Source: Daejeonella sp.
Lineage (GTDB): Bacteria; Bacteroidota; Bacteroidia; Sphingobacteriales; Sphingobacteriaceae
NCBI RefSeq assembly: GCF_030695525.1
Contig: NZ_JAUYSS010000047.1
Span: forward strand, 207,898 to 271,897
Reading direction: 5' to 3'
Length of the DNA stretch: 64,000 bases
How positions within the stretch are numbered: the stretch's first letter is position 1; each line of letters opens with the position of its first letter. Below, piece by piece: positions 1 to 64,000 of the stretch. The notes beneath the pieces are model-generated. The model was given only the letters and a program-made list of their open reading frames with translations, searched no databases and was not told the DNA's origin. The translations under genes and the position numbers were made by a program.

Positions 1-1500
1 ATGGATGGATATCGCTGTTTTACCTGGAACAGAAAATATTTCCCTGATCCGGCAAGGATGATGAAGGAATTGGCTGACGATGGGTTCAAGACAGTGGTTA
101 TCATAGATCCTGGAATCAGGGTTGATGAAAACTACAGGATTTTTAAAGAAGGAAAGCAAAATAATTATTTCTGCAGGCGTTGTGATGATTACTTTATGGA
201 AGGGCATGTTTGGCCAGGTAGATGTCAGTTCCCTGATTTTACAAACCCTAAAGTTCGGGAATGGTGGGGAGGCTTGTTTAAGGAGCTGGTTGATGCAGGT
301 GTAGCCGGTGTATGGAACGATATGAATGAACCTGCTGTATTTGGATCAGGTACATTTCCGGTAGATGTACGCCATTATTATGATGGTTTTCATGGATCAC
401 ATCGCAAAGCCCATAATATTTATGGCATGCAGATGGTACGTTCCACTTATGAAGGCCTTAAAAAACTGCAAAAGAATAAAAGGCCATTTACTATAACCAG
501 GGCAGGTTATTCAGGGGTTCAGCGCTATGCTACTGTATGGACCGGCGATAATGTAGCTTCATGGGAGCATCTTAAAATTGGCATTGTGCAGTGTCAGAGG
601 TTATCTGTTTCCGGAATTTCCTTTTGCGGGACTGATATTGGAGGGTTCAGCGGTGAGCCTGATGGTGAGTTGTTTACACGATGGATACAGATGGGAGTAT
701 TTTCACCGTTTATGCGCGCTCACTCAGCAGGAGATACGGCAGAGCGCGAGCCATGGAGTTTTGGACAGGAGTATGAAGATATTAACCGTAAATTTATTGA
801 ACTCAGGTACAGATTGCTTCCTTACATTTACTCGGCTTTCTGGGAGCATCACAGGCATAGTTTCCCTATTCTCAGACCATTGGTCATGCAGGAACAGGAC
901 AATGTTTTGACTCACAGCATTCAGGATATATTTACTTTTGGAGACAAAATATTAGTCGCTCCGGTTAGTGATCAGGGTGCAACAAGTAAAAATGTGTATT
1001 TACCTGCTGGTAAATGGTATGATTACTGGACACATGAACCTTTCGAAGGCGGGCAGGAACATCTGGTATCAGCACCTATAGATTCAATGCCGATTTTTGT
1101 AAAGGCAGGCTCTGTTATTCCGGAATCACCCTTAATGCAGTATGTAGGTGAGTATGAGGTTGATGAGCTGATCTTTCAGATTTATTACTCAGACTATGAA
1201 GTGAATTCTTTTTATTTTGAGGATCACGACGATACATTTGCCTTCGAGCAGAATATCTACCTGGAGAAAAAGTATGTTGTGAACGGTGATTTCCAATCCA
1301 TGACTATTGTACAAACTATAGAGGGTTTATACACCCCTCGTTATGAAACCTATGACTTGAAAATTATCGGCTTGCCATTTACCCCTTCGAAGGTTTTGAT
1401 CGACGGAAGGGAATTTGCTGATAATCTTGAATTTGATGATCTGAAGCGGGTTAGAATAAAGTCAAGTAAGAATTTCAGGAGAATAGAAATCCTGGCCTGA
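1..1500 (+). CDS. Glycoside hydrolase family 31 (alpha-glucosidase-like), 5' truncated by window edge
   Basis: GH31 nucleophile motif GVWNDMNEP, HSAGDTAEREPW, RYRLLPYIYSAFWEHH; ORF begins inside the catalytic domain (MDGYRCFTWN). Confidence 0.93.
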   Translation: MDGYRCFTWNRKYFPDPARMMKELADDGFKTVVIIDPGIRVDENYRIFKEGKQNNYFCRRCDDYFMEGHVWPGRCQFPDFTNPKVREWWGGLFKELVDAGVAGVWNDMNEPAVFGSGTFPVDVRHYYDGFHGSHRKAHNIYGMQMVRSTYEGLKKLQKNKRPFTITRAGYSGVQRYATVWTGDNVASWEHLKIGIVQCQRLSVSGISFCGTDIGGFSGEPDGELFTRWIQMGVFSPFMRAHSAGDTAEREPWSFGQEYEDINRKFIELRYRLLPYIYSAFWEHHRHSFPILRPLVMQEQDNVLTHSIQDIFTFGDKILVAPVSDQGATSKNVYLPAGKWYDYWTHEPFEGGQEHLVSAPIDSMPIFVKAGSVIPESPLMQYVGEYEVDELIFQIYYSDYEVNSFYFEDHDDTFAFEQNIYLEKKYVVNGDFQSMTIVQTIEGLYTPRYETYDLKIIGLPFTPSKVLIDGREFADNLEFDDLKRVRIKSSKNFRRIEILA

Positions 1501-1548
1501 TCTATAATGAAATAATTCCTACATTCATGTATTGACTTCAACCTTATT

Positions 1549-3504
1549 ATGGCAAAAAAAGCTAATGCCATTCAGGCTATAAATAAAGAATCTGTATCCA
1601 CAGACTCATGGTATTCCCGTTTTTCAGATTTTGATATCAGCCTGTTCAGATCAGGCAAGCATTACAGATTATATGAGAAATTTGGTTCTCATGTTGTTGA
1701 GCATGCTGGAGTTTCGGGTACTTATTTTGCAGTTTGGGTTCCAAATGCCCGGCAGGTCTTCGTAGAAGGGAATTTTAACGGCTGGAATAAAGCTTCGCAT
1801 CCCATGCAGGTCAGATGGGATGAATCCGGTATATGGGAAATTTTTATTCCTGGAATCGGAACGGGTGAAGTATACAAGTATTATATACAGTCAAATTCAG
1901 GTGAGAGCCTGGAGAAAGCAGATCCCTTCGCATTAAGATGGGAGGAACCTCCATCTACAGCTTCCATTGTCTGGGATACCTGGTACGAGTGGAAAGATGC
2001 TGATTGGATGAAATCAAGGTATGCAATTAATGCCCTGAATAAACCCATGTCAGTGTATGAAATGCATTTTGGATCATGGGCCCGAAGTCCTGAATCGCCC
2101 GATGAGTTTTTAAGCTATCGCCAAATGGCAGCTAAGCTTATTCCATACCTTTTGGAAACAGGATTCACCCATGTAGAATTTTTGCCTTTAATGGAACATC
2201 CGTTCTATCCATCATGGGGTTATCAGATTACCGGATATTTTGCGGCCACATCAAGATATGGAACACCCCAGGATCTGATGTTTTTGATTGAACAATTACA
2301 CATTGCTGGCATAGGAGTGATTCTAGATTGGGTGCCTTCCCATTTTCCGGGTGATGCGCATGGCCTTTATCGCTTCGATGGAACTCATTTATATGAGCAT
2401 GAAGATATGAAGAAGGGCTTTCATCCCGACTGGAAATCTTATATATTCAACTATGGCAGGAATGAAGTTAAGTCATTTCTCATAAGTAATGCTATTTTCT
2501 GGCTTGACCGTTATCATGCAGATGGCTTGCGTGTAGATGCTGTAGCATCGATGTTATACCTTGATTATTCCAGAAAGGAAGGTGAATGGGCCCCCAATGA
2601 TTTGGGTGGTCGTGAAAATTTGGAGGCAATAGCTTTTATCAGGGAATTTAATGAGGCTGTTTATTTCAATTTCCCTGATGTTCAGACTATTGCAGAAGAG
2701 TCTACTGCATTTAGCGGTGTTAGCAGGCCTACTTTTGTAGGCGGATTGGGTTTTGGGATGAAATGGATGATGGGCTGGATGCATGATACCCTCGATTATT
2801 TTGGGAAGGATCCAGTCCATAGGAAATACAAGCACCAGGGGATAACCTTTAGTACTGTTTATGCATTTACTGAGAATTTTATGCTTCCCTTTTCACATGA
2901 TGAGGTAGTTCATGGCAAGGGTTCATTATTGGACAGGATGCCTGGTGATGAGTGGCAGAAGTTTGCCAATCTGAGGCTTTTATATCTGTACATGTTTACA
3001 CACCCAGGTACAAAATGCCTTTTTATGGGTTGTGAGTTTGCACAATCTGCTGAATGGAATTTTAATCAATCGCTCGACTGGCATTTGCTTGAATATGCTC
3101 CTCATCAGGGCATTAAAGAGACAGTTACTGCACTTAATAAGTTATACCGATCAGAACCTGCCTTATATGATAAGAGTTTTGAGTCTGCCGGTTTTGAATG
3201 GATTGAGGGTGGTGATGCCGAAAATTCAGTTCTTGTTTATTCAAGAAAGGGCAATGATTCATCTGACGAACTTCTGATTGTTTTGAATATGACTCCGGTG
3301 CCAAGGAAGGCTTGGCGTATCGGACTTCCTGCGGAGGGCCGGTGGAAGATAATATTGAATTCGGATGATTCACACTTATATGGCTCCGGTTTATTTAAGG
3401 ATCAAAATGTAATATCTGAAGAGATTTTTTGGCATGGAAAAGCCCAATCAGGACTAATGAACCTGCCGCCTTTGGCTGGTCTGGTTTTGAAAAGGGTTAA
3501 TTAA
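1549..3504 (+). CDS. glgB: 1,4-alpha-glucan branching enzyme
   Basis: SVYEMHFGSWAR, GLRVDAVASMLYLDYSRKEGEW, TIAEEST, LPFSHDEVVHGKGSLLDRMPGD; N-terminal CBM48-like domain. Confidence 0.96.
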   Translation: MAKKANAIQAINKESVSTDSWYSRFSDFDISLFRSGKHYRLYEKFGSHVVEHAGVSGTYFAVWVPNARQVFVEGNFNGWNKASHPMQVRWDESGIWEIFIPGIGTGEVYKYYIQSNSGESLEKADPFALRWEEPPSTASIVWDTWYEWKDADWMKSRYAINALNKPMSVYEMHFGSWARSPESPDEFLSYRQMAAKLIPYLLETGFTHVEFLPLMEHPFYPSWGYQITGYFAATSRYGTPQDLMFLIEQLHIAGIGVILDWVPSHFPGDAHGLYRFDGTHLYEHEDMKKGFHPDWKSYIFNYGRNEVKSFLISNAIFWLDRYHADGLRVDAVASMLYLDYSRKEGEWAPNDLGGRENLEAIAFIREFNEAVYFNFPDVQTIAEESTAFSGVSRPTFVGGLGFGMKWMMGWMHDTLDYFGKDPVHRKYKHQGITFSTVYAFTENFMLPFSHDEVVHGKGSLLDRMPGDEWQKFANLRLLYLYMFTHPGTKCLFMGCEFAQSAEWNFNQSLDWHLLEYAPHQGIKETVTALNKLYRSEPALYDKSFESAGFEWIEGGDAENSVLVYSRKGNDSSDELLIVLNMTPVPRKAWRIGLPAEGRWKIILNSDDSHLYGSGLFKDQNVISEEIFWHGKAQSGLMNLPPLAGLVLKRVN

Positions 3505-3519
3505 GAATTGAGGATCTTT

Positions 3520-4488
3520 TTATTTGAGTTTTCCGGTTACCCGATCCATCATCTCCATCACAATTAGTGCCTCTGAAGCGGAACATGGATTTGGACCCTT
3601 GTCCAGGAAATAATTCACAACCTGTTCAATCATAGGTTGTTGAACATGTTGAATTGGAGGGAAATGAAGGTCTGTGGTTTGCCCTTCCAGTGTCAACCGG
3701 CATCCATCTGTAAAGATCGGGAATTGTAGAATTCCTTTTGTTCCTTTAATTTCACATAGATCACATTCCATATCTGTTGTAACAGTATAATCCCATATTC
3801 CATTGAAGGGCACATGATTTCCGAAAATAATATCTGCAGTCACATAATCATCTGCCTGATAATTCTTCCCCCGGTTAGATGAACTTCCGCTTACTGATAT
3901 AGGTTTGCCGAAAAAGTAAAGCATCAGATCCAATTGGTGAGGGGCAAGGTCATGAAATAAACCACCACCTGAAATCAAGGGGTTTACTCTCCAGCTATCT
4001 GCTACACCTGGAGTAGGAGCCTGGAATAATTTGATTTCTGCGGATAAGATATCACCCAGGGTATTATTTTGAATCAGCCTACGGATTTCTAAAAATCTGG
4101 GTTGAGCTCTGCGGTAATGTGCGATGCTGAGCTTACATGAGTATTCTTCAGATGCTTCCAGCATTCTTTGGGCTTCAGAAGAATTCAGAGCCATTGGTTT
4201 TTCAACATAAACTGGTTTGCCGGCTTTAAAAGCGGCAATAGTGTATTGCTCGTGTGAATCGGGAGGGGTAGCAATGTAAATGGCATTGATGTCCTGATCA
4301 TTTATCAGAGCATCAGCGTCAGAGTACCATTTATTTATATGGTGTCTTTTGGCATAGTCTTCCGCCAGTGTTTTATCACGGCGCATAACAGCATCCAATG
4401 AAGAATTCGGAACTTTGTTAAATGCTGGTCCACTTTTAACTTCAGTTACATTGCCGCAGCCGATTATACCCCAAACGATTTGATCCAT
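3520..4488 (-). CDS. Gfo/Idh/MocA family oxidoreductase
   Basis: N-terminal GIIGCGNV Rossmann motif; VYVEKPMALNSSEAQRM. Confidence 0.93.
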   Translation of the reverse strand: MDQIVWGIIGCGNVTEVKSGPAFNKVPNSSLDAVMRRDKTLAEDYAKRHHINKWYSDADALINDQDINAIYIATPPDSHEQYTIAAFKAGKPVYVEKPMALNSSEAQRMLEASEEYSCKLSIAHYRRAQPRFLEIRRLIQNNTLGDILSAEIKLFQAPTPGVADSWRVNPLISGGGLFHDLAPHQLDLMLYFFGKPISVSGSSSNRGKNYQADDYVTADIIFGNHVPFNGIWDYTVTTDMECDLCEIKGTKGILQFPIFTDGCRLTLEGQTTDLHFPPIQHVQQPMIEQVVNYFLDKGPNPCSASEALIVMEMMDRVTGKLK

Positions 4489-4497
4489 TTTTTCCCT

Positions 4498-4530
4498 AAC
4501 GCTGACAGGGTTTTAAACCCTGTCAGCGTT
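4498..4530. repeat. 33-bp perfect palindrome (16-bp arms)
   Basis: AACGCTGACAGGGTTT-T-AAACCCTGTCAGCGTT, 10 bp upstream of the ATG of the 3520..4488 CDS. Confidence 0.95.
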
Positions 4531-4602
4531 ACGAAAATAATTATTTATATTGAAAAAATCTGTAGGCGCTTAATATCAATTAGTAATCGGTATCGCACAA
4601 AA

Positions 4603-4637
4603 TAAAAAACCCTGCTTTTAACATATAGCAGGGTCAA
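4603..4637 (-). terminator. Rho-independent terminator downstream of gap
   Basis: On - strand: GACCCTGCT-loop-AGCAGGGTTTTTT. Confidence 0.8.
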
Positions 4638-4662
4638 GTTAGGTTAGAAAGTTATTCAAATA

Positions 4663-5718
<1,056 letters not shown>

Positions 5719-5866
5719 TCATGATTTGATATACATAACCCTGCGGGTACCGTATAATCAACATAGTTTCATCTTTGATTGTTTTAGCGTTTGTGAATCC
5801 ACCTGGAAATAACAGGTTTTGAAAATGCTTTAATTGTTGTAATATCCGCATATTCAGGATTAATTA

Positions 5867-6715
5867 TTAATTTTTATTCGAGTAATATTTTAATAAATTA
5901 TATATAGGTTCTTTAATAACGGAGCTGATTATCAAGTTATTGTTTTGGGCCGCTTCATGCAGGTAATCCTCAAATCCCGCCGCTATTGTTCCAATCATGT
6001 GAAATGGAACATTTGGGTATTGTAGTTTAAGAGGCATAAAGTAGGTTTTGAAATAAGTGTCAAAACCGGTTATTACCAGTTCTTTCACAAAGTTATCCTC
6101 TCTATTTTCCATTAGAAAATCAGCGAAGGAGCTCAGGAATAATGAGGTTTGGGCTTGTCTGTATACTTTGTCGAGTATCTGAGTTCTGTCGAGGTCAAAT
6201 TTCTTTTTGAATTTGAATTCGAATTCATCAGGAAGAAGATCATTTAAATATGACTTAAGCAATTTGCGTCCCAACCAGTTGGAAGATCCTTCATCTCCTA
6301 ATATGTATCCCAGGCCGTAATTATTCTCTATTATTTTTTTACCATCAAAGTAAGCAGCATTCGAACCACTTCCCATTATTCCCAGTATTCCGGGTTCATC
6401 CCCGCTTGCCGCAAGTGCCGCTGCTTTCAGGTCATGGTCTACAATAACCTTACTGAATCTGAAGAAACGGCTTAGGGCATTCGCTACAATTTCCCTGCGC
6501 TCATTTGATGATGCACCTGCCCCGAAAAAATAAACCCATTTAATTTTCTCGGCATTGTTTATTAAGTGGATATTCTTATTGAGGAATTGTGTAATATAGT
6601 TTTCATCATTAAAAAACGGATTGATTCCAGGGGTCTTGAATTCTGAAATTGTCTTCCCTTTTTCAGCCAGTTTCCAATCGGCATGCTTTGATCCACTATA
6701 AACTACTGCAATCAT
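5867..6715 (-). CDS. BadF/BadG-type ATPase, N-acetylglucosamine kinase-like
   Basis: GIMGSGSNAAYFDG, GYILGDEGSSNWLGRKLL; paralogue of 26709..27605. Confidence 0.85.
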   Translation of the reverse strand: MIAVVYSGSKHADWKLAEKGKTISEFKTPGINPFFNDENYITQFLNKNIHLINNAEKIKWVYFFGAGASSNERREIVANALSRFFRFSKVIVDHDLKAAALAASGDEPGILGIMGSGSNAAYFDGKKIIENNYGLGYILGDEGSSNWLGRKLLKSYLNDLLPDEFEFKFKKKFDLDRTQILDKVYRQAQTSLFLSSFADFLMENREDNFVKELVITGFDTYFKTYFMPLKLQYPNVPFHMIGTIAAGFEDYLHEAAQNNNLIISSVIKEPIYNLLKYYSNKN

Positions 6716-6718
6716 ATA

Positions 6719-7702
6719 TCAAATAGATAATACATTCACCATTTCCATTAAATCCTCCTCAAGTTTAAAATGAGTGAAATTTAATGCTTCCCCGAGGGGT
6801 GTCATCACAACTGAATTTCCCCGCAGTCCCACCATTTTCCGGTTATTTCCAGCGATCAACCCTTTGACTGCTGCAAAGCCTAAGCGACTGGCCAGAACCC
6901 GGTCAAAACTGCTCGGACTGCCCCCGCGTTGCAAGTGCCCTAATATAGTGACTTTGACGTCGTAAAAATCAAATTTTTCTGTAACACGTTTAGCAAGCTG
7001 ATAGGCACCACCACTTTTATCTCCTTCGGCTACTATCACAATACTGGATGTTTTTTTGTTTCTGGCATCGAGCGATAACTTTTCGATGAGTTCATCAATA
7101 GCAGTTTCACGTTCTGGTAAAAGAACAGCCTCAGCTCCCCCCGCAATTCCTGAGCGTAAAGCAATGCACCCTGAATCGCGCCCCATTACCTCTACAAAAA
7201 ACAACCGGTTATGAGATGCAGCCGTATCTCTGATCTTGTCAATGGCTTCAATAACCGTATTGGTTGCAGTATCGAACCCAAGGGTGAAATCAGAACCATA
7301 AAGATCATTGTCTATTGTTCCGGGAATACACATGATGGGTATACCGAACCGTGTAGAAAGACGTTCTGCACCTCTGGCTGTTCCATCACCCCCTATCGCA
7401 ATAAGGGCATCAATGCCGTGTGCTTTCAGGTTATTATATGCCTTTTCTGTTCCCTCATCAGTAATAAATTCTGTGCAACGTGCTGTTTTTAGGATGGTTC
7501 CCCCCAAATGGATAATATTGCCTACTGAGCGGGCGTCCATGTCCCAGAAATCACTTTCTAACATTCCCTGATATCCCTTTCGGATTCCTACTACCGCAAG
7601 CCCCATGAATACCGAGGTACGCACAACCGCTCTGATGCATGCATTCATACCGGGTGCATCACCTCCCGAAGTAAATACGCCTATTTTTCTTATTCCCGAC
7701 AA
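6719..7702 (-). CDS. pfkA: ATP-dependent 6-phosphofructokinase
   Basis: IGVFTSGGDAPGMNACIRAVVR, IGGDGTARGAERL, GTIDNDLYGSDFTLGFDTA, LGHLQRGGSPSSFDR. Confidence 0.97.
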   Translation of the reverse strand: MSGIRKIGVFTSGGDAPGMNACIRAVVRTSVFMGLAVVGIRKGYQGMLESDFWDMDARSVGNIIHLGGTILKTARCTEFITDEGTEKAYNNLKAHGIDALIAIGGDGTARGAERLSTRFGIPIMCIPGTIDNDLYGSDFTLGFDTATNTVIEAIDKIRDTAASHNRLFFVEVMGRDSGCIALRSGIAGGAEAVLLPERETAIDELIEKLSLDARNKKTSSIVIVAEGDKSGGAYQLAKRVTEKFDFYDVKVTILGHLQRGGSPSSFDRVLASRLGFAAVKGLIAGNNRKMVGLRGNSVVMTPLGEALNFTHFKLEEDLMEMVNVLSI

Positions 7703-7733
7703 ATCTGATTATCTATATATATATGCGAATATA

Positions 7734-7763
7734 ATGTGTATTTTTTACACTAAGTAATATTTG
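7734..7763. promoter_or_regulatory. Candidate operator shared with gdhA upstream region
   Basis: ATGTGTATTTTTTACACTAAGTAATATTTG; contains GTGTA-N5-TACAC; near match at 30173..30202. Confidence 0.45.
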
Positions 7764-7822
7764 AATATTTTTTCACACTTTAATGACTAAACCTTATATA
7801 TTTAGTTTTTAAATTTTGCATT

Positions 7823-8518
7823 TTGGGAACAATCCTGCCTAAGTTCGATTCAGTTTTTTCAATTGATTGTGTAATATTTGGTTTTGATGAAGGGGAATTG
7901 AAGATTCTTCTGATTGAACGAAATGAAGAACCGTTCAAAAACTGGTGGGCATTGCCCGGATATATTGTAGAGCAGGATGAAAGTATTGACCATGCAGCTG
8001 AACGTATTCTTTATGAACTAACAGGGCTAAGGGGAATCTATATGGATCAGTTTTACACCTTTGGGGATGTAAACCGGCACCCCCAGGGAAGGGTAATTAC
8101 AGTTGCCTATTATGCAATGATTAGATTAAGTGGAAGTAAGGAGCTTAAACCCGTCAGTAATTATGCATCTAAAGCAGTTTGGATTCCGGTAAATGATTTG
8201 CCAAAACTGGCCTTTGACCATGAGAAGATCTTTTCCAAAGGTTTTGAAAAAATCAGACACAAAATTAGTTATCAGCCCATCGCATTCGAATTGCTACCTG
8301 AGAAATTTACTCTGACCCAGCTTCAGCATCTCTATGAAGTAATACTAAATAAGAAGCTGGATAAACGGAATTTCAGAAAAAAGATGCTTAATTATGGTAT
8401 TCTCAAAGAGCTTGATGAGAAGCAGAAAGGTGTATCCTACAGAGCAGCTAAACTCTATAAATTTGATAAACGAAAATATACCAAACTGTTCCAGAAGGAA
8501 ATTACGTTTGGTAAGTGA
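7823..8518 (+). CDS. NUDIX-domain transcriptional regulator (NrtR-like) with C-terminal winged helix
   Basis: WWALPGYIVEQDESIDHAAERILYELTGLRG (NUDIX box region); C-terminal LTQLQHLYEVILNKKLDKRNFRKKML; TTG start, exact start uncertain. Confidence 0.85.
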   Translation: MGTILPKFDSVFSIDCVIFGFDEGELKILLIERNEEPFKNWWALPGYIVEQDESIDHAAERILYELTGLRGIYMDQFYTFGDVNRHPQGRVITVAYYAMIRLSGSKELKPVSNYASKAVWIPVNDLPKLAFDHEKIFSKGFEKIRHKISYQPIAFELLPEKFTLTQLQHLYEVILNKKLDKRNFRKKMLNYGILKELDEKQKGVSYRAAKLYKFDKRKYTKLFQKEITFGK

Positions 8519-8541
8519 TTGCGGATCGGAGTCCGCAATGC
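8519..8541. repeat. REP-like hairpin (GCGGATC family)
   Basis: ATTGCGGA-tcggag-TCCGCAAT immediately after the NUDIX stop codon. Confidence 0.75.
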
Positions 8542-8559
8542 CAGGGGGGGGGTATTTAA

Positions 8560-9606
8560 TCAGGGTTTTTGCGAAAAATGTTTCGGGATTTTATTATTTA
8601 CAAGCTTAAACCATAAAGGTGGAATCAGGGCTGGTAAGATCATACTCGCATATCCGCCGGGAAGAACCGGACTATCAGGATACGACAAAAGTTGATTAAA
8701 TGGTTTTGACGCATGAAAATGATGGTCTGAATGTCGGCTGAGGTCGATGAGCAGAAAACGACTGATTAGTTTATCACTTTGCCAGGAATGTTTTTCATTC
8801 ACGCGTTCATTGTCCATCCTGCTCAAACCATAGTGTTCAATGTAGTTTGTATATTCCAGTAAAAGATTTGCAAAAATGGCCTGAAGCACAAGCGCAGCGG
8901 ATACTTCCCAACCCCAAACAATCATACTAAGTAACAGGATGCCAAGGTAGCCTGATATACAACTAATCAGGTAATTGTTAAATCCGTATGGATTAAGTTT
9001 ATTTATTTTACAGCGCTGTATTTCCATTTGCATGGATTGATTCATTTGTCCGCTAATGGATCGTCCAACAAAATGATAATAGTTCTCCCCAAATTTTGCC
9101 GTTACCGGATCCTGGTCAGTACCAACGTATTTATGGTGAATACGCAGGTGATGTATATAGAAATAGGGGTTGAAAACTGTGAATAAAAGAAAGCGACCTG
9201 CAAAATTCCAAATCTTGTGCTTTCTGTGAATCAATTCATGAGCTACAACAATTGCCAGAGTACCTGAGGAGCCTCCCGTTGAAAGTGCAGCAGTAATTAT
9301 CCAGTAACCACTGATAATTCCTGTTGAAATTCCATAAATAAGACTTAAAAGTGCTGAAATTTGACCTGCAACCGATAAAAACATTAAGGTGTCAGGAAGT
9401 TCATCCTCTATCCAATCATCGTTTGTATGGTCTTCCGGAAGCAATATCTCAGCAATTCCAAGTACAATAAAAGAGAAGGTAAAATTCAAAAGTGTAAACC
9501 ATCCGCCCGAAAGATTTCCAAATATGACCAGTATAACCGGAATCAGATTTAAAAAATATTTCCAGTTTCTGAATGATCTGCCAGTTCTCTTAACTTTAGT
9601 ATGCAT
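8560..9606 (-). CDS. Alkane 1-monooxygenase / membrane fatty acid hydroxylase-like (AlkB family)
   Basis: His boxes HELIHRKH, HHLRIHH, HSDHHFHA; NYIEHYGL; multiple TM segments. Confidence 0.87.
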   Translation of the reverse strand: MHTKVKRTGRSFRNWKYFLNLIPVILVIFGNLSGGWFTLLNFTFSFIVLGIAEILLPEDHTNDDWIEDELPDTLMFLSVAGQISALLSLIYGISTGIISGYWIITAALSTGGSSGTLAIVVAHELIHRKHKIWNFAGRFLLFTVFNPYFYIHHLRIHHKYVGTDQDPVTAKFGENYYHFVGRSISGQMNQSMQMEIQRCKINKLNPYGFNNYLISCISGYLGILLLSMIVWGWEVSAALVLQAIFANLLLEYTNYIEHYGLSRMDNERVNEKHSWQSDKLISRFLLIDLSRHSDHHFHASKPFNQLLSYPDSPVLPGGYASMILPALIPPLWFKLVNNKIPKHFSQKP

Positions 9607-9635
9607 TTTTTGATTTTAGGGTTTGGCAGTAAATA

Positions 9636-9749
9636 TCAAAAAATAAATCCCTGAATCTTATCAGCTGACATCAGATGAATTATGCCTAATACTGCAAATG
9701 GGATTGCAAATATTACTCTTAATAAAACGTGTGACAGAATTTGATTCAT
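9636..9749 (-). other. 37-codon hydrophobic mini-ORF, possible truncated DoxX-like N-terminus
   Basis: Manual translation MNQILSHVLLRVIFAIPFAVLGIIHLMSADKIQGFIF*. Confidence 0.3.
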
Positions 9750-9804
9750 TTTTTTAGGATAAGGTTTAGAATTTAATTCATTTCTATACCCAATTTACTA
9801 ATTA

Positions 9805-10215
9805 TCAATGAATTTGAGGTTTTTTATTCCTGCCTGAAAAAAGTATCATCAAAATTGCACCGGAGGCTATTAATGCCCAGCCAATCCATCGGTACTGGAT
9901 CATTCTGCCTGCAACAGCTGCCAGCTTTTTCAATGGAATGAAATTAAAATAATTGCTTACCTTAAAAAATACAGCCCCGAATGTAAAGGTAAGGACCAAT
10001 AGCAAAGTCAATCCGCAAAAACGTAACAAACCTCTTTTATTTCCAGATGCCGCTATTAGTGAAAGTATTGCAAGTGAATAGACAATCGAAGCTAATACCG
10101 TATCAAGATCCCAATAATTCCAGTTACCGATAATTGGGATATGCAGCATCGGCATCATACCACCTGCAATAACCAGAAGAGAACCAAGGATTCCGATGTA
10201 GTTTTTCCAAGTCAT
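9805..10215 (-). CDS. Hypothetical membrane protein
   Basis: Four hydrophobic segments; start at internal ATG (MTWKNYIGILGSLLVIAGG), close behind gldC. Confidence 0.7.
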   Translation of the reverse strand: MTWKNYIGILGSLLVIAGGMMPMLHIPIIGNWNYWDLDTVLASIVYSLAILSLIAASGNKRGLLRFCGLTLLLVLTFTFGAVFFKVSNYFNFIPLKKLAAVAGRMIQYRWIGWALIASGAILMILFSGRNKKPQIH

Positions 10216-10226
10216 GGCATTTTGAA

Positions 10227-10586
10227 TTAGCCTTTTAGTGCTGATTGTGGATTGTTTCCTTCGGTCAGCTCCATTTTTTCTGCAAAATGAGCACAATAAT
10301 CCCGAAGGTCTTCTACAATTGCTTCTTCTCCGGTAGCACGTAAAAAACTGTCACCCATAGTCTGTAGTGTCTCATAGAAAAATCGCTTCATTTCATCAAC
10401 CGGCATATCTTTGGTCCAAAGGTCAATACGCAGGGAGTTCTTATAGTTATGATCCCATAAAGCAAGCATCATTGATTTAACAGGTAGCGCTTCCTTGTTC
10501 TGTGAGTCTGTAGATTCCCAAAGAATATTTTCAGGTACATTTTGCCCGTCTAGTTCTATGGTAAGTTTTATTTCGGCTTTTTTCAT
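10227..10586 (-). CDS. gldC: Gliding motility protein GldC
   Basis: MKKAEIKLTIELDGQNVPENILWESTDS...LWDHNYKNSLRIDLWTKDMPVDEMKRFFYETLQTMGDSFLRAT. Confidence 0.9.
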   Translation of the reverse strand: MKKAEIKLTIELDGQNVPENILWESTDSQNKEALPVKSMMLALWDHNYKNSLRIDLWTKDMPVDEMKRFFYETLQTMGDSFLRATGEEAIVEDLRDYCAHFAEKMELTEGNNPQSALKG

Positions 10587-10777
10587 TCTTGAGTTGTAAG
10601 TTATAAGTTATAAGTAATTTTTGTGCCAGCCCCAATGAGGTGCTAATTATGGGATTGTATTTTTCTGCGTTTATATTTTAACAGTTACCCGTTACCTGTT
10701 GCCTGTGATCGAATAGTTCATTGTTTATCAGGTTTTAAAAGCCGGTCTCTTCATTCTCAATTCTCAACTGTCAATTG

Positions 10778-11041
10778 TCAACTGAAAATATACAATTTAA
10801 TCAATACCATCAAAACAGCCACAAAGATGAGAAATAGAATTTCAATTAACCAAATCCGTTTTAGCTCTGAGATAAACCTACGGAATACCTGATCCGTGAT
10901 AAAACTAAGAATGAGCAGTATAATTAAGGGAATGCTACCTAAGTGACGAAATCCGTTTTCATCCGGAAAGAGGATCAGGTATACAATGCTTACAAGTAAG
11001 AGGGATGAAACTATATTTAGCGGAGTTAAACGCAGCTTCAT
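10778..11041 (-). CDS. Small hypothetical membrane protein
   Basis: Overlaps helicase stop by 4 bp (ATGA); hydrophobic. Confidence 0.6.
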   Translation of the reverse strand: MKLRLTPLNIVSSLLLVSIVYLILFPDENGFRHLGSIPLIILLILSFITDQVFRRFISELKRIWLIEILFLIFVAVLMVLIKLYIFS

Positions 11042-12414
11042 TTTTTCCTGTCTTTTTTGTGAACAGAGTCAAATTTGACACTTTTCTTCCTTCGGGCAGC
11101 ACCGGGTTTGTTATTTCTAACTTTTGCTGTAGGTTCTCCCTTTACTGATTTTACCCCTTTCGAATTTTTAGCCTTTTTCTCATGGAAGGCTCCTTTAAAT
11201 TCGGGATCATCCCTTCGTTTTTGCAGATCAATTTCCCGGGCAATATTCTGACGTTCTTCATATGGTGTATCATCAATGAATACATTTTCGGGCATTTCAG
11301 ATATAGGAATGGTCTGCCGGATCAGTTTTTCAATCTTTTCGACGTAATATTCCTCCGAAGGGCTGCAAAAAGTGATCGCATCGCCCGTTTGAAGAGCACG
11401 ACCGGTACGTCCGATCCGGTGAACATAATCTTCAATGATAATCGGAACATCAAAATTGATGACATGGCTCACATTACTGACATCCAGTCCGCGGGAAGCC
11501 ACATCAGTTGCAACCAGAATCCTGATTTCACCTTCCTTAAAGGCATTGATCGAATTAATCCGGGTGTTTTGTCCCTTATTGGCATGGATAACCCTAACCT
11601 GGTCAACTCCATATCGCCGTTCTAGGAAATGAAAAATATTATCTGCTACCGTTTTTGTTTTACAGAAAACAATAAGACGGGTAAAGTCCTCTGTATCCTT
11701 GAGCAAATGCTGAAGCAGGTTTAGCTTGGTTTTCAGATTTGGAACTTTGTACAAAACCTGGCTTACAGTTGCTGCAGGAGTCGCCTGCTCTGCTACTTCA
11801 ATCACCGTGGGATGTTTCAGAAAATCACCCGAGATCTTATGGACTAATTCACTCATAGTAGCCGAAAACAGCAGGTTCTGACGTTTTCTTGGCACCACTT
11901 CCAGAATACGGTGTATGGAACCAATAAATCCCATGTCCATCATTTTATCGGCTTCATCCATCACCAGAAATTTCAAATTTTGGGTGTTGATGTTTCCTTC
12001 CAGATATAAATCCAGAAATCGGCCCGGGGTTGATATGATAATATCCACTCCCTTTTTCAATTCAGAGATCTGGGTTTTAGGACCTAATCCCCCATAAAGC
12101 ACAACAGTCCGCAGATCAGTATATTTAGCAAATGTTTTCACATTTTCTTCGATCTGCATTGCCAGTTCACGGGTAGGGGCGATAATCAAAGCCCTGGGAT
12201 CATTTCCCTGAGCATATTTCAACTTCATCAGAATTGGCAATACAAAAGCAGCGGTTTTACCGGTTCCGGTTTGTGCGATCCCCATAATATCCTGTCCGGA
12301 TAAGATAGGCATGATCGCTTTTTCCTGTATTGGTGTTGGCAGTGTGTAACCTGCATCCGCAACAGCATTCAGTATTTGCCTGTTCAGCTTGAAATCTTCG
12401 AAGGATAATGACAT
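11038..12414 (-). CDS. DEAD-box RNA helicase
   Basis: AQTGTGKTAAF, PTRELAMQ, STPGRFLDL, DEAD, SATM, HRIGRTGRA; basic C-terminus. Confidence 0.96.
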   Translation of the reverse strand: MSLSFEDFKLNRQILNAVADAGYTLPTPIQEKAIMPILSGQDIMGIAQTGTGKTAAFVLPILMKLKYAQGNDPRALIIAPTRELAMQIEENVKTFAKYTDLRTVVLYGGLGPKTQISELKKGVDIIISTPGRFLDLYLEGNINTQNLKFLVMDEADKMMDMGFIGSIHRILEVVPRKRQNLLFSATMSELVHKISGDFLKHPTVIEVAEQATPAATVSQVLYKVPNLKTKLNLLQHLLKDTEDFTRLIVFCKTKTVADNIFHFLERRYGVDQVRVIHANKGQNTRINSINAFKEGEIRILVATDVASRGLDVSNVSHVINFDVPIIIEDYVHRIGRTGRALQTGDAITFCSPSEEYYVEKIEKLIRQTIPISEMPENVFIDDTPYEERQNIAREIDLQKRRDDPEFKGAFHEKKAKNSKGVKSVKGEPTAKVRNNKPGAARRKKSVKFDSVHKKDRKK

Positions 12415-12663
12415 TCTGCAAAGGTAGGGATTTGGAATTTAGATTAGGACTTACAGTGTATAGTTGTCCGTTGTCAGTTGCCTGATGTCTGAAAATACTG
12501 CCAATTTCACATCAATGATGCATGTCCTTAATCCTTGTTCCTTATTCTTTGCTCCATTAATATATTAATTCTAAAATTCAATATTTATTTATCCAAATGC
12601 TGACAAACAACTAAAGAAAATTATTCCGAAATTCGCATATGCTTCTAATCTAAACCTCATATA

Positions 12664-13998
12664 ATGTCCTCAATAATCATCAAATCTGCTACAATTGTTA
12701 ACGAAGGCCGGACATTTATTGGCGATGTTTTCATTAAAGACGGGCTCATTGAACAGATCGGGTCAAGCCTGAATTTGGCAGCGGATAAGGTAATCAATGC
12801 CGAAGGTTTGCACCTTTTCCCGGGATGTATTGATGATCAGGTTCATTTCAGGGAGCCAGGATTAACCCATAAAGCCGATATTTTTACTGAGAGCAGGGCG
12901 GCAATAGCCGGCGGGATAACCTCCTTCATGGAGATGCCCAATACGGTGCCCAATACCCTGACACAACAATTGCTTGAAGATAAATATCAAATCGCAGCGA
13001 AAACCTCCGCAGGTAATTATTCTTTCTTTATGGGAGCAGGGAATGATAACCTTGATGAAGTGTTAAAAACAGATCCCAAAAATGTCTGTGGAATCAAAGT
13101 TTTTATGGGGTCTTCAACAGGTAATATGTTGGTGGATAATGAAAAGACTTTGGATGGGATCTTTAGCCGGACACCCATGCTGGTCGCAACTCATTGTGAA
13201 GATGAGGCTACCATCCGGGCAAATGCAGAGCGTTTCAAACTTCAATATGGAGATAATTTAACACCCGAAATGCATCCGCTGATCCGAAATGCTGAAGCTT
13301 GTTTTATTTCAAGCTCTTTAGCTGTCGGACTTGCAAAAAAGTACAATACCCGTTTGCATATTCTACACATTTCTACCGCAATAGAGACTTCTCTTTTTGA
13401 TAATTCGATTCCTCTCGAAAAAAAGAGGATTACCTCTGAAGCCTGTATTCATCACTTGTGGTTTTCAGATGCCGATTATGCTAAAAAAGGAAATTGGATC
13501 AAATGGAACCCGGCTATAAAAACTGCTGCCGACCGGGATGAAATATTTAAAGCGGTATTGGATGATCGGATTGATGTTATAGCCACAGATCATGCACCGC
13601 ATACCATTGAAGAAAAATCACAGCCTTATTCCACAGCACCATCCGGCGGACCATTAGTGCAGCATGCATTGGTAGCCATGCTGGAATTTTACAAGCAGGG
13701 TAAAATTTCTCTGGAGAAAATTGTTGAAAAAATGGCTCATAGTCCGGCAATCTGTTTTCAGGTTGAGAATCGCGGATTTATCCGTGAAGGCTATTGGGCC
13801 GATCTGGTATTAGTTGATCTCAATAAGCGATCAACTGTGAGCAGAGCAAATGTGCTTTCTAAATGTGGCTGGAGCCCATTCGAGGGACAAACATTTGCTT
13901 CTACAGTTATAAGTACTATAATATCCGGGAACCTGGTGTACGATAACGGCAAAATATTTGATGGGGTGTATGGAAAAAGGTTGGTGTTTAACCGATAA
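12664..13998 (+). CDS. pyrC: Dihydroorotase
   Basis: FPGCIDDQVHFREPG, EMPNTVPNT, IATDHAPHT. Confidence 0.9.
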   Translation: MSSIIIKSATIVNEGRTFIGDVFIKDGLIEQIGSSLNLAADKVINAEGLHLFPGCIDDQVHFREPGLTHKADIFTESRAAIAGGITSFMEMPNTVPNTLTQQLLEDKYQIAAKTSAGNYSFFMGAGNDNLDEVLKTDPKNVCGIKVFMGSSTGNMLVDNEKTLDGIFSRTPMLVATHCEDEATIRANAERFKLQYGDNLTPEMHPLIRNAEACFISSSLAVGLAKKYNTRLHILHISTAIETSLFDNSIPLEKKRITSEACIHHLWFSDADYAKKGNWIKWNPAIKTAADRDEIFKAVLDDRIDVIATDHAPHTIEEKSQPYSTAPSGGPLVQHALVAMLEFYKQGKISLEKIVEKMAHSPAICFQVENRGFIREGYWADLVLVDLNKRSTVSRANVLSKCGWSPFEGQTFASTVISTIISGNLVYDNGKIFDGVYGKRLVFNR

Positions 13999-14040
13999 GT
14001 TTAGGCTGACAGGGTTTTAAAACCCTGTCAGCCTAAACTT
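13997..14040. repeat. 44-bp perfect palindrome overlapping both convergent stop codons; putative bidirectional terminator
   Basis: AAGTTTAGGCTGACAGGGTTTTAAAACCCTGTCAGCCTAAACTT. Confidence 0.95.
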
Positions 14041-14533
14041 AGCCTTTTTCTCTTAAAAACATAATGAAATCACTTGCCGACTGGTCGGTATAGCCCACAT
14101 GCCTTAGAATACACATCACTTGTCCACGGTGAAAAGTTGAATGATTCATGCAATGAAGGATGATTTCCGCATTGTTCTGGCTAAAAGTTTTTCCCTTTAA
14201 ATTGATATACTCTGTACTGGAAAGAAAGAATTCATCATCCTTTCCTGAAATCAGTTCAATAAAATCTGCCGAATTGGTTCTGATTGTTGCACAAATATTG
14301 GCAAAGCTTCCGGCAACATCCAGATTATGCATATGGGGAATATTTTTTCCGTTCAGGCGGGCCAGCCAGGTTTGCTCAGCATCTGCAATATGTAGGATTA
14401 CATTTTTGATGGTCTGATATTCCGCTTTTTTATTATCAACGATACCAGGCTCATCAACCCCTGACAGATAATTGCACATTTTCTCATTCGCCCAATGATT
14501 GTATTGCAGGTAATTTAATAGAAGTGATTTCAT
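14039..14533 (-). CDS. DinB family protein
   Basis: LLNYLQYNHWANEKMCNYL, ILHIADAEQTWLARL, HCMNHSTFHRGQVMCILRHVG. Confidence 0.85.
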   Translation of the reverse strand: MKSLLLNYLQYNHWANEKMCNYLSGVDEPGIVDNKKAEYQTIKNVILHIADAEQTWLARLNGKNIPHMHNLDVAGSFANICATIRTNSADFIELISGKDDEFFLSSTEYINLKGKTFSQNNAEIILHCMNHSTFHRGQVMCILRHVGYTDQSASDFIMFLREKG

Positions 14534-14660
14534 ATTCGATAGGTTATTTTAAAAATACGATTATTTAAATAATAAAAGCCCCATGCATTCTTAAAAACTA
14601 ATCAGATTGTAATAAAATGCCAAATTGGAGCTAATAGTTCCTTATTGTGGCTAAACTGCA

Positions 14661-14669
14661 TACCTTTGC
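14661..14669 (+). promoter_or_regulatory. Bacteroidota -7 box for hscA
   Basis: TACCTTTGC matches TAnnTTTG; 18 bp before ATG at 14688. Confidence 0.6.
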
Positions 14670-14687
14670 GCCTTGTTGAAAGCAATT

Positions 14688-16538
14688 ATGGCTAAAGTTT
14701 CTATTAATATTGCAACCGGTTCTGTTCAGAAAGAGGAAATAATTGTTGGGATTGACCTTGGAACAACAAATAGTCTTGTCGCATTTATTAATCCTGAAGG
14801 TAATCCACAGGTAATAAATGATACGGGTAAGGGTGTGCTCGTACCATCAGTAGTTCATTTCCCGTCTGAGGGTGGACTTATAGTTGGAAATGAAGCGAAG
14901 GAGTTTTTAATTTCGGATCCTCAAAATACAATCTTTTCAGTAAAACGGCTTCTAGGTCGCTCGTTTAAAGATATTCAGCAGCATAGCGATTTATTCTCCT
15001 ATAAAATTATTGACGACGACAGTGAAAGTCTGGTTAAGATTAAGGCAGGAGACAAATATTTTACCCCGATTGAACTGTCAGGAATGATCCTGAAGGAGTT
15101 AAAGGAAAGAGCTGAGCATGCTTTAAAAACCACAGTTAACCGTGCGGTGATTACTGTTCCGGCTTATTTTAATGATAGCCAGCGTCAGGCAACCCGCGAT
15201 GCAGGTAAACTCGCCGGACTGGATGTATTACGCATCGTTAATGAACCAACAGCCGCAAGTCTGGCCTATGGTATCGGCCTTGATCCGGAAGAAGAAAAAA
15301 TCATTGCGGTCTATGATTTGGGTGGTGGCACATTCGATGTTTCTATTTTAAAAATACAGAACGGAATTTTTGAAGTTCTTTCAACCAATGGAGATACGTT
15401 TTTAGGGGGAGATGATTTTGATCGGGCAATTGTCAATTACTGGATAGAGCAGAATGAGTTGGGAGACAGGGCAAAGGATTCTTCAATTAGTCAGGCGCTG
15501 CGTTTGAAAGCCGAAGAGGCAAAAAAAGCACTCACTACTCAGAATATCTTTAATGATGTTGTTGAGAACATACCTTGTGCCATTACAAAACAGAAATTTG
15601 AAGAGCTAATTCTTTCCCGTGTTGAGCAAACCATAACTTGCTGTCGTAATGCTTTAAAAGATGCAGGCCTCAGTATAGCAGATATTCAGGAAGTTGTTAT
15701 GGTTGGGGGCTCCACCCGTACACCACTGGTAAAACAGAAGGTTGCCGAATTTTTTGAGAAGGAGGTTCATGATCAGATTAATCCGGATGAGGTTGTGGCA
15801 TTAGGTGCTGCGATACAGTCGGATATCCTCGCCGGAAATAGAAAAGATATCTTACTGTTGGATGTTACCCCACTTTCATTGGGGATTGAAACCATGGGAG
15901 GACTCATGGATGTGATCATCCCAAGAAACGCAAAAGTACCCGCTAAAGCAGGAAGACAATATACTACTTCCATTGACGGTCAAATCAATATGAAAATTTC
16001 TGTTTTTCAGGGTGAGCGGGATCTTGTAACTGAGAACCGGAAGCTGGCCGAATTTGACCTGAAAGGAATTCCCGCAATGCCTGCAGGTTTTCCAAAGGTG
16101 GATATTAATTTCAGATTAAATGCAGATGGAATCCTTAAGGTTGAGGCAGTTGAATTGCGTTCAGGTGTAAAACAGGAGGTTGAAGTGAAACCTAGCTATG
16201 GGCTTACAGATGAACAGGTAGAGAAAATGCTGATTGACAGTATTGAAAATGCTAAGGATGATGTAAGCCGGAGAATGCTGATAGAAGCCCGTACCGAGGG
16301 AGATCAAATGGTTTATACTGTAGAACGCTTTTTGAAAAAAAATACTGAACAGGTTTCTGAACAGGAAAAAGAGGATACACTAAAATTAATCGGGATACTC
16401 AAATCAGCTCTGGGTTCAGGGGATAAAGACCTGATCCATAAAAGTATTGATGAGCTCAATGAATTTACCCGGCCATTTGCTGAGAGACTGATGAATACTG
16501 CAATTTCTTCTGCAATGAAGGGGAAAGCGATAGAGTAG
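14688..16538 (+). CDS. hscA: Hsp70-family chaperone HscA (Fe-S assembly)
   Basis: [42 protein letters not shown]; HscA-like length and N-terminus; start chosen downstream of the promoter box. Confidence 0.88.
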
Positions 16539-16809
16539 TTTTCTTAGTTCTTAGTTATTTGTTAAATTTTAGGATGATTTTGTATTAGTCAAATCCTTGA
16601 TTACAAAATTTTAAATGAACCAGGATTCAGTCTTGATTTTTGATACTCTAAAGTTGTCAGTTGTCTGATGGCAGATTTCAGAGGTCTGATTTCAGAGGTC
16701 TGATGAAATACTGCTAGTTTGAAATTTTAATTATTGTCCTGAATCTTGGCTCATAATTCTTTGTTCTATTAACTCTATTGAATAATTAATCAATTTTGGA
16801 GGGTTTTCC

Positions 16810-17952
16810 ATGAGAATCATAGTCTTACTAGCAATTTTACTTTTTTCATCTAAAATTTCTGCCCAGAACACAGCCTCGGAAAATTTACTGATACTGGAGC
16901 TTTTGCAGAATCAGCGCTATGACGAAGCAGCAGAAACTCTGAAGAAAACCTATCCCGAGCCCATTTCAGATGTCAGGATTCTTTCCAGAATTGGCTACAG
17001 TTTGAGGATGGCTGGTAAATTATCTGAGGCAGAAAATTATTATCTGCGTATTCTTGAACAGGATCCAGCTGAAATCTCCTCCCTTTTCAGCATGGCAGGT
17101 ATTAGTCAGCGCAAGGGTAATTTTTTAAAAGCAAAGGAATATTATAAACAGATTTTAGCAAGTGATAGTACTAATTTCTCAGTATATAAGCAATTGAGTG
17201 ATATGATCGAATCTTCTGAGGGACTTGTTTTTGCAACACCCTATCTTCATAAAGCGAATAGCCTTAATTCTTCCGACGGAGATATTGCCTACAGTTATTC
17301 TAAAGTTCTGAAAGATATGAAACAGTTCGAATCTGCAGCAAAAGTACTTGATAAAGCTATCCAGGCAGATTCTACGAATCTGATTCTGCTAAGAGGTAAG
17401 GCTGAATTAGCCTATGCAATGAAAGACTGGAATGGTGTACTGGAAATATGCACTGAAATTATCAAAGGAGGTGATCGTAGTGCAAATATTCTCAAAATGC
17501 TCGGGGAAGCATATTATTCAATTGGAAAATATCAGCAGGCAATTGATATTCTGGAAGGTATGGAAGCTAATGATATGAAGACTGAATCGACCCTGTATTT
17601 CATTGCAATGAGTTATAAGGCGCTCAAGAACTACAATAAATCAGTTGATTATCTCAATAAAACCATTAAAGAATCAATTTCGCCAAACACGGCTGGATAT
17701 TATGCGCAAAAAGGGGATGTGCTTGAAAAAAGTCAATTGAACAGGCAGTCGCTCGAAGCCTATCAGAAAAGCCTCTTCTTTGATAGTAAGCCTTTGACCC
17801 TGTATACAATCGCTATAATTTACGATCAGAAACTGAAACAGCCTAAAGCCGCTTTAAGCTATTACAGAAGTTATATCAATTCAAAACCTCCCGCAGAGCA
17901 GAAGGCTTATATTGAGTATTGCAATTACCGGATTTCTCAGTTGAGTAAATAA
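16810..17952 (+). CDS. Secreted tetratricopeptide-repeat protein
   Basis: Signal peptide MRIIVLLAILLFSSKISAQ; repeated TPR helices. Confidence 0.82.
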   Translation: MRIIVLLAILLFSSKISAQNTASENLLILELLQNQRYDEAAETLKKTYPEPISDVRILSRIGYSLRMAGKLSEAENYYLRILEQDPAEISSLFSMAGISQRKGNFLKAKEYYKQILASDSTNFSVYKQLSDMIESSEGLVFATPYLHKANSLNSSDGDIAYSYSKVLKDMKQFESAAKVLDKAIQADSTNLILLRGKAELAYAMKDWNGVLEICTEIIKGGDRSANILKMLGEAYYSIGKYQQAIDILEGMEANDMKTESTLYFIAMSYKALKNYNKSVDYLNKTIKESISPNTAGYYAQKGDVLEKSQLNRQSLEAYQKSLFFDSKPLTLYTIAIIYDQKLKQPKAALSYYRSYINSKPPAEQKAYIEYCNYRISQLSK

Positions 17953-17956
17953 TATG

Positions 17957-18016
17957 AACTCATCAGATAATTATCAGGGCTAAATTGCCTGATCCAATTA
18001 TATGATGAGTTTTTTT
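17957..18016. terminator. Long imperfect hairpin with T-tract, likely (bidirectional) terminator
   Basis: AACTCATCA/TGATGAGTT outer stem, ATAATT/AATTAT and ATCAGG/CCTGAT inner stems, followed by T8. Confidence 0.75.
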
Positions 18017-18327
18017 TAATTTTTTGCTCCGCCTTCCAATGCTTCCCTTATCGCTTCCTGTTCTTTCAGTCCTTCAATATTGTTCTTCTTGCCATAAACA
18101 TCTTTTGATTCTTCAAAGCTGATTAAGATCTCAGCGATTTTATCAAGATTATCAGCAACATTCTGGTGCATTACGGGAAGTATCCGCTCAAGAGTTTTGT
18201 TTCCAAGGTCATAATTGTCGATCTCAATTTTGCCTATCTTTTGAACGAGTGCAGTCTGACTGTTTTTCAGATCTTCCAGTTCGTTCGTAATTTTCTCCAT
18301 CAACTCAAATTTTTTCAACTTATCCAT
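18016..18327 (-). CDS. Hypothetical protein
   Basis: 103-aa charged ORF, ATG start, no internal competitor. Confidence 0.6.
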   Translation of the reverse strand: MDKLKKFELMEKITNELEDLKNSQTALVQKIGKIEIDNYDLGNKTLERILPVMHQNVADNLDKIAEILISFEESKDVYGKKNNIEGLKEQEAIREALEGGAKN

Positions 18328-18387
18328 AGTATTCTATTATTTTAATTAATTACTTTTTTAGAGCAATTATGCTGCCACTAATTTTCG

Positions 18388-18471
18388 AAAAATTACCAAC
18401 AGCCGGAAGATACCTCCTCCGGCAAGGTTTATTTTACTGGCAGCTGTTTTTCATAGGGACTGGAAGCCCGA
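18388..18471 (-). repeat. Dispersed structured repeat, copy A (5' half only)
   Basis: - strand: CCTATGAAAAACAGCTGCCAGTAAAATAAACCTTGCCGGAGGAGGTATCTTCCGGCTGTTGGTAATTT; matches copies at 24281 and 50717. Confidence 0.85.
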
Positions 18472-18572
18472 CAAAAGGATAATATGCAATTTGATGTATA
18501 CCCCGGTGGCCAATTTAAACTATGCTCAAGAAATTTTATGTAATTGGAGACACCACACGTACGTATTTTGTC

Positions 18573-19178
18573 TTACATCTCCCATCTCATATCTTTCTGC
18601 CGGGTTAAGCGGGCAACATATTTTCCAATAATATCAAATTCAAGATTTACAATATCACCAATCCTGAGATTCTTCATATTGGTATGCTCGTAGGTATATG
18701 GTATTATCGCCACAGAAAATGAATTCTCCTTCGAGTTAACTACTGTTAAGCTTATACCATTAACACAGATTGAACCCTTTTCGACAGTAATGTTTCCGAT
18801 CTCAGAATCATAAGTAATCGTATATTCCCAGCTGCCGTTCTTTTCGATTAGTTCAGTACAAATACCTGTCTGGTCAACGTGTCCCTGAACAATATGCCCA
18901 TCGAGTCGGCCATTCATCTGCATGCAGCGTTCCAGATTGACCAAATCACCTTCCTTAAGTTTACCCAGGTTTGACTTCTTCAATGTTTCGGATATAGCTG
19001 TCACGGTATGCATGCCTTCAGCGAGCGCTACAACAGTTAAACAGACACCATTATGAGCAACAGACTGATCTATTTTTAATTCATTTGAAAGGTCAGATTC
19101 GATGATCATTTGCAAATTATCCTGATCCTTTTTCAGCTTGGATACAATGCCTATGGTTTCTATGATGCCTGTAAACAT
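18573..19178 (-). CDS. ribE: Riboflavin synthase
   Basis: MFTGIIETIGIV, VAHNGVCLTVV, DGHIVQGHVDQTG, SICVNGISLTVV. Confidence 0.96.
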   Translation of the reverse strand: MFTGIIETIGIVSKLKKDQDNLQMIIESDLSNELKIDQSVAHNGVCLTVVALAEGMHTVTAISETLKKSNLGKLKEGDLVNLERCMQMNGRLDGHIVQGHVDQTGICTELIEKNGSWEYTITYDSEIGNITVEKGSICVNGISLTVVNSKENSFSVAIIPYTYEHTNMKNLRIGDIVNLEFDIIGKYVARLTRQKDMRWEM

Positions 19179-19197
19179 TTTTTATATTATAAGTTTT

Positions 19198-20679
19198 TTA
19201 TGATTTTCTGTTTTTGTGCCAGGATGATGCAACCTGGGGCTGATTAGTATTTGTGAGGCTGGTACTATTTTTCATCATACACCCGGCCCCGATTAAAGCT
19301 GCAATCATTGCTTCCTCCTCATTTTCAGTGCTCAAATATTCAGGGAGGAAGTACTTGCCTACAAAATGTGTGTCAAACTTACCCGATATAAATGCCTCAT
19401 GCTGCATCACAAACTTTCCAAAAGCCAAAGTGGTTTGAATTCCGGTGATATGGTATTCATCTATAGCTCTGATCATCCGTGCTATGGCTTCTGTACGATC
19501 CTTGCCATAAGTTACCAGTTTCGCAATCATCGGATCGTAATAGATAGGTATCTCCATGCCCTGCTCAAAACCATCATCTACCCGCACCCCCGGACCTTTT
19601 GGGGTAATATAGGTTTGGAGCCGTCCAATATCAGGAAGAAAATTGTTTGCCGGGTCTTCGGCATATACCCTTAACTCGATTGCATGACCCCTTATCTTCA
19701 GATCTTCCTGTTTGAAACTTAATTTCTCGCCTCTGGCTATTTTGATCTGTTCCTTCACCAGGTCGATGCCGGTAATCATTTCAGTAACCGGATGTTCAAC
19801 CTGTAAACGGGTGTTCATTTCGAGAAAGAAATAATCAAGATTCTCATCCAGAATAAATTCTACAGTCCCGGCACCGATATAATTACAGGATCGCGCTGCA
19901 TTTACGGCACTTTCGCCCATTTTTTGTCTCAATTCTTCACTCAGAATAGATGATGGAGCTTCTTCAACAACCTTCTGGTGCCTTCTTTGAACTGAACAGT
20001 CGCGCTCAAACAAATGAACAATATTGCCATGATTATCACCCAGAATCTGAATTTCTATATGCCGCGGAGACGAGACATAGCGCTCAATAAAAACAGACCC
20101 ATCTCCAAATGCGGAGCTAGCTTCAGATACAGCTAAATCCATCTGTTCTATAAAATCAGCAGGCTTTTCTACAATCCGCATCCCCTTGCCACCGCCACCA
20201 GCTGCTGCTTTGATCAGGATAGGAAAACCGATTTCCCGGGCTCTTTCCTGAGCAATTTGGATATCTGTTACTGCTTCCGCTGTTCCCGGTACCATCGGGA
20301 TATTGTATTGCATTGCTGCGGCTTTTGCCGATAACTTATTGCCCATTATCTCCATAGCTTCAGGAGAGGGGCCAATTAGTATCAAACCCGCATCTTTTAC
20401 CATTCTGGCAAAAGCCGCATTTTCTGAAAGAAAGCCATAACCCGGATGAATGCCCTGGGCCCCTGTTTTGAGACAGACTTCAATAATTTTTTCTCCAGAG
20501 AGGTATGATTGAGAAGAGGGAGCCGGGCCAATACAAAATGCTTCATCAGCATATCTGACATGAAGTGCATTACGGTCGGCTTCTGAGAATACCGCCACGG
20601 TTTTAATTCCCATTTCCCTGGCTGAACGCATGATGCGTAAGGCTATCTCTCCCCGGTTGGCTATCAGGATCTTTTCCAT
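19198..20679 (-). CDS. accC: Acetyl-CoA carboxylase biotin carboxylase subunit
   Basis: MEKILIANRGEIALRIMRSAREMGI, GGGGKGMRIV, EMNTRLQVEHPVTE. Confidence 0.95.
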   Translation of the reverse strand: MEKILIANRGEIALRIMRSAREMGIKTVAVFSEADRNALHVRYADEAFCIGPAPSSQSYLSGEKIIEVCLKTGAQGIHPGYGFLSENAAFARMVKDAGLILIGPSPEAMEIMGNKLSAKAAAMQYNIPMVPGTAEAVTDIQIAQERAREIGFPILIKAAAGGGGKGMRIVEKPADFIEQMDLAVSEASSAFGDGSVFIERYVSSPRHIEIQILGDNHGNIVHLFERDCSVQRRHQKVVEEAPSSILSEELRQKMGESAVNAARSCNYIGAGTVEFILDENLDYFFLEMNTRLQVEHPVTEMITGIDLVKEQIKIARGEKLSFKQEDLKIRGHAIELRVYAEDPANNFLPDIGRLQTYITPKGPGVRVDDGFEQGMEIPIYYDPMIAKLVTYGKDRTEAIARMIRAIDEYHITGIQTTLAFGKFVMQHEAFISGKFDTHFVGKYFLPEYLSTENEEEAMIAALIGAGCMMKNSTSLTNTNQPQVASSWHKNRKS

Positions 20680-20733
20680 GTACAAATGTATTATTTAGGC
20701 AAATGCTAATTGGACTAATTCGATATTAAATGA

Positions 20734-21768
20734 TCAGTGCAATTTCTTCAATATTTCAAGGGTATACCCAATCTTATCATTACTAATATCCAGGTGTGTA
20801 ACGAATCTGATCATTTGCTTACCGAAAGTATTGCACTTTATTCCATAATGATTTAATTTTTCAACAAATTCATCCGGATTATGTTTTATGTCGAGCTCAA
20901 AGATTACAATATTTGTGTCTGCTGGCATAATACTGCTAACATATGGTAAACTGTATAGTGTTTCAGCCAGTATCTTAGCATTCTTATGGTCAGATTTCAG
21001 GCGATCAATATGATTATCCAGGGCATAGATTCCGGCCGCTGCAAGATACCCTGCTTGTCGCCATCCACCTCCCAATGCTTTGCGGATCCTTCTTGCATGA
21101 TAAATGGTTTCCCGGCTTCCTAGCAGAACAGATCCTACAGGGGCACCCAGACCTTTTGATAAACATACAGATATCCCATCAAACATTCTTCCGTACTCTT
21201 TCGGATCATCCCCCGACTCAGCTAAAGCATTAAAGATTCTGGCTCCATCAAGATGCAGGTATAAGTTTTTTAAGCGGCATAAATGATAGATAGGCTCAAT
21301 CTGATCAAGTGTATAGAAACTGCCTCCACCGCGGTTTACAGTATTTTCAAGCACTACCAGGCTGGTTTTTGGATAATGTACATTCTCAGGATTTATATGC
21401 GGTTCGATAAGATCGGCATTAAGTCTGCCCCGGTCGCCATAAAGCAAACGGACAGAAGCCATTGAATTATAGGCAATTCCACCGCCTTCATAACGGTAAA
21501 CATGAGCGGTTTCATCACAGATCACCTCTTCCATCGGATTGGTAAAACGTTTAATCGCAATCTGGTTTGTCATCGTTCCCGAAGGACAAAACAGGGCATC
21601 TTCCACCCCAAAAATTGCTGCAGTCTTCTCCTGCAATGCATTCACAGTTTCATCTTCTTCAAATACATCATCTCCAACCTTTGCACTATACATTGCCTCC
21701 AGCATTCCAGGTGTTGGCCGCGTAACAGTATCACTTCGCAGGTCAACAATCATTTCATGTTTATTCAT
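20734..21768 (-). CDS. Low-specificity L-threonine aldolase / PLP-dependent aldolase
   Basis: VDLRSDTVTRPTPGM, GDDVFEEDETVNALQ, LHLDGARIFNA, CLSKGLGAPVGS. Confidence 0.93.
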   Translation of the reverse strand: MNKHEMIVDLRSDTVTRPTPGMLEAMYSAKVGDDVFEEDETVNALQEKTAAIFGVEDALFCPSGTMTNQIAIKRFTNPMEEVICDETAHVYRYEGGGIAYNSMASVRLLYGDRGRLNADLIEPHINPENVHYPKTSLVVLENTVNRGGGSFYTLDQIEPIYHLCRLKNLYLHLDGARIFNALAESGDDPKEYGRMFDGISVCLSKGLGAPVGSVLLGSRETIYHARRIRKALGGGWRQAGYLAAAGIYALDNHIDRLKSDHKNAKILAETLYSLPYVSSIMPADTNIVIFELDIKHNPDEFVEKLNHYGIKCNTFGKQMIRFVTHLDISNDKIGYTLEILKKLH

Positions 21769-21963
21769 GTCTAAAATTAGATATTATCCCTATTATCAGA
21801 ATTATTTTCTTATATTAAGCCATATTCTTTTATAAATCAGCAATTTTTCGCTGTTTATGGTCATGTCAGGCCAATCGTATTCATGTTAATACAATATATT
21901 TCATATCTGATCCAATGTAAGGAATCAGGAATATGTTTTTAATCTTAAATTAAAATTTTCAGT

Positions 21964-24153
21964 GTGAGTAAAACTATAATCGTTTCAAACAGGTTGCCGG
22001 TCAAAATTTTTGAGGAGAATGGTGAATATACCTATTCTGCAAGTGAGGGCGGGCTGGCCACGGGTTTAGGTTCTATTTATAAAGATGGTGAAAATATCTG
22101 GATCGGTTGGCCCGGAATTGAGGTGAATGAACCCGAAAAGCAGGCAGATATTATTCAAAATTTGAAAGTTTTGAAGCTTCTTCCTGTTTTTTTAAGTCAG
22201 GAGGAGATTAATGAGTACTATGAAGGTTTTTCCAATGAAATATTATGGCCAATCTTCCATTATTATGCTTCAACTTATGTGAATTACAAGCAATCGAACT
22301 GGGATTTTTATCAAACCGTAAATCAGAAATTCAGGGAAGTTATTCTAAGTGTTGCCGAACCGGGTGATACGATTTGGATCCATGATTATCAGTTGTTATT
22401 GCTTCCCGGAATGATCAGGGCAGAGAATGCTGATTTGACAATTGGTTTTTTTCTGCACATTCCCTTTCCTTCTTATGAGTTGTTCAGACTTATTCCCTGG
22501 AGAGCAGAATTACTGGAAGGTATGTTGGGTGCCGATTTGGTTGGATTCCATACATATGATGATGTACAGCATTTTATGAATGCGGCAATTAGAATATTGC
22601 CGATTAATTCCAGCTCAAATATTTTGACAGTAGATGACCGACCGGTTGTAGCTGAAGCTTTTCCAATGGGGATCGATTATAATAAATATTCTTCTCTTAT
22701 TAATGATGAGAGTGTATTGGAACAGATCAGCTTATTAAAAGAGAATTTTGGTGATAACCGGATCATTTTATCTGTAGACCGTTTAGATTACAGTAAGGGT
22801 ATTCTACAAAGATTAGCTGCATTTGAGCTTTTACTCGAATTATATCCGGAATATATCGGAAAAGTTGTTCTATATATGGTTGTGGTACCTTCTCGCGACA
22901 ATGTACCTCAGTATAGGGAGTTAAAAGACCATATTGATAAGAAAGTTGGGAACATTAATGCTTCATATCGTACCATGCAATGGTCACCGGTGTTGTATTT
23001 CTATCGATCATTTCCAATTGAAGCACTTTCTGCTTTATATCAGATGGCTGATATCGGACTTGTAACTCCAATGCGCGATGGTATGAACCTGGTCAGCAAG
23101 GAATATGTGGCCAGTCGCACTAAAAACAATGGGGTTTTAATTCTAAGTGAAATGGCTGGGGCATCCAAAGAACTAATCGATGCGCTGATCGTAAACCCAA
23201 ATAACATAGGCGATATCACCAGAGCCATAGTTCAGGCTTTGAATATGCCGCTTGCTGAACAGGAAACAAAAATGGCAGAAATGAGGAAGGTGGTTTCCAG
23301 GTTTAATATCTTTCATTGGGTGAAAATATATATGGATAAGTTACAAGAGGTCAAACAATTACAAAAGTCAATGCAATCCAGACATGTTGATTTTAGTGTA
23401 GCAAAAAATGTAAGTGCCAGGTACTCATCTGCATCAAAGCGTATTATTTTTTTAGATTATGATGGAACTCTGGTTAATTTCCATACTGACATCAATAAAG
23501 CGAGTCCAGATCCTGCGCTTTATGTTTTACTGGAAAAGCTAAGTACTGATAAGTCAAATGAAGTTGTTCTGATAAGCGGACGGGATCATCTTAAAATGGA
23601 GGAATGGTTTGGTCATTCCGGCGTTCATATTATTGCTGAGCATGGTGTATGGCAAAAGCAAATAGGTAATACCTGGACAAACATTGTGGGATTAACTGAT
23701 ACCTGGAAGGAAGAAATATATCCGATCCTGAACACCTATGTTGAACGGACACCCGGATCATTTATTGAAGAGAAAAGCTTTTCTCTGGTATGGCATTACC
23801 GGAAAGTTCCAAAAGATCTTGGGGAACTCAGAGTATCTGAACTAGTAAACAATCTGGTATATCTTACTAAAGATAAAGGACTGCAGCTTCTGCCCGGGAA
23901 CAAGGTTATTGAGATTAAAAATATGGAGATTAATAAGGGAAAAGCGGCTTTAAACTTCATGTTCATGAACGAATATGATTTCGTAATGGCTATAGGGGAT
24001 GATCATACCGATGAGGATATTTTCAAAGCCCTGCCAGATTCGGCCCTTACTTTTAAGGTCGGAAGCAGCTTGTCGGCTGCCCGGTTTTATCTCCGAAATC
24101 CCCGTGAGGTAAGACAATTTTTACATGGACTTGGCTCTGATACTGATCAGTAA
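21964..24153 (+). CDS. Bifunctional trehalose-6-phosphate synthase / phosphatase (OtsA-OtsB fusion)
   Basis: VSNRLPVK, WIGWPG, WIHDYQLLLLPGMIR, DRLDYSKGI (OtsA); IFLDYDGTLVNF, GDDHTDEDIFKAL (OtsB); GTG start. Confidence 0.95.
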   Translation: MSKTIIVSNRLPVKIFEENGEYTYSASEGGLATGLGSIYKDGENIWIGWPGIEVNEPEKQADIIQNLKVLKLLPVFLSQEEINEYYEGFSNEILWPIFHYYASTYVNYKQSNWDFYQTVNQKFREVILSVAEPGDTIWIHDYQLLLLPGMIRAENADLTIGFFLHIPFPSYELFRLIPWRAELLEGMLGADLVGFHTYDDVQHFMNAAIRILPINSSSNILTVDDRPVVAEAFPMGIDYNKYSSLINDESVLEQISLLKENFGDNRIILSVDRLDYSKGILQRLAAFELLLELYPEYIGKVVLYMVVVPSRDNVPQYRELKDHIDKKVGNINASYRTMQWSPVLYFYRSFPIEALSALYQMADIGLVTPMRDGMNLVSKEYVASRTKNNGVLILSEMAGASKELIDALIVNPNNIGDITRAIVQALNMPLAEQETKMAEMRKVVSRFNIFHWVKIYMDKLQEVKQLQKSMQSRHVDFSVAKNVSARYSSASKRIIFLDYDGTLVNFHTDINKASPDPALYVLLEKLSTDKSNEVVLISGRDHLKMEEWFGHSGVHIIAEHGVWQKQIGNTWTNIVGLTDTWKEEIYPILNTYVERTPGSFIEEKSFSLVWHYRKVPKDLGELRVSELVNNLVYLTKDKGLQLLPGNKVIEIKNMEINKGKAALNFMFMNEYDFVMAIGDDHTDEDIFKALPDSALTFKVGSSLSAARFYLRNPREVRQFLHGLGSDTDQ

Positions 24154-24280
24154 ATAGCAATTGTGTTTAGCTACATTGACTACATAACGTGAGTCCGATT
24201 TAAAATTTAACATAAATATTCGCTTAAGACAAAAGCTATAGCTGCAACCCGGGTTAATTTCAAATGGCAGGTGATCCTTC

Positions 24281-24362
24281 GGAGCTACCCGTCACAATGA
24301 AAAACAGCTCCAGGTAAAATAAACCTTGCCGCAGGAGGTAGCTTACGGCTATTTGTAATTTC
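24281..24362 (+). repeat. Dispersed structured repeat, copy B, 5' half
   Basis: ACAATGAAAAACAGCTCCAGGTAAAATAAACCTTGCCGCAGGAGGTAGCTTACGGCTATTTGTAATTT. Confidence 0.85.
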
Positions 24363-24367
24363 CCTGT

Positions 24368-24427
24368 GGTTGGTGTTATCACCGACCACTTGATATAATC
24401 GTGCTTGGTACGGTGAGAACACCGACC
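24368..24427. repeat. Pair of REP-like hairpins inside repeat copy B
   Basis: GGTTGGTG-TTAT-CACCGACC and GGTaCGGTG-AGAA-CACCGACC. Confidence 0.7.
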
Positions 24428-24470
24428 AGAGGGTAATATAACAGGATTAATTGCCGGAACTGCCACCGGA

Positions 24471-24546
24471 GGAAAGGGCTGAATTAACCGATATTACGCA
24501 GGCATTGCTTTCCAAAATCAAATTATTTTGGCTCCAGAGCCCTATC
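24471..24546 (+). repeat. Dispersed structured repeat, copy B, 3' half
   Basis: GGAAAGGGCTGAATTAACC...GCAGGCATTGCTTTCCAAAATCAAATTATTTTGGCTCCAGAGCCCTATC; homologous to 50835..50910. Confidence 0.85.
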
Positions 24547-24589
24547 GGAATAATTATAAGCCTCTCCTTTAACCTTCCTTATATCTAGG

Positions 24590-26371
24590 TTAAATAAATA
24601 CAGGCCGATCCAGTTTTATCGCAATGCGGTAAGCAGCATTCATCAAACCCACATGGCTATAGGCCTGAGGGAAATTCCCCCACTGGCTGCCGCTTTCTTC
24701 ATCCACATCCTCACTAAATAACAAAAGGTGGTTTGAATATTGCAAAAGGTTTTCAAATTCCCGGATCGCATCATCAAGGCGGCCAACACAGGCCAGAGCT
24801 TCGACATACCAGAAAGCACAAATCAGGAAAGTGGATTTTGGTTTGCCAAAATCATCAGAATGTAAATATCTGTGAAATAGACCTTTTTCTGTTTTTAATT
24901 CTTTCTCAAGCATGCTGAGATGATCTTTTGCACGGTCAGAAGCCGGGTCAAGGTAATTCATCATAATGAGCTGAAGGGTGCTTGCATCAAGATGTGGACT
25001 GCCTACAGCATGGGTATAAACCTTGCGAACGGGGTCATAACAATTCTCAATGTGGACAGCAGCTCTGTTTTTCAGGGAAATTGCCTTCTCTACCAGTTCA
25101 ATATCACCGATTGCACGTGCCATTTTTTCAGCAGCAGAGCAGCCTGCCCATTGAAATAGATTACTGTAACAATGGGTATTGGCAATATTTCTGAATTCCC
25201 AGATACCGGCATCCTTCTCATCAATGGTGAGTTCAACTTTCGAAAGCAAATAGCTTATCCAGTGGGCAGAATCTTTTCTCTCTGAAATTACAAAACGATG
25301 GTCGGTATATAAGGGCAACAAAGAAATAAGAACTTGTCCGTAAATGTCATTTTGAATATGTTCAAATGCCTGATTGCCAATACGTACAGGTTTGTTTCCC
25401 AAATACCCATCCAGATGTTCCAGTATAGTCTCTGTCAGAAACTTTTCCCCGGTTATCCCGTATAATGGTTGATAGCGCCCTTTTTCTGAAAACGAAAGGT
25501 CAGAAACATAGCTAAAATAGCGCTCCATTTCTTCAAAATGCCCGATATGACTTAAGGCACTTATCACATAAAATGTGTCTCTTAACCAGCAATACCGATA
25601 ATCCCAGTTGCGACCGCTGCCCGGAAATTCAGACAGACTGGTAGTGCTTGCAGCAATGATTGCTCCCGTATCTTCATATTGGTGAATCTTAAGTGCCAGT
25701 GCTGATCTGATTACGTTTTTTTGATAGAAAATGGCAATGGAAGAGTGCTTTATCCAAAGTCTCCAATAATTGATCGTTTCGAGAAGAAAGCGTTCTGCTG
25801 TACTAGCCAGAGGGGCTTCAAGTGGTTCCCCATAGGTAAAAACTAAGTATTTTGTTTCGCTCAATACCGAAGACTGCTCATCAATGATATAATTAATGGG
25901 AATATTTGTGGTTAAGCGTATTTTTTCTTCCGAACCATTATATTCAATATGGCTGCTGCCGCGTGAAGCTTTTAATGTCTTGATCCCATAGTTGTAAACA
26001 GGCTTACATTTAACTTTTATGCGTGGTGTACCGCTAATTAATTCGATTTTCCTGATCAGCATTAAAGGTTTAAAATATCTATCAAACTGATTAAATCTTG
26101 GGGCAAAGTCGGTTATCCTGTAAACCCCTTCAGCTGATGTAATTTCGGTGCAAAGCACATTGGTATTCTCCAGATAATATTGATGCGATTCATACTCTCC
26201 TGATGGTAAAATCGAAAATTCACCTCCTTTATCTTTATCTAAAAGTCCGCCAAAAACAAAGGAGCTATCAAATCTTGGCCAGCATAACCAATCTATGTTC
26301 GTGTTCTTGTTAATGTGTGCCATAAAAGCACAATTCCCTATTATACCGGTTTGATATGTATGTTTCTGCAT
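24590..26371 (-). CDS. Glycoside hydrolase family 15 protein (glucoamylase/trehalase-like)
   Basis: IGNCAFMAHINKNTNIDWLCWPRFDS, GSGRNWDYRYCWLRDTFY, FLICAFWYVEALA, SGSQWGNFPQAYSHVGLMNAA. Confidence 0.92.
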   Translation of the reverse strand: MQKHTYQTGIIGNCAFMAHINKNTNIDWLCWPRFDSSFVFGGLLDKDKGGEFSILPSGEYESHQYYLENTNVLCTEITSAEGVYRITDFAPRFNQFDRYFKPLMLIRKIELISGTPRIKVKCKPVYNYGIKTLKASRGSSHIEYNGSEEKIRLTTNIPINYIIDEQSSVLSETKYLVFTYGEPLEAPLASTAERFLLETINYWRLWIKHSSIAIFYQKNVIRSALALKIHQYEDTGAIIAASTTSLSEFPGSGRNWDYRYCWLRDTFYVISALSHIGHFEEMERYFSYVSDLSFSEKGRYQPLYGITGEKFLTETILEHLDGYLGNKPVRIGNQAFEHIQNDIYGQVLISLLPLYTDHRFVISERKDSAHWISYLLSKVELTIDEKDAGIWEFRNIANTHCYSNLFQWAGCSAAEKMARAIGDIELVEKAISLKNRAAVHIENCYDPVRKVYTHAVGSPHLDASTLQLIMMNYLDPASDRAKDHLSMLEKELKTEKGLFHRYLHSDDFGKPKSTFLICAFWYVEALACVGRLDDAIREFENLLQYSNHLLLFSEDVDEESGSQWGNFPQAYSHVGLMNAAYRIAIKLDRPVFI

Positions 26372-26708
26372 AATTTTTGTGAAAAAATTCGGAATAATTC
26401 CCGGCTTGGCATTTACAGCCCAAACAAAATTGATATTTCTTATTACAGATCTATATCGTAGTATTGGCGCCGGGCATTTAATTGTACAATAATATGATCA
26501 GAGAAGCCTCAGTCGCTAAAATACATCATTTTTTATGGTATTGCCAAAATTTTTTAGGCTATTTGAATTCAGAATTCCTGCATTGGATTGTTTTCACCAA
26601 CTTATATTCATTAACAATATATGCTTTCAATGTAATATTCAAAAAGACTCCTATCAGACAATTAGTATAAATTCATACATTTAGCTTTTTAAAAATATTT
26701 ATAGAACT

Positions 26709-27605
26709 ATGATCATTATTGCAGATGGAGGGTCTACCAAGACTAATTGGTGTTTATTGAATAAATCCGGGCAAAAAATTTATTTTAATACAGAAGGATA
26801 CAACCCATATTTTGTCAGCACCGAGTATATAATTGATTCACTCAGGAAGGGTTTACCTTCTGATCTTGATCTTTCTGATATTCATGAAGTAAATTATTAT
26901 GGTGCCGGTTGTTCTACTGAAGATAAGGTACAGATTGTTGAAGATGCTATGTCTGTAATATTTAATCAAGCCAGTATCTATGTTGGACATGATCTTCTTG
27001 CTGCAGCACGTGCTTTACTTGGTTTGGATAGTGGTTTTGCAGCAATTTTGGGAACCGGAACAAATACAGGGCTTTACAATGGCAGGGATATTACTTTAAA
27101 TATTGACTCTGCCGCCTATATCCTGGGTGATGAAGGTAGTGGCTGTGATATTGGCAAGAAATTACTCACTGATTATTTAAGGGGCTACATGCCAGAGGTG
27201 GTTAGAGCGCGTTTCTGGGAAACATATAAACTGACCCCTGATGAAGTTACTGACAATGTTTATACCAAACCATTGGCAAATCGTTTTTGTGCCAGCTTTG
27301 CAAAGTTCGTGTATGATAATAATGTGCATGCAGAGTATTCAAGAAATATTGTAAAATCATCTTTTGTTGATTTTTTTGAAAACCTGGTTTCGCATTATCC
27401 TAATTATAAGGATTATACTTTTAATTGTATCGGATCTGTGGGATATAATTTCAGAAATGTGCTTGAGGAAACAGCTACGGAGTATGGTATGAAAGTGGGT
27501 AAAATCATCCGTTCCCCAATAGACGATCTGGTACGTTATCATGTTGAATTGGCACCAAGGAGTGCGGATCAGGTCCGCACTGACAACGGATCCAGGCCTC
27601 ACTGA
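26709..27605 (+). CDS. BadF/BadG-type ATPase, N-acetylglucosamine kinase-like (second paralogue)
   Basis: IIADGGSTKTNWCLL, AAILGTGTNTGLYNG, YILGDEGSGCDIGKKLL; last ~15 codons read from REP-like DNA. Confidence 0.86.
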   Translation: MIIIADGGSTKTNWCLLNKSGQKIYFNTEGYNPYFVSTEYIIDSLRKGLPSDLDLSDIHEVNYYGAGCSTEDKVQIVEDAMSVIFNQASIYVGHDLLAAARALLGLDSGFAAILGTGTNTGLYNGRDITLNIDSAAYILGDEGSGCDIGKKLLTDYLRGYMPEVVRARFWETYKLTPDEVTDNVYTKPLANRFCASFAKFVYDNNVHAEYSRNIVKSSFVDFFENLVSHYPNYKDYTFNCIGSVGYNFRNVLEETATEYGMKVGKIIRSPIDDLVRYHVELAPRSADQVRTDNGSRPH

Positions 27606-27700
27606 CAGTGGATCAGGTCCGTACTGACAACAGACCTAATTTGACCCGCTGTCATTGCAGCCCAGAGCCGCAACTGTCATTGCGGGCCTGATCCGCAACA
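27561..27700. repeat. Cluster of three GCGGATC-family REP-like hairpins between convergent genes
   Basis: AGTGCGGA-TCAGG-TCCGCACT (27561..27581); CAGTGGATCAGGTCCGTACTG (about 27606..27626); TTGCGGGCCTGATCCGCAA (about 27680..27698). Confidence 0.8.
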
Positions 27701-28173
27701 AACAATACCGACTGCCCCATAGAAGTCATCCTTGCTTCATGTTCAAGCAGCCATTTTTTACGCCATAATCCTGCGGAGAACCCTACCAGATCGCCATTGC
27801 TGCCAATTACGCGATGGCATGGAATGACAATCATTAGGTTGTTGCGGCCATTCGCCAATGCAATTGCACGTATGGCCAAGGGACTTTTCATTCTTTTTGC
27901 TAAGGCCGCATAAGTTATGGGTTTGCCGGCATCAATTTTCCTTAATTCATTCCATACCTTTTGTTGGAAGGCGGTTCCCGGCTGAGCGATTGGAAAATCG
28001 AAATACGTCCTCTTTTCCTCAAAATATTCTCTGAATTGTTCTTTAGCAGCTTCTGATAGTTCATTCGGGCTATCTAATGGCAGTTCATCAGGAAAACTTA
28101 CGGCACAAATCTCCTGCTCATTGGCCTCAATGACCATTTGTCCAATAGGACTATCAAGTATTGAAAAAAACAT
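27652..28173 (-). CDS. Methylated-DNA--protein-cysteine methyltransferase
   Basis: VIPCHRVIGSNGDLVGFSAGLWRKKWLLEHE active site; C-terminal tail read from REP-like DNA. Confidence 0.95.
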   Translation of the reverse strand: MFFSILDSPIGQMVIEANEQEICAVSFPDELPLDSPNELSEAAKEQFREYFEEKRTYFDFPIAQPGTAFQQKVWNELRKIDAGKPITYAALAKRMKSPLAIRAIALANGRNNLMIVIPCHRVIGSNGDLVGFSAGLWRKKWLLEHEARMTSMGQSVLFVADQARNDSCGSGLQ

Positions 28174-28246
28174 GATACAAAATACAAATAAATATTCGAT
28201 TCATTTATTGCCCGGGAATGAATACCCGAAACTGAAAAGCAAATTC

Positions 28247-28254
28247 TATATTTG
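28247..28254 (+). promoter_or_regulatory. Bacteroidota -7 box (TATATTTG) 5 nt before ccmB ATG
   Basis: TATATTTG-TTGCA-ATG. Confidence 0.5.
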
Positions 28255-28259
28255 TTGCA

Positions 28260-28922
28260 ATGGATTTATTGAATCAGGTTAAATTTCTGATCCGTAAGGA
28301 AATCATGCTTGAATGGCGTTCAAAATATGCATTGAATGGCATTTTACTGTATGTGGTTTCAACAGTTTTTGTATGTTATCTGGCTTTCCGCGAGATTACC
28401 AGTCCGCCAACCTGGAATGCCCTCTTCTGGATTATTATGCTATTCGCCTCAGTGAATGCGATAACCAAAAGTTTTATCCAGGAAAGCAGGGGCAGGCAGT
28501 TGTACTACTATACAATTACCAGTGCCCAGGCGATCATCATCTCCAAAATCATTTACAATATCTTCCTGATGCTGTTGCTCTCGGCCATTGCATTGGGTTT
28601 TTATACCCTGGTTTTTAAAAATCTGCTGGGAGATCCACTATTCTATTTTTTTGCAGTGCTATTGGGCAGTATCAGTTTTGCATCTGTCTTTACGATGATC
28701 TCGGGCATCGCCTCCAAAGCAAACAATGCGGGAGGGCTTATGGCTATATTAAGTTTTCCGGTGATCATACCCCTATTGGTGGTTCTGATTAAGTTATCAA
28801 AGAATGCAATGGACGGTTTAGACAGATCGGTCTCTTATGATGAGATCGGTGTTCTGATAGCCATAAATATCATTGTGATCACTACATCTTTATTGTTATT
28901 TCCTTACCTTTGGAAGGATTAA
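28260..28922 (+). CDS. ccmB: Heme exporter protein CcmB
   Basis: IRKEIMLEWRSKYALNGILLYVVSTVFVCYLAF; six hydrophobic segments; followed by ccmC. Confidence 0.9.
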   Translation: MDLLNQVKFLIRKEIMLEWRSKYALNGILLYVVSTVFVCYLAFREITSPPTWNALFWIIMLFASVNAITKSFIQESRGRQLYYYTITSAQAIIISKIIYNIFLMLLLSAIALGFYTLVFKNLLGDPLFYFFAVLLGSISFASVFTMISGIASKANNAGGLMAILSFPVIIPLLVVLIKLSKNAMDGLDRSVSYDEIGVLIAINIIVITTSLLLFPYLWKD

Positions 28923-28934
28923 TTCAAATTCATT

Positions 28935-29600
28935 ATGAATAAAAACTGGTGGAAAATCCTGGCCACAGTTCTTGTGCTTTACTCAATTATTGCGGGGTTT
29001 TTATTTCATGTGCCGGCAAAGCCGATCTTAAACGAAACTATCCGGAATATTCATTTTCATGTACCGATGTGGTTTGCGATGATCGTCATGCTTACCGTTT
29101 CTTTTATTTACAGTATCCGTTATCTGAATTCAGCAAATGAAAATGATGATCTGATGGCCGTAGAAAGTGCCAATGTCGGAATCATTTTCGGTATTCTGGG
29201 ACTGGTTACCGGTGCAGTTTGGGCAAAATATACCTGGGGTGAAGCCTGGAGTAATGACCCTAAACAAAATAGTGCAGCAATTGCCCTGCTTGTTTATCTG
29301 GCTTACCTTGTTTTAAGGAACTCATTAGAGGAGGAACAGAAAAGAGGCAAAATATCAGCAGTCTATAATATTTTCGCATTCCCTATAATGGTGGTCCTGT
29401 TATTCATACTTCCGCGCATGACTGACTCACTCCACCCCGGAAATGGAGGTAACCCCGGATTTAATACCCAAGATATGGCTCCCGAACTGCGCCCGGTATT
29501 TTATCCTGCTGTATTGGGTTGGATTCTGGTCAGTACCTGGATTACCACAATCAGGTATAGGATTAGGAAGGTTGAGAATAGGGAAAACTTAATTAATTGA
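28935..29600 (+). CDS. ccmC: Cytochrome c biogenesis protein CcmC (CcsA family)
   Basis: NIHFHVPMWFAM, GAVWAKYTWGEAWSNDPKQNSA (tryptophan-rich heme handling motif). Confidence 0.9.
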   Translation: MNKNWWKILATVLVLYSIIAGFLFHVPAKPILNETIRNIHFHVPMWFAMIVMLTVSFIYSIRYLNSANENDDLMAVESANVGIIFGILGLVTGAVWAKYTWGEAWSNDPKQNSAAIALLVYLAYLVLRNSLEEEQKRGKISAVYNIFAFPIMVVLLFILPRMTDSLHPGNGGNPGFNTQDMAPELRPVFYPAVLGWILVSTWITTIRYRIRKVENRENLIN

Positions 29601-29908
29601 CAGTTGACAGTTGACAATTGAGAGTGGAGAATTGAGAATTGAGAGTTGAGCGTGAAATACAGTAGGATGTCTGAGTGTAACGAAGGAACTTAGCAATAGG
29701 TGAGTAGGTGTTTGATATGAAAAATAGAAGTCAATAGGGGCTAAGGTCCCTCCTGCATCAGGATGACAGTATCAAGTAGATTGAGAGTTGACTCCAAATA
29801 GCTATCGGGTTGACAATTGGTAGGATTTACTGACAACAGACAACTGATAACAGACAACCACTTTTTAGAAGAGCTAATACATTAAACTAACATATCAATT
29901 TCGGTACA

Positions 29909-30124
29909 ATGAAAAAATTTATCTTTACACTTAGCTTAATTCTGGCCTTTACATTAAACCTTCTGGCACAAAACTCCAATGGGGTTGAGATGGCTGATTC
30001 CCTGAGAGCTTCCGGAAAGATTTATGTTGTGGTGCTGGTTATCTGTGTCATCTTCATCGGACTGGCTATTTATCTCTTTTCCATTGATAGCCGATTGAAA
30101 AAAATTGAAAAACAAAAACAATAA
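29909..30124 (+). CDS. CcmD-like small membrane protein
   Basis: 71 aa, signal/TM then KIYVVVLVICVIFIGLAIYLFSIDSRLKKIEKQ; position after ccmC. Confidence 0.65.
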   Translation: MKKFIFTLSLILAFTLNLLAQNSNGVEMADSLRASGKIYVVVLVICVIFIGLAIYLFSIDSRLKKIEKQKQ

Positions 30125-30172
30125 ATAACCCGTATTTAAGTTCTTTAAATGAGGTTTTTTCTGAATGATAGA

Positions 30173-30202
30173 AATTGTATATTGTACACTAAGTAATTTT
30201 CA
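30173..30202. promoter_or_regulatory. Candidate operator upstream of gdhA, matching 7734..7763
   Basis: AATTGTATATTGTACACTAAGTAATTTTCA; exact 13-mer TACACTAAGTAAT shared. Confidence 0.45.
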
Positions 30203-30271
30203 TTTTAAGTATCGGTTTATTTCTATCAACTTTGCGGCATAAAACCAATTATTCAAATAATTTAATTTCTT

Positions 30272-31708
30272 ATGGCTAAGTCTATAGACGCAGCGCACTC
30301 AGAAACTTCGTTTTTTGGTGACGTTTGCCAGTTTTTTGATCATGCAGCACAATTTACTTCCCACCCGGAAGGATTGCTTGACCAGATCAGGTCATGTAAT
30401 AGTGTATATCGTTTCCGTTTCCCGATTCGTCGAGAGAATGGTTTTGAAGTAATTGATGCCTGGCGGGTAGAACATTCCCATCATAAATCACCTACAAAGG
30501 GGGGTATTCGGTACAGCGACATAGTAAATGAGGATGAAGTGATGGCACTTGCAGCACTCATGACTTATAAGTGTGCTATTGTTAACGTTCCATTCGGTGG
30601 GGCTAAAGGGGGTATCAAGATCAATACCAAGGATTATAGTATTGCTGAACTTGAAACCATAACCCGTCGATATACTGTTGAATTAATTAAAAAGAACTTT
30701 ATCGGTCCCGGTATTGATGTTCCTGCACCCGATTATGGTTCAGGGGAACGTGAAATGAGCTGGATTGCCGATACCTACCAAACAATGAACCCCGGTCAAT
30801 TAGACGCATTAGGATGTGTTACCGGTAAGCCGATTGCCTTGCATGGAATTGCAGGTCGGAGGGAAGCAACCGGTCGCGGGGTTGCTATTGCCATACGCGA
30901 ATGCGTAGATATAACCGAGGATATGAATAAACTTGGCCTGAGTACCGGTTTATCCGGTAAACGGGTGATTGTTCAGGGATTGGGAAATGTAGGTTATCAT
31001 ACCATCAAATATCTTATTGAGTTTGGTGCTACTGTTGTAGGTATCTGTGAGTTTGAAGGAGCAATCTACAATCCTAACGGACTTAATCTGGATGAGGTAT
31101 TCTACCATCGCAATACCACTGGTTCAATTCTTGGTTTTGCCGGATCATCAAAAGAATTCATTAATTCTGCAGAAGGTCTGGAACAGGAATGTGATATTTT
31201 GGTACCTGCTGCCCTTGAAAATCAGATTACAATAACCAATGTGGCTAATATTAAAGCTAAAATTATTGCTGAAGCAGCTAACGGACCAACAACTCCGGAT
31301 GCAGCCGATTTTCTGATCCAAAAGGGTTGTATTTTGATTCCTGATATGTATTGTAATGCCGGCGGGGTTACAGTTTCTTATTTTGAGTGGCTTAAAAACC
31401 TTTCTCATGTCGCATTTGGTCGTATGGATAAAAGATATGAAGAAAATGCCAATCAGAATCTGGTCAATATGGTTGAAAAGATAACGGGTATTTCACTTGA
31501 TTCGGCTCAGAAAAGCATTATTGTTAAGGGAGCCACTGAGCTTGAATTGGTTAATTCCGGACTCGAAGACACTATGATCCGTTCTTATCACGAGATACGT
31601 GATATACAAATGGCAAACCCTAAGATTGACGGACTCAGAACCGCCGCATTCGTTGGTTCGATCGATAAAGTCGCCATTTCCTATATGAATATGGGAATCT
31701 GGCCATGA
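30272..31708 (+). CDS. Glu/Leu/Phe/Val dehydrogenase
   Basis: HHKSPTKGGIRYSDIVNEDEVMALAALMTYKCAIVNVPFGGAKGGI, GPGIDVPAPDYGSGEREMSWI, VQGLGNVG. Confidence 0.96.
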   Translation: MAKSIDAAHSETSFFGDVCQFFDHAAQFTSHPEGLLDQIRSCNSVYRFRFPIRRENGFEVIDAWRVEHSHHKSPTKGGIRYSDIVNEDEVMALAALMTYKCAIVNVPFGGAKGGIKINTKDYSIAELETITRRYTVELIKKNFIGPGIDVPAPDYGSGEREMSWIADTYQTMNPGQLDALGCVTGKPIALHGIAGRREATGRGVAIAIRECVDITEDMNKLGLSTGLSGKRVIVQGLGNVGYHTIKYLIEFGATVVGICEFEGAIYNPNGLNLDEVFYHRNTTGSILGFAGSSKEFINSAEGLEQECDILVPAALENQITITNVANIKAKIIAEAANGPTTPDAADFLIQKGCILIPDMYCNAGGVTVSYFEWLKNLSHVAFGRMDKRYEENANQNLVNMVEKITGISLDSAQKSIIVKGATELELVNSGLEDTMIRSYHEIRDIQMANPKIDGLRTAAFVGSIDKVAISYMNMGIWP

Positions 31709-31862
31709 TCAGAACTGTTTAAACATGCAAAGGGAGGCTGTAAGGTTTCCCTTTGTTATTTAGAATGATTCTAATATAGAAACATTCTTGTTATATTGAC
31801 TATTAATTGAAGTATTTAGTATTTTTGTATTTGCATTTGATAGGATCATTTAAAAGCATCAT

Positions 31863-32273
31863 ATGAAAAAGAGTTCCATCGCCGGCATTGTTATTATAGC
31901 ATTAGCAATAGGTATTATAATCAGTACATACGCTGATTCAAGTACCTATGGCTCATTTGCAGATGCCGCAGAAAGTAGTTCAGAGTTACATGTTGTAGGA
32001 CAACTGAATAAGGAAAAAGAACTTTTTTATAAACCACAGCAGGATGCCAATTATTTTGCGTTCTACATGAAAGATAATGAAGGTAAGGAGCGCAAAGTAG
32101 TATTTAATGGCTCTAAACCACAGGATTTTGAACGTTCTGAACAGATTGTTTTAACTGGCAAAATGATTGGCAATGAATTTCATGCTTCCAAAATTCTAAT
32201 GAAGTGCCCTTCTAAATATACTACGGATGAAGTAGAGGTTACTGAAGTGACTGCTACATCCGCCAAAATCTAA
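31863..32273 (+). CDS. ccmE: Cytochrome c maturation protein CcmE
   Basis: Single N-terminal TM; OB-fold-like LTGKMIGNEFHASKILMKCPSKY. Confidence 0.85.
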   Translation: MKKSSIAGIVIIALAIGIIISTYADSSTYGSFADAAESSSELHVVGQLNKEKELFYKPQQDANYFAFYMKDNEGKERKVVFNGSKPQDFERSEQIVLTGKMIGNEFHASKILMKCPSKYTTDEVEVTEVTATSAKI

Positions 32274-32279
32274 ATTTTA

Positions 32280-34745
32280 ATGGAAATACAATACATTGGA
32301 GAAAACCTTCTTCCGGGGAAGATTGGGCAATTCTTCATCATACTGTCGTTTTGTACTGCTCTTCTGGCAACCCTTGCCTATTATTTTGCAACTACAACTT
32401 CACATTCTAAAGACCAATCAGAGCGGGCAAGTTCTGATGGCTGGAAACGTATTGCAAGAATTGCATTTCGTTTAAATGCACTTGCCGTTATTGGAATAGG
32501 GTCATGCCTGTATTACATTATTTATAATCACTTGTTTGAATACAATTATGCATGGGCTCATTCATCGAAGATACTTCCGGTTTATTATATTATCTCTTCC
32601 TTTTGGGAAGGGCAGGAAGGAAGTTTCTGGCTTTGGATGTTCTGGCAGGGATTTTTAGGGACAATTATTCTTTCAAAGGGCAAAACCTGGGAAAATTCAG
32701 TCATGACTACCATCATGCTTTCTCAGACCTTTATCGCTTCAATGCTGGTAGGGGTTGAGGTTTTCGGACTTAGGATTGGAAGTTCTCCATTTATCTTGCT
32801 AAGAGATGCAATTCAGGGACCTATTTTTGCACGTGGCGATTACCTGAGCATGATTACAGATGGTAATGGATTAAACCCACTGCTACAGAATTATTGGATG
32901 GTTATTCATCCACCTACATTATTTCTTGGTTTTGCATCGATGATTATTCCATTTGCCTATGCAATTGGGGGCTTATGGGAAAGACGATACTCTGAATGGA
33001 TAAAACCAGCATTACCATGGACACTTTTTGCAGTGATGATACTGGGAACAGGGATTATTATGGGCTCTTTTTGGGCATATGAAGCATTAAATTTTGGCGG
33101 CTTCTGGGCCTGGGATCCGGTTGAGAATGCCTCAATCATTCCATGGATGACCCTCATTGCAGCCCTTCACGTGCTGATCGCTTATAGAAATTCAGGACAT
33201 TCTTATTTTACTGGAACCTTTCTGGTATTGATCAGCTTCGTACTTGTACTTTATGCTTCTTTTTTAACCCGTAGTGGTATTTTAGGTGAAACATCTGTAC
33301 ATGCCTTTACCGATTTGGGGATGTTCTGGCATCTGGTTCTATATGTTTTGGCCTTCCTTTTTATTGCTGTTTTATTTCTGGTTATCCGTTGGAAGGAGCT
33401 TCCAATAACCAAAAAGGATGAAGAAACCTATTCACGTGAATTCTGGCTTTTTATTGGGGCTCTGGTTTTATCAATTGCATGTCTTCAGATACTTGCTTCA
33501 ACCTCTGTGCCTGTATTTAATGCCGTTTTTGGGACAGAGATCGCGCCACCGCCTGATGTTATTGCTCATTACAATAAGTGGCAGGTTCCTTTTGCAGTTG
33601 TTATTGCCTTTATTTCAGCATTTTCGCAATTTCTGAAATACAAAAAGACAGATCCTAAGAAATTCTTTGTTAGTATTTCTATATCACTGCTTGTTTCAGT
33701 ATTCATTACTGCGGCAGCTGTTTATGTGATGAATATATATTCCAATGTGATGTATATCATCCTGACTTATGCTTGCGTGTTTTCCATACTGGCGAATGCT
33801 AAAATTTTAGGTGAAGCATTTAAAGGAAAGTGGAGACTTGCCGGTTCTGCAGTTGCGCACATTGGATTTGCCTTATTGCTGGTTGGAGCACTTGTAGCAG
33901 CCGCTACAAATAAAGTGATTTCCGTAAATAATACAGGTATTGGTTTTGGCGATGAATTTGCTAAGAGCAATAATCCCCGTGAAAACATTATTCTTTACAA
34001 GGATGAGCCTACAAAGATGGACCGATATACAGTCACTTATTTGGGTGACTCAACCCAGGGTGTAAATACCTATTATAGAATAAATTATAAGGTAATTGAT
34101 GAAAAAAGCGGAACTATTAAAGAAAACTTTACGCTCTATCCAAATGCACAGCAGAATGCCAAAATGAGACAGATCATAGCCTCTCCTGATACCAGACACT
34201 ACCTGTTTCATGATGTTTATACCCATGTGAGCAGTGTGCCACTAAAAGAGGACGATCATGAGGACCATGAAGGTCATTCTGATGATGAAAATTATGAAAA
34301 GCCTGTTACCTATGAAGTGAATGTTGGTGATACTGTGCGTTTCAGAGAGGGATATATACTGGTTAAAGGAATCAACCGGGACGCTAAGATTCAGAATATA
34401 CCTGTAGGCGAGCGTGATATCGCTATTGGCTTGCAGTTAGAAGTAAATTCAGATGGAAAGGTATACCCATCTGAACCCATTTATTTATTAAAAGATGGTT
34501 CAAAATTTGATTTTGGAAAAAAAGTTGATGAAATGGGACTGAAATTGCGCTTTTCAAACGTTTTTCCTGATAAAGACAAGCTTGAACTGATGGTTTATCA
34601 AAAGCCAAAAGCAGAAAAGGATTGGGTTGTTTTAAAGGCCATTGTGTTTCCATATATAAATTTATTTTGGGGCGGAACAATCATTATGGTGATCGGATTT
34701 ATTCTTTCTATTTTCAGACGAAATAAGGAAATAAAACAAGCCTGA
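32280..34745 (+). CDS. ccmF: Cytochrome c biogenesis protein CcmF/CcsA
   Basis: WEGQEGSFWLWMFW, NPLLQNYWMVIHPPTLFLGF, NFGGFWAWDPVENASIIPWM, LTRSGILGETSVHAFTD. Confidence 0.92.
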   Translation: MEIQYIGENLLPGKIGQFFIILSFCTALLATLAYYFATTTSHSKDQSERASSDGWKRIARIAFRLNALAVIGIGSCLYYIIYNHLFEYNYAWAHSSKILPVYYIISSFWEGQEGSFWLWMFWQGFLGTIILSKGKTWENSVMTTIMLSQTFIASMLVGVEVFGLRIGSSPFILLRDAIQGPIFARGDYLSMITDGNGLNPLLQNYWMVIHPPTLFLGFASMIIPFAYAIGGLWERRYSEWIKPALPWTLFAVMILGTGIIMGSFWAYEALNFGGFWAWDPVENASIIPWMTLIAALHVLIAYRNSGHSYFTGTFLVLISFVLVLYASFLTRSGILGETSVHAFTDLGMFWHLVLYVLAFLFIAVLFLVIRWKELPITKKDEETYSREFWLFIGALVLSIACLQILASTSVPVFNAVFGTEIAPPPDVIAHYNKWQVPFAVVIAFISAFSQFLKYKKTDPKKFFVSISISLLVSVFITAAAVYVMNIYSNVMYIILTYACVFSILANAKILGEAFKGKWRLAGSAVAHIGFALLLVGALVAAATNKVISVNNTGIGFGDEFAKSNNPRENIILYKDEPTKMDRYTVTYLGDSTQGVNTYYRINYKVIDEKSGTIKENFTLYPNAQQNAKMRQIIASPDTRHYLFHDVYTHVSSVPLKEDDHEDHEGHSDDENYEKPVTYEVNVGDTVRFREGYILVKGINRDAKIQNIPVGERDIAIGLQLEVNSDGKVYPSEPIYLLKDGSKFDFGKKVDEMGLKLRFSNVFPDKDKLELMVYQKPKAEKDWVVLKAIVFPYINLFWGGTIIMVIGFILSIFRRNKEIKQA

Positions 34746-35521
34746 TGAATATTGTCATTTTGGGCAGCGGCAATGTAGCCACGCATTTAGGTCGCGCATT
34801 TAAAATGGCAGGGCAGGATATTACCCAGGTTTGGAGTCGCGATATTACCCATGCAAGTGCATTGGCAGATACTCTGGCAGCAGAACCAATCGACAATATG
34901 TTTGACCTGAATCGTTCTGCAGACCTGTTTATTATTGCTGTTAAGGATGAAGCCATCAGGGAACTTGCTCTTGAATTAAAACTTGCTGATCAATTACTTG
35001 TACATACATCCGGTTCAACCGGACTTTCAGCTCTTGACGGGGCATCTACAAAAGTTGGAGTGTTTTACCCGCTACAAACTTTCTCAAAGATTAAATCGGT
35101 TGATTTCAGGCAGATTCCAATAATCATTGAAGCGAATGCTCCAGAAGTATTAACAAGTATTCGCGCAGTCGCCGACCGCTTATCAGAAAATGTAATTGAA
35201 TTAAATTCAGAACAACGAAAAACACTTCATGTTGCTGCGGTATTTGCCTGTAATTTTACCAATCATCTGTTCGGGCTCGCTCAGGAATTATTGGAAGAAA
35301 AAGGCCTGGATTACGAGCTTTTGAAACCACTGATTGAAGAAACTCTCAGTAAAATTGAAATGAATGATCCGGTTTCTGTTCAGACCGGCCCGGCTATCAG
35401 GGAAGATCAGGCGACCATTCAGGCTCACCTCGAAGTTCTCAAACCTAATCCTGCTTTGTCAGAGCTTTATACTAAACTTAGTCAAAGCATAGTCAATTTG
35501 CACAAGCGCTCACAGGGCTGA
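34745..35521 (+). CDS. Rossmann-like/DUF2520 domain protein
   Basis: MNIVILGSGNVATHLGRAFKMAG; VGVFYPLQTFSK; ATG overlaps ccmF stop. Confidence 0.88.
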   Translation: MNIVILGSGNVATHLGRAFKMAGQDITQVWSRDITHASALADTLAAEPIDNMFDLNRSADLFIIAVKDEAIRELALELKLADQLLVHTSGSTGLSALDGASTKVGVFYPLQTFSKIKSVDFRQIPIIIEANAPEVLTSIRAVADRLSENVIELNSEQRKTLHVAAVFACNFTNHLFGLAQELLEEKGLDYELLKPLIEETLSKIEMNDPVSVQTGPAIREDQATIQAHLEVLKPNPALSELYTKLSQSIVNLHKRSQG

Positions 35522-35532
35522 GTTTAAAATGC

Positions 35533-35540
35533 TATTTTTG
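35533..35540 (+). promoter_or_regulatory. Bacteroidota -7 box (TATTTTTG) 5 nt before ferredoxin ATG
   Basis: TATTTTTG-CACTA-ATG. Confidence 0.5.
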
Positions 35541-35545
35541 CACTA

Positions 35546-35878
35546 ATGAACATTTTTAAATTAAAAATCAATTTTGAAGAGGCTTCAAAGTCATCAGTAG
35601 AGCTTCCAATAGCGGAAGGCGAATCAGTTCTTGATGTTTGTCTGGATAACGGGATTGAATTACAACATAATTGTGGTGGTGTTTGCGGATGCAGTACCTG
35701 TCAGGTTTATGTTAATTCCGGTATGGATAATATTCAGGAGATATCAGATAAAGAAGAGGATTTTATCGATCGTGCTGTTAATCCGAGGATCAATTCAAGA
35801 CTGGGTTGTCAGTGTGTTTTAATAAATGGTGATATTGAAGTAACACTTCCGGATCAGAATCAGTTTTTAGGACATTAA
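35546..35878 (+). CDS. 2Fe-2S ferredoxin
   Basis: CGGVCGCSTCQVYVN plus downstream SRLGCQCVL. Confidence 0.92.
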   Translation: MNIFKLKINFEEASKSSVELPIAEGESVLDVCLDNGIELQHNCGGVCGCSTCQVYVNSGMDNIQEISDKEEDFIDRAVNPRINSRLGCQCVLINGDIEVTLPDQNQFLGH

Positions 35879-35896
35879 TTCAATTATACAATAGAT

Positions 35897-36139
35897 ATGG
35901 CGAAAGAAAGTTTTGAATTACCGATATATTGGAATGATTATGAAGATATAGCTATAGGTCTTTATGAGAAATTTGGAGATGATTTTGGAGAGTCCCAGAT
36001 ATACAGAATACGATTCACCGAACTTCTCGACTGGATTTTAAGTCTTCCGAATTTCGCAGGTACCCGTGAGCAATCAAATGAAGGTCATCTGGAGCAAATT
36101 CAAACGGCCTGGGTTTACGAGTGGCGCGATAATCAATAG
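35897..36139 (+). CDS. iscX: Fe-S cluster assembly protein IscX
   Basis: YWNDYEDIAIGLYEKFGD...IRFTELLDWILSLPNFAG...LEQIQTAWVYEWRD. Confidence 0.93.
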   Translation: MAKESFELPIYWNDYEDIAIGLYEKFGDDFGESQIYRIRFTELLDWILSLPNFAGTREQSNEGHLEQIQTAWVYEWRDNQ

Positions 36140-36241
36140 GAAGCAGGAAGCCGGAAGTCTGATGTCAGAAGTATGAAGTCTGATGTCCGAACTCTGACCT
36201 CCGACCTCATACCTCGGACTTCATACCTCAATTCTACCCCC

Positions 36242-36772
36242 ATGTTCTTAGAAAAACTAAAGCATATTAAAGCATTTATTCTTGATGTTGATGGTGTCAT
36301 GACCAATGGTATGCTGCTGGTTACTGAGTCGGGAGAGTTTTTAAGGCAGTTTAATATCAAAGATGGTTATGCCCTTCAACTGGCCATTAAACGGGGGTTT
36401 AAGATAGCAATTGTTTCAGGTGCAAGATCAAAAGGGGTAGAGCATCGCTTAAGAGGACTTGGTATTACGGATATTTATCTCGGTTTGGAATCTAAAACCG
36501 GAGCTTATAATGAGTTTATTCAGAAGAATGGATTATTGCCAGAGCAAGTGCTCTTTATGGGGGATGATATTCCCGATCTGGAGCTAATGAAAATGGCGGG
36601 TCTTGCGGTTTGTCCGGCTGATGCAGTTGAGGAAATTAAAGTTCTTGCCCACTATATTTCCCCAAAAAATGGCGGTGATTCATGCGTGAGGGATATCGTT
36701 GAAAAAGTAATGAAGATCCAGAACCTCTGGACTAGTGCAGATCCGTCTGCTGCTGATGGGAGCAAAATCTGA
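36242..36772 (+). CDS. kdsC: KdsC-like HAD phosphatase (3-deoxy-D-manno-octulosonate 8-phosphate phosphatase)
   Basis: AFILDVDGVMTNGMLLV, VSGARSKGVEHRLRGLGI, FMGDDIPDLELM; start corrected, upstream extension is low-complexity repeat. Confidence 0.9.
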   Translation: MFLEKLKHIKAFILDVDGVMTNGMLLVTESGEFLRQFNIKDGYALQLAIKRGFKIAIVSGARSKGVEHRLRGLGITDIYLGLESKTGAYNEFIQKNGLLPEQVLFMGDDIPDLELMKMAGLAVCPADAVEEIKVLAHYISPKNGGDSCVRDIVEKVMKIQNLWTSADPSAADGSKI

Positions 36773-36834
36773 TTCTTCCTTTCAGCTTTAAACCTTTTGT
36801 CATATAATTAATCAAAAGGGAAAAACCAGCAAAT

Positions 36835-37200
36835 ATGAAAAGATTAATTATTGTCATGGGATTGATTCTCTTTATGACATCCTTCGCCAATGCACAGGGC
36901 GGCCGACAAATGGGTACACCTGAGGAAAGAGCTGATCGTCAGCTTGCCCAGTTGGAATCGCTAAAGCTTTCAGCCGAGCAAAAAACTAAATTAAAGGACG
37001 TGTTTATCTGGTCGGCAAAGCGTACTGACAGTGTCAGAACAACTTTAACTGATGGGGGTGATTTTCAGGCCATGCGTGCTAAAATGGCACCTCTGCAGGC
37101 TGAAACCACAACAAAAGTGAATGCTTTACTTAATGATGAACAAAAGAAAGCCTATGAGGCCATTCTTGAAGAGCGTCGTGCAAGAATGCGGAATAACTAA
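36835..37200 (+). CDS. Secreted Spy/CpxP-like or DUF4890-like small protein
   Basis: Signal peptide; LESLKLSAEQKTKLKDVF...LLNDEQKKAYEAILEERRARMR. Confidence 0.65.
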   Translation: MKRLIIVMGLILFMTSFANAQGGRQMGTPEERADRQLAQLESLKLSAEQKTKLKDVFIWSAKRTDSVRTTLTDGGDFQAMRAKMAPLQAETTTKVNALLNDEQKKAYEAILEERRARMRNN

Positions 37201-37202
37201 TA

Positions 37203-37407
37203 TAACGTGAATTCAATATTAAACAATCTAAAGATTAATATTTAACCACATAGATTGACTTTTATAATGCATTAAAGGAAACATAGATTGTAAATCATAT
37301 AGATTGAAGCGAAGCTTCAAGGCTATCTGTGTCTAAAATGTAAGTTAGAAGCTGTAAAATGCTATGTTTCTATGTGGTTTTTAAAATGTTATGTCGAATT
37401 CACGTTA
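37203..37407. repeat. ~205-bp element bounded by 12-bp inverted repeats with nested inverted repeats (MITE/long-hairpin-like)
   Basis: TAACGTGAATTC...GAATTCACGTTA ends; AACCACATAG...CTATGTGGTT inner arms; central TTGAAGC-gaa-GCTTCAA. Confidence 0.85.
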
Positions 37408-37470
37408 ATATACCCATTTTGATTGAATAGTGGATAGACCAGGTTTTAATTGTACTGTCTGATGTTTTTA

Positions 37471-37537
37471 AACCCGATTGTAGCGGATACCGGCCTGTGA
37501 TTAAGGCCTGTGGGGTATGAGCGAAAAGCGGGAATGC
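37471..37537 (+). ncRNA. Candidate structured RNA element
   Basis: CCCG...CGGG, GATACC...GGGTAT, GGCCT-gtgatta-AGGCC nested stems with GAGCGAAAAGCGGG segment. Confidence 0.45.
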
Positions 37538-37657
37538 AATAAAAAGAGCACAGCAGCATATTTCCAAACGATAAAAACTTTATACAAGCGCAAAAAAGAG
37601 CATTATAAACTAAATTTATAACGACGAGCTCAGTTTAGGATTCTTTTTCTACATATT

Positions 37658-37681
37658 AAAGCGGCTTTTAGCCGCTTTTCT
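37658..37681 (+). terminator. Hairpin followed by T-rich run
   Basis: AAAGCGGCT-TTT-AGCCGCTTTTCTTATTTTT. Confidence 0.65.
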
Positions 37682-37704
37682 TATTTTTGGCAAAGCCCAA
37701 TCCG

Positions 37705-38280
37705 ATGATTCAACAATTTCCGCCAATTATTCTGGCTTCCAAATCACCACGCAGACAAGAGCTGCTAAAACTGATGGGATTTGATTTTCAGGTTGTTCTG
37801 AGAGAGGTGGATGAAAGTTATCCTCCTGGACTTTCACCTTCTGAAATTGCAGTTTACATTTCCGAAAAGAAAGCAAAAGCCTTCGATCTTCTGATTGAAA
37901 ATGAAATTGTGATTACAGCAGACACAATTGTCTCGCTTGACGGTCACATTATGGGTAAACCCGAAAATGAAGACCATGCATTTGAGATCCTTTCGGCATT
38001 ATCAGGGAAGAGACATGAAGTGATTACAGGAGTCAGCCTGCTCAAAAATCATAAGGTCAGTAGTTTCTATGAGCTTACAGATGTGTTCTTTAAGCAAATC
38101 AGTGCTGAACAAATCCGTTATTATATTAGCACCTGTCAGCCTATGGATAAGGCAGGGGCTTATGGAATTCAGGAATGGATCGGACTGGTAGCAGTTGAGC
38201 GGATCAATGGCTCATACAGCAATGTGGTAGGCCTTCCTACCCATCGTCTTTACACAGAGCTGTGTAAGTTATCTGAATAA
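37705..38280 (+). CDS. Maf-like nucleotide pyrophosphatase
   Basis: IILASKSPRRQELLKLMGFDF, VITADTIVSLDG, KAGAYGIQEWIGLVAVERINGSYSNVVGLP. Confidence 0.94.
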   Translation: MIQQFPPIILASKSPRRQELLKLMGFDFQVVLREVDESYPPGLSPSEIAVYISEKKAKAFDLLIENEIVITADTIVSLDGHIMGKPENEDHAFEILSALSGKRHEVITGVSLLKNHKVSSFYELTDVFFKQISAEQIRYYISTCQPMDKAGAYGIQEWIGLVAVERINGSYSNVVGLPTHRLYTELCKLSE

Positions 38281-38283
38281 TAA

Positions 38284-39207
38284 TCAGGTTATGTTTTTCA
38301 GGTACTCAAACAGCAGGCCTTCTTTCAAGGAATAAGTTGACAATTTAAGTGATTTAAAGGCAAACTGATTCAGAACGTACTTTGTGATCAGGGTGGCCAT
38401 TACGATCATATCAACTCTGACAGGAATAATTGCAGGGTTACTGCTGCGCTCAGCATGTGTGCTTTTCAGTATCAGTGCTGATATCTTCGCAAAATCCTTC
38501 AATTCAATCTTCAGTTCAGGATTTTCAAAACTTGCTTTAAATTGGGAATCAATGAGTGCAGCAAAAGTTTCAAACGCACCTGCAGAACCGATGAGAAGTT
38601 CAGGTTTATGAGTTTCGATCTGGGTTTTTAGCTCTGAAAGTTTGGTTGCCAGATATTTATTTAGTTTTATGATGTCGGCTTCAGAAATGGGATCTGAATG
38701 ATGAAACTGTTCCATGAGGCGGGCAGCCCCAATGTCATAACTCCTTTTCCAGAATACCTCTTCCTTATTGCAGATGATAAATTCAACGCTTCCCCCACCA
38801 ATGTCAATGATCAGGCATTTTTCATCTCCCATATTGATAGCAGCCCCGACACCAAGGTAAATTAGTTCAGCTTCCCGATCACCGGTAATGATTTCAGGAA
38901 CAATTCCTGTTTCTGATTTTATTATCTCCAAAAACTCTGCCCCGTTGCTGGCAGTCCTGACTGCTGATGTTGCCGCAGCCCTGACAAGCTTAACCTGATA
39001 CAGATCTATTGATTTTTTAAATTGTTTCACTGCTGAAAGTCCACGATCGAAAGCTGCCTCACTGATATAGCCTTTTTCGATTCCTCCCTCAGCTAATTTT
39101 ACAGCAATGCTCTCTTCAAAAACAAGCACAGGCGCATTATCAATTATGTTTGCAATCAATAATTGAAAGGTATTCGTGCCGAGATCAAGGATAGCTATGG
39201 AATTCAT
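38284..39207 (-). CDS. Ppx/GppA family exopolyphosphatase
   Basis: IAILDLGTNTFQLLIA, ATSAVRTASNG, CLIIDIGGGSVEFI. Confidence 0.92.
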   Translation of the reverse strand: MNSIAILDLGTNTFQLLIANIIDNAPVLVFEESIAVKLAEGGIEKGYISEAAFDRGLSAVKQFKKSIDLYQVKLVRAAATSAVRTASNGAEFLEIIKSETGIVPEIITGDREAELIYLGVGAAINMGDEKCLIIDIGGGSVEFIICNKEEVFWKRSYDIGAARLMEQFHHSDPISEADIIKLNKYLATKLSELKTQIETHKPELLIGSAGAFETFAALIDSQFKASFENPELKIELKDFAKISALILKSTHAERSSNPAIIPVRVDMIVMATLITKYVLNQFAFKSLKLSTYSLKEGLLFEYLKNIT

Positions 39208-39354
39208 TTTTTGGAGTTGTAAGTTATAAGAACCTTTAACTTTCTGCTTTAAGCCTTAAGCATTCCACTTTCAGCTTTATACTTTCAGCTCAAAGAACTA
39301 AATTTCATCTTAACCAGTATTAATACTTACAACCTATAACTTACAACTTACAAC

Positions 39355-40659
39355 TCACTCTTTATACATAAACCATTTCCCCAACTCAGCGAAGCTTACC
39401 TTTTTTCCATACATCAGAATTCCTACGCGGTAGATACGGGAGGCCACCCAGGTTGTAAAAATAAACCCGCCAATAAGTAAGGCGATAGATAAGGCAAGCT
39501 CCCAGTTTGGTACTCCGAAAGGTAATCTAACCATCATCGCGATGGGTGAGGTGAATGGAATAATACTCAACCAGAAGGAGAGGCTGCTATCGGGATTATT
39601 GACAATAAAACTGAATGACATGATATAAGTAAACAGCAGTGGGAGGGTAATGGGCAGCATAAATTGTTGTGTTTCTGTATCACTGTCTACGGCAGATCCA
39701 ACTGCCGCAAAAAGGGCGCTGTACAACATGTATCCACCAAGAAAGAAAATAATAAAGACCGGAAGGATATAAGTCCAGTTAACTGTTTGAACTGCCTTAA
39801 TGATATCCATTCCTGGGCCATCACTGCTTGCAACAGCAGCCTGTTTGCTCATTGGCATTTCAGATTGTATCTGTTCCATTTTGCCTTTAAATATGATCTG
39901 ACTTGCCACGGTCATCAGTCCTATCGAAAGGGTGATCCAGAGCAGGAACTGTGTTAAACCCACCAATCCGATCCCTATAATCTTTCCCATCATCAACTGA
40001 AACGGTTTGACAGATGAAATAACAACCTCAACGATTCTGCTGGTTTTTTCTTCAATAATTCCCCGCATTACCTGAATCCCATAAATGAAAAGTGACATAT
40101 AAATCAGAATTGCTGCTGCGAATCCAACTGCCATTGCTGCGCCCGAGCTGCTGTCTTTTTCACCTTCGAGGGTTAATTCTTTCGAAACGACAGATAATTT
40201 TGGTTTTATCTTATCAAGTGTAAGGGCATCAATCCCGGCATCAGCGAGAAGTTTGGTACGCATCTGATCGTTCAGCTGGCTTTCTATTGTGCTAATCACA
40301 GAAAGCCCTGCTTTTTTCTGAGAAAACATTTCAACAGTACCGCCGCTGGAAATATCAGAAGGAATATAAAGTACAAAAGCATCTTCGTTCTTAACCACCT
40401 TCAGCTTAGCCTCTGTCAGTGTGAGGTCTGATTTACTAAATGTTGCTGACTTTTTATCTTCGAGGCCTTTATTGAATATTCCGCTATCATCAATGACTTC
40501 GACTGCCGGGATATTGTCGCCACCTTTAATTGATAGTGCAAATACCAGTGCGTACATCCCAATGATTAACAAAGGTACCAGAAAGGTCATGATCAGAAAT
40601 GACTTCTTTTTTACCCTGCTGAAATATTCTCTTTTTATAATGAGTAGAATCTTATTCAT
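39355..40659 (-). CDS. ABC-2 type transporter permease (NatB-like)
   Basis: KREYFSRVKKKSFLIMTFLVPLL; IEEKTSRIVEVVISSVKPFQLMMGKIIGIG. Confidence 0.92.
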   Translation of the reverse strand: MNKILLIIKREYFSRVKKKSFLIMTFLVPLLIIGMYALVFALSIKGGDNIPAVEVIDDSGIFNKGLEDKKSATFSKSDLTLTEAKLKVVKNEDAFVLYIPSDISSGGTVEMFSQKKAGLSVISTIESQLNDQMRTKLLADAGIDALTLDKIKPKLSVVSKELTLEGEKDSSSGAAMAVGFAAAILIYMSLFIYGIQVMRGIIEEKTSRIVEVVISSVKPFQLMMGKIIGIGLVGLTQFLLWITLSIGLMTVASQIIFKGKMEQIQSEMPMSKQAAVASSDGPGMDIIKAVQTVNWTYILPVFIIFFLGGYMLYSALFAAVGSAVDSDTETQQFMLPITLPLLFTYIMSFSFIVNNPDSSLSFWLSIIPFTSPIAMMVRLPFGVPNWELALSIALLIGGFIFTTWVASRIYRVGILMYGKKVSFAELGKWFMYKE

Positions 40660-40667
40660 TTTTCTGA

Positions 40668-41564
40668 TTAGTTTTTTACGTTTTGAATAAAAATATCGTT
40701 CATACTCGGCACAATCTCCGTCAGTTCGGTGACCAGAACTTGTGGGATTAAGAAGTTCAATACATCGTTTGAAGAATAACCCGGATTGATTTGAATGGTC
40801 AGATGTGTGGCTTCATCATCTTTTTTCTCCTCTGTAATATTGAAAAGGGGTGTCTCCGCCGGATTCAGAATTCCTGAATAAGCTATTCTATAAGTATTAT
40901 TTCTGTACAAATTCTTTATATCCTTCACCTTTCCATCAAGAATTTTCTTTGATTTATGGATCAGGGCAATGCTGTCACATAATTGCTCCACAGATTCCAT
41001 CCGGTGGGTTGAAAAGATAATGGTAGCACCTTTTTGGTTTAATTCCAGGATTTCATGGGTTATTAACTGGGCATTCACGGGATCAAATCCGGAGAATGGT
41101 TCATCCAGGATGATCAGTTCAGGATCATGAACTACGGTAGCGATAAATTGTACCTTTTGCTGCATACCTTTGCTCAAATCTTCTACCTTTTTATTCCACC
41201 AGCTCTGAATGCCCATTTTTTCAAACCAATATCTGATCCTTGCTGTGGCATCAACCTTTGATAAGCCCTTTAGCTGTGCCAGATAAAGCATTTGTTCACC
41301 AATCTCCATTTTTTTATACAAGCCCCTTTCTTCGGGCAGGTATCCTATCTTAGAAATATGGGATGGATTGAGCTTTTCGCCATTCAATAATATTTCGCCC
41401 TGATCTGGTGCGGTAATTTGATTGATGATTCGGATCAGTGAAGTTTTTCCGGCACCATTCGGGCCAAGCAATCCGAAAATTGAACCCTGTCCGATCTCAA
41501 TCGATACATTGTCTAAAGCCCTGTGATTAGCATATTGTTTAACTATATTTCTGATGCTCAGCAT
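40668..41564 (-). CDS. ABC transporter ATP-binding protein
   Basis: GLLGPNGAGKTSLIRI, LSKGMQQKVQFIATVVHDPELIILDEPFSGFDP. Confidence 0.95.
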   Translation of the reverse strand: MLSIRNIVKQYANHRALDNVSIEIGQGSIFGLLGPNGAGKTSLIRIINQITAPDQGEILLNGEKLNPSHISKIGYLPEERGLYKKMEIGEQMLYLAQLKGLSKVDATARIRYWFEKMGIQSWWNKKVEDLSKGMQQKVQFIATVVHDPELIILDEPFSGFDPVNAQLITHEILELNQKGATIIFSTHRMESVEQLCDSIALIHKSKKILDGKVKDIKNLYRNNTYRIAYSGILNPAETPLFNITEEKKDDEATHLTIQINPGYSSNDVLNFLIPQVLVTELTEIVPSMNDIFIQNVKN

Positions 41565-41699
41565 ATTGTTGGATTATTCATAATTAGAGTAGTTTCTGAT
41601 GGTTTTGTTACATTTTTGTTTAGCACATTCTTGGTTAAAGAGAGGTTTTATAAATATTTTGAAGAAATTATACTTCCCTTTCAAAGCGTTTGCAAACCC

Positions 41700-42800
41700 T
41701 TAGTTATTGAGACCTAACCAATTTTGCAATTTTCTGTGTATCCCCTGTTTCTTGTCTGATCTTGATCTGCCAATAAGAAACCCATATGGTTTAAGCGGTG
41801 TCACATGATCACAAATAATTTTGACAATTCCCAGCATTGGTATGGCGAGTATCATACCGGATATCCCCCATACAATCTCCATGAATACGATAATCAGAAT
41901 GGTAAACAGTGGATTAATATTAACCTCAGAGCCTACAATTAATGGCTCAAGAAAATATGTTTGAATAAACTGAATCAGTAAATAGGTGATAACCACTCCA
42001 ATAATCATTCCGTCACTTCCACCCTGCGACATTACTGCCAGTACAGTAATGAAGGTACCTGTTAAGTTTCCAATGAAAGGCAAAATCTCCAGAAGTCCGC
42101 ATAATATGGCAAAAAAGATTGCACTTTTCACTCCTGCAATTGAGAAGCCTACACTGTACATTATCCATAGAATAACAATCATACTGCTCAGTCCGGATAA
42201 GTATTTCTGCGCTACTTTACCACTATCTAAAATTATCTTTTCGGCTTCGGGGTTTGCACTTGCAGGTACCAGCATAAGTATGAATTTTTTTAAGTGAGAC
42301 CGGTAATAAATAAACAAAAAAAGGTAAACTATGACCAGAATAAAGTGGACAATTATGTTCATCACTGAACTTAATAATACTCCGGCCAAGCCCAATGTTC
42401 CTGAGGTGCCAGTAGTTTGTTTTGACATCCATTGCTTTTGTTTTTCAGATGATATGCCAATGTTTCTGGCTATAAATTCGCGGATGTTATCTGCAATTTG
42501 TTCAATACGGAATATGATTTCATGAAGATCATTAGAGATACCTTTTGCCTGCCAGGCAAGTAAACCTATCACACTGGCAACACATAAAAGGAAGAGCAAA
42601 ACACAAAATACTCCAGCAAACAGACGGCTTATTCCTTTACTTTCAAGCCAGTGGGAAACTGGAACAAAGAGCATAGCCAAAAGAGTACTGATTGAAATTG
42701 GGATTAGAAACTCCCGTGCAAAATATAGTCCGAAGATTACTAAAAATGACAAAAATAAAACGAAAACACTCTTTGATAAAGTTAGAGATGATTTAATCAT
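41700..42800 (-). CDS. AI-2E family transporter/permease
   Basis: Multi-TM; ILPFIGNLTGTFITVLAVMSQGG, IQTYFLEPLIVGSEVNINPLFTI. Confidence 0.92.
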   Translation of the reverse strand: MIKSSLTLSKSVFVLFLSFLVIFGLYFAREFLIPISISTLLAMLFVPVSHWLESKGISRLFAGVFCVLLFLLCVASVIGLLAWQAKGISNDLHEIIFRIEQIADNIREFIARNIGISSEKQKQWMSKQTTGTSGTLGLAGVLLSSVMNIIVHFILVIVYLFLFIYYRSHLKKFILMLVPASANPEAEKIILDSGKVAQKYLSGLSSMIVILWIMYSVGFSIAGVKSAIFFAILCGLLEILPFIGNLTGTFITVLAVMSQGGSDGMIIGVVITYLLIQFIQTYFLEPLIVGSEVNINPLFTILIIVFMEIVWGISGMILAIPMLGIVKIICDHVTPLKPYGFLIGRSRSDKKQGIHRKLQNWLGLNN

Positions 42801-42926
42801 ATCGGTTCTATATTCAGTAATTCTAAAGATAGCTGAAATTTTATTTTCTGTCAGTATTCAAGCTTAAAATGTTCCCCACTCCACTTTTTTATATTGGAAT
42901 TTATATCTTTAAGATAAAGAGATTCA

Positions 42927-45659
42927 ATGGAGCAGTTTAGATCAAAAAAAATAGTTGTGTTGTTTGTACTACTCCTTGCAGTAGGCGCATTATATATGCT
43001 TGCTATTTCAAATCAGAAAATAGACTATAATACTCATGTAAAGCCAATAATCAACAAAAAATGTATCTCCTGTCATGGAGGAGTAAAGCAGGAGGCAGGA
43101 TTTAGTCTTCTGTTTCAGGAAGAAGCTTTAGGTCTTACTGAGTCCGGAAAACCGGCAATTATACCCGGTGATCCCGAAGGCAGTGAACTGATCAGAAGAA
43201 TTACTCAAAATGACCCGGATGAAAGGATGCCCTACAAGCATGAAGCACTTTCTGAAGAGGAAATTGAAGTTTTCAGACAATGGATTAAAGAAGGAGCAAA
43301 ATGGGGAGAACACTGGGCTTATGTGCCTGTAAAGAAGCAAGATATTCCGGATGTTAGCAATAACTGGATCAGGAATGATATTGATCGCTTCATTTATGAA
43401 AAACTGGAGGAACAAAAATTAGAACCCTCTGCAGAAGCTGATAAGGCAACTTTATTTCGCAGACTTAGTCTTGATCTCATCGGACTCCCAGCATCAGCCG
43501 CAATTTTTAAGAAATATTTTCAGGATAATACCGATAAAGCTTACGAGAATCTGGTAGATGATCTTTTGGCCTCCCCCCGTTATGGTGAGCGCTGGACATC
43601 CCTATGGCTTGATCTTGCCCGTTATGCAGATACCCGGGGTTATGAAGCCGACCGCGGACGAATTATCTGGAAATATCGTGATTGGCTGATCAAAGCATAT
43701 AATACGGATAAGCCATATAATGATTTTTTGATTGAACAGCTTGCCGGCGATCTGATGCCAAACCCTGATGATGCTAAATATATCGCTACTGCTTTTCACC
43801 GGAATACAATGACCAATGATGAGGGTGGAACTGATAATGAAGAATTCAGAACTTCTGCCGTGATGGATAGGGTAAATACAACCTGGAGTGCTACTATGGG
43901 AACCTCATTTAACTGTGTTCAATGCCATAGTCATCCTTATGATCCTTTTAAGGCTGATGAGTACTATAAGTTCATGGCCTTTTTTAATAATACGCGGGAT
44001 GAAGATACTAACGCTGATTACCCCTTATTGCGTCAATACAATGCTCAGGATAGTTTAAAACTTGTACAACTTACTGGCTGGCTCCGGAGTAATACTTCAG
44101 AAGCTCAGGCAAAAAAATACTATAACTTTCTTAAAACCTGGCAGCCTACAATAAATTCATTGCAATGCGATCAGTATGTGAATGCTGCTTTAATCAGTAG
44201 TTGGTTTGCAGGACTGCGTAATAACGGTACATGTCGATTAAAGGATGTGGTATTGCAGGATAAAACCCAACTCATGTTTCGATATAAAACCAATTTTGAT
44301 GGGGGTAAGTGGTCTATTTACCTGGATACATTGAATGGGAAATTATTGAAAATTGTTCCGCTTGCAAATACAAAGGGAGAATGGAAAATTGTGACCGTTC
44401 CGATACCCGCTGAAAAAGGAAAGCGCAACCTGTTTTTTAAATATTATAGTCCTGCGATAAAAAATGCGGATGATACCGGTGTCCAGTTTGAGTGGTTCCA
44501 GTTTGACGTTCCCTTTCCCGGCAAGGAAAAACCAGGGTTTGAGCTGGCTTTGAGTAATTTCAACCAGCTGATGCAGGCTAAAGTTGATGAAACGCCAATC
44601 ATGATCGAGAATAATAGAGAGCAGCTTAGAACTACTCATGTTTTTGAACGCGGCAACTGGATGGTTAAGGGAAATATGGTGGAACCGGGTGTGCCTGATA
44701 TTATGAACCCAATGCCGGCAAATGTACCGAAGAACAGATTGGGGTTGGCCTTATGGTTAACAGATAAAAAGAATCCGCTTGTAGCCAGAACTATGGTGAA
44801 CCGTTTATGGGAGCAATTGTTTGGTTTTGGGATTGCTGAAACACTTGAGGATCTTGGTTCACAAGGAATTGCACCTACTCATAAAGAATTGCTGGACCAT
44901 TTGTCCTGGCAGTTTGTGAATGAATATAACTGGAGTATGAAGCGTCTTTTAAAAGAGATAGTTATGTCTGCGGCCTATCGGCAAAGTTCTGCAGTGACTG
45001 AGGAAAAGTTAAAAATCGATCCCAATAATCAGTTTTATTCCAGGGCATCCAGAATCAGACTTTCAGCAGAACAGCTCAGGGATCAGGCTTTAGAGGTAAG
45101 TAATGTATTGAGTAAAAAGATGTATGGGCCAAGTGTGATGCCTTTTCAACCTGAAGGAATCTGGCGTTCTCCTTATAATGGTGAAAAATGGATAATGAGT
45201 GCAGGTGAAGACCAGTACAGAAGGGCAGTTTACACCTACCTGAAGCGTACAGCCCCCTATCCTTCAATGATGACCTTTGATGGTGGGGCAAGGGAATCAT
45301 GCCTGCCAAGAAGGATCAGAACAAATACCCCCTTACAGGCATTAACTTCTCTGAATGACTCAACCACTCTGGTCATTTCCAGAAGTCTGGCGCTACGCAT
45401 GAAAGAACTTGGAGGGAAGGAAAGCAATATTCAGATTAGTAAAGGTTATGAAGCCATGATGTTTAAGCCGATTTCAGCAACAAAATTAAAGGCACTATCT
45501 GATTTGTATGCAGAAGCCCTCCGGAAATATAAAAAGGATAAAACGGCTATTTATCTATTAATGGGAGATAAAGAAAAGCCTGCCGATCCTGAAACTGCAT
45601 CACTGGTCATTGTTGCCGGTGCAATGCTGAATATGGATGAATGGCTTAACAAAAATTAG
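42927..45659 (+). CDS. DUF1549/DUF1553 protein with planctomycete-type cytochrome c domain
   Basis: KPIINKKCISCHGG and FNCVQCHSHPYDPF heme sites; DRFIYEKLEEQKLEPSAEADKATLFRRLSLDLIGLP; LARTMVNRLWEQLFG-type C-terminal region. Confidence 0.93.
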   Translation: MEQFRSKKIVVLFVLLLAVGALYMLAISNQKIDYNTHVKPIINKKCISCHGGVKQEAGFSLLFQEEALGLTESGKPAIIPGDPEGSELIRRITQNDPDERMPYKHEALSEEEIEVFRQWIKEGAKWGEHWAYVPVKKQDIPDVSNNWIRNDIDRFIYEKLEEQKLEPSAEADKATLFRRLSLDLIGLPASAAIFKKYFQDNTDKAYENLVDDLLASPRYGERWTSLWLDLARYADTRGYEADRGRIIWKYRDWLIKAYNTDKPYNDFLIEQLAGDLMPNPDDAKYIATAFHRNTMTNDEGGTDNEEFRTSAVMDRVNTTWSATMGTSFNCVQCHSHPYDPFKADEYYKFMAFFNNTRDEDTNADYPLLRQYNAQDSLKLVQLTGWLRSNTSEAQAKKYYNFLKTWQPTINSLQCDQYVNAALISSWFAGLRNNGTCRLKDVVLQDKTQLMFRYKTNFDGGKWSIYLDTLNGKLLKIVPLANTKGEWKIVTVPIPAEKGKRNLFFKYYSPAIKNADDTGVQFEWFQFDVPFPGKEKPGFELALSNFNQLMQAKVDETPIMIENNREQLRTTHVFERGNWMVKGNMVEPGVPDIMNPMPANVPKNRLGLALWLTDKKNPLVARTMVNRLWEQLFGFGIAETLEDLGSQGIAPTHKELLDHLSWQFVNEYNWSMKRLLKEIVMSAAYRQSSAVTEEKLKIDPNNQFYSRASRIRLSAEQLRDQALEVSNVLSKKMYGPSVMPFQPEGIWRSPYNGEKWIMSAGEDQYRRAVYTYLKRTAPYPSMMTFDGGARESCLPRRIRTNTPLQALTSLNDSTTLVISRSLALRMKELGGKESNIQISKGYEAMMFKPISATKLKALSDLYAEALRKYKKDKTAIYLLMGDKEKPADPETASLVIVAGAMLNMDEWLNKN

Positions 45660-45690
45660 ATAAGGTCCAGCCATTGTAATAATATTGATT

Positions 45691-47196
45691 ATGAAGAGAG
45701 ATGTTCAGGCACAAAGCTTAGCAAGGGAAGCCGAACAGGCAGCATTGCAATTACATACCCGCCGTCATTTTTTAAAGGAAGGAGCTATGGGCTTTGGGGC
45801 TTTGGCATTAGGCTCATTGCTTGGAAGCTGTGGTTTTGGTGGTAGTTCTGCTCCTAATGCCCTGTTCGATGCTTCCAATCCGCTTGCACCTAAGCCTCCG
45901 ATGTTTCCGGGGAAAGCTAAATCGGTCATTTATTTACACATGGCAGGGGCTCCTTCACAGCTGGAGATGTTTAGTTATAAACCAGAACTTGCAAAACTCG
46001 ATGGGCAGGAATGTCCGCAGTCATTGCTTGAAGGTAAAAAGTTTGCATTTATCAGGGGGGTGCCTAAAATGCTTGGTCCGCAGGCCAACTTTAAACAACA
46101 TGGAAAAAGTGGCTTATGGCTTTCAGATAATTTACCTCATCTGGCTACTGTAGCGGATGAGATTGCGATGCTGAATGCGGTTACTACCGATCAGTTCAAT
46201 CATGCACCTGCCCAATTAATGATGCAAACCGGTTCAGCCCGTCTCGGCAGGCCAAGTATAGGTGCCTGGGTGACCTATGGAATGGGATCAGAAAATAAAA
46301 ATTTACCGGGTTTCGTCGTTTTAACTTCCGGTGGCAATAATCCCGATGCGGGTAAAAGTGTTTGGGGAAGCGGCTTTTTGCCGAGTGTCTATCAGGGAGT
46401 TCAATGCAGGGGGGAGGGTGATCCGGTTCTGTTCATAAAAGATCCTGCAGGTATGGACAGGGATTTGCGTAAGGCATCCATTGATGCGATCAATAAAATA
46501 AATCAGGAACAGTTCGAAGAATTTAAAGATCCGGAAATTCTGTCGCGCATTGCGCAATATGAAATGGCCTATAAGATGCAAATCTCTGTACCGGAGGTAA
46601 TGAATATTAATGATGAACCGGCATACATCCACGAGATGTATGGTACAGAACCGGGTAAAACAAGCTTTGCAAACAATGTCTTACTGGCCAGAAAGCTGGT
46701 TGAGAAGGGTGTTCGCTTTGTTCAGTTATTTGACTGGGGATGGGATACGCATGGTACTTCTGCCAGTGGTTCGGTAGATATTGGTCTGGTAAATAAATGC
46801 AGGAATGTAGATAAGCCGATCACTGCACTAATTCTTGATCTGAAGCAAAGAGGCTTGCTTGATGAAACCCTGATCGTTTGGGGTGCAGAATTTGGCAGAA
46901 CACCAATGCAGGAGAATCGTGAAGGTAAGGATATGCCATTTAAAGGCAGGGACCATCATGCCGCTGCCTTCAACATGTGGATGGCTGGAGGCGGTATTAA
47001 AGGCGGTACCACTTATGGAGAAACAGATGAAATAGGGTATGATATTGTGAATGGCAAGACAGAAGCATTTGATATTCAGGCTACTATACTTAATCAACTG
47101 GGCTTTGACCATGAGAAATTCACCTATGAATCTCAGGGCAGACCATTCCGTTTAACGGATGTTGGAGGGAAAGTGATAACCGATATTTTAGCATAA
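45691..47196 (+). CDS. DUF1501 domain protein, twin-arginine signal
   Basis: TRRHFLKEGAMGFGALALGSLLGSCG; SVIYLHMAGAPSQLEMFSYKPEL; WGAEFGRTPMQENREGKDMPFKGRDHH. Confidence 0.93.
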   Translation: MKRDVQAQSLAREAEQAALQLHTRRHFLKEGAMGFGALALGSLLGSCGFGGSSAPNALFDASNPLAPKPPMFPGKAKSVIYLHMAGAPSQLEMFSYKPELAKLDGQECPQSLLEGKKFAFIRGVPKMLGPQANFKQHGKSGLWLSDNLPHLATVADEIAMLNAVTTDQFNHAPAQLMMQTGSARLGRPSIGAWVTYGMGSENKNLPGFVVLTSGGNNPDAGKSVWGSGFLPSVYQGVQCRGEGDPVLFIKDPAGMDRDLRKASIDAINKINQEQFEEFKDPEILSRIAQYEMAYKMQISVPEVMNINDEPAYIHEMYGTEPGKTSFANNVLLARKLVEKGVRFVQLFDWGWDTHGTSASGSVDIGLVNKCRNVDKPITALILDLKQRGLLDETLIVWGAEFGRTPMQENREGKDMPFKGRDHHAAAFNMWMAGGGIKGGTTYGETDEIGYDIVNGKTEAFDIQATILNQLGFDHEKFTYESQGRPFRLTDVGGKVITDILA

Positions 47197-47216
47197 ACGA
47201 TTTTTGCGGAAATTAT

Positions 47217-48152
47217 ATGAGACAAGACAGAAGAAAGTTCATTAAAAAATCGGTCGCAGGTTCGGCTGCATTACTAGTATCCTCCTTAGAATCTTACGCA
47301 TTACCCAATATGACTACATCTTCTGTGAATAAAAATTACGATCTGAAAATAATGGCCACCAGTTGGGGCTATCAGGGAACAATGGATTCGTTTTGTGCAA
47401 AAGTGAAAAAGGAAGGATATGATGGGATAGAATTATGGTGGCCTACGGATAATAAAAAGGCGCAGGATGAAATATTTGCTGCCCTGAAGACTTATGATCT
47501 CGAAATCGGTTTCCTCTGCGGGGGATCTCAGTCCAACCCGCAGGAGCATCTCGAATTCTACAAAAGAATGGTGGATGCTGCCGCAAAGCAAAATATCCAG
47601 CGACCACTTTATATTAACAATCATTCCGGAAAAGACTATTTCAGTTTCGATGACAACAAAAAATTCATCGAGCATACTCAGGAATTGGCTAAAGAAACCG
47701 GCCTGTTAATTTGCCATGAAACACATCGCGGCAGGATGTTGTTTGCAGCACATATCACAAGAAATTTTCTTGAAAAATATCCCGATCTCAGGCTGACATT
47801 AGATATTTCTCACTGGTGCAATGTTCATGAGAGTTTACTTGCTGATCAGAAGGAGACCATTGATCTGGCATTAGCACGGACTGATCATATTCACGCACGT
47901 ATTGGCCATCCCGAAGGCCCGCAGGTAAATGACCCACGTGCACCTGAATGGGAACAAACTCTGAAACAGCATTTTGATTGGTGGGATAAAATTGTGGAGA
48001 GGAAGAGGAGAAACGGAGAGCGGGTTACTGTTCTTACGGAATTTGGACCGCCCGATTATATGCCCACCTATCCATATACCAGACAGCCATTGGCCGATCA
48101 ATGGGCCATTAATGTGCACATGATGCATTTGCTTAGAAAAAGATATTCCTGA
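47217..48152 (+). CDS. Sugar phosphate isomerase/epimerase (TIM barrel), twin-arginine signal
   Basis: DRRKFIKKSVAGSAALLVSS; GYDGIELWWP; ETHRGRMLF; LTLDISHWCNVHE. Confidence 0.88.
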   Translation: MRQDRRKFIKKSVAGSAALLVSSLESYALPNMTTSSVNKNYDLKIMATSWGYQGTMDSFCAKVKKEGYDGIELWWPTDNKKAQDEIFAALKTYDLEIGFLCGGSQSNPQEHLEFYKRMVDAAAKQNIQRPLYINNHSGKDYFSFDDNKKFIEHTQELAKETGLLICHETHRGRMLFAAHITRNFLEKYPDLRLTLDISHWCNVHESLLADQKETIDLALARTDHIHARIGHPEGPQVNDPRAPEWEQTLKQHFDWWDKIVERKRRNGERVTVLTEFGPPDYMPTYPYTRQPLADQWAINVHMMHLLRKRYS

Positions 48153-48167
48153 TTTCATATTCCCTGA

Positions 48168-49592
48168 ATGAGCACATTACTTATTTTTTTGTTTAACCTG
48201 CCTGATTTTGCCGGGAGCTTTCACCCTCTGTTAGTACATCTCCCGATCGGAATATTGCTGCTCGCCGCCTTGTTTCAATTATTATCTCGGAAGGAAAAAT
48301 ATCAGTCCTTGTCTTCAGCGGTAGGTATTTCTTTGTTTATTGGAATGGTCAGTGCGATTGCATCCTGTATCAGTGGCTACCTGCTGTCAGGCAGCGGTGA
48401 TTATGATGAAGACATGATTTTTAATCATCAATGGTCCGGTATCGCGCTTGCTGTAATTTCGATTTTTGCATGGTATTTAAACCGGAAGGGAAGGCAAATT
48501 ACCTGGATTACTGCTCTTATGGTGTTTCTGATTGTCCTTACCGGGCATTTTGGAGGTTCCATAACTCATGGTTCAGATTACCTGACAAGGGCATTCTCAG
48601 CAGACGGTTCAGGGCAGGCTGAAGAAAAAAGAAAGCCTATTCCGAACGTTCAGCAAGCGCTTGCTTATCAGGATGTTATCAAGCCAATTCTGACTTCAAA
48701 ATGTTATAAATGTCATGGGCCCAATAAACAGAAGGGAAAACTAAGACTAGACATTCCTGATTTTATTTTAAAAGGAGGCAAGGGTGGAAAAGCAATTATT
48801 GCCGGAAATACCGATGAAAGTGAATTGATTAAACGGATCTTATTGTCAAAAGAGAGTGATGATCATATGCCGCCTCTTGAACAGCCGCAGCTTACTAAAA
48901 CCGAAATGGATCTGATCCATTGGTGGGTTAGCAGCGGAGCGGATTTTAATAAAAAGGTAGCTGACCTGGCTCAATCGGAAAAAATAAAACCGGTGCTTTT
49001 ATCTCTTCAATCTGAAGAAAAGACTGAATCAGTTTTAATCTCTGATATTCCGGAAAAGACTGTCGGACAAGCAGATGCAAAGGTCGTTCAGGACCTGCTT
49101 GCCCGTGGTGTTGCGGTTATACCGGTCGCACTAAATAGTAATTACCTTTCTGTCAATTTTGTAGCACTTGATTCAATCACGAATAGTGATTTGCAATTAC
49201 TGGAAAAATTAAGCAAGCAAGTGATATGGTTAAAAATCGGAGACTCCAATCTGGATGATAATAAACTAAAATTAATTTCGAAATTGTCTTCACTTACCCG
49301 TCTTTCCATTGAGCGTACTAAGGTGAGTGATTCCGGAATTGCCTTGTTGAACAGTTTGTCAAAACTGACTTACCTTAATCTGGTTGGCACTGCTGTAACA
49401 TCCAAGGGGCTAAACCAGTTGAAATCATTGAAAGACCTGAGACAGATCTTTTTATACCAGACTGCGATTTCGGAAGCTGAGTTCAGTCAGCTCAGTAAAT
49501 TATTTCCTAAAGCTGTTATTGATACCGGGGGGTATAAACTTCAATTTCTGGAAAGTGATACTGTGGAATTAAAATCAGCAAGAGAAAAGTAG
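48168..49592 (+). CDS. Membrane-anchored c-type cytochrome domain protein with leucine-rich-repeat-like C-terminus
   Basis: HPLLVHLPIGILLLAALFQ (DUF2231-like), KPILTSKCYKCHGPNKQKGKLRLD, LSSLTRLSIERTKVSDSGIALLNSLSKLTYLNLVGTAVTSKGLNQL. Confidence 0.88.
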   Translation: MSTLLIFLFNLPDFAGSFHPLLVHLPIGILLLAALFQLLSRKEKYQSLSSAVGISLFIGMVSAIASCISGYLLSGSGDYDEDMIFNHQWSGIALAVISIFAWYLNRKGRQITWITALMVFLIVLTGHFGGSITHGSDYLTRAFSADGSGQAEEKRKPIPNVQQALAYQDVIKPILTSKCYKCHGPNKQKGKLRLDIPDFILKGGKGGKAIIAGNTDESELIKRILLSKESDDHMPPLEQPQLTKTEMDLIHWWVSSGADFNKKVADLAQSEKIKPVLLSLQSEEKTESVLISDIPEKTVGQADAKVVQDLLARGVAVIPVALNSNYLSVNFVALDSITNSDLQLLEKLSKQVIWLKIGDSNLDDNKLKLISKLSSLTRLSIERTKVSDSGIALLNSLSKLTYLNLVGTAVTSKGLNQLKSLKDLRQIFLYQTAISEAEFSQLSKLFPKAVIDTGGYKLQFLESDTVELKSAREK

Positions 49593-49690
49593 TTGGATTT
49601 TGAGTTGAATATTAATAGGAAATTAACATGCATGTAAAAATTAACATGCAGATTTGGAATGGGTGTTATAATAAATAAAATTTAGAGGTA

Positions 49691-50527
49691 ATGAAAAAAA
49701 ATGTGAATAGTCAGAGCCGAAGGAAATTTATTCAGCAGATTTCTTTGGCATCCGCTTTATTGCTCAGTGGCAAGATTACTGATCTTTCTGCAGAAGAAGT
49801 TTATGGTCTGAAAGCCAAAGTTAGGCTGAGATTTGTGCTTGCATCCGACTTTCATTATGGGCAACCGAATACAGCATTTGATGAAATGACTGATAAGGTG
49901 ATCAATCAGATTAATTTATTCAATAAGAGTAATCGTATTGATTTTTGTGTGCTCAATGGCGATATAATTCATAACGAAGAGAACCTTTTACCTTTGGTCA
50001 AGATAAAAACAGATAATCTTCAGGTGCCCTATTATGTTGTTAGGGGAAACCATGACATGGTAACAGAAGAACAATGGAATGAGGTATGGAAAATGCCTTT
50101 GAACCACAGTTTTGAGGCTAAGGGCTCGGCATTTATACTTGCAGATACTTCAAATGTGCAGGGAACTTATGTATCACCCGATCTGCAGTGGTTGAAGGAA
50201 AAGCTGGAGCAATACAAAAGCAAAAAGAACGTATTTCTGATTCTGCATATTCCTCAGGCAAAATGGACTAAACATGCGATTGATACCCCGGAGTTTTTCG
50301 AACTAATACATAAATATCCGAATATCAGGGCCGGATTTCACGGGCACGAGCATGATCAGGATGGAGTGATTATGGCGAAAAATATCCCATTCTTATTCGA
50401 TTCGCATGTTGGAGGAAGCTGGGGAACACCTTATAGAGGTTTCCGGGTCGTGGAGTTATTGAATGATGGGACACTTGTTACCTACATGATGAACCCAACA
50501 GAAAAACAGGGGGAACTTAAATATTAA
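49691..50527 (+). CDS. Calcineurin-like metallophosphoesterase, twin-arginine-like signal
   Basis: SRRKFIQQISLASALLLSG; VLASDFHYG, VLNGDIIHNEENL, VVRGNHDM, FHGHEHDQDG. Confidence 0.9.
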   Translation: MKKNVNSQSRRKFIQQISLASALLLSGKITDLSAEEVYGLKAKVRLRFVLASDFHYGQPNTAFDEMTDKVINQINLFNKSNRIDFCVLNGDIIHNEENLLPLVKIKTDNLQVPYYVVRGNHDMVTEEQWNEVWKMPLNHSFEAKGSAFILADTSNVQGTYVSPDLQWLKEKLEQYKSKKNVFLILHIPQAKWTKHAIDTPEFFELIHKYPNIRAGFHGHEHDQDGVIMAKNIPFLFDSHVGGSWGTPYRGFRVVELLNDGTLVTYMMNPTEKQGELKY

Positions 50528-50574
50528 AGCAGGGTCGGTTTCTCCTCAGACCTGCCTGTCCCTAGCTAGCGCAC

Positions 50575-50701
50575 GCGCAATGTCATTAAGTTAAGGATTA
50601 CGATCCTGACGAAAGTCAGGATCGTAATCCATTATTAAAAAAACGCATTGTCATTCTGGCGAAAGCCAGAACCTTCTGCCCATTAAATAATGGCATTGCG
50701 C
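50575..50701. repeat. REP-like cluster: outer inverted repeat enclosing two GAAA-capped hairpins
   Basis: GCGCAATGTCATTA / TAATGGCATTGCGC arms; GGATTACGATCCTGAC-GAAA-GTCAGGATCGTAATCC (50595..50630); TTCTGGC-GAAA-GCCAGAA (50654..50671). Confidence 0.88.
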
Positions 50702-50716
50702 ACGCCTGAAGCAGCG

Positions 50717-50801
50717 TCGGGCTGCCCTTCCCAATGAAAAGCAGCTCTGGGTAAAATAAACCTTGCCGGAGGAGGTAGCTTCCGGCTATAGGTAATTTGA
50801 T
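50717..50801 (+). repeat. Dispersed structured repeat, copy C, 5' half
   Basis: GTCGGGCTGCCCTTCCCAATGAAAAGCAGCTCTGGGTAAAATAAACCTTGCCGGAGGAGGTAGCTTCCGGCTATAGGTAATTT. Confidence 0.87.
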
Positions 50802-50834
50802 GTAGAACGCGAATTCTTGACTGATAACCCCGTA

Positions 50835-50910
50835 GGAAAGGACTGAACTAACCTATAGCATGCAGGTATTGCTTTCCAAAATCAAATTATTTCGGATCCA
50901 GAACCTTATC
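50835..50910 (+). repeat. Dispersed structured repeat, copy C, 3' half
   Basis: GGAAAGGACTGAACTAACC...GCAGGTATTGCTTTCCAAAATCAAATTATTTCGGATCCAGAACCTTATC. Confidence 0.87.
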
Positions 50911-50960
50911 TTACCAATTATAGCGGTATTATTTTAGCCTTCATTATACCGGAACTCAGG

Positions 50961-53048
50961 TTATAAGGTATATTTAACTCCTCCAAAGAAATTGCGTTTA
51001 GCTGCTGCATTGAAAAAGCGGCCCCCAAATGCATTTGTATCATTCCCAAGGCTATAAGTTTCATTCAGCAGATTGTCTACCCCTGCATAAAAATCCAGAA
51101 CAGGTTTGCCGGGTTTGGAACTTCTCCAACCTGCTTTGAAATGCACCAGGTCAAAACTTCCTGCGTATACGCTGTTTGCATCATTCAAAGGAATTTTTGA
51201 AGTATAATTGTGCTGTGCAAAGAGGTAAAAATTCTTTTGAAAGCGAAAATCCAGACCGCTGACTATCACACTCCTGGGTGTACCGGTTAAACGGTTTCCT
51301 GAAAAATCACTGGTTCTAATCTGGTAATCTCTGAAAAAGTATTTACTGAGTGTAAAACTGTTTTGCAGCTGAAGTCCGCTTAAAAAACCTTTTGAACCCG
51401 GTTCGATAAGCCAATAGCTAGCCTGGGTCTCCACACCTGTTTGTCGGGTACCACCGGCATTCAAATAAAACTCCGTATCATCTGCGTTTACACGACGAAC
51501 AATTGCATTCTCAAGACGATACTGAAAAATGGAGGCATCCATCCATAGACGGTCATTGCTGTTACGTAAACGGAAACCTGCTTCATAGTTCCATCCAGTT
51601 TCAGAATCCAGAGTGGTATTGATTATATTGTCTGAAGCTCTAACCTCGGCAATTGTTGGAGGTGAATAACCTCTGCTAATAGTTGATCGAAGAGCCAGTA
51701 AATCTGAAAGCTGATAAGATAGTGCAAATCGTGGCATTAGTTCCGGATCAAAATTGCGTTCAAATCTGCTTGCATATGATCTGATATCTTTTGAAAACTT
51801 ATATCTGTAATAATTTAAGCTGGCTGCAACTTCTGCGGTAAGCTTATCGCCGATATTTGCAGAAAAACGTGTGAAATAGAAAAATTGACGCGAAAGTATA
51901 TCGTCCTGGGCCTGCAGACTACCCTGTACTCCACTGTTATTATTGTAATTGGCTATATCAGCACTGGTACCCTGCAATTCAAGTCCTGCATTCCATTTCC
52001 AGTTTACTGTTTTGTCTTCATTCCCGGATAATTCGAGGTAGGTTCTTATTCCACCAGTATATTCTTTACGGATCTCATAATTGGTAATGAATGGATTCAG
52101 ATAATCGGTTTTTGAACCAAAGACTGCAAAAACATGTCTTAAATTATCGGTTATCTTTGCATCATTTACTATTCCTGCATATAAAGTATTGTTTTCAATC
52201 CTTGCTTTTTGTGCAACAGGTCCTGCGACGAATGCGGTCGATGGTCTGGCTGCCTGTGGATTGGCAGTGTATTGTGCTAATGTTAAACCTCCGGGAGTTT
52301 TGTATTCCAGATCAGAGTAGAAAGCAAGTACACGAAGCTGATTCTCCTCTGCATAATTCATACGATACATCAGTTGTGCATAATGACGGCTCATGGCACT
52401 ATGTTCGCGGTAGCCATCTGATCTCTGATAAGAATGATTAATATTCAGGTACTGGTTTTTGAATTTTTTCTGAACAGCCAGTTTCTCATGAAATAAACCA
52501 TATGATCCGCTGCTGATACCTGCAGATGCCCAGCTACTGTCGGCATTATTATCCACAGGGTTTATCAAAACAACTCCGCCGGAGTTTGCTCCGAATAAAC
52601 TGCCATCCGGACCTTTTAAAACTTCGATATTATGGATGCTATTCACATCAATCAGATTCAGATAGGTATTTCCTCCCGCATCTGTCAAAGGGAGTTCATC
52701 CAGATAAATTTTTACGTTTCTTACCCCGAAAGGTGATCTGAGAGAGCTTCCCCGAATAGAGAGCCGATAACTTCCCGGTGATCTTTCTTCCATTCGGATG
52801 CCCGGGACTGTATTAAGCGCGGGCACCATTGAAATGCCGGGTTGGTCTCTTAATTGTTTATTACTGATTAAACTTACAGATGATGGAACTTTTAAAATGG
52901 GTTGTTCTGATAAGTAAGCCCTGATCACAATCTCGTTTACTTTCTGAACCGAATCTACTTTGCTTTGGGCAAAGCTCACATTCACTAATAATGTAAAAAT
53001 CAGGATGAATTTTATTCCTCTTAAACTAAAATATCTGCTTATTTCCAT
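50961..53048 (-). CDS. TonB-dependent outer membrane receptor
   Basis: Signal peptide; plug PGISMVPALNTVPGIRMEERSPGSYRLSIRGSSLRSPFGVRNVKIYLDELPLTDAGGNTYLNLID; terminal KRNFFGGVKYTL beta signal. Confidence 0.93.
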   Translation of the reverse strand: MEISRYFSLRGIKFILIFTLLVNVSFAQSKVDSVQKVNEIVIRAYLSEQPILKVPSSVSLISNKQLRDQPGISMVPALNTVPGIRMEERSPGSYRLSIRGSSLRSPFGVRNVKIYLDELPLTDAGGNTYLNLIDVNSIHNIEVLKGPDGSLFGANSGGVVLINPVDNNADSSWASAGISSGSYGLFHEKLAVQKKFKNQYLNINHSYQRSDGYREHSAMSRHYAQLMYRMNYAEENQLRVLAFYSDLEYKTPGGLTLAQYTANPQAARPSTAFVAGPVAQKARIENNTLYAGIVNDAKITDNLRHVFAVFGSKTDYLNPFITNYEIRKEYTGGIRTYLELSGNEDKTVNWKWNAGLELQGTSADIANYNNNSGVQGSLQAQDDILSRQFFYFTRFSANIGDKLTAEVAASLNYYRYKFSKDIRSYASRFERNFDPELMPRFALSYQLSDLLALRSTISRGYSPPTIAEVRASDNIINTTLDSETGWNYEAGFRLRNSNDRLWMDASIFQYRLENAIVRRVNADDTEFYLNAGGTRQTGVETQASYWLIEPGSKGFLSGLQLQNSFTLSKYFFRDYQIRTSDFSGNRLTGTPRSVIVSGLDFRFQKNFYLFAQHNYTSKIPLNDANSVYAGSFDLVHFKAGWRSSKPGKPVLDFYAGVDNLLNETYSLGNDTNAFGGRFFNAAAKRNFFGGVKYTL

Positions 53049-53204
53049 TTCTTATTTTGACTATTTTTTTTTTCTTAGGCGGGGCTAATTTATTAAAACT
53101 TCTAATGGTTTTTGTGTTTTTAAGCTATGATAAAGTTTAATTGATGTAAAATTTTTGAGTGAATTGCCTGAATAAAGCATTGATTCGCTTATAAATAAAA
53201 AACC

Positions 53205-53227
53205 ACCCGGCTAGGAATGGTTTTTTT
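53205..53227 (-). terminator. Terminator downstream of dnaJ
   Basis: AAAAAACCA-cccggctaggaa-TGGTTTTTTT. Confidence 0.7.
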
Positions 53228-53261
53228 AAGTTGATTAAATAAAAAACTATATTAATTCTAT

Positions 53262-54434
53262 CTATTCGAAATATTCCTTCATTTTATCGAAAAAGCTCTT
53301 TTCATTTTTTCCCGGCTGGGGTTTGAAGTTCGGAGATTCCCTGAGTCTGTCAAGTATTTCAATCTCATCCTTTGATAATGCTTTTGGAGTCCAGATATTG
53401 ACATATACAAGTTGATCCCCTTTGTGATATGAATTCACTTCAGGTACACCCTTTGCTTTAAGCCGTAAAATCTTCCCGCCCTGTGTGCCGGGATCAATCT
53501 TAATTTTTGCTTTTCCATCAATGGTTGGAACTTCAATGCTGGCACCGATGGCAGCATCAATAAAACTGATGTGAAGGTCGTAAATGACATTATTCCCCTC
53601 GCGTTTTAATGATTCATGAGGGATTTCTTCAATAAGAATAATCAGATCGCCAGGAATACCACCTCTTGGTGCAGCGTTTCCTTTGCCACTCATCGAAAGT
53701 TGCATGCCTTCACTAACCCCTGCAGGAATATTGATGCTTATTGTTTCTTCTCCTCTTGTAAGCCCATCACCGTGGCAAACAGTACATTTTGAAGTAATCT
53801 GCGTTCCTTCACCATTACAGGTAGGGCAGGTGCTGGTAGTTTGCATCTGACCTAAAATGGTATTGGTTACCCTTCTTACTGCTCCGGATCCGTTACAGGT
53901 ACTACAAGTATTAAAAGAGGATTTATCTTTTGCCCCACTTCCATCGCAGGTGTCACAAATCACTTGTTTGTTAACTTTTACTTTTTTCTCAACTCCCTTG
54001 GCTATCTCTTCAAGACTTAATTTAACCTTGATGCGAAGATTACTTCCTCTGGAAGCACGGCGTCCACCTCTGCTCTGTTGCTGACCACCGAAAAAACTAT
54101 CAAACGGACTGCCAGCACCGCCGCCACCGCCAAAGATGTCTCCAAACTGACTGAAGATATCTTCCATATTCATGTGACCACCACCATAGCCGCCGCCATT
54201 CGGACTGGAAGCTCCACCAGCATGACCAAACTGATCGTACCTCTTTTTCTTATCAGGATTGCTCAACACCTCGTAGGCCTCTGCGGCTTCCTTGAAATTC
54301 TCTTCAGATGCTTTATCTCCCGGATTTTTATCCGGATGATATTTAATTGCCATTTTCCGATAAGCTTTCTTTATCTCATCGGCATTAGAACTGCGTGTGA
54401 CACCAAGTATGTCGTAATAATCTCTTTTAGCCAT
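53262..54434 (-). CDS. dnaJ: Chaperone protein DnaJ
   Basis: J-domain with HPD, G/F region, four CxxCxGxG zinc motifs. Confidence 0.98.
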
Positions 54435-54511
54435 TTTTATAAATCAACAATATGCATTATGTTTAATTGAGCAATTATCTCTGATTTGAATATAATTGCC
54501 AGCATATTATT

Positions 54512-55132
54512 TTATGCACCAATAATAACTTTTGCAAAGCGTATAACCTTATCATTCAGTAAATACCCCTTTTCTAACTCATCAATCACCTTGCCTTTCA
54601 AATCAGCTGAGGGTGCCGGAATACTTGTAATACCCTCATGCAGGTCGGCATCAAATTCTTTGCCTATTGATTCCATTTCCTTCAAACCTTTTTGGTTAAG
54701 GATACCTTTTAATTTATGTTGAACAAGTGTAACCCCTTCTTTCACAGCAATTACATCAGTGGCAGTTTCTATTGATTTTTGCGCCCTCTCAAAATCGTCG
54801 AGTACGGTTAATAAATCAGATATGACATCTTTTCCTGCTATCTGCAATAATTCCAGGCGCTCCTTACTTGTGCGGCGTTTAAAATTGTCAAATTCTGCAT
54901 ATAAACGCAGGTATTTATTCTGCCATTCGGTTGCCTCTGCCTTTAATTTATCTTCCTCTGAAATTTGGGACTCCGAATTTGCAGAAGAAGTACCTTCTTC
55001 TACATCACCTATAACTTCATTGTTATCAGTTTCATTTCCAGGCAGCATTTCATTTTGTTCTGTATTTTCAGGATTTTGATTCACTTCCATTTTGTTCTTC
55101 TTCTTTTTATTCAATATTTCTGAAAAGTTCAT
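54512..55132 (-). CDS. grpE: Nucleotide exchange factor GrpE
   Basis: YLRLYAEFDNFKRRTSKERLELLQIAGKDVISDLLTVLDDFERA; start at internal ATG (MNFSEILNKK). Confidence 0.94.
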   Translation of the reverse strand: MNFSEILNKKKKNKMEVNQNPENTEQNEMLPGNETDNNEVIGDVEEGTSSANSESQISEEDKLKAEATEWQNKYLRLYAEFDNFKRRTSKERLELLQIAGKDVISDLLTVLDDFERAQKSIETATDVIAVKEGVTLVQHKLKGILNQKGLKEMESIGKEFDADLHEGITSIPAPSADLKGKVIDELEKGYLLNDKVIRFAKVIIGA

Positions 55133-55140
55133 ATTAACTC

Positions 55141-55164
55141 TTGGCAATTTTTTTGCCAAAGATA
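55141..55164 (-). promoter_or_regulatory. grpE-dnaJ -7 box with overlapping inverted repeat
   Basis: - strand TATCTTTG followed by TTGGCAA-N5-TTGCCAA (55141..55159). Confidence 0.55.
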
Positions 55165-55302
55165 AAATCAGTCAAGCTGTCAGTGTTTTTGCAGGATAGA
55201 GGCTTAAAGAGCAAGGAACAAAGACAGGTCTACCGTCAATAAAAATTATGATTTAATTGAGCTTGAAATCAAATTAGTGTTATATCTGTTTTAATCTTTG
55301 CT

Positions 55303-55983
55303 CTATATTTTGACATCTTCATGAACCAAACCAGCTTCACATTTGATAATTCTGGATGGGAAGGTTCTGATGATATGGTAATCATGTGAGGCCATCAAAA
55401 CCGCAGTACCCGACTGACTGATCTGCTTTAAAAGCGTAACAATCTCTTCGGATGTTTCAGGGTCAAGATTCCCTGTTGGTTCATCGGCAAGTATTAATTC
55501 AGGGTCATTGAGTAAGGCTCTTGCTATGACAACGCGCTGCTGCTCCCCACCGGATAATTCATGAGGCATTTTTTTGATCTTTGAACGTAATCCTACCTTT
55601 TCCAGAACATCAAGTATGCGTTCTGAAATTAGCTTTTGATCCTTCCAGCCGGTGGCTTTCATTACAAATTCAAGGTTTTGTTCAATCGTACGATCGGTCA
55701 GTAACTGAAAATCCTGGAAAACAATTCCCAGTTTACGACGAAGAAAAGGGATGTCTTTTTCTGTTAGTTTCTTAAGATCAAAACCTGCAACAAGTCCATC
55801 TCCATTCGAAATATGCAGATCACCATAGATAATCTTCAATAGACTGCTTTTTCCTGAACCGGTTTGCCCGATCAAAAACACAAACTCACCCGGATTGATA
55901 TGCAGATTTACATTGCTTAGTACCAGGTGCTTTTGCTGATATACATCTACACCATCTAATTTTATAACGGAGTTACCGATCAT
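55303..55983 (-). CDS. FtsE-like cell division ABC transporter ATP-binding protein
   Basis: [61 protein letters not shown]. Confidence 0.9.
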
Positions 55984-56183
55984 AATTCTAGTTTTAAAAT
56001 TTGCCCGAAAGGCAGGTCTTTAATTTTATTCATAATGTAATCTGCCTGCTCTGCAAGTCCCGCTTTCTCCAGTGCTTTTTCAGGCCGGTCAACGCGAAAA
56101 TACGCCAGAAGGGTGAATTTTTCATCACGCAATTGAACATAATCCGGGATTTTAGAGCCTCCCTTTACTTTAATCACATACAT
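55980..56183 (-). CDS. Conserved small hypothetical protein
   Basis: MYVIKVKGGSKIPDYVQLRDEKFTLLAYFRVDRPEKALEKAGL; 4-bp overlap with ftsE-like CDS. Confidence 0.7.
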   Translation of the reverse strand: MYVIKVKGGSKIPDYVQLRDEKFTLLAYFRVDRPEKALEKAGLAEQADYIMNKIKDLPFGQILKLEL

Positions 56184-56387
56184 TGTGTTCAAAGTTAATT
56201 ATTTACATTTAGTATCAAGTATCAAGAGCCAAGAATCAAGACTGGATTAAGCTTCATTTGGTATTTTTTTTAAGAACACAGAGATGAAGTATTCTTTATT
56301 TTAGCATCCTATTATCAGACCTCATACCTCATACCTCATACCTCATACCTCAGCCCTCATACCTCAGCCCTCATTCATCAAAACCTC

Positions 56388-57413
56388 CTACCTAAGCTCT
56401 CTTAAAAACTTCATCGTATCCACACCATCGGCATAATCAAAAAGACCGGGGCACTGGCTTTGGCCAAATGCTACTGTGCTTAGGGGCAATTTGGTATTTG
56501 ATACAATGCACTGGATCAGATCTTTATTTTTCGTTAATTCTATGCCCACTTTTTCAAGGCTCTGATATTCTTCATAATATAATACTGCCAGAGGGGATAC
56601 AAAGCGCGAGTCTTCTTTCAATAGCAGAAATCCATTGTCGAGGTGTTTATCAAGATTGACCAGAAATATCGACTTGTTATAATCGTAATTATTATTGTAT
56701 TTATGATGATCGGCCACCGGTTTAAATTCTTCAATCGACTCAAAAAATATCCTGAAATCATAGCCTTGAGGTACATAGATCTTTGAGACATTCCTGCAGC
56801 CTAGTCCGAAATAATCAAAAATATCATGCCCAAGAGCTTTGAGCTCTTCCCTGCTCTCCTGACCGGTTAATACAGCCACACTATTTCGGTTTTTGCGGAT
56901 GATGTGCGGTACTTTACTGAAATAATAGTCGAAATATCTTGAAGTATTGTTGCTACCGGTCGCGATTACTGCATCAAAATCTTTTAACCTATCGATATAA
57001 CTTATCTGTTGCTCAAAATCAGGCTCAATTTCAATTAGTTTTTTCAATATAAAGGGTATAAATTTTTGATCCTGTGATGATAGTTTTATCAGGGCTTTGT
57101 GCCCGGATGCCAGTACACAAAGAATATCGTGAAATCCAACTATTGGAATATTACCTGCCAGAATTAAACCTATTGAGCGCATGCCTGGTTCGGCATTTGA
57201 TGGTTCATTTTTTAGCCATATTTTCAGATTCGGTCCGTTCAACATTCCCGCTATTGCACGCACAGCCATTGCAGCACTTTGAGGAGTGAACCAGGCATTG
57301 TATTGATGTGCAGAGTCGATTAGTGCACTTAATTGCTCATCTGGTTGTGCCATGATATGGCCTAAAGCCTCAAAAGCCGCGATTCGTTGATTGCTTGTCA
57401 AAATCTTACTCAT
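56388..57413 (-). CDS. Acyl-CoA reductase (LuxC-like)
   Basis: GLILAGNIPIVGFHDILCVLASGHKALIKLSSQD, ATGSNNTSRYFDYYF, FGLGCRNVSKIYVP. Confidence 0.9.
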   Translation of the reverse strand: MSKILTSNQRIAAFEALGHIMAQPDEQLSALIDSAHQYNAWFTPQSAAMAVRAIAGMLNGPNLKIWLKNEPSNAEPGMRSIGLILAGNIPIVGFHDILCVLASGHKALIKLSSQDQKFIPFILKKLIEIEPDFEQQISYIDRLKDFDAVIATGSNNTSRYFDYYFSKVPHIIRKNRNSVAVLTGQESREELKALGHDIFDYFGLGCRNVSKIYVPQGYDFRIFFESIEEFKPVADHHKYNNNYDYNKSIFLVNLDKHLDNGFLLLKEDSRFVSPLAVLYYEEYQSLEKVGIELTKNKDLIQCIVSNTKLPLSTVAFGQSQCPGLFDYADGVDTMKFLRELR

Positions 57414-57516
57414 TCAAATTTTTACTTCAAATAATGTTATATTTGTGCCATACTGAAAAATGAGTTTCTTCTCAATTTTAGTGCAAAAATAAATTAAAAA
57501 TAGACTTTTAGATAAG

Positions 57517-57867
57517 ATGGCAATTAAAATCACCGATGAGTGTATTAACTGCGGGGCTTGTGAGCCCGAATGCCCAAATAACGCAATTTATGATGCCGGT
57601 GCAGCATGGAGATTTTCTGATGGTACAGGGTTAAAAGGACTCATTGATTTTGGAGACGGTTCAACCCTGAATGCCGAAGAAGCACAGGCTGCTATTTCGG
57701 ATGAAGTATATTATATTGTTTCGGATAAGTGTACTGAATGTGTAGGTTTTCATGATGAACCTCAATGTGCCGCAGTTTGTCCGGTAGATTGCTGTGTTGA
57801 TGATGAAGATGTTCGCGAAAGTCGTGAGGAATTGCTCGCCAAGAAAGCATGGTTGCACGTTGAATAA
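57517..57867 (+). CDS. 4Fe-4S dicluster ferredoxin
   Basis: [18 protein letters not shown] and [22 protein letters not shown]. Confidence 0.95.
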
Positions 57868-57931
57868 GCAGAGATAGGTTACATTAGCTGACTGATACTT
57901 CAAACCACTTTTTCAGGTCTGTTTTTTTTAT

Positions 57932-58405
57932 TTATTTCTTTTCAGGATTAGGAATAATTAATACAGGGCATTTTGATTTCCTGGCGACACTCTCTGAAAC
58001 ACTTCCTGAGATAAAATGATCAAAGCCTGTTCTGCCATGGGTTCCCAGAATAATGAGATCAGCTTTGCATTCCTCAGCGACTGAAAGAATCTCATCCTGA
58101 GCTCTGCCAATCCGGTTATAAGTTGAAATCTCTACTTTGTCGCCATGCTTTTCAATTAACCTTTTAAAGAGATTTTTACTCGCCTCTTCCTGTATGTTCA
58201 TAAGTTCAGGGATCATGGCCGGCGACTCATTAAGTAATGGATCAGCACTGTAAGATGAAGCGATTGGGATTTCATCAGCATGAACCAGAATGATTTTGGA
58301 ACCTAGATTTTTGGCAAGTAATACACCATAATTTACTGCCAACTCAGAATATGGGCTTTCTTCAACCGCTATAAGTATTCTGTTGATGTTTTCAGGACTT
58401 ATCAT
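57932..58405 (-). CDS. Universal stress protein (UspA family)
   Basis: ILIAVEESPYSELAVNYGVLLA, LIILGTHGRTGFDHFISGSVSESVARKSKCPVLII. Confidence 0.94.
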   Translation of the reverse strand: MISPENINRILIAVEESPYSELAVNYGVLLAKNLGSKIILVHADEIPIASSYSADPLLNESPAMIPELMNIQEEASKNLFKRLIEKHGDKVEISTYNRIGRAQDEILSVAEECKADLIILGTHGRTGFDHFISGSVSESVARKSKCPVLIIPNPEKK

Positions 58406-58490
58406 AATTCTTTTCTGGTTAAATTTAAGTGATTTTGGTATTTGAATTCAATTATTGCTCAATTTAAGGTAAAATTGGTTTATTTGCAAT

Positions 58491-59276
58491 ATGAATCAAC
58501 AGTTTGGTGTCTGTAATCTTGCACTTGTCCCGCTCCGGACTGATCCTTCTGATAAGAGTGAAATGTGCTCCCAGTTATTATTTGGGGACTGTTTTTCGAT
58601 ACTTGAAATTGGAGAAAAATGGACAAAGCTTATTACAAGCTACGATGATTATGAAGGCTGGATAGATAATAAGCAATACATCGGGATCACTGATGCTGCA
58701 CATGCAGGCTTATCAAATCTGAATGCAATACTTGGTTTATCTGCCGTTCATGCTGTATTGAAAACCGATACTTCAGAAGTGCTGAATTTGCTTGCTGGTA
58801 CCATTATTCCATATACCGTAGATAATTATTTCTATCTGGGAGAAACCAGATATAAACTTGAAGGGCAAGTCCACCATCCGAATGTTAATGAGTTCAGATC
58901 TTCAGTTTATGAGGCGGCTATGTTCTATGTGAATGCACCGTATCTATGGGGAGGGCGTTCAGTTTTTGGGATTGATTGTTCAGGGTTGACACAACTGGTG
59001 TTTAGACAATTCGGTATCCGTATAAAACGGGATGCCTGGCAGCAGGCCGAGCAAGGTCAATTATTAGGATTTATTCAGGAAGCCAGAGCCGGTGATCTTG
59101 CTTTTTTTGATAATGATGAAGGGCGCATTACCCATGTAGGAATCATGCTTGATAATGGACGTATTATTCATGCTTCTGGAAGGGTACGGGTCGATCCGGT
59201 CGACACTCAGGGCATATTTAATAAAGAACTGAATAAGTACACGCATAAATTGAGGATTGTTAAGAGGTTTAATTGA
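58491..59276 (+). CDS. C40 family peptidase (NlpC/P60) with N-terminal SH3-like region
   Basis: APYLWGGRSVFGIDCSGLTQLVFRQFGI, AGDLAFFDNDEGRITHVGIML, IIHASGRVRVD. Confidence 0.94.
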   Translation: MNQQFGVCNLALVPLRTDPSDKSEMCSQLLFGDCFSILEIGEKWTKLITSYDDYEGWIDNKQYIGITDAAHAGLSNLNAILGLSAVHAVLKTDTSEVLNLLAGTIIPYTVDNYFYLGETRYKLEGQVHHPNVNEFRSSVYEAAMFYVNAPYLWGGRSVFGIDCSGLTQLVFRQFGIRIKRDAWQQAEQGQLLGFIQEARAGDLAFFDNDEGRITHVGIMLDNGRIIHASGRVRVDPVDTQGIFNKELNKYTHKLRIVKRFN

Positions 59277-59547
59277 GTACTGAGTACTGAGTATTGAGTA
59301 TTGAGTATAGAGTATTGAGAAGCAGTAACCAAAAGAATCCTAATAATTAGAATTGAATTGAGAATTGAATTCCGTCATGTCGACGAGCGAAACATATTTT
59401 GAATTTACCGGAATATTTGCGCGAGGAGAGATCTGTTGCAAATGCAGTAGAGACCAGATAGCTATAGGGTTGATAATTGAAAATTAATCCTTCATGGCTT
59501 TGAAAATTAAATTTGCAATGAACCGGGAATTTACCAACAACCAACAA

Positions 59548-60465
59548 CTAACCGCCAAAATCCACTTTCCAAATCTTCAACAATTTATCGTCACTTACTG
59601 AAATAAGCTGATTATCAACTGGTTCCCAAATAATTTTATTAATAGACAGCCGGTGTGCATTATAACCTTTTTCAAGGCTGATGGTTTTCTTTAAGGTATA
59701 ACCCTCTGTTTCCCATATTTTAATGCTTTTATCTCTGCTTGCAGTGGCAAGATAAGGCAGATTCGGGTGAAATGCTATACTGTAAATCGAAAATAAATGG
59801 GCCGGAATACTCTGAATTAAGGAATAGTCTGAGGTACTCCAGATCTTCAATTGAGCATCCCTGCTACTGGATAAAAGGTGTTTCCCATCCGGAGAAAATT
59901 GTATTGAACTGACTGGCATAGTATGCTCATCAATAATATGAATCAGACTATAATCTTCGAGATTGTAGATCCTTACTGTATTGTCTTTACAACCAAAAGC
60001 GACTGTTTTTTCATCCGGACTAATACTGATTACCCTGACCGTATTTGAAGAGACCTTAAATGAAAATAATAGTTTAAGGCTTTTAATATCCCAGATACTG
60101 ACAGTCCCGTCTTCGGATGAAATGATCAGTTCATTTTTTGAACGGACAGATTTGATATCAAAAACCGGAAGTTTATGGTGATCTAATACAGCAACAATCT
60201 TTTGATCCTCAAAATTGAAAACATCAACCTGACCGCTACGTTCAGCAGCAAGAAGGAGTGGGGCAGAAACCGAGCAATGCAGACTGTATACCGATGATTT
60301 AACCGGAAAAAGAACCTTGATAAAGCCAGGTTTTTTTACATTCCATTCCACAACCCCTTTGTCATTTCCTCCTGTAAAGATAATCCCCGCCTTCTGAGAA
60401 TTCTCTACAGTAAAAATAGGATTTTGATGCCCTGATAAGGTAGCTGTATTTTGAATCTCAATCAT
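59548..60465 (-). CDS. WD40 repeat protein
   Basis: Repeated GH...SVSIWDIKSL / LKIWSTSDYSL / IKIWETEGYTL blades; start set at internal ATG (MIEIQNTATLSGHQNP). Confidence 0.9.
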   Translation of the reverse strand: MIEIQNTATLSGHQNPIFTVENSQKAGIIFTGGNDKGVVEWNVKKPGFIKVLFPVKSSVYSLHCSVSAPLLLAAERSGQVDVFNFEDQKIVAVLDHHKLPVFDIKSVRSKNELIISSEDGTVSIWDIKSLKLLFSFKVSSNTVRVISISPDEKTVAFGCKDNTVRIYNLEDYSLIHIIDEHTMPVSSIQFSPDGKHLLSSSRDAQLKIWSTSDYSLIQSIPAHLFSIYSIAFHPNLPYLATASRDKSIKIWETEGYTLKKTISLEKGYNAHRLSINKIIWEPVDNQLISVSDDKLLKIWKVDFGG

Positions 60466-60484
60466 ATTGGAAGGTACCAAAAAA

Positions 60485-61078
60485 CTATTTTCCCGAATGT
60501 CTGCCTTCCAGGTTTTGGGCAATTTTTTCGAGACGGACATTCTTTTCTTTTAACAATACCAGAAGGTGAAACACCAAATCAGATGCTTCATTGATTAAGT
60601 CATTTTCGGTTTCATTCAGAGCAGCAATCACGGTTTCAACACCTTCTTCCCCAACCTTTTGTGCAATTTTGTTTAATCCTTTATTACGAAGCTTGTTGAC
60701 ATACGATCCTTCTAAAGGATTTGCATAACGATCTTCAATGATTTTCTCCAGTTCAAAAATGAAATTCTGGTTAAAAGCTGTATCGAAACAACTTCTGTTT
60801 CCTTTGTGACAAGTTGCTCCAACAGGATTTACCTTAATCAGCAGGGTGTCATTATCACAGTCCTCACTAATGGATACTACATTGAGAAAGTTTCCACTCT
60901 CTTCTCCTTTTGTCCACAAACGGTTTTTCGTTCTTGAAAAGAAAGTAACCTTATTTTCAGACAGTGTTTTCTGGTAAGCTTCTGCATTCATATAGCCAAG
61001 CATAAGTACTTCCAGTGTTTGCTCATCCTGAATAATAACAGGTACCAGGCCTTCTCCTTTATTGAAATCAATCGTCAT
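60485..61078 (-). CDS. hisI: Bifunctional phosphoribosyl-AMP cyclohydrolase / phosphoribosyl-ATP pyrophosphatase
   Basis: VLMLGYMNAEAYQKTL, FFSRTKNRLWTKGEESGN, CHKGNRSCF; C-terminal QKVGEEGVETVIAAL. Confidence 0.96.
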   Translation of the reverse strand: MTIDFNKGEGLVPVIIQDEQTLEVLMLGYMNAEAYQKTLSENKVTFFSRTKNRLWTKGEESGNFLNVVSISEDCDNDTLLIKVNPVGATCHKGNRSCFDTAFNQNFIFELEKIIEDRYANPLEGSYVNKLRNKGLNKIAQKVGEEGVETVIAALNETENDLINEASDLVFHLLVLLKEKNVRLEKIAQNLEGRHSGK

Positions 61079-61089
61079 TTTCTCCGGAC

Positions 61090-61857
61090 TTATATTCTAA
61101 CCTCGATATTATTTTGCTGCAGCACTTTTTTAAGATCGGGGATCAGAATTTCACCATAGTGAAAAACTGAAGCCGCAAGTGCTGCATCAGCATTACTTAT
61201 TTTAAACACATCCACAAAGTCCTGTATATTTCCGGCGCCGCCGGAGGCAATCAAAGGAATGCTCAGTGTATCATTTATTTTCTTTAACAGGGTATTGTCA
61301 AAACCCGCTTTTGTACCATCGTGATCCATAGAAGTCAGGAGGATTTCTCCTGCGCCTCTGCTCTCTGCTTCCCTGATCCAGTCTTCGGTTTCAATTTCTG
61401 TAGCGATACGACCTCCATTCAAATGGACATAGTTTTTGCCATTGATATGTTTGGTGTCGATGGCAACTACAACGAACTGCTTACCAAAGGCCAGTGCGAG
61501 TTCATCAATGAAGGCCGGATTTCTTACAACCGCAGAATTTACAGATATCTTATCCGCTCCTGAGTTAAGAAGAATGTCGGCATCAGAAATTTCATTTATT
61601 CCACCACCAATTGTAAAGGGTATGTTTACCTGCCGGGCAACAGCTTTAACCAGTTCTACTATTGTTTTTCGCCTCTCATGCGTTGCGGTAATGTCCAGAA
61701 AAACAAGTTCATCCGCGCCCTGTTGTGAATACTGATAGGCAAGTTCAACCGGATCCCCGGCATCCCTTAAAGCAACAAAATTGACGCCCTTAACTGTGCG
61801 ACCATCTTTTACATCCAGGCAAGGTATGATTCGCTTTGCCAGATCATTGCCTGCCAT
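61090..61857 (-). CDS. hisF: Imidazole glycerol phosphate synthase subunit HisF
   Basis: [50 protein letters not shown]; start at internal ATG. Confidence 0.97.
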
Positions 61858-61905
61858 TAGAGCTTCAGTTTTTAGGCTTGAGGATTCCAAAACTTAGATA
61901 TTTAT

Positions 61906-62655
61906 TTAGAAACTGATTAGTGCTTTCAGATTCCAGTCCTTAATTTCCTCTATTGAAATTCTTCCTTCATAAATTGCTTTTCCAACAACACAAGACTCGA
62001 CTTTGATTTTCTGCAATTCTTTAATATCCTCCATCGAACTTATTCCACCAGAGGCAATCAGTTTTATGAAAGGGGAGTGCTCAAGCAGCTTTTTATAGAG
62101 ACTAACCCCGGCACCACCCAGTTTTCCATCTTTGTCGATATCAGTACAAAGAAATCTGAAAAATCCAAGATTTAAGCATTTATCAACATAATCCATCAGT
62201 TTAATAGGAGAACTTTCCATCCATCCCGAATATTTGATTACCTCATCAAGTACATCAATAGCCACCACAACCTGATCCTGACATTTCTCCTTGCCGCAAA
62301 CTTCCTCACTTAATTCCTGAAGGAAATTCACATTTGTAATGGCCTGTGTTCCAACTATGACGCGGTGGACTCCTGCATCAATCAGTTCTTTCACTTTATC
62401 GATGCTTCTGATTCCACCACCATACTGGATCTTTATACTCGTCTTGTGAATAATATCAAACAAATATTTCTGATTGCTAAAATCCCCCTTGGCACCATTC
62501 AGATCAATGATATGAATAAATTCGGTACCATTAGATTTGTATTTTTCAATCATCTCCTCGAGGGTAACATCATAAAATGTTGCCTGATCGTAATCACCTT
62601 CGCGTAAACGGACAACTTTTCCGTTTAAAATATCAATAGCTGGAATTATATACAT
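61906..62655 (-). CDS. hisA: Phosphoribosylformimino-5-aminoimidazole carboxamide ribotide isomerase
   Basis: IIPAIDILNGKVVRLREGDYDQ, IQYGGGIRS, KLIASGGISSMEDI. Confidence 0.97.
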   Translation of the reverse strand: MYIIPAIDILNGKVVRLREGDYDQATFYDVTLEEMIEKYKSNGTEFIHIIDLNGAKGDFSNQKYLFDIIHKTSIKIQYGGGIRSIDKVKELIDAGVHRVIVGTQAITNVNFLQELSEEVCGKEKCQDQVVVAIDVLDEVIKYSGWMESSPIKLMDYVDKCLNLGFFRFLCTDIDKDGKLGGAGVSLYKKLLEHSPFIKLIASGGISSMEDIKELQKIKVESCVVGKAIYEGRISIEEIKDWNLKALISF

Positions 62656-62659
62656 GAGT

Positions 62660-63253
62660 TTATGCTAAGTGTGCAAAATTTTTCAATAATTGTTCGCCGG
62701 CAATGCCGGATTTTTCAGGGTGAAACTGAACGCCATAAAAGTTATCTTTCTGTATAACAGCAGAGAATTTTATTCCGTATTCTGCTAAAGCAATCGTAAA
62801 ATTAGAATTAAATTCTATATAATAGGAATGAACGAAATAAAAATGAGTTCCCGGTGCAATATCACTGAATAAAGGATTATCAGATGACTGAAAGACTTTG
62901 TTCCATCCTGTATGTGGAACCTTAATATTTAATTTGTCGCTGAAAAGCCTGGTTTTCAATGGAATAATACCTGTAAGTGCAGAATCGCCTTCTTCAGAAT
63001 GAGTGGTTAGCAATTGCATTCCCACGCATATTCCAAGAACCGGTTTCCTGAGAGCAATAATAGACGGCACCAGACCTGTATCTTCCAGTTTTTGCATTGC
63101 AGAACCTGCATGGCCTACACCAGGAATAATATATCGGTCATATTTCTCAAAGTCTTCAGCTGTTTTAATCATCCCATAACTTAAGCCCAGGCGATCAAGT
63201 GCAGCGGTTAACGAAAAAATATTTCCGGCACCATAATATACTATGCCGATCAT
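62660..63253 (-). CDS. hisH: Imidazole glycerol phosphate synthase subunit HisH
   Basis: YYGAGNIFSL, IIPGVGHAGSAM, VLGICVGMQLL, GVQFHPEKSG. Confidence 0.97.
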   Translation of the reverse strand: MIGIVYYGAGNIFSLTAALDRLGLSYGMIKTAEDFEKYDRYIIPGVGHAGSAMQKLEDTGLVPSIIALRKPVLGICVGMQLLTTHSEEGDSALTGIIPLKTRLFSDKLNIKVPHTGWNKVFQSSDNPLFSDIAPGTHFYFVHSYYIEFNSNFTIALAEYGIKFSAVIQKDNFYGVQFHPEKSGIAGEQLLKNFAHLA

Positions 63254-64000
63254 AATACTCCTTTAGTACTTGGTAATTCTGTTCCGGTAATTTGAATAGC
63301 CTGCTTAATGCTTTTTGCCAGGGCTTTAAAGCTGGCTTCAATCATATGGTGGGTATTACTCCCGTCAATAATTTTTAAGTTTAAATTCATTCCGGCATGT
63401 TCCGAGAATGATTTCATCCAGTGTTCAAACATCTCTGTGGGGAAATCACCTACATACTCCCGGTCGAATTTACCTTCATAAATAAAATAAGCGCGGTCAG
63501 AAAAATCAATGGCGCATTGAACCAGGGCTTCGTCCATAGGCAATAGGAATCCATAGCGCTCAATTCCGCGCTTATCACCCAATGCCTGTTTAAAGGCTTT
63601 GCCCAATGCAATTGCACTGTCTTCTATCGTATGGTGCTCATCAATTTCAAGATCACCTTCGACCTTCAGAGTCAGGTCAACACCAGAGTGCTTTGCCAGC
63701 TGATCGAGCATGTGATCATAGAATTTCAATCCGGTATCTATCTTATGTTCGCCATTTCCATCGAGATTCAGACTTAGTCTGATCTTTGTTTCCTTCGTAT
63801 TGCGTTCAAGTTCAACCAGCCTGTCCTTTTTACCAGTTAGGAATTTGCAGATCTCCGGCCAGCTACTGCTGTTCAGGGCTGTATTTTCCAAATTCCTGTC
63901 TGAAAAATAGATAGCCTTACAACCCAGGTTTTTTGCAAGCTGAACATCTGTTTCCCGGTCTCCTTTGGAATAGGAATTATGCAGGTCAATCAGGTTGGAT
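63250..64000 (-). CDS. hisB: Bifunctional HisB (histidinol phosphatase / IGP dehydratase), truncated at right window edge
   Basis: IGPD motifs FYDHMLDQLAKHSG, EIDEHHTIEDSAIALG; frame stays open to 64000 reading SNLIDLHNSYSKGDRETDVQLAKNLGCKAIYFSDRNLENTALN (HAD phosphatase C-terminal region). Confidence 0.92.
   Translation of the reverse strand, partial: SNLIDLHNSYSKGDRETDVQLAKNLGCKAIYFSDRNLENTALNSSSWPEICKFLTGKKDRLVELERNTKETKIRLSLNLDGNGEHKIDTGLKFYDHMLDQLAKHSGVDLTLKVEGDLEIDEHHTIEDSAIALGKAFKQALGDKRGIERYGFLLPMDEALVQCAIDFSDRAYFIYEGKFDREYVGDFPTEMFEHWMKSFSEHAGMNLNLKIIDGSNTHHMIEASFKALAKSIKQAIQITGTELPSTKGVL

Follow-up and report, generated by a model that had tools for sequence, protein, structure and literature searches.

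Insertion sequences of the IS982 family have ends that begin with AC and direct repeats of 2-10 bp (PMC7335449). The family includes two autonomous elements of ~1 kb from the phylum Bacteroidota, IS1187 of Bacteroides fragilis and IS195 of Porphyromonas gingivalis, for which direct repeats of 7 bp and 8 bp, respectively, were described (PMC7335449). MITEs derived from IS982 elements appear to be little reported, with one clear precedent in the literature searched: MITECca01 of Cardinium, which is ~240 bp long, carries the inverted repeats of its parental IS982-family element ISCca4, reaches a high copy number mainly in intergenic regions and shares its genome with the parental IS (PMC9769881). 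Two further bacterial MITEs are relevant for comparison. QMITE2 of Coxiella burnetii (150-190 bp) has an internal hairpin, a GTAG REP inside and direct repeats of 7-11 nt, serves as a target of IS1111, and its copies, mostly in 3′ untranslated and intergenic regions, are linked and conserved between strains (PMC5896051). BrickBuilt of P. gingivalis is an intergenic MITE with ends matching ISPg1/ISPg9, a 23-nt minisatellite inside and an interior unrelated to a transposase (PMC4596501).

The repeat analyzed in this study occurs in a 64,000-nucleotide stretch of a Daejeonella genome (the window) and is very probably a new IS982-type MITE. It has AC ends, direct repeats in the range of 7-8 bp and the phylum in common with IS1187 and IS195 but, unlike these, lacks a transposase, so that only the ends are alike. 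With MITECca01 it shares the inverted repeats of an IS982-family parent, the high copy number and the mainly intergenic location; in contrast to it, the MITE described here is ~453 nt long, has an unrelated interior, is not accompanied by a parental IS found in its own genome and exhibits insertions common to several species. QMITE2 resembles it in being a MITE with an internal hairpin and direct repeats, in its location and in the conservation of copies between genomes, but differs in length, in its REP content and in being targeted by IS1111; this likeness is one of features, and no sequence relation is claimed. BrickBuilt is likewise an intergenic Bacteroidota MITE with an interior unrelated to a transposase, but differs in its ends and its minisatellite.

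Copies in the window and the complete element

A sequence-only reading of the window had described a structured intergenic repeat of three copies, here called A, B and C, built around a core of ~70 nt. Three related intergenic copies indeed sit in the regions starting at 50716, 24187 and 18390 (minus strand), and three occurrences of the 22-nt hairpin motif were found at ≤3 mismatches, where 0.00 are expected by chance. The features are as follows.

50716..50961, plus strand: copy C (right end also put at 50963), model positions 214-459, nhmmer 9.5e-66
50753..50760, plus strand: AAAATAAA block of copy C, adjoining the hairpin; in-situ divergence 4.2% between orthologous copies
50761..50786, plus strand: hairpin arm 1 of copy C, CCTTGCCGGAGGAGGTAGCTTCCGGC, containing the hairpin of the sequence-only reading
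50819..50841, plus strand: hairpin arm 2 of copy C, decayed (GACTGATAACCCCGTAGGAAAGG)
50942..50961, plus strand: right terminal inverted repeat of copy C (..TTATACCGGAACTCAGGT)
24187..24592, plus strand: copy B, near full-length, degenerate
24362..24433, no strand assigned: 72-nt palindromic insert (CCCTGTGGTTGGTGTTATCACCGACC...AGAGGG) nested in copy B
18390..18540, minus strand: copy A, internal fragment with both ends lost, model positions 143-296, nhmmer 3.2e-32

Copies B and C are decayed members and copy A is a fragment of the MITE. Copy C corresponds to the right 54% of the element (model position 214 to the right end); its left end is lost, with other repeats in its place. These lie in the adjoining window positions 50586-50720, which contain a near-perfect palindrome, GGATTACGATCCTGAC-GAAA-GTCAGGATCGTAATCC, along with repeats of the GTCATTCTGGCGAAAGCCAGAACC and GCGCACGC type, and similar sequences flank other copies of the MITE. 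The left inverted repeat of copy B is located at 24187-24203. A second block common to copies B and C, which had also been proposed, is present at 24466-24558 and 50830-50922 with 83% identity. Several other copies carry the 72-nt palindromic insert of copy B at the identical position within the element, and it also occurs next to further copies; it is either a further small mobile repeat or a subfamily marker.

The ~70-nt core proved to be a small part of the real unit. Full-length copies conform to a consensus of ~453 nt with terminal inverted repeats (ACGTGAGTTCGATATAA) of 17-20 nt, which begin with AC. The consensus, built from 22 full-length copies (458 columns including a TA on each side), has the perfect ends TAACGTGAGTTCGATATAA...TTATATCGAACTCAGGTTA, and many copies span TAACGTGAGTTCGATATAAAAT to TTATATCGAACTCAGGTTA when oriented copies are aligned with their flanks and compared with empty sites. 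Whereas the typical element measures 453 nt, shorter derivatives of 267-316 nt exist as well.

Nearly every copy is flanked by TA on both sides, and these dinucleotides belong to a 7-bp target duplication with a TAANTTA-like consensus. Among 35 distinct full-length copies, the two flanking 7-mers had a mean identity of 0.686 compared to 0.604 in shuffled pairings (0 of 2000 shuffles as high), and five pairs were exact where 1.3 were expected (p 0.0055). For duplication lengths of 2-5 and 8-10 there was no such excess, and for length 6 it was weaker. A recognisable target duplication is absent from copies B and C. Insertion is also documented by empty orthologous sites: the site of copy C is occupied in the genomes G007, G010, G011 and G017 but empty in G009, G019 and others, that of copy B is empty in G009 (L137), among others, and further empty sites were found for L090 (compared with L187) and for L257.

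Transposases with the same ends

The element is short and has no transposase gene. That the copies lack a transposase had already been read from the sequence and is borne out by the best tblastn match of an IS982 protein against the element, which reached an E-value of 0.26. When viral contigs were searched for the inverted repeat, however, two candidate partners emerged: L274 has two such repeats at a distance of 1.07 kb with a gene of 300 aa between them, and in L276 one repeat lies beside a gene of 287 aa. Both genes encode IS982-family transposases (NF033520, 246 and 256 bits; Pfam PF13612). Within the same genus, G004 and G007 contain intact IS982 copies with near-identical ends, G004 has a second, degenerate IS982 copy of which the first 22 nt are identical to the MITE, and G011 carries an IS982 fragment. 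Of the MITE ends, 19-22 nt are identical to the ends of L274, L276 and L280, while 13-19 nt are shared with L277 and L278. No homology between the MITE interior and IS982 was detected beyond the ends.

The ends, the 7-bp duplications, the empty sites, the lack of a transposase and the intact IS982 elements whose ends are essentially the same together make the assignment to a new IS982-type MITE very probable; of the three options that the sequence-only reading had left open, the non-autonomous element was the right one. The MITE would have been moved by an IS982 transposase acting in trans. As the own genome did not yield any IS982 transposase match at E ≤ 1e-5, either the MITE is not currently mobile there or the IS is hidden in a gap of the assembly.

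Two other transposon classes were weighed against this assignment. The TA dinucleotides flanking nearly all copies would suit a MITE of the IS630/Tc1-mariner type with a TA duplication. This origin is refuted by the absence of DDE_3 from 19 of the 20 genus genomes, the own genome included, by a duplication which is 7 bp long and itself starts and ends with TA, and by the transposase with these ends being IS982, and its probability is accordingly negligible. A short GC-rich hairpin located between genes and close to their 3′ ends is, on the other hand, reminiscent of REP-like repeats moved by a Y1 transposase (RAYT or IS200/IS605-type). REP/PATE-type elements are without paired inverted ends or target duplications. 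The element described here possesses both and the transposase with its ends is the DDE-type IS982, which renders a REP-like nature extremely improbable.

Related and nested elements

A different MITE with similar ends is present in the same window.

37205..37405, no strand assigned: 201-nt MITE with ends ACGTGAATTC.../...GAATTCACGT and a perfect 7-bp duplication

Its duplication, TAATATA, occupies 37198-37204 and 37406-37412, and relatives of ~204 nt recur in G000 and G009. Further MITEs of 183-219 nt were observed at L252:2175-2393, L237:3026-3208 and L240:3269-3451, one of them in another genus of the family. As these three have the same ends and unrelated interiors, several MITE families seem to have this IS982-type end in common.

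Two loci were considered as autonomous copies and rejected. L183 contains a 465-aa transposase, IS4-like by sequence appearance, with CTACTGTTTGGACAC ends (12033-13430), which is inserted in the related 204-nt MITE. In L093 (3334-5242, minus strand) a two-gene insert with the ends TTAGTGGCT.../...AGCCACTAA lies inside a MITE copy and encodes proteins of 391 aa and 163 aa. The larger protein looks ImmA/IrrE-like, judging by its HELHH motif, and the insert looks like a small mobile gene pair. Apart from MITEs, the window has two intergenic places, 36165-36244 and 56294-56380, where a 7-nt unit resembling ACCTCAT/ACCTCCG is repeated in tandem.

Copy number and distribution

The repeat was originally taken to have three copies. 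Its own genome contains many more, contrary to the refuting outcome named in the sequence-only reading (no further copies), with at least 45 BLAST places corresponding to ~40 loci after joining of split matches (221-nt query around copy C, 40 of the 69 candidates scored). Copies are present in 11 of the 20 Daejeonella genomes, namely the own genome and 10 others, and almost none were found in other genera. All 75 exact core matches in GTDB species genomes (MAGs and genomes) belong to Daejeonella, Sphingobacterium-labelled, other Sphingobacteriaceae or Bacteroidota entries. The plasmid collection searched gave no matches, and the core motif was not found in the viral contigs. The spread of the MITE dates back to an ancestor of several Daejeonella species, with many insertions inherited at orthologous places.

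The internal hairpin

RNAalifold applied to 63 copies predicted a long internal hairpin with the arms CCTTGCCGGAGGAGGTAKCTTCCGGC and GCCGGAAMTACTCCGGAGGAAAGG, a loop of ~32 nt and an adjoining AAAATAAA block. Over 19 named pairs, 98.2% of the cells are paired. The short GCCGGA/TCCGGC hairpin, on which the sequence-only reading was centered, is present but is merely one arm of this longer structure. It had furthermore been regarded as conserved in all three copies, whereas the local hairpin of copy B is impaired (GCCGCA...TTACGGC) and the second arm of copy C is decayed. Fold strength is high in several copies (z -3.6 and -4.1) and unremarkable in copy C (z -1.3). With its decayed arm 2 and unremarkable fold, copy C, the locus singled out by the sequence-only reading, is therefore a weak example of the conserved form.

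Covariation, which had been suggested as a check, was found with a score above all 500 shuffles and every slide. Most of the signal comes from one pair, K/M (U-A in 33, G-C in 25), for which 24 changes over three states were inferred on the tree of copies compared to 49 in shuffles. At three loci both sides of this pair differ between orthologues, and L222, which is among these loci, shows another compensated pair as well. Compensatory changes could also arise without selection, by template switching in a quasi-palindrome.

These properties would also be expected of a structured non-coding RNA family (sRNA or riboregulator) which spread as a repeat and for which the transposon ends are incidental. 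The covariation beyond shuffles, the strong folds of several copies and the in-situ conservation regardless of gene context (see below) fit such a family, and sRNAs do arise from MITEs of Coxiella (PMC5896051). On the other side, Rfam searches at curated and permissive thresholds returned nothing credible that would explain the repeat, a promoter search in the element gave nothing above chance, and ends and target duplications fully fit a transposon. An RNA family of this kind thus appears unlikely, and the IS982-type MITE is retained as the identity of the element.

Constraint after insertion

In 21 orthologous insertion groups with both flanks homologous, the hairpin arms diverged by 5.1%, compared to 18% for the loop and right interior and 12% for the flanks (Wilcoxon p 3e-6). 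The AAAATAAA block next to arm 1 diverged just as slowly (4.2%), whatever the gene context, and arm 2 agrees with the slow divergence of the arms. Hence, at fixed loci the hairpin decays more slowly than its surroundings. Since the arms are closer in orthologues (0.05) than in paralogues (~0.10), gene conversion was set aside as a cause.

A rival explanation is that all copies are simply dead MITEs, in which the arms are conserved because mobility before insertion required them, through the transposase or host factors, and in which the apparent in-situ signal stems from the way copies were collected. Most copies were indeed found with queries containing the arms, and the arms are also the most conserved part among paralogous copies. 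Yet, when only the nine groups without any copy selected by the core motif are considered, the arms still diverged by 6.6% compared to 16.2% (p 0.006), and the orthologue-paralogue difference, arm 2 and the AAAATAAA block agree with constraint instead. We regard dead copies as a credible explanation, though one that falls somewhat short of convincing.

Gene context and candidate function

Of the 113 distinct insertions, 52 are situated in convergent, 44 in tandem and 17 in divergent intergenic spaces; those in tandem spaces split into 24 and 20 according to orientation. The convergent share of 46% exceeds the 16% (51 of 316) among the intergenic spaces of G009 (Fisher 1e-9), which agrees with the 3′-end location proposed for the window copies. 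Part of this excess will be due to promoter avoidance and the TAA-rich target. That all three copies lie 3′ of genes was correct, but for copy A incomplete, as it is situated 3′ of a 201-aa gene and also ~60 bp upstream of a 103-aa gene. The right ends of copies B and C both run into the stop codon of a convergently oriented gene; the one of copy B reaches the stop codon of gene 24590-26371 (minus strand), and the right-end junction of copy C supplies the TAA stop codon of gene 50961-53048 (minus strand). In relatives that lack copy C, the two genes are separated by an inverted repeat, probably a bidirectional terminator, which is missing from carriers of copy C.

On the minus strand the long GC-rich hairpin is directly followed by UUUAUUUU, a layout typical of an intrinsic terminator or an RNA 3′-end stabiliser. 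This layout is present in consensus and folds, although a terminator pattern scan made no call on the element. By inserting, the MITE would bring a ready-made hairpin to gene 3′ ends, where hairpin and minus-strand U-rich tract would work as a predicted terminator or stabiliser. The tandem copies do not exhibit an orientation bias (24 versus 20), and convergent and tandem copies are under similar constraint, which argues against a pure minus-strand terminator. As the hairpin is conserved in situ, it is plausible that some copies may act as a 3′ UTR element or non-coding RNA.

We tentatively suggest that the hairpin may persist owing to a role at the 3′ ends of the genes next to it. The wider idea of a genome-wide domestication of the MITE, with the hairpin serving as terminator, RNA 3′-end stabiliser or small RNA at dozens of 3′ ends under purifying selection with compensatory changes, is conceivable and to be held with more doubt.

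In itself, the element is a further bacterial MITE of a known kind, which provides shared insertion markers across Daejeonella species, and its interest rests on the possible domestication. The conservation of the hairpin at orthologous insertions offers a rare chance to test MITE domestication in bacteria and, if the idea is true, this would be a case of genome-wide domestication of a bacterial MITE.
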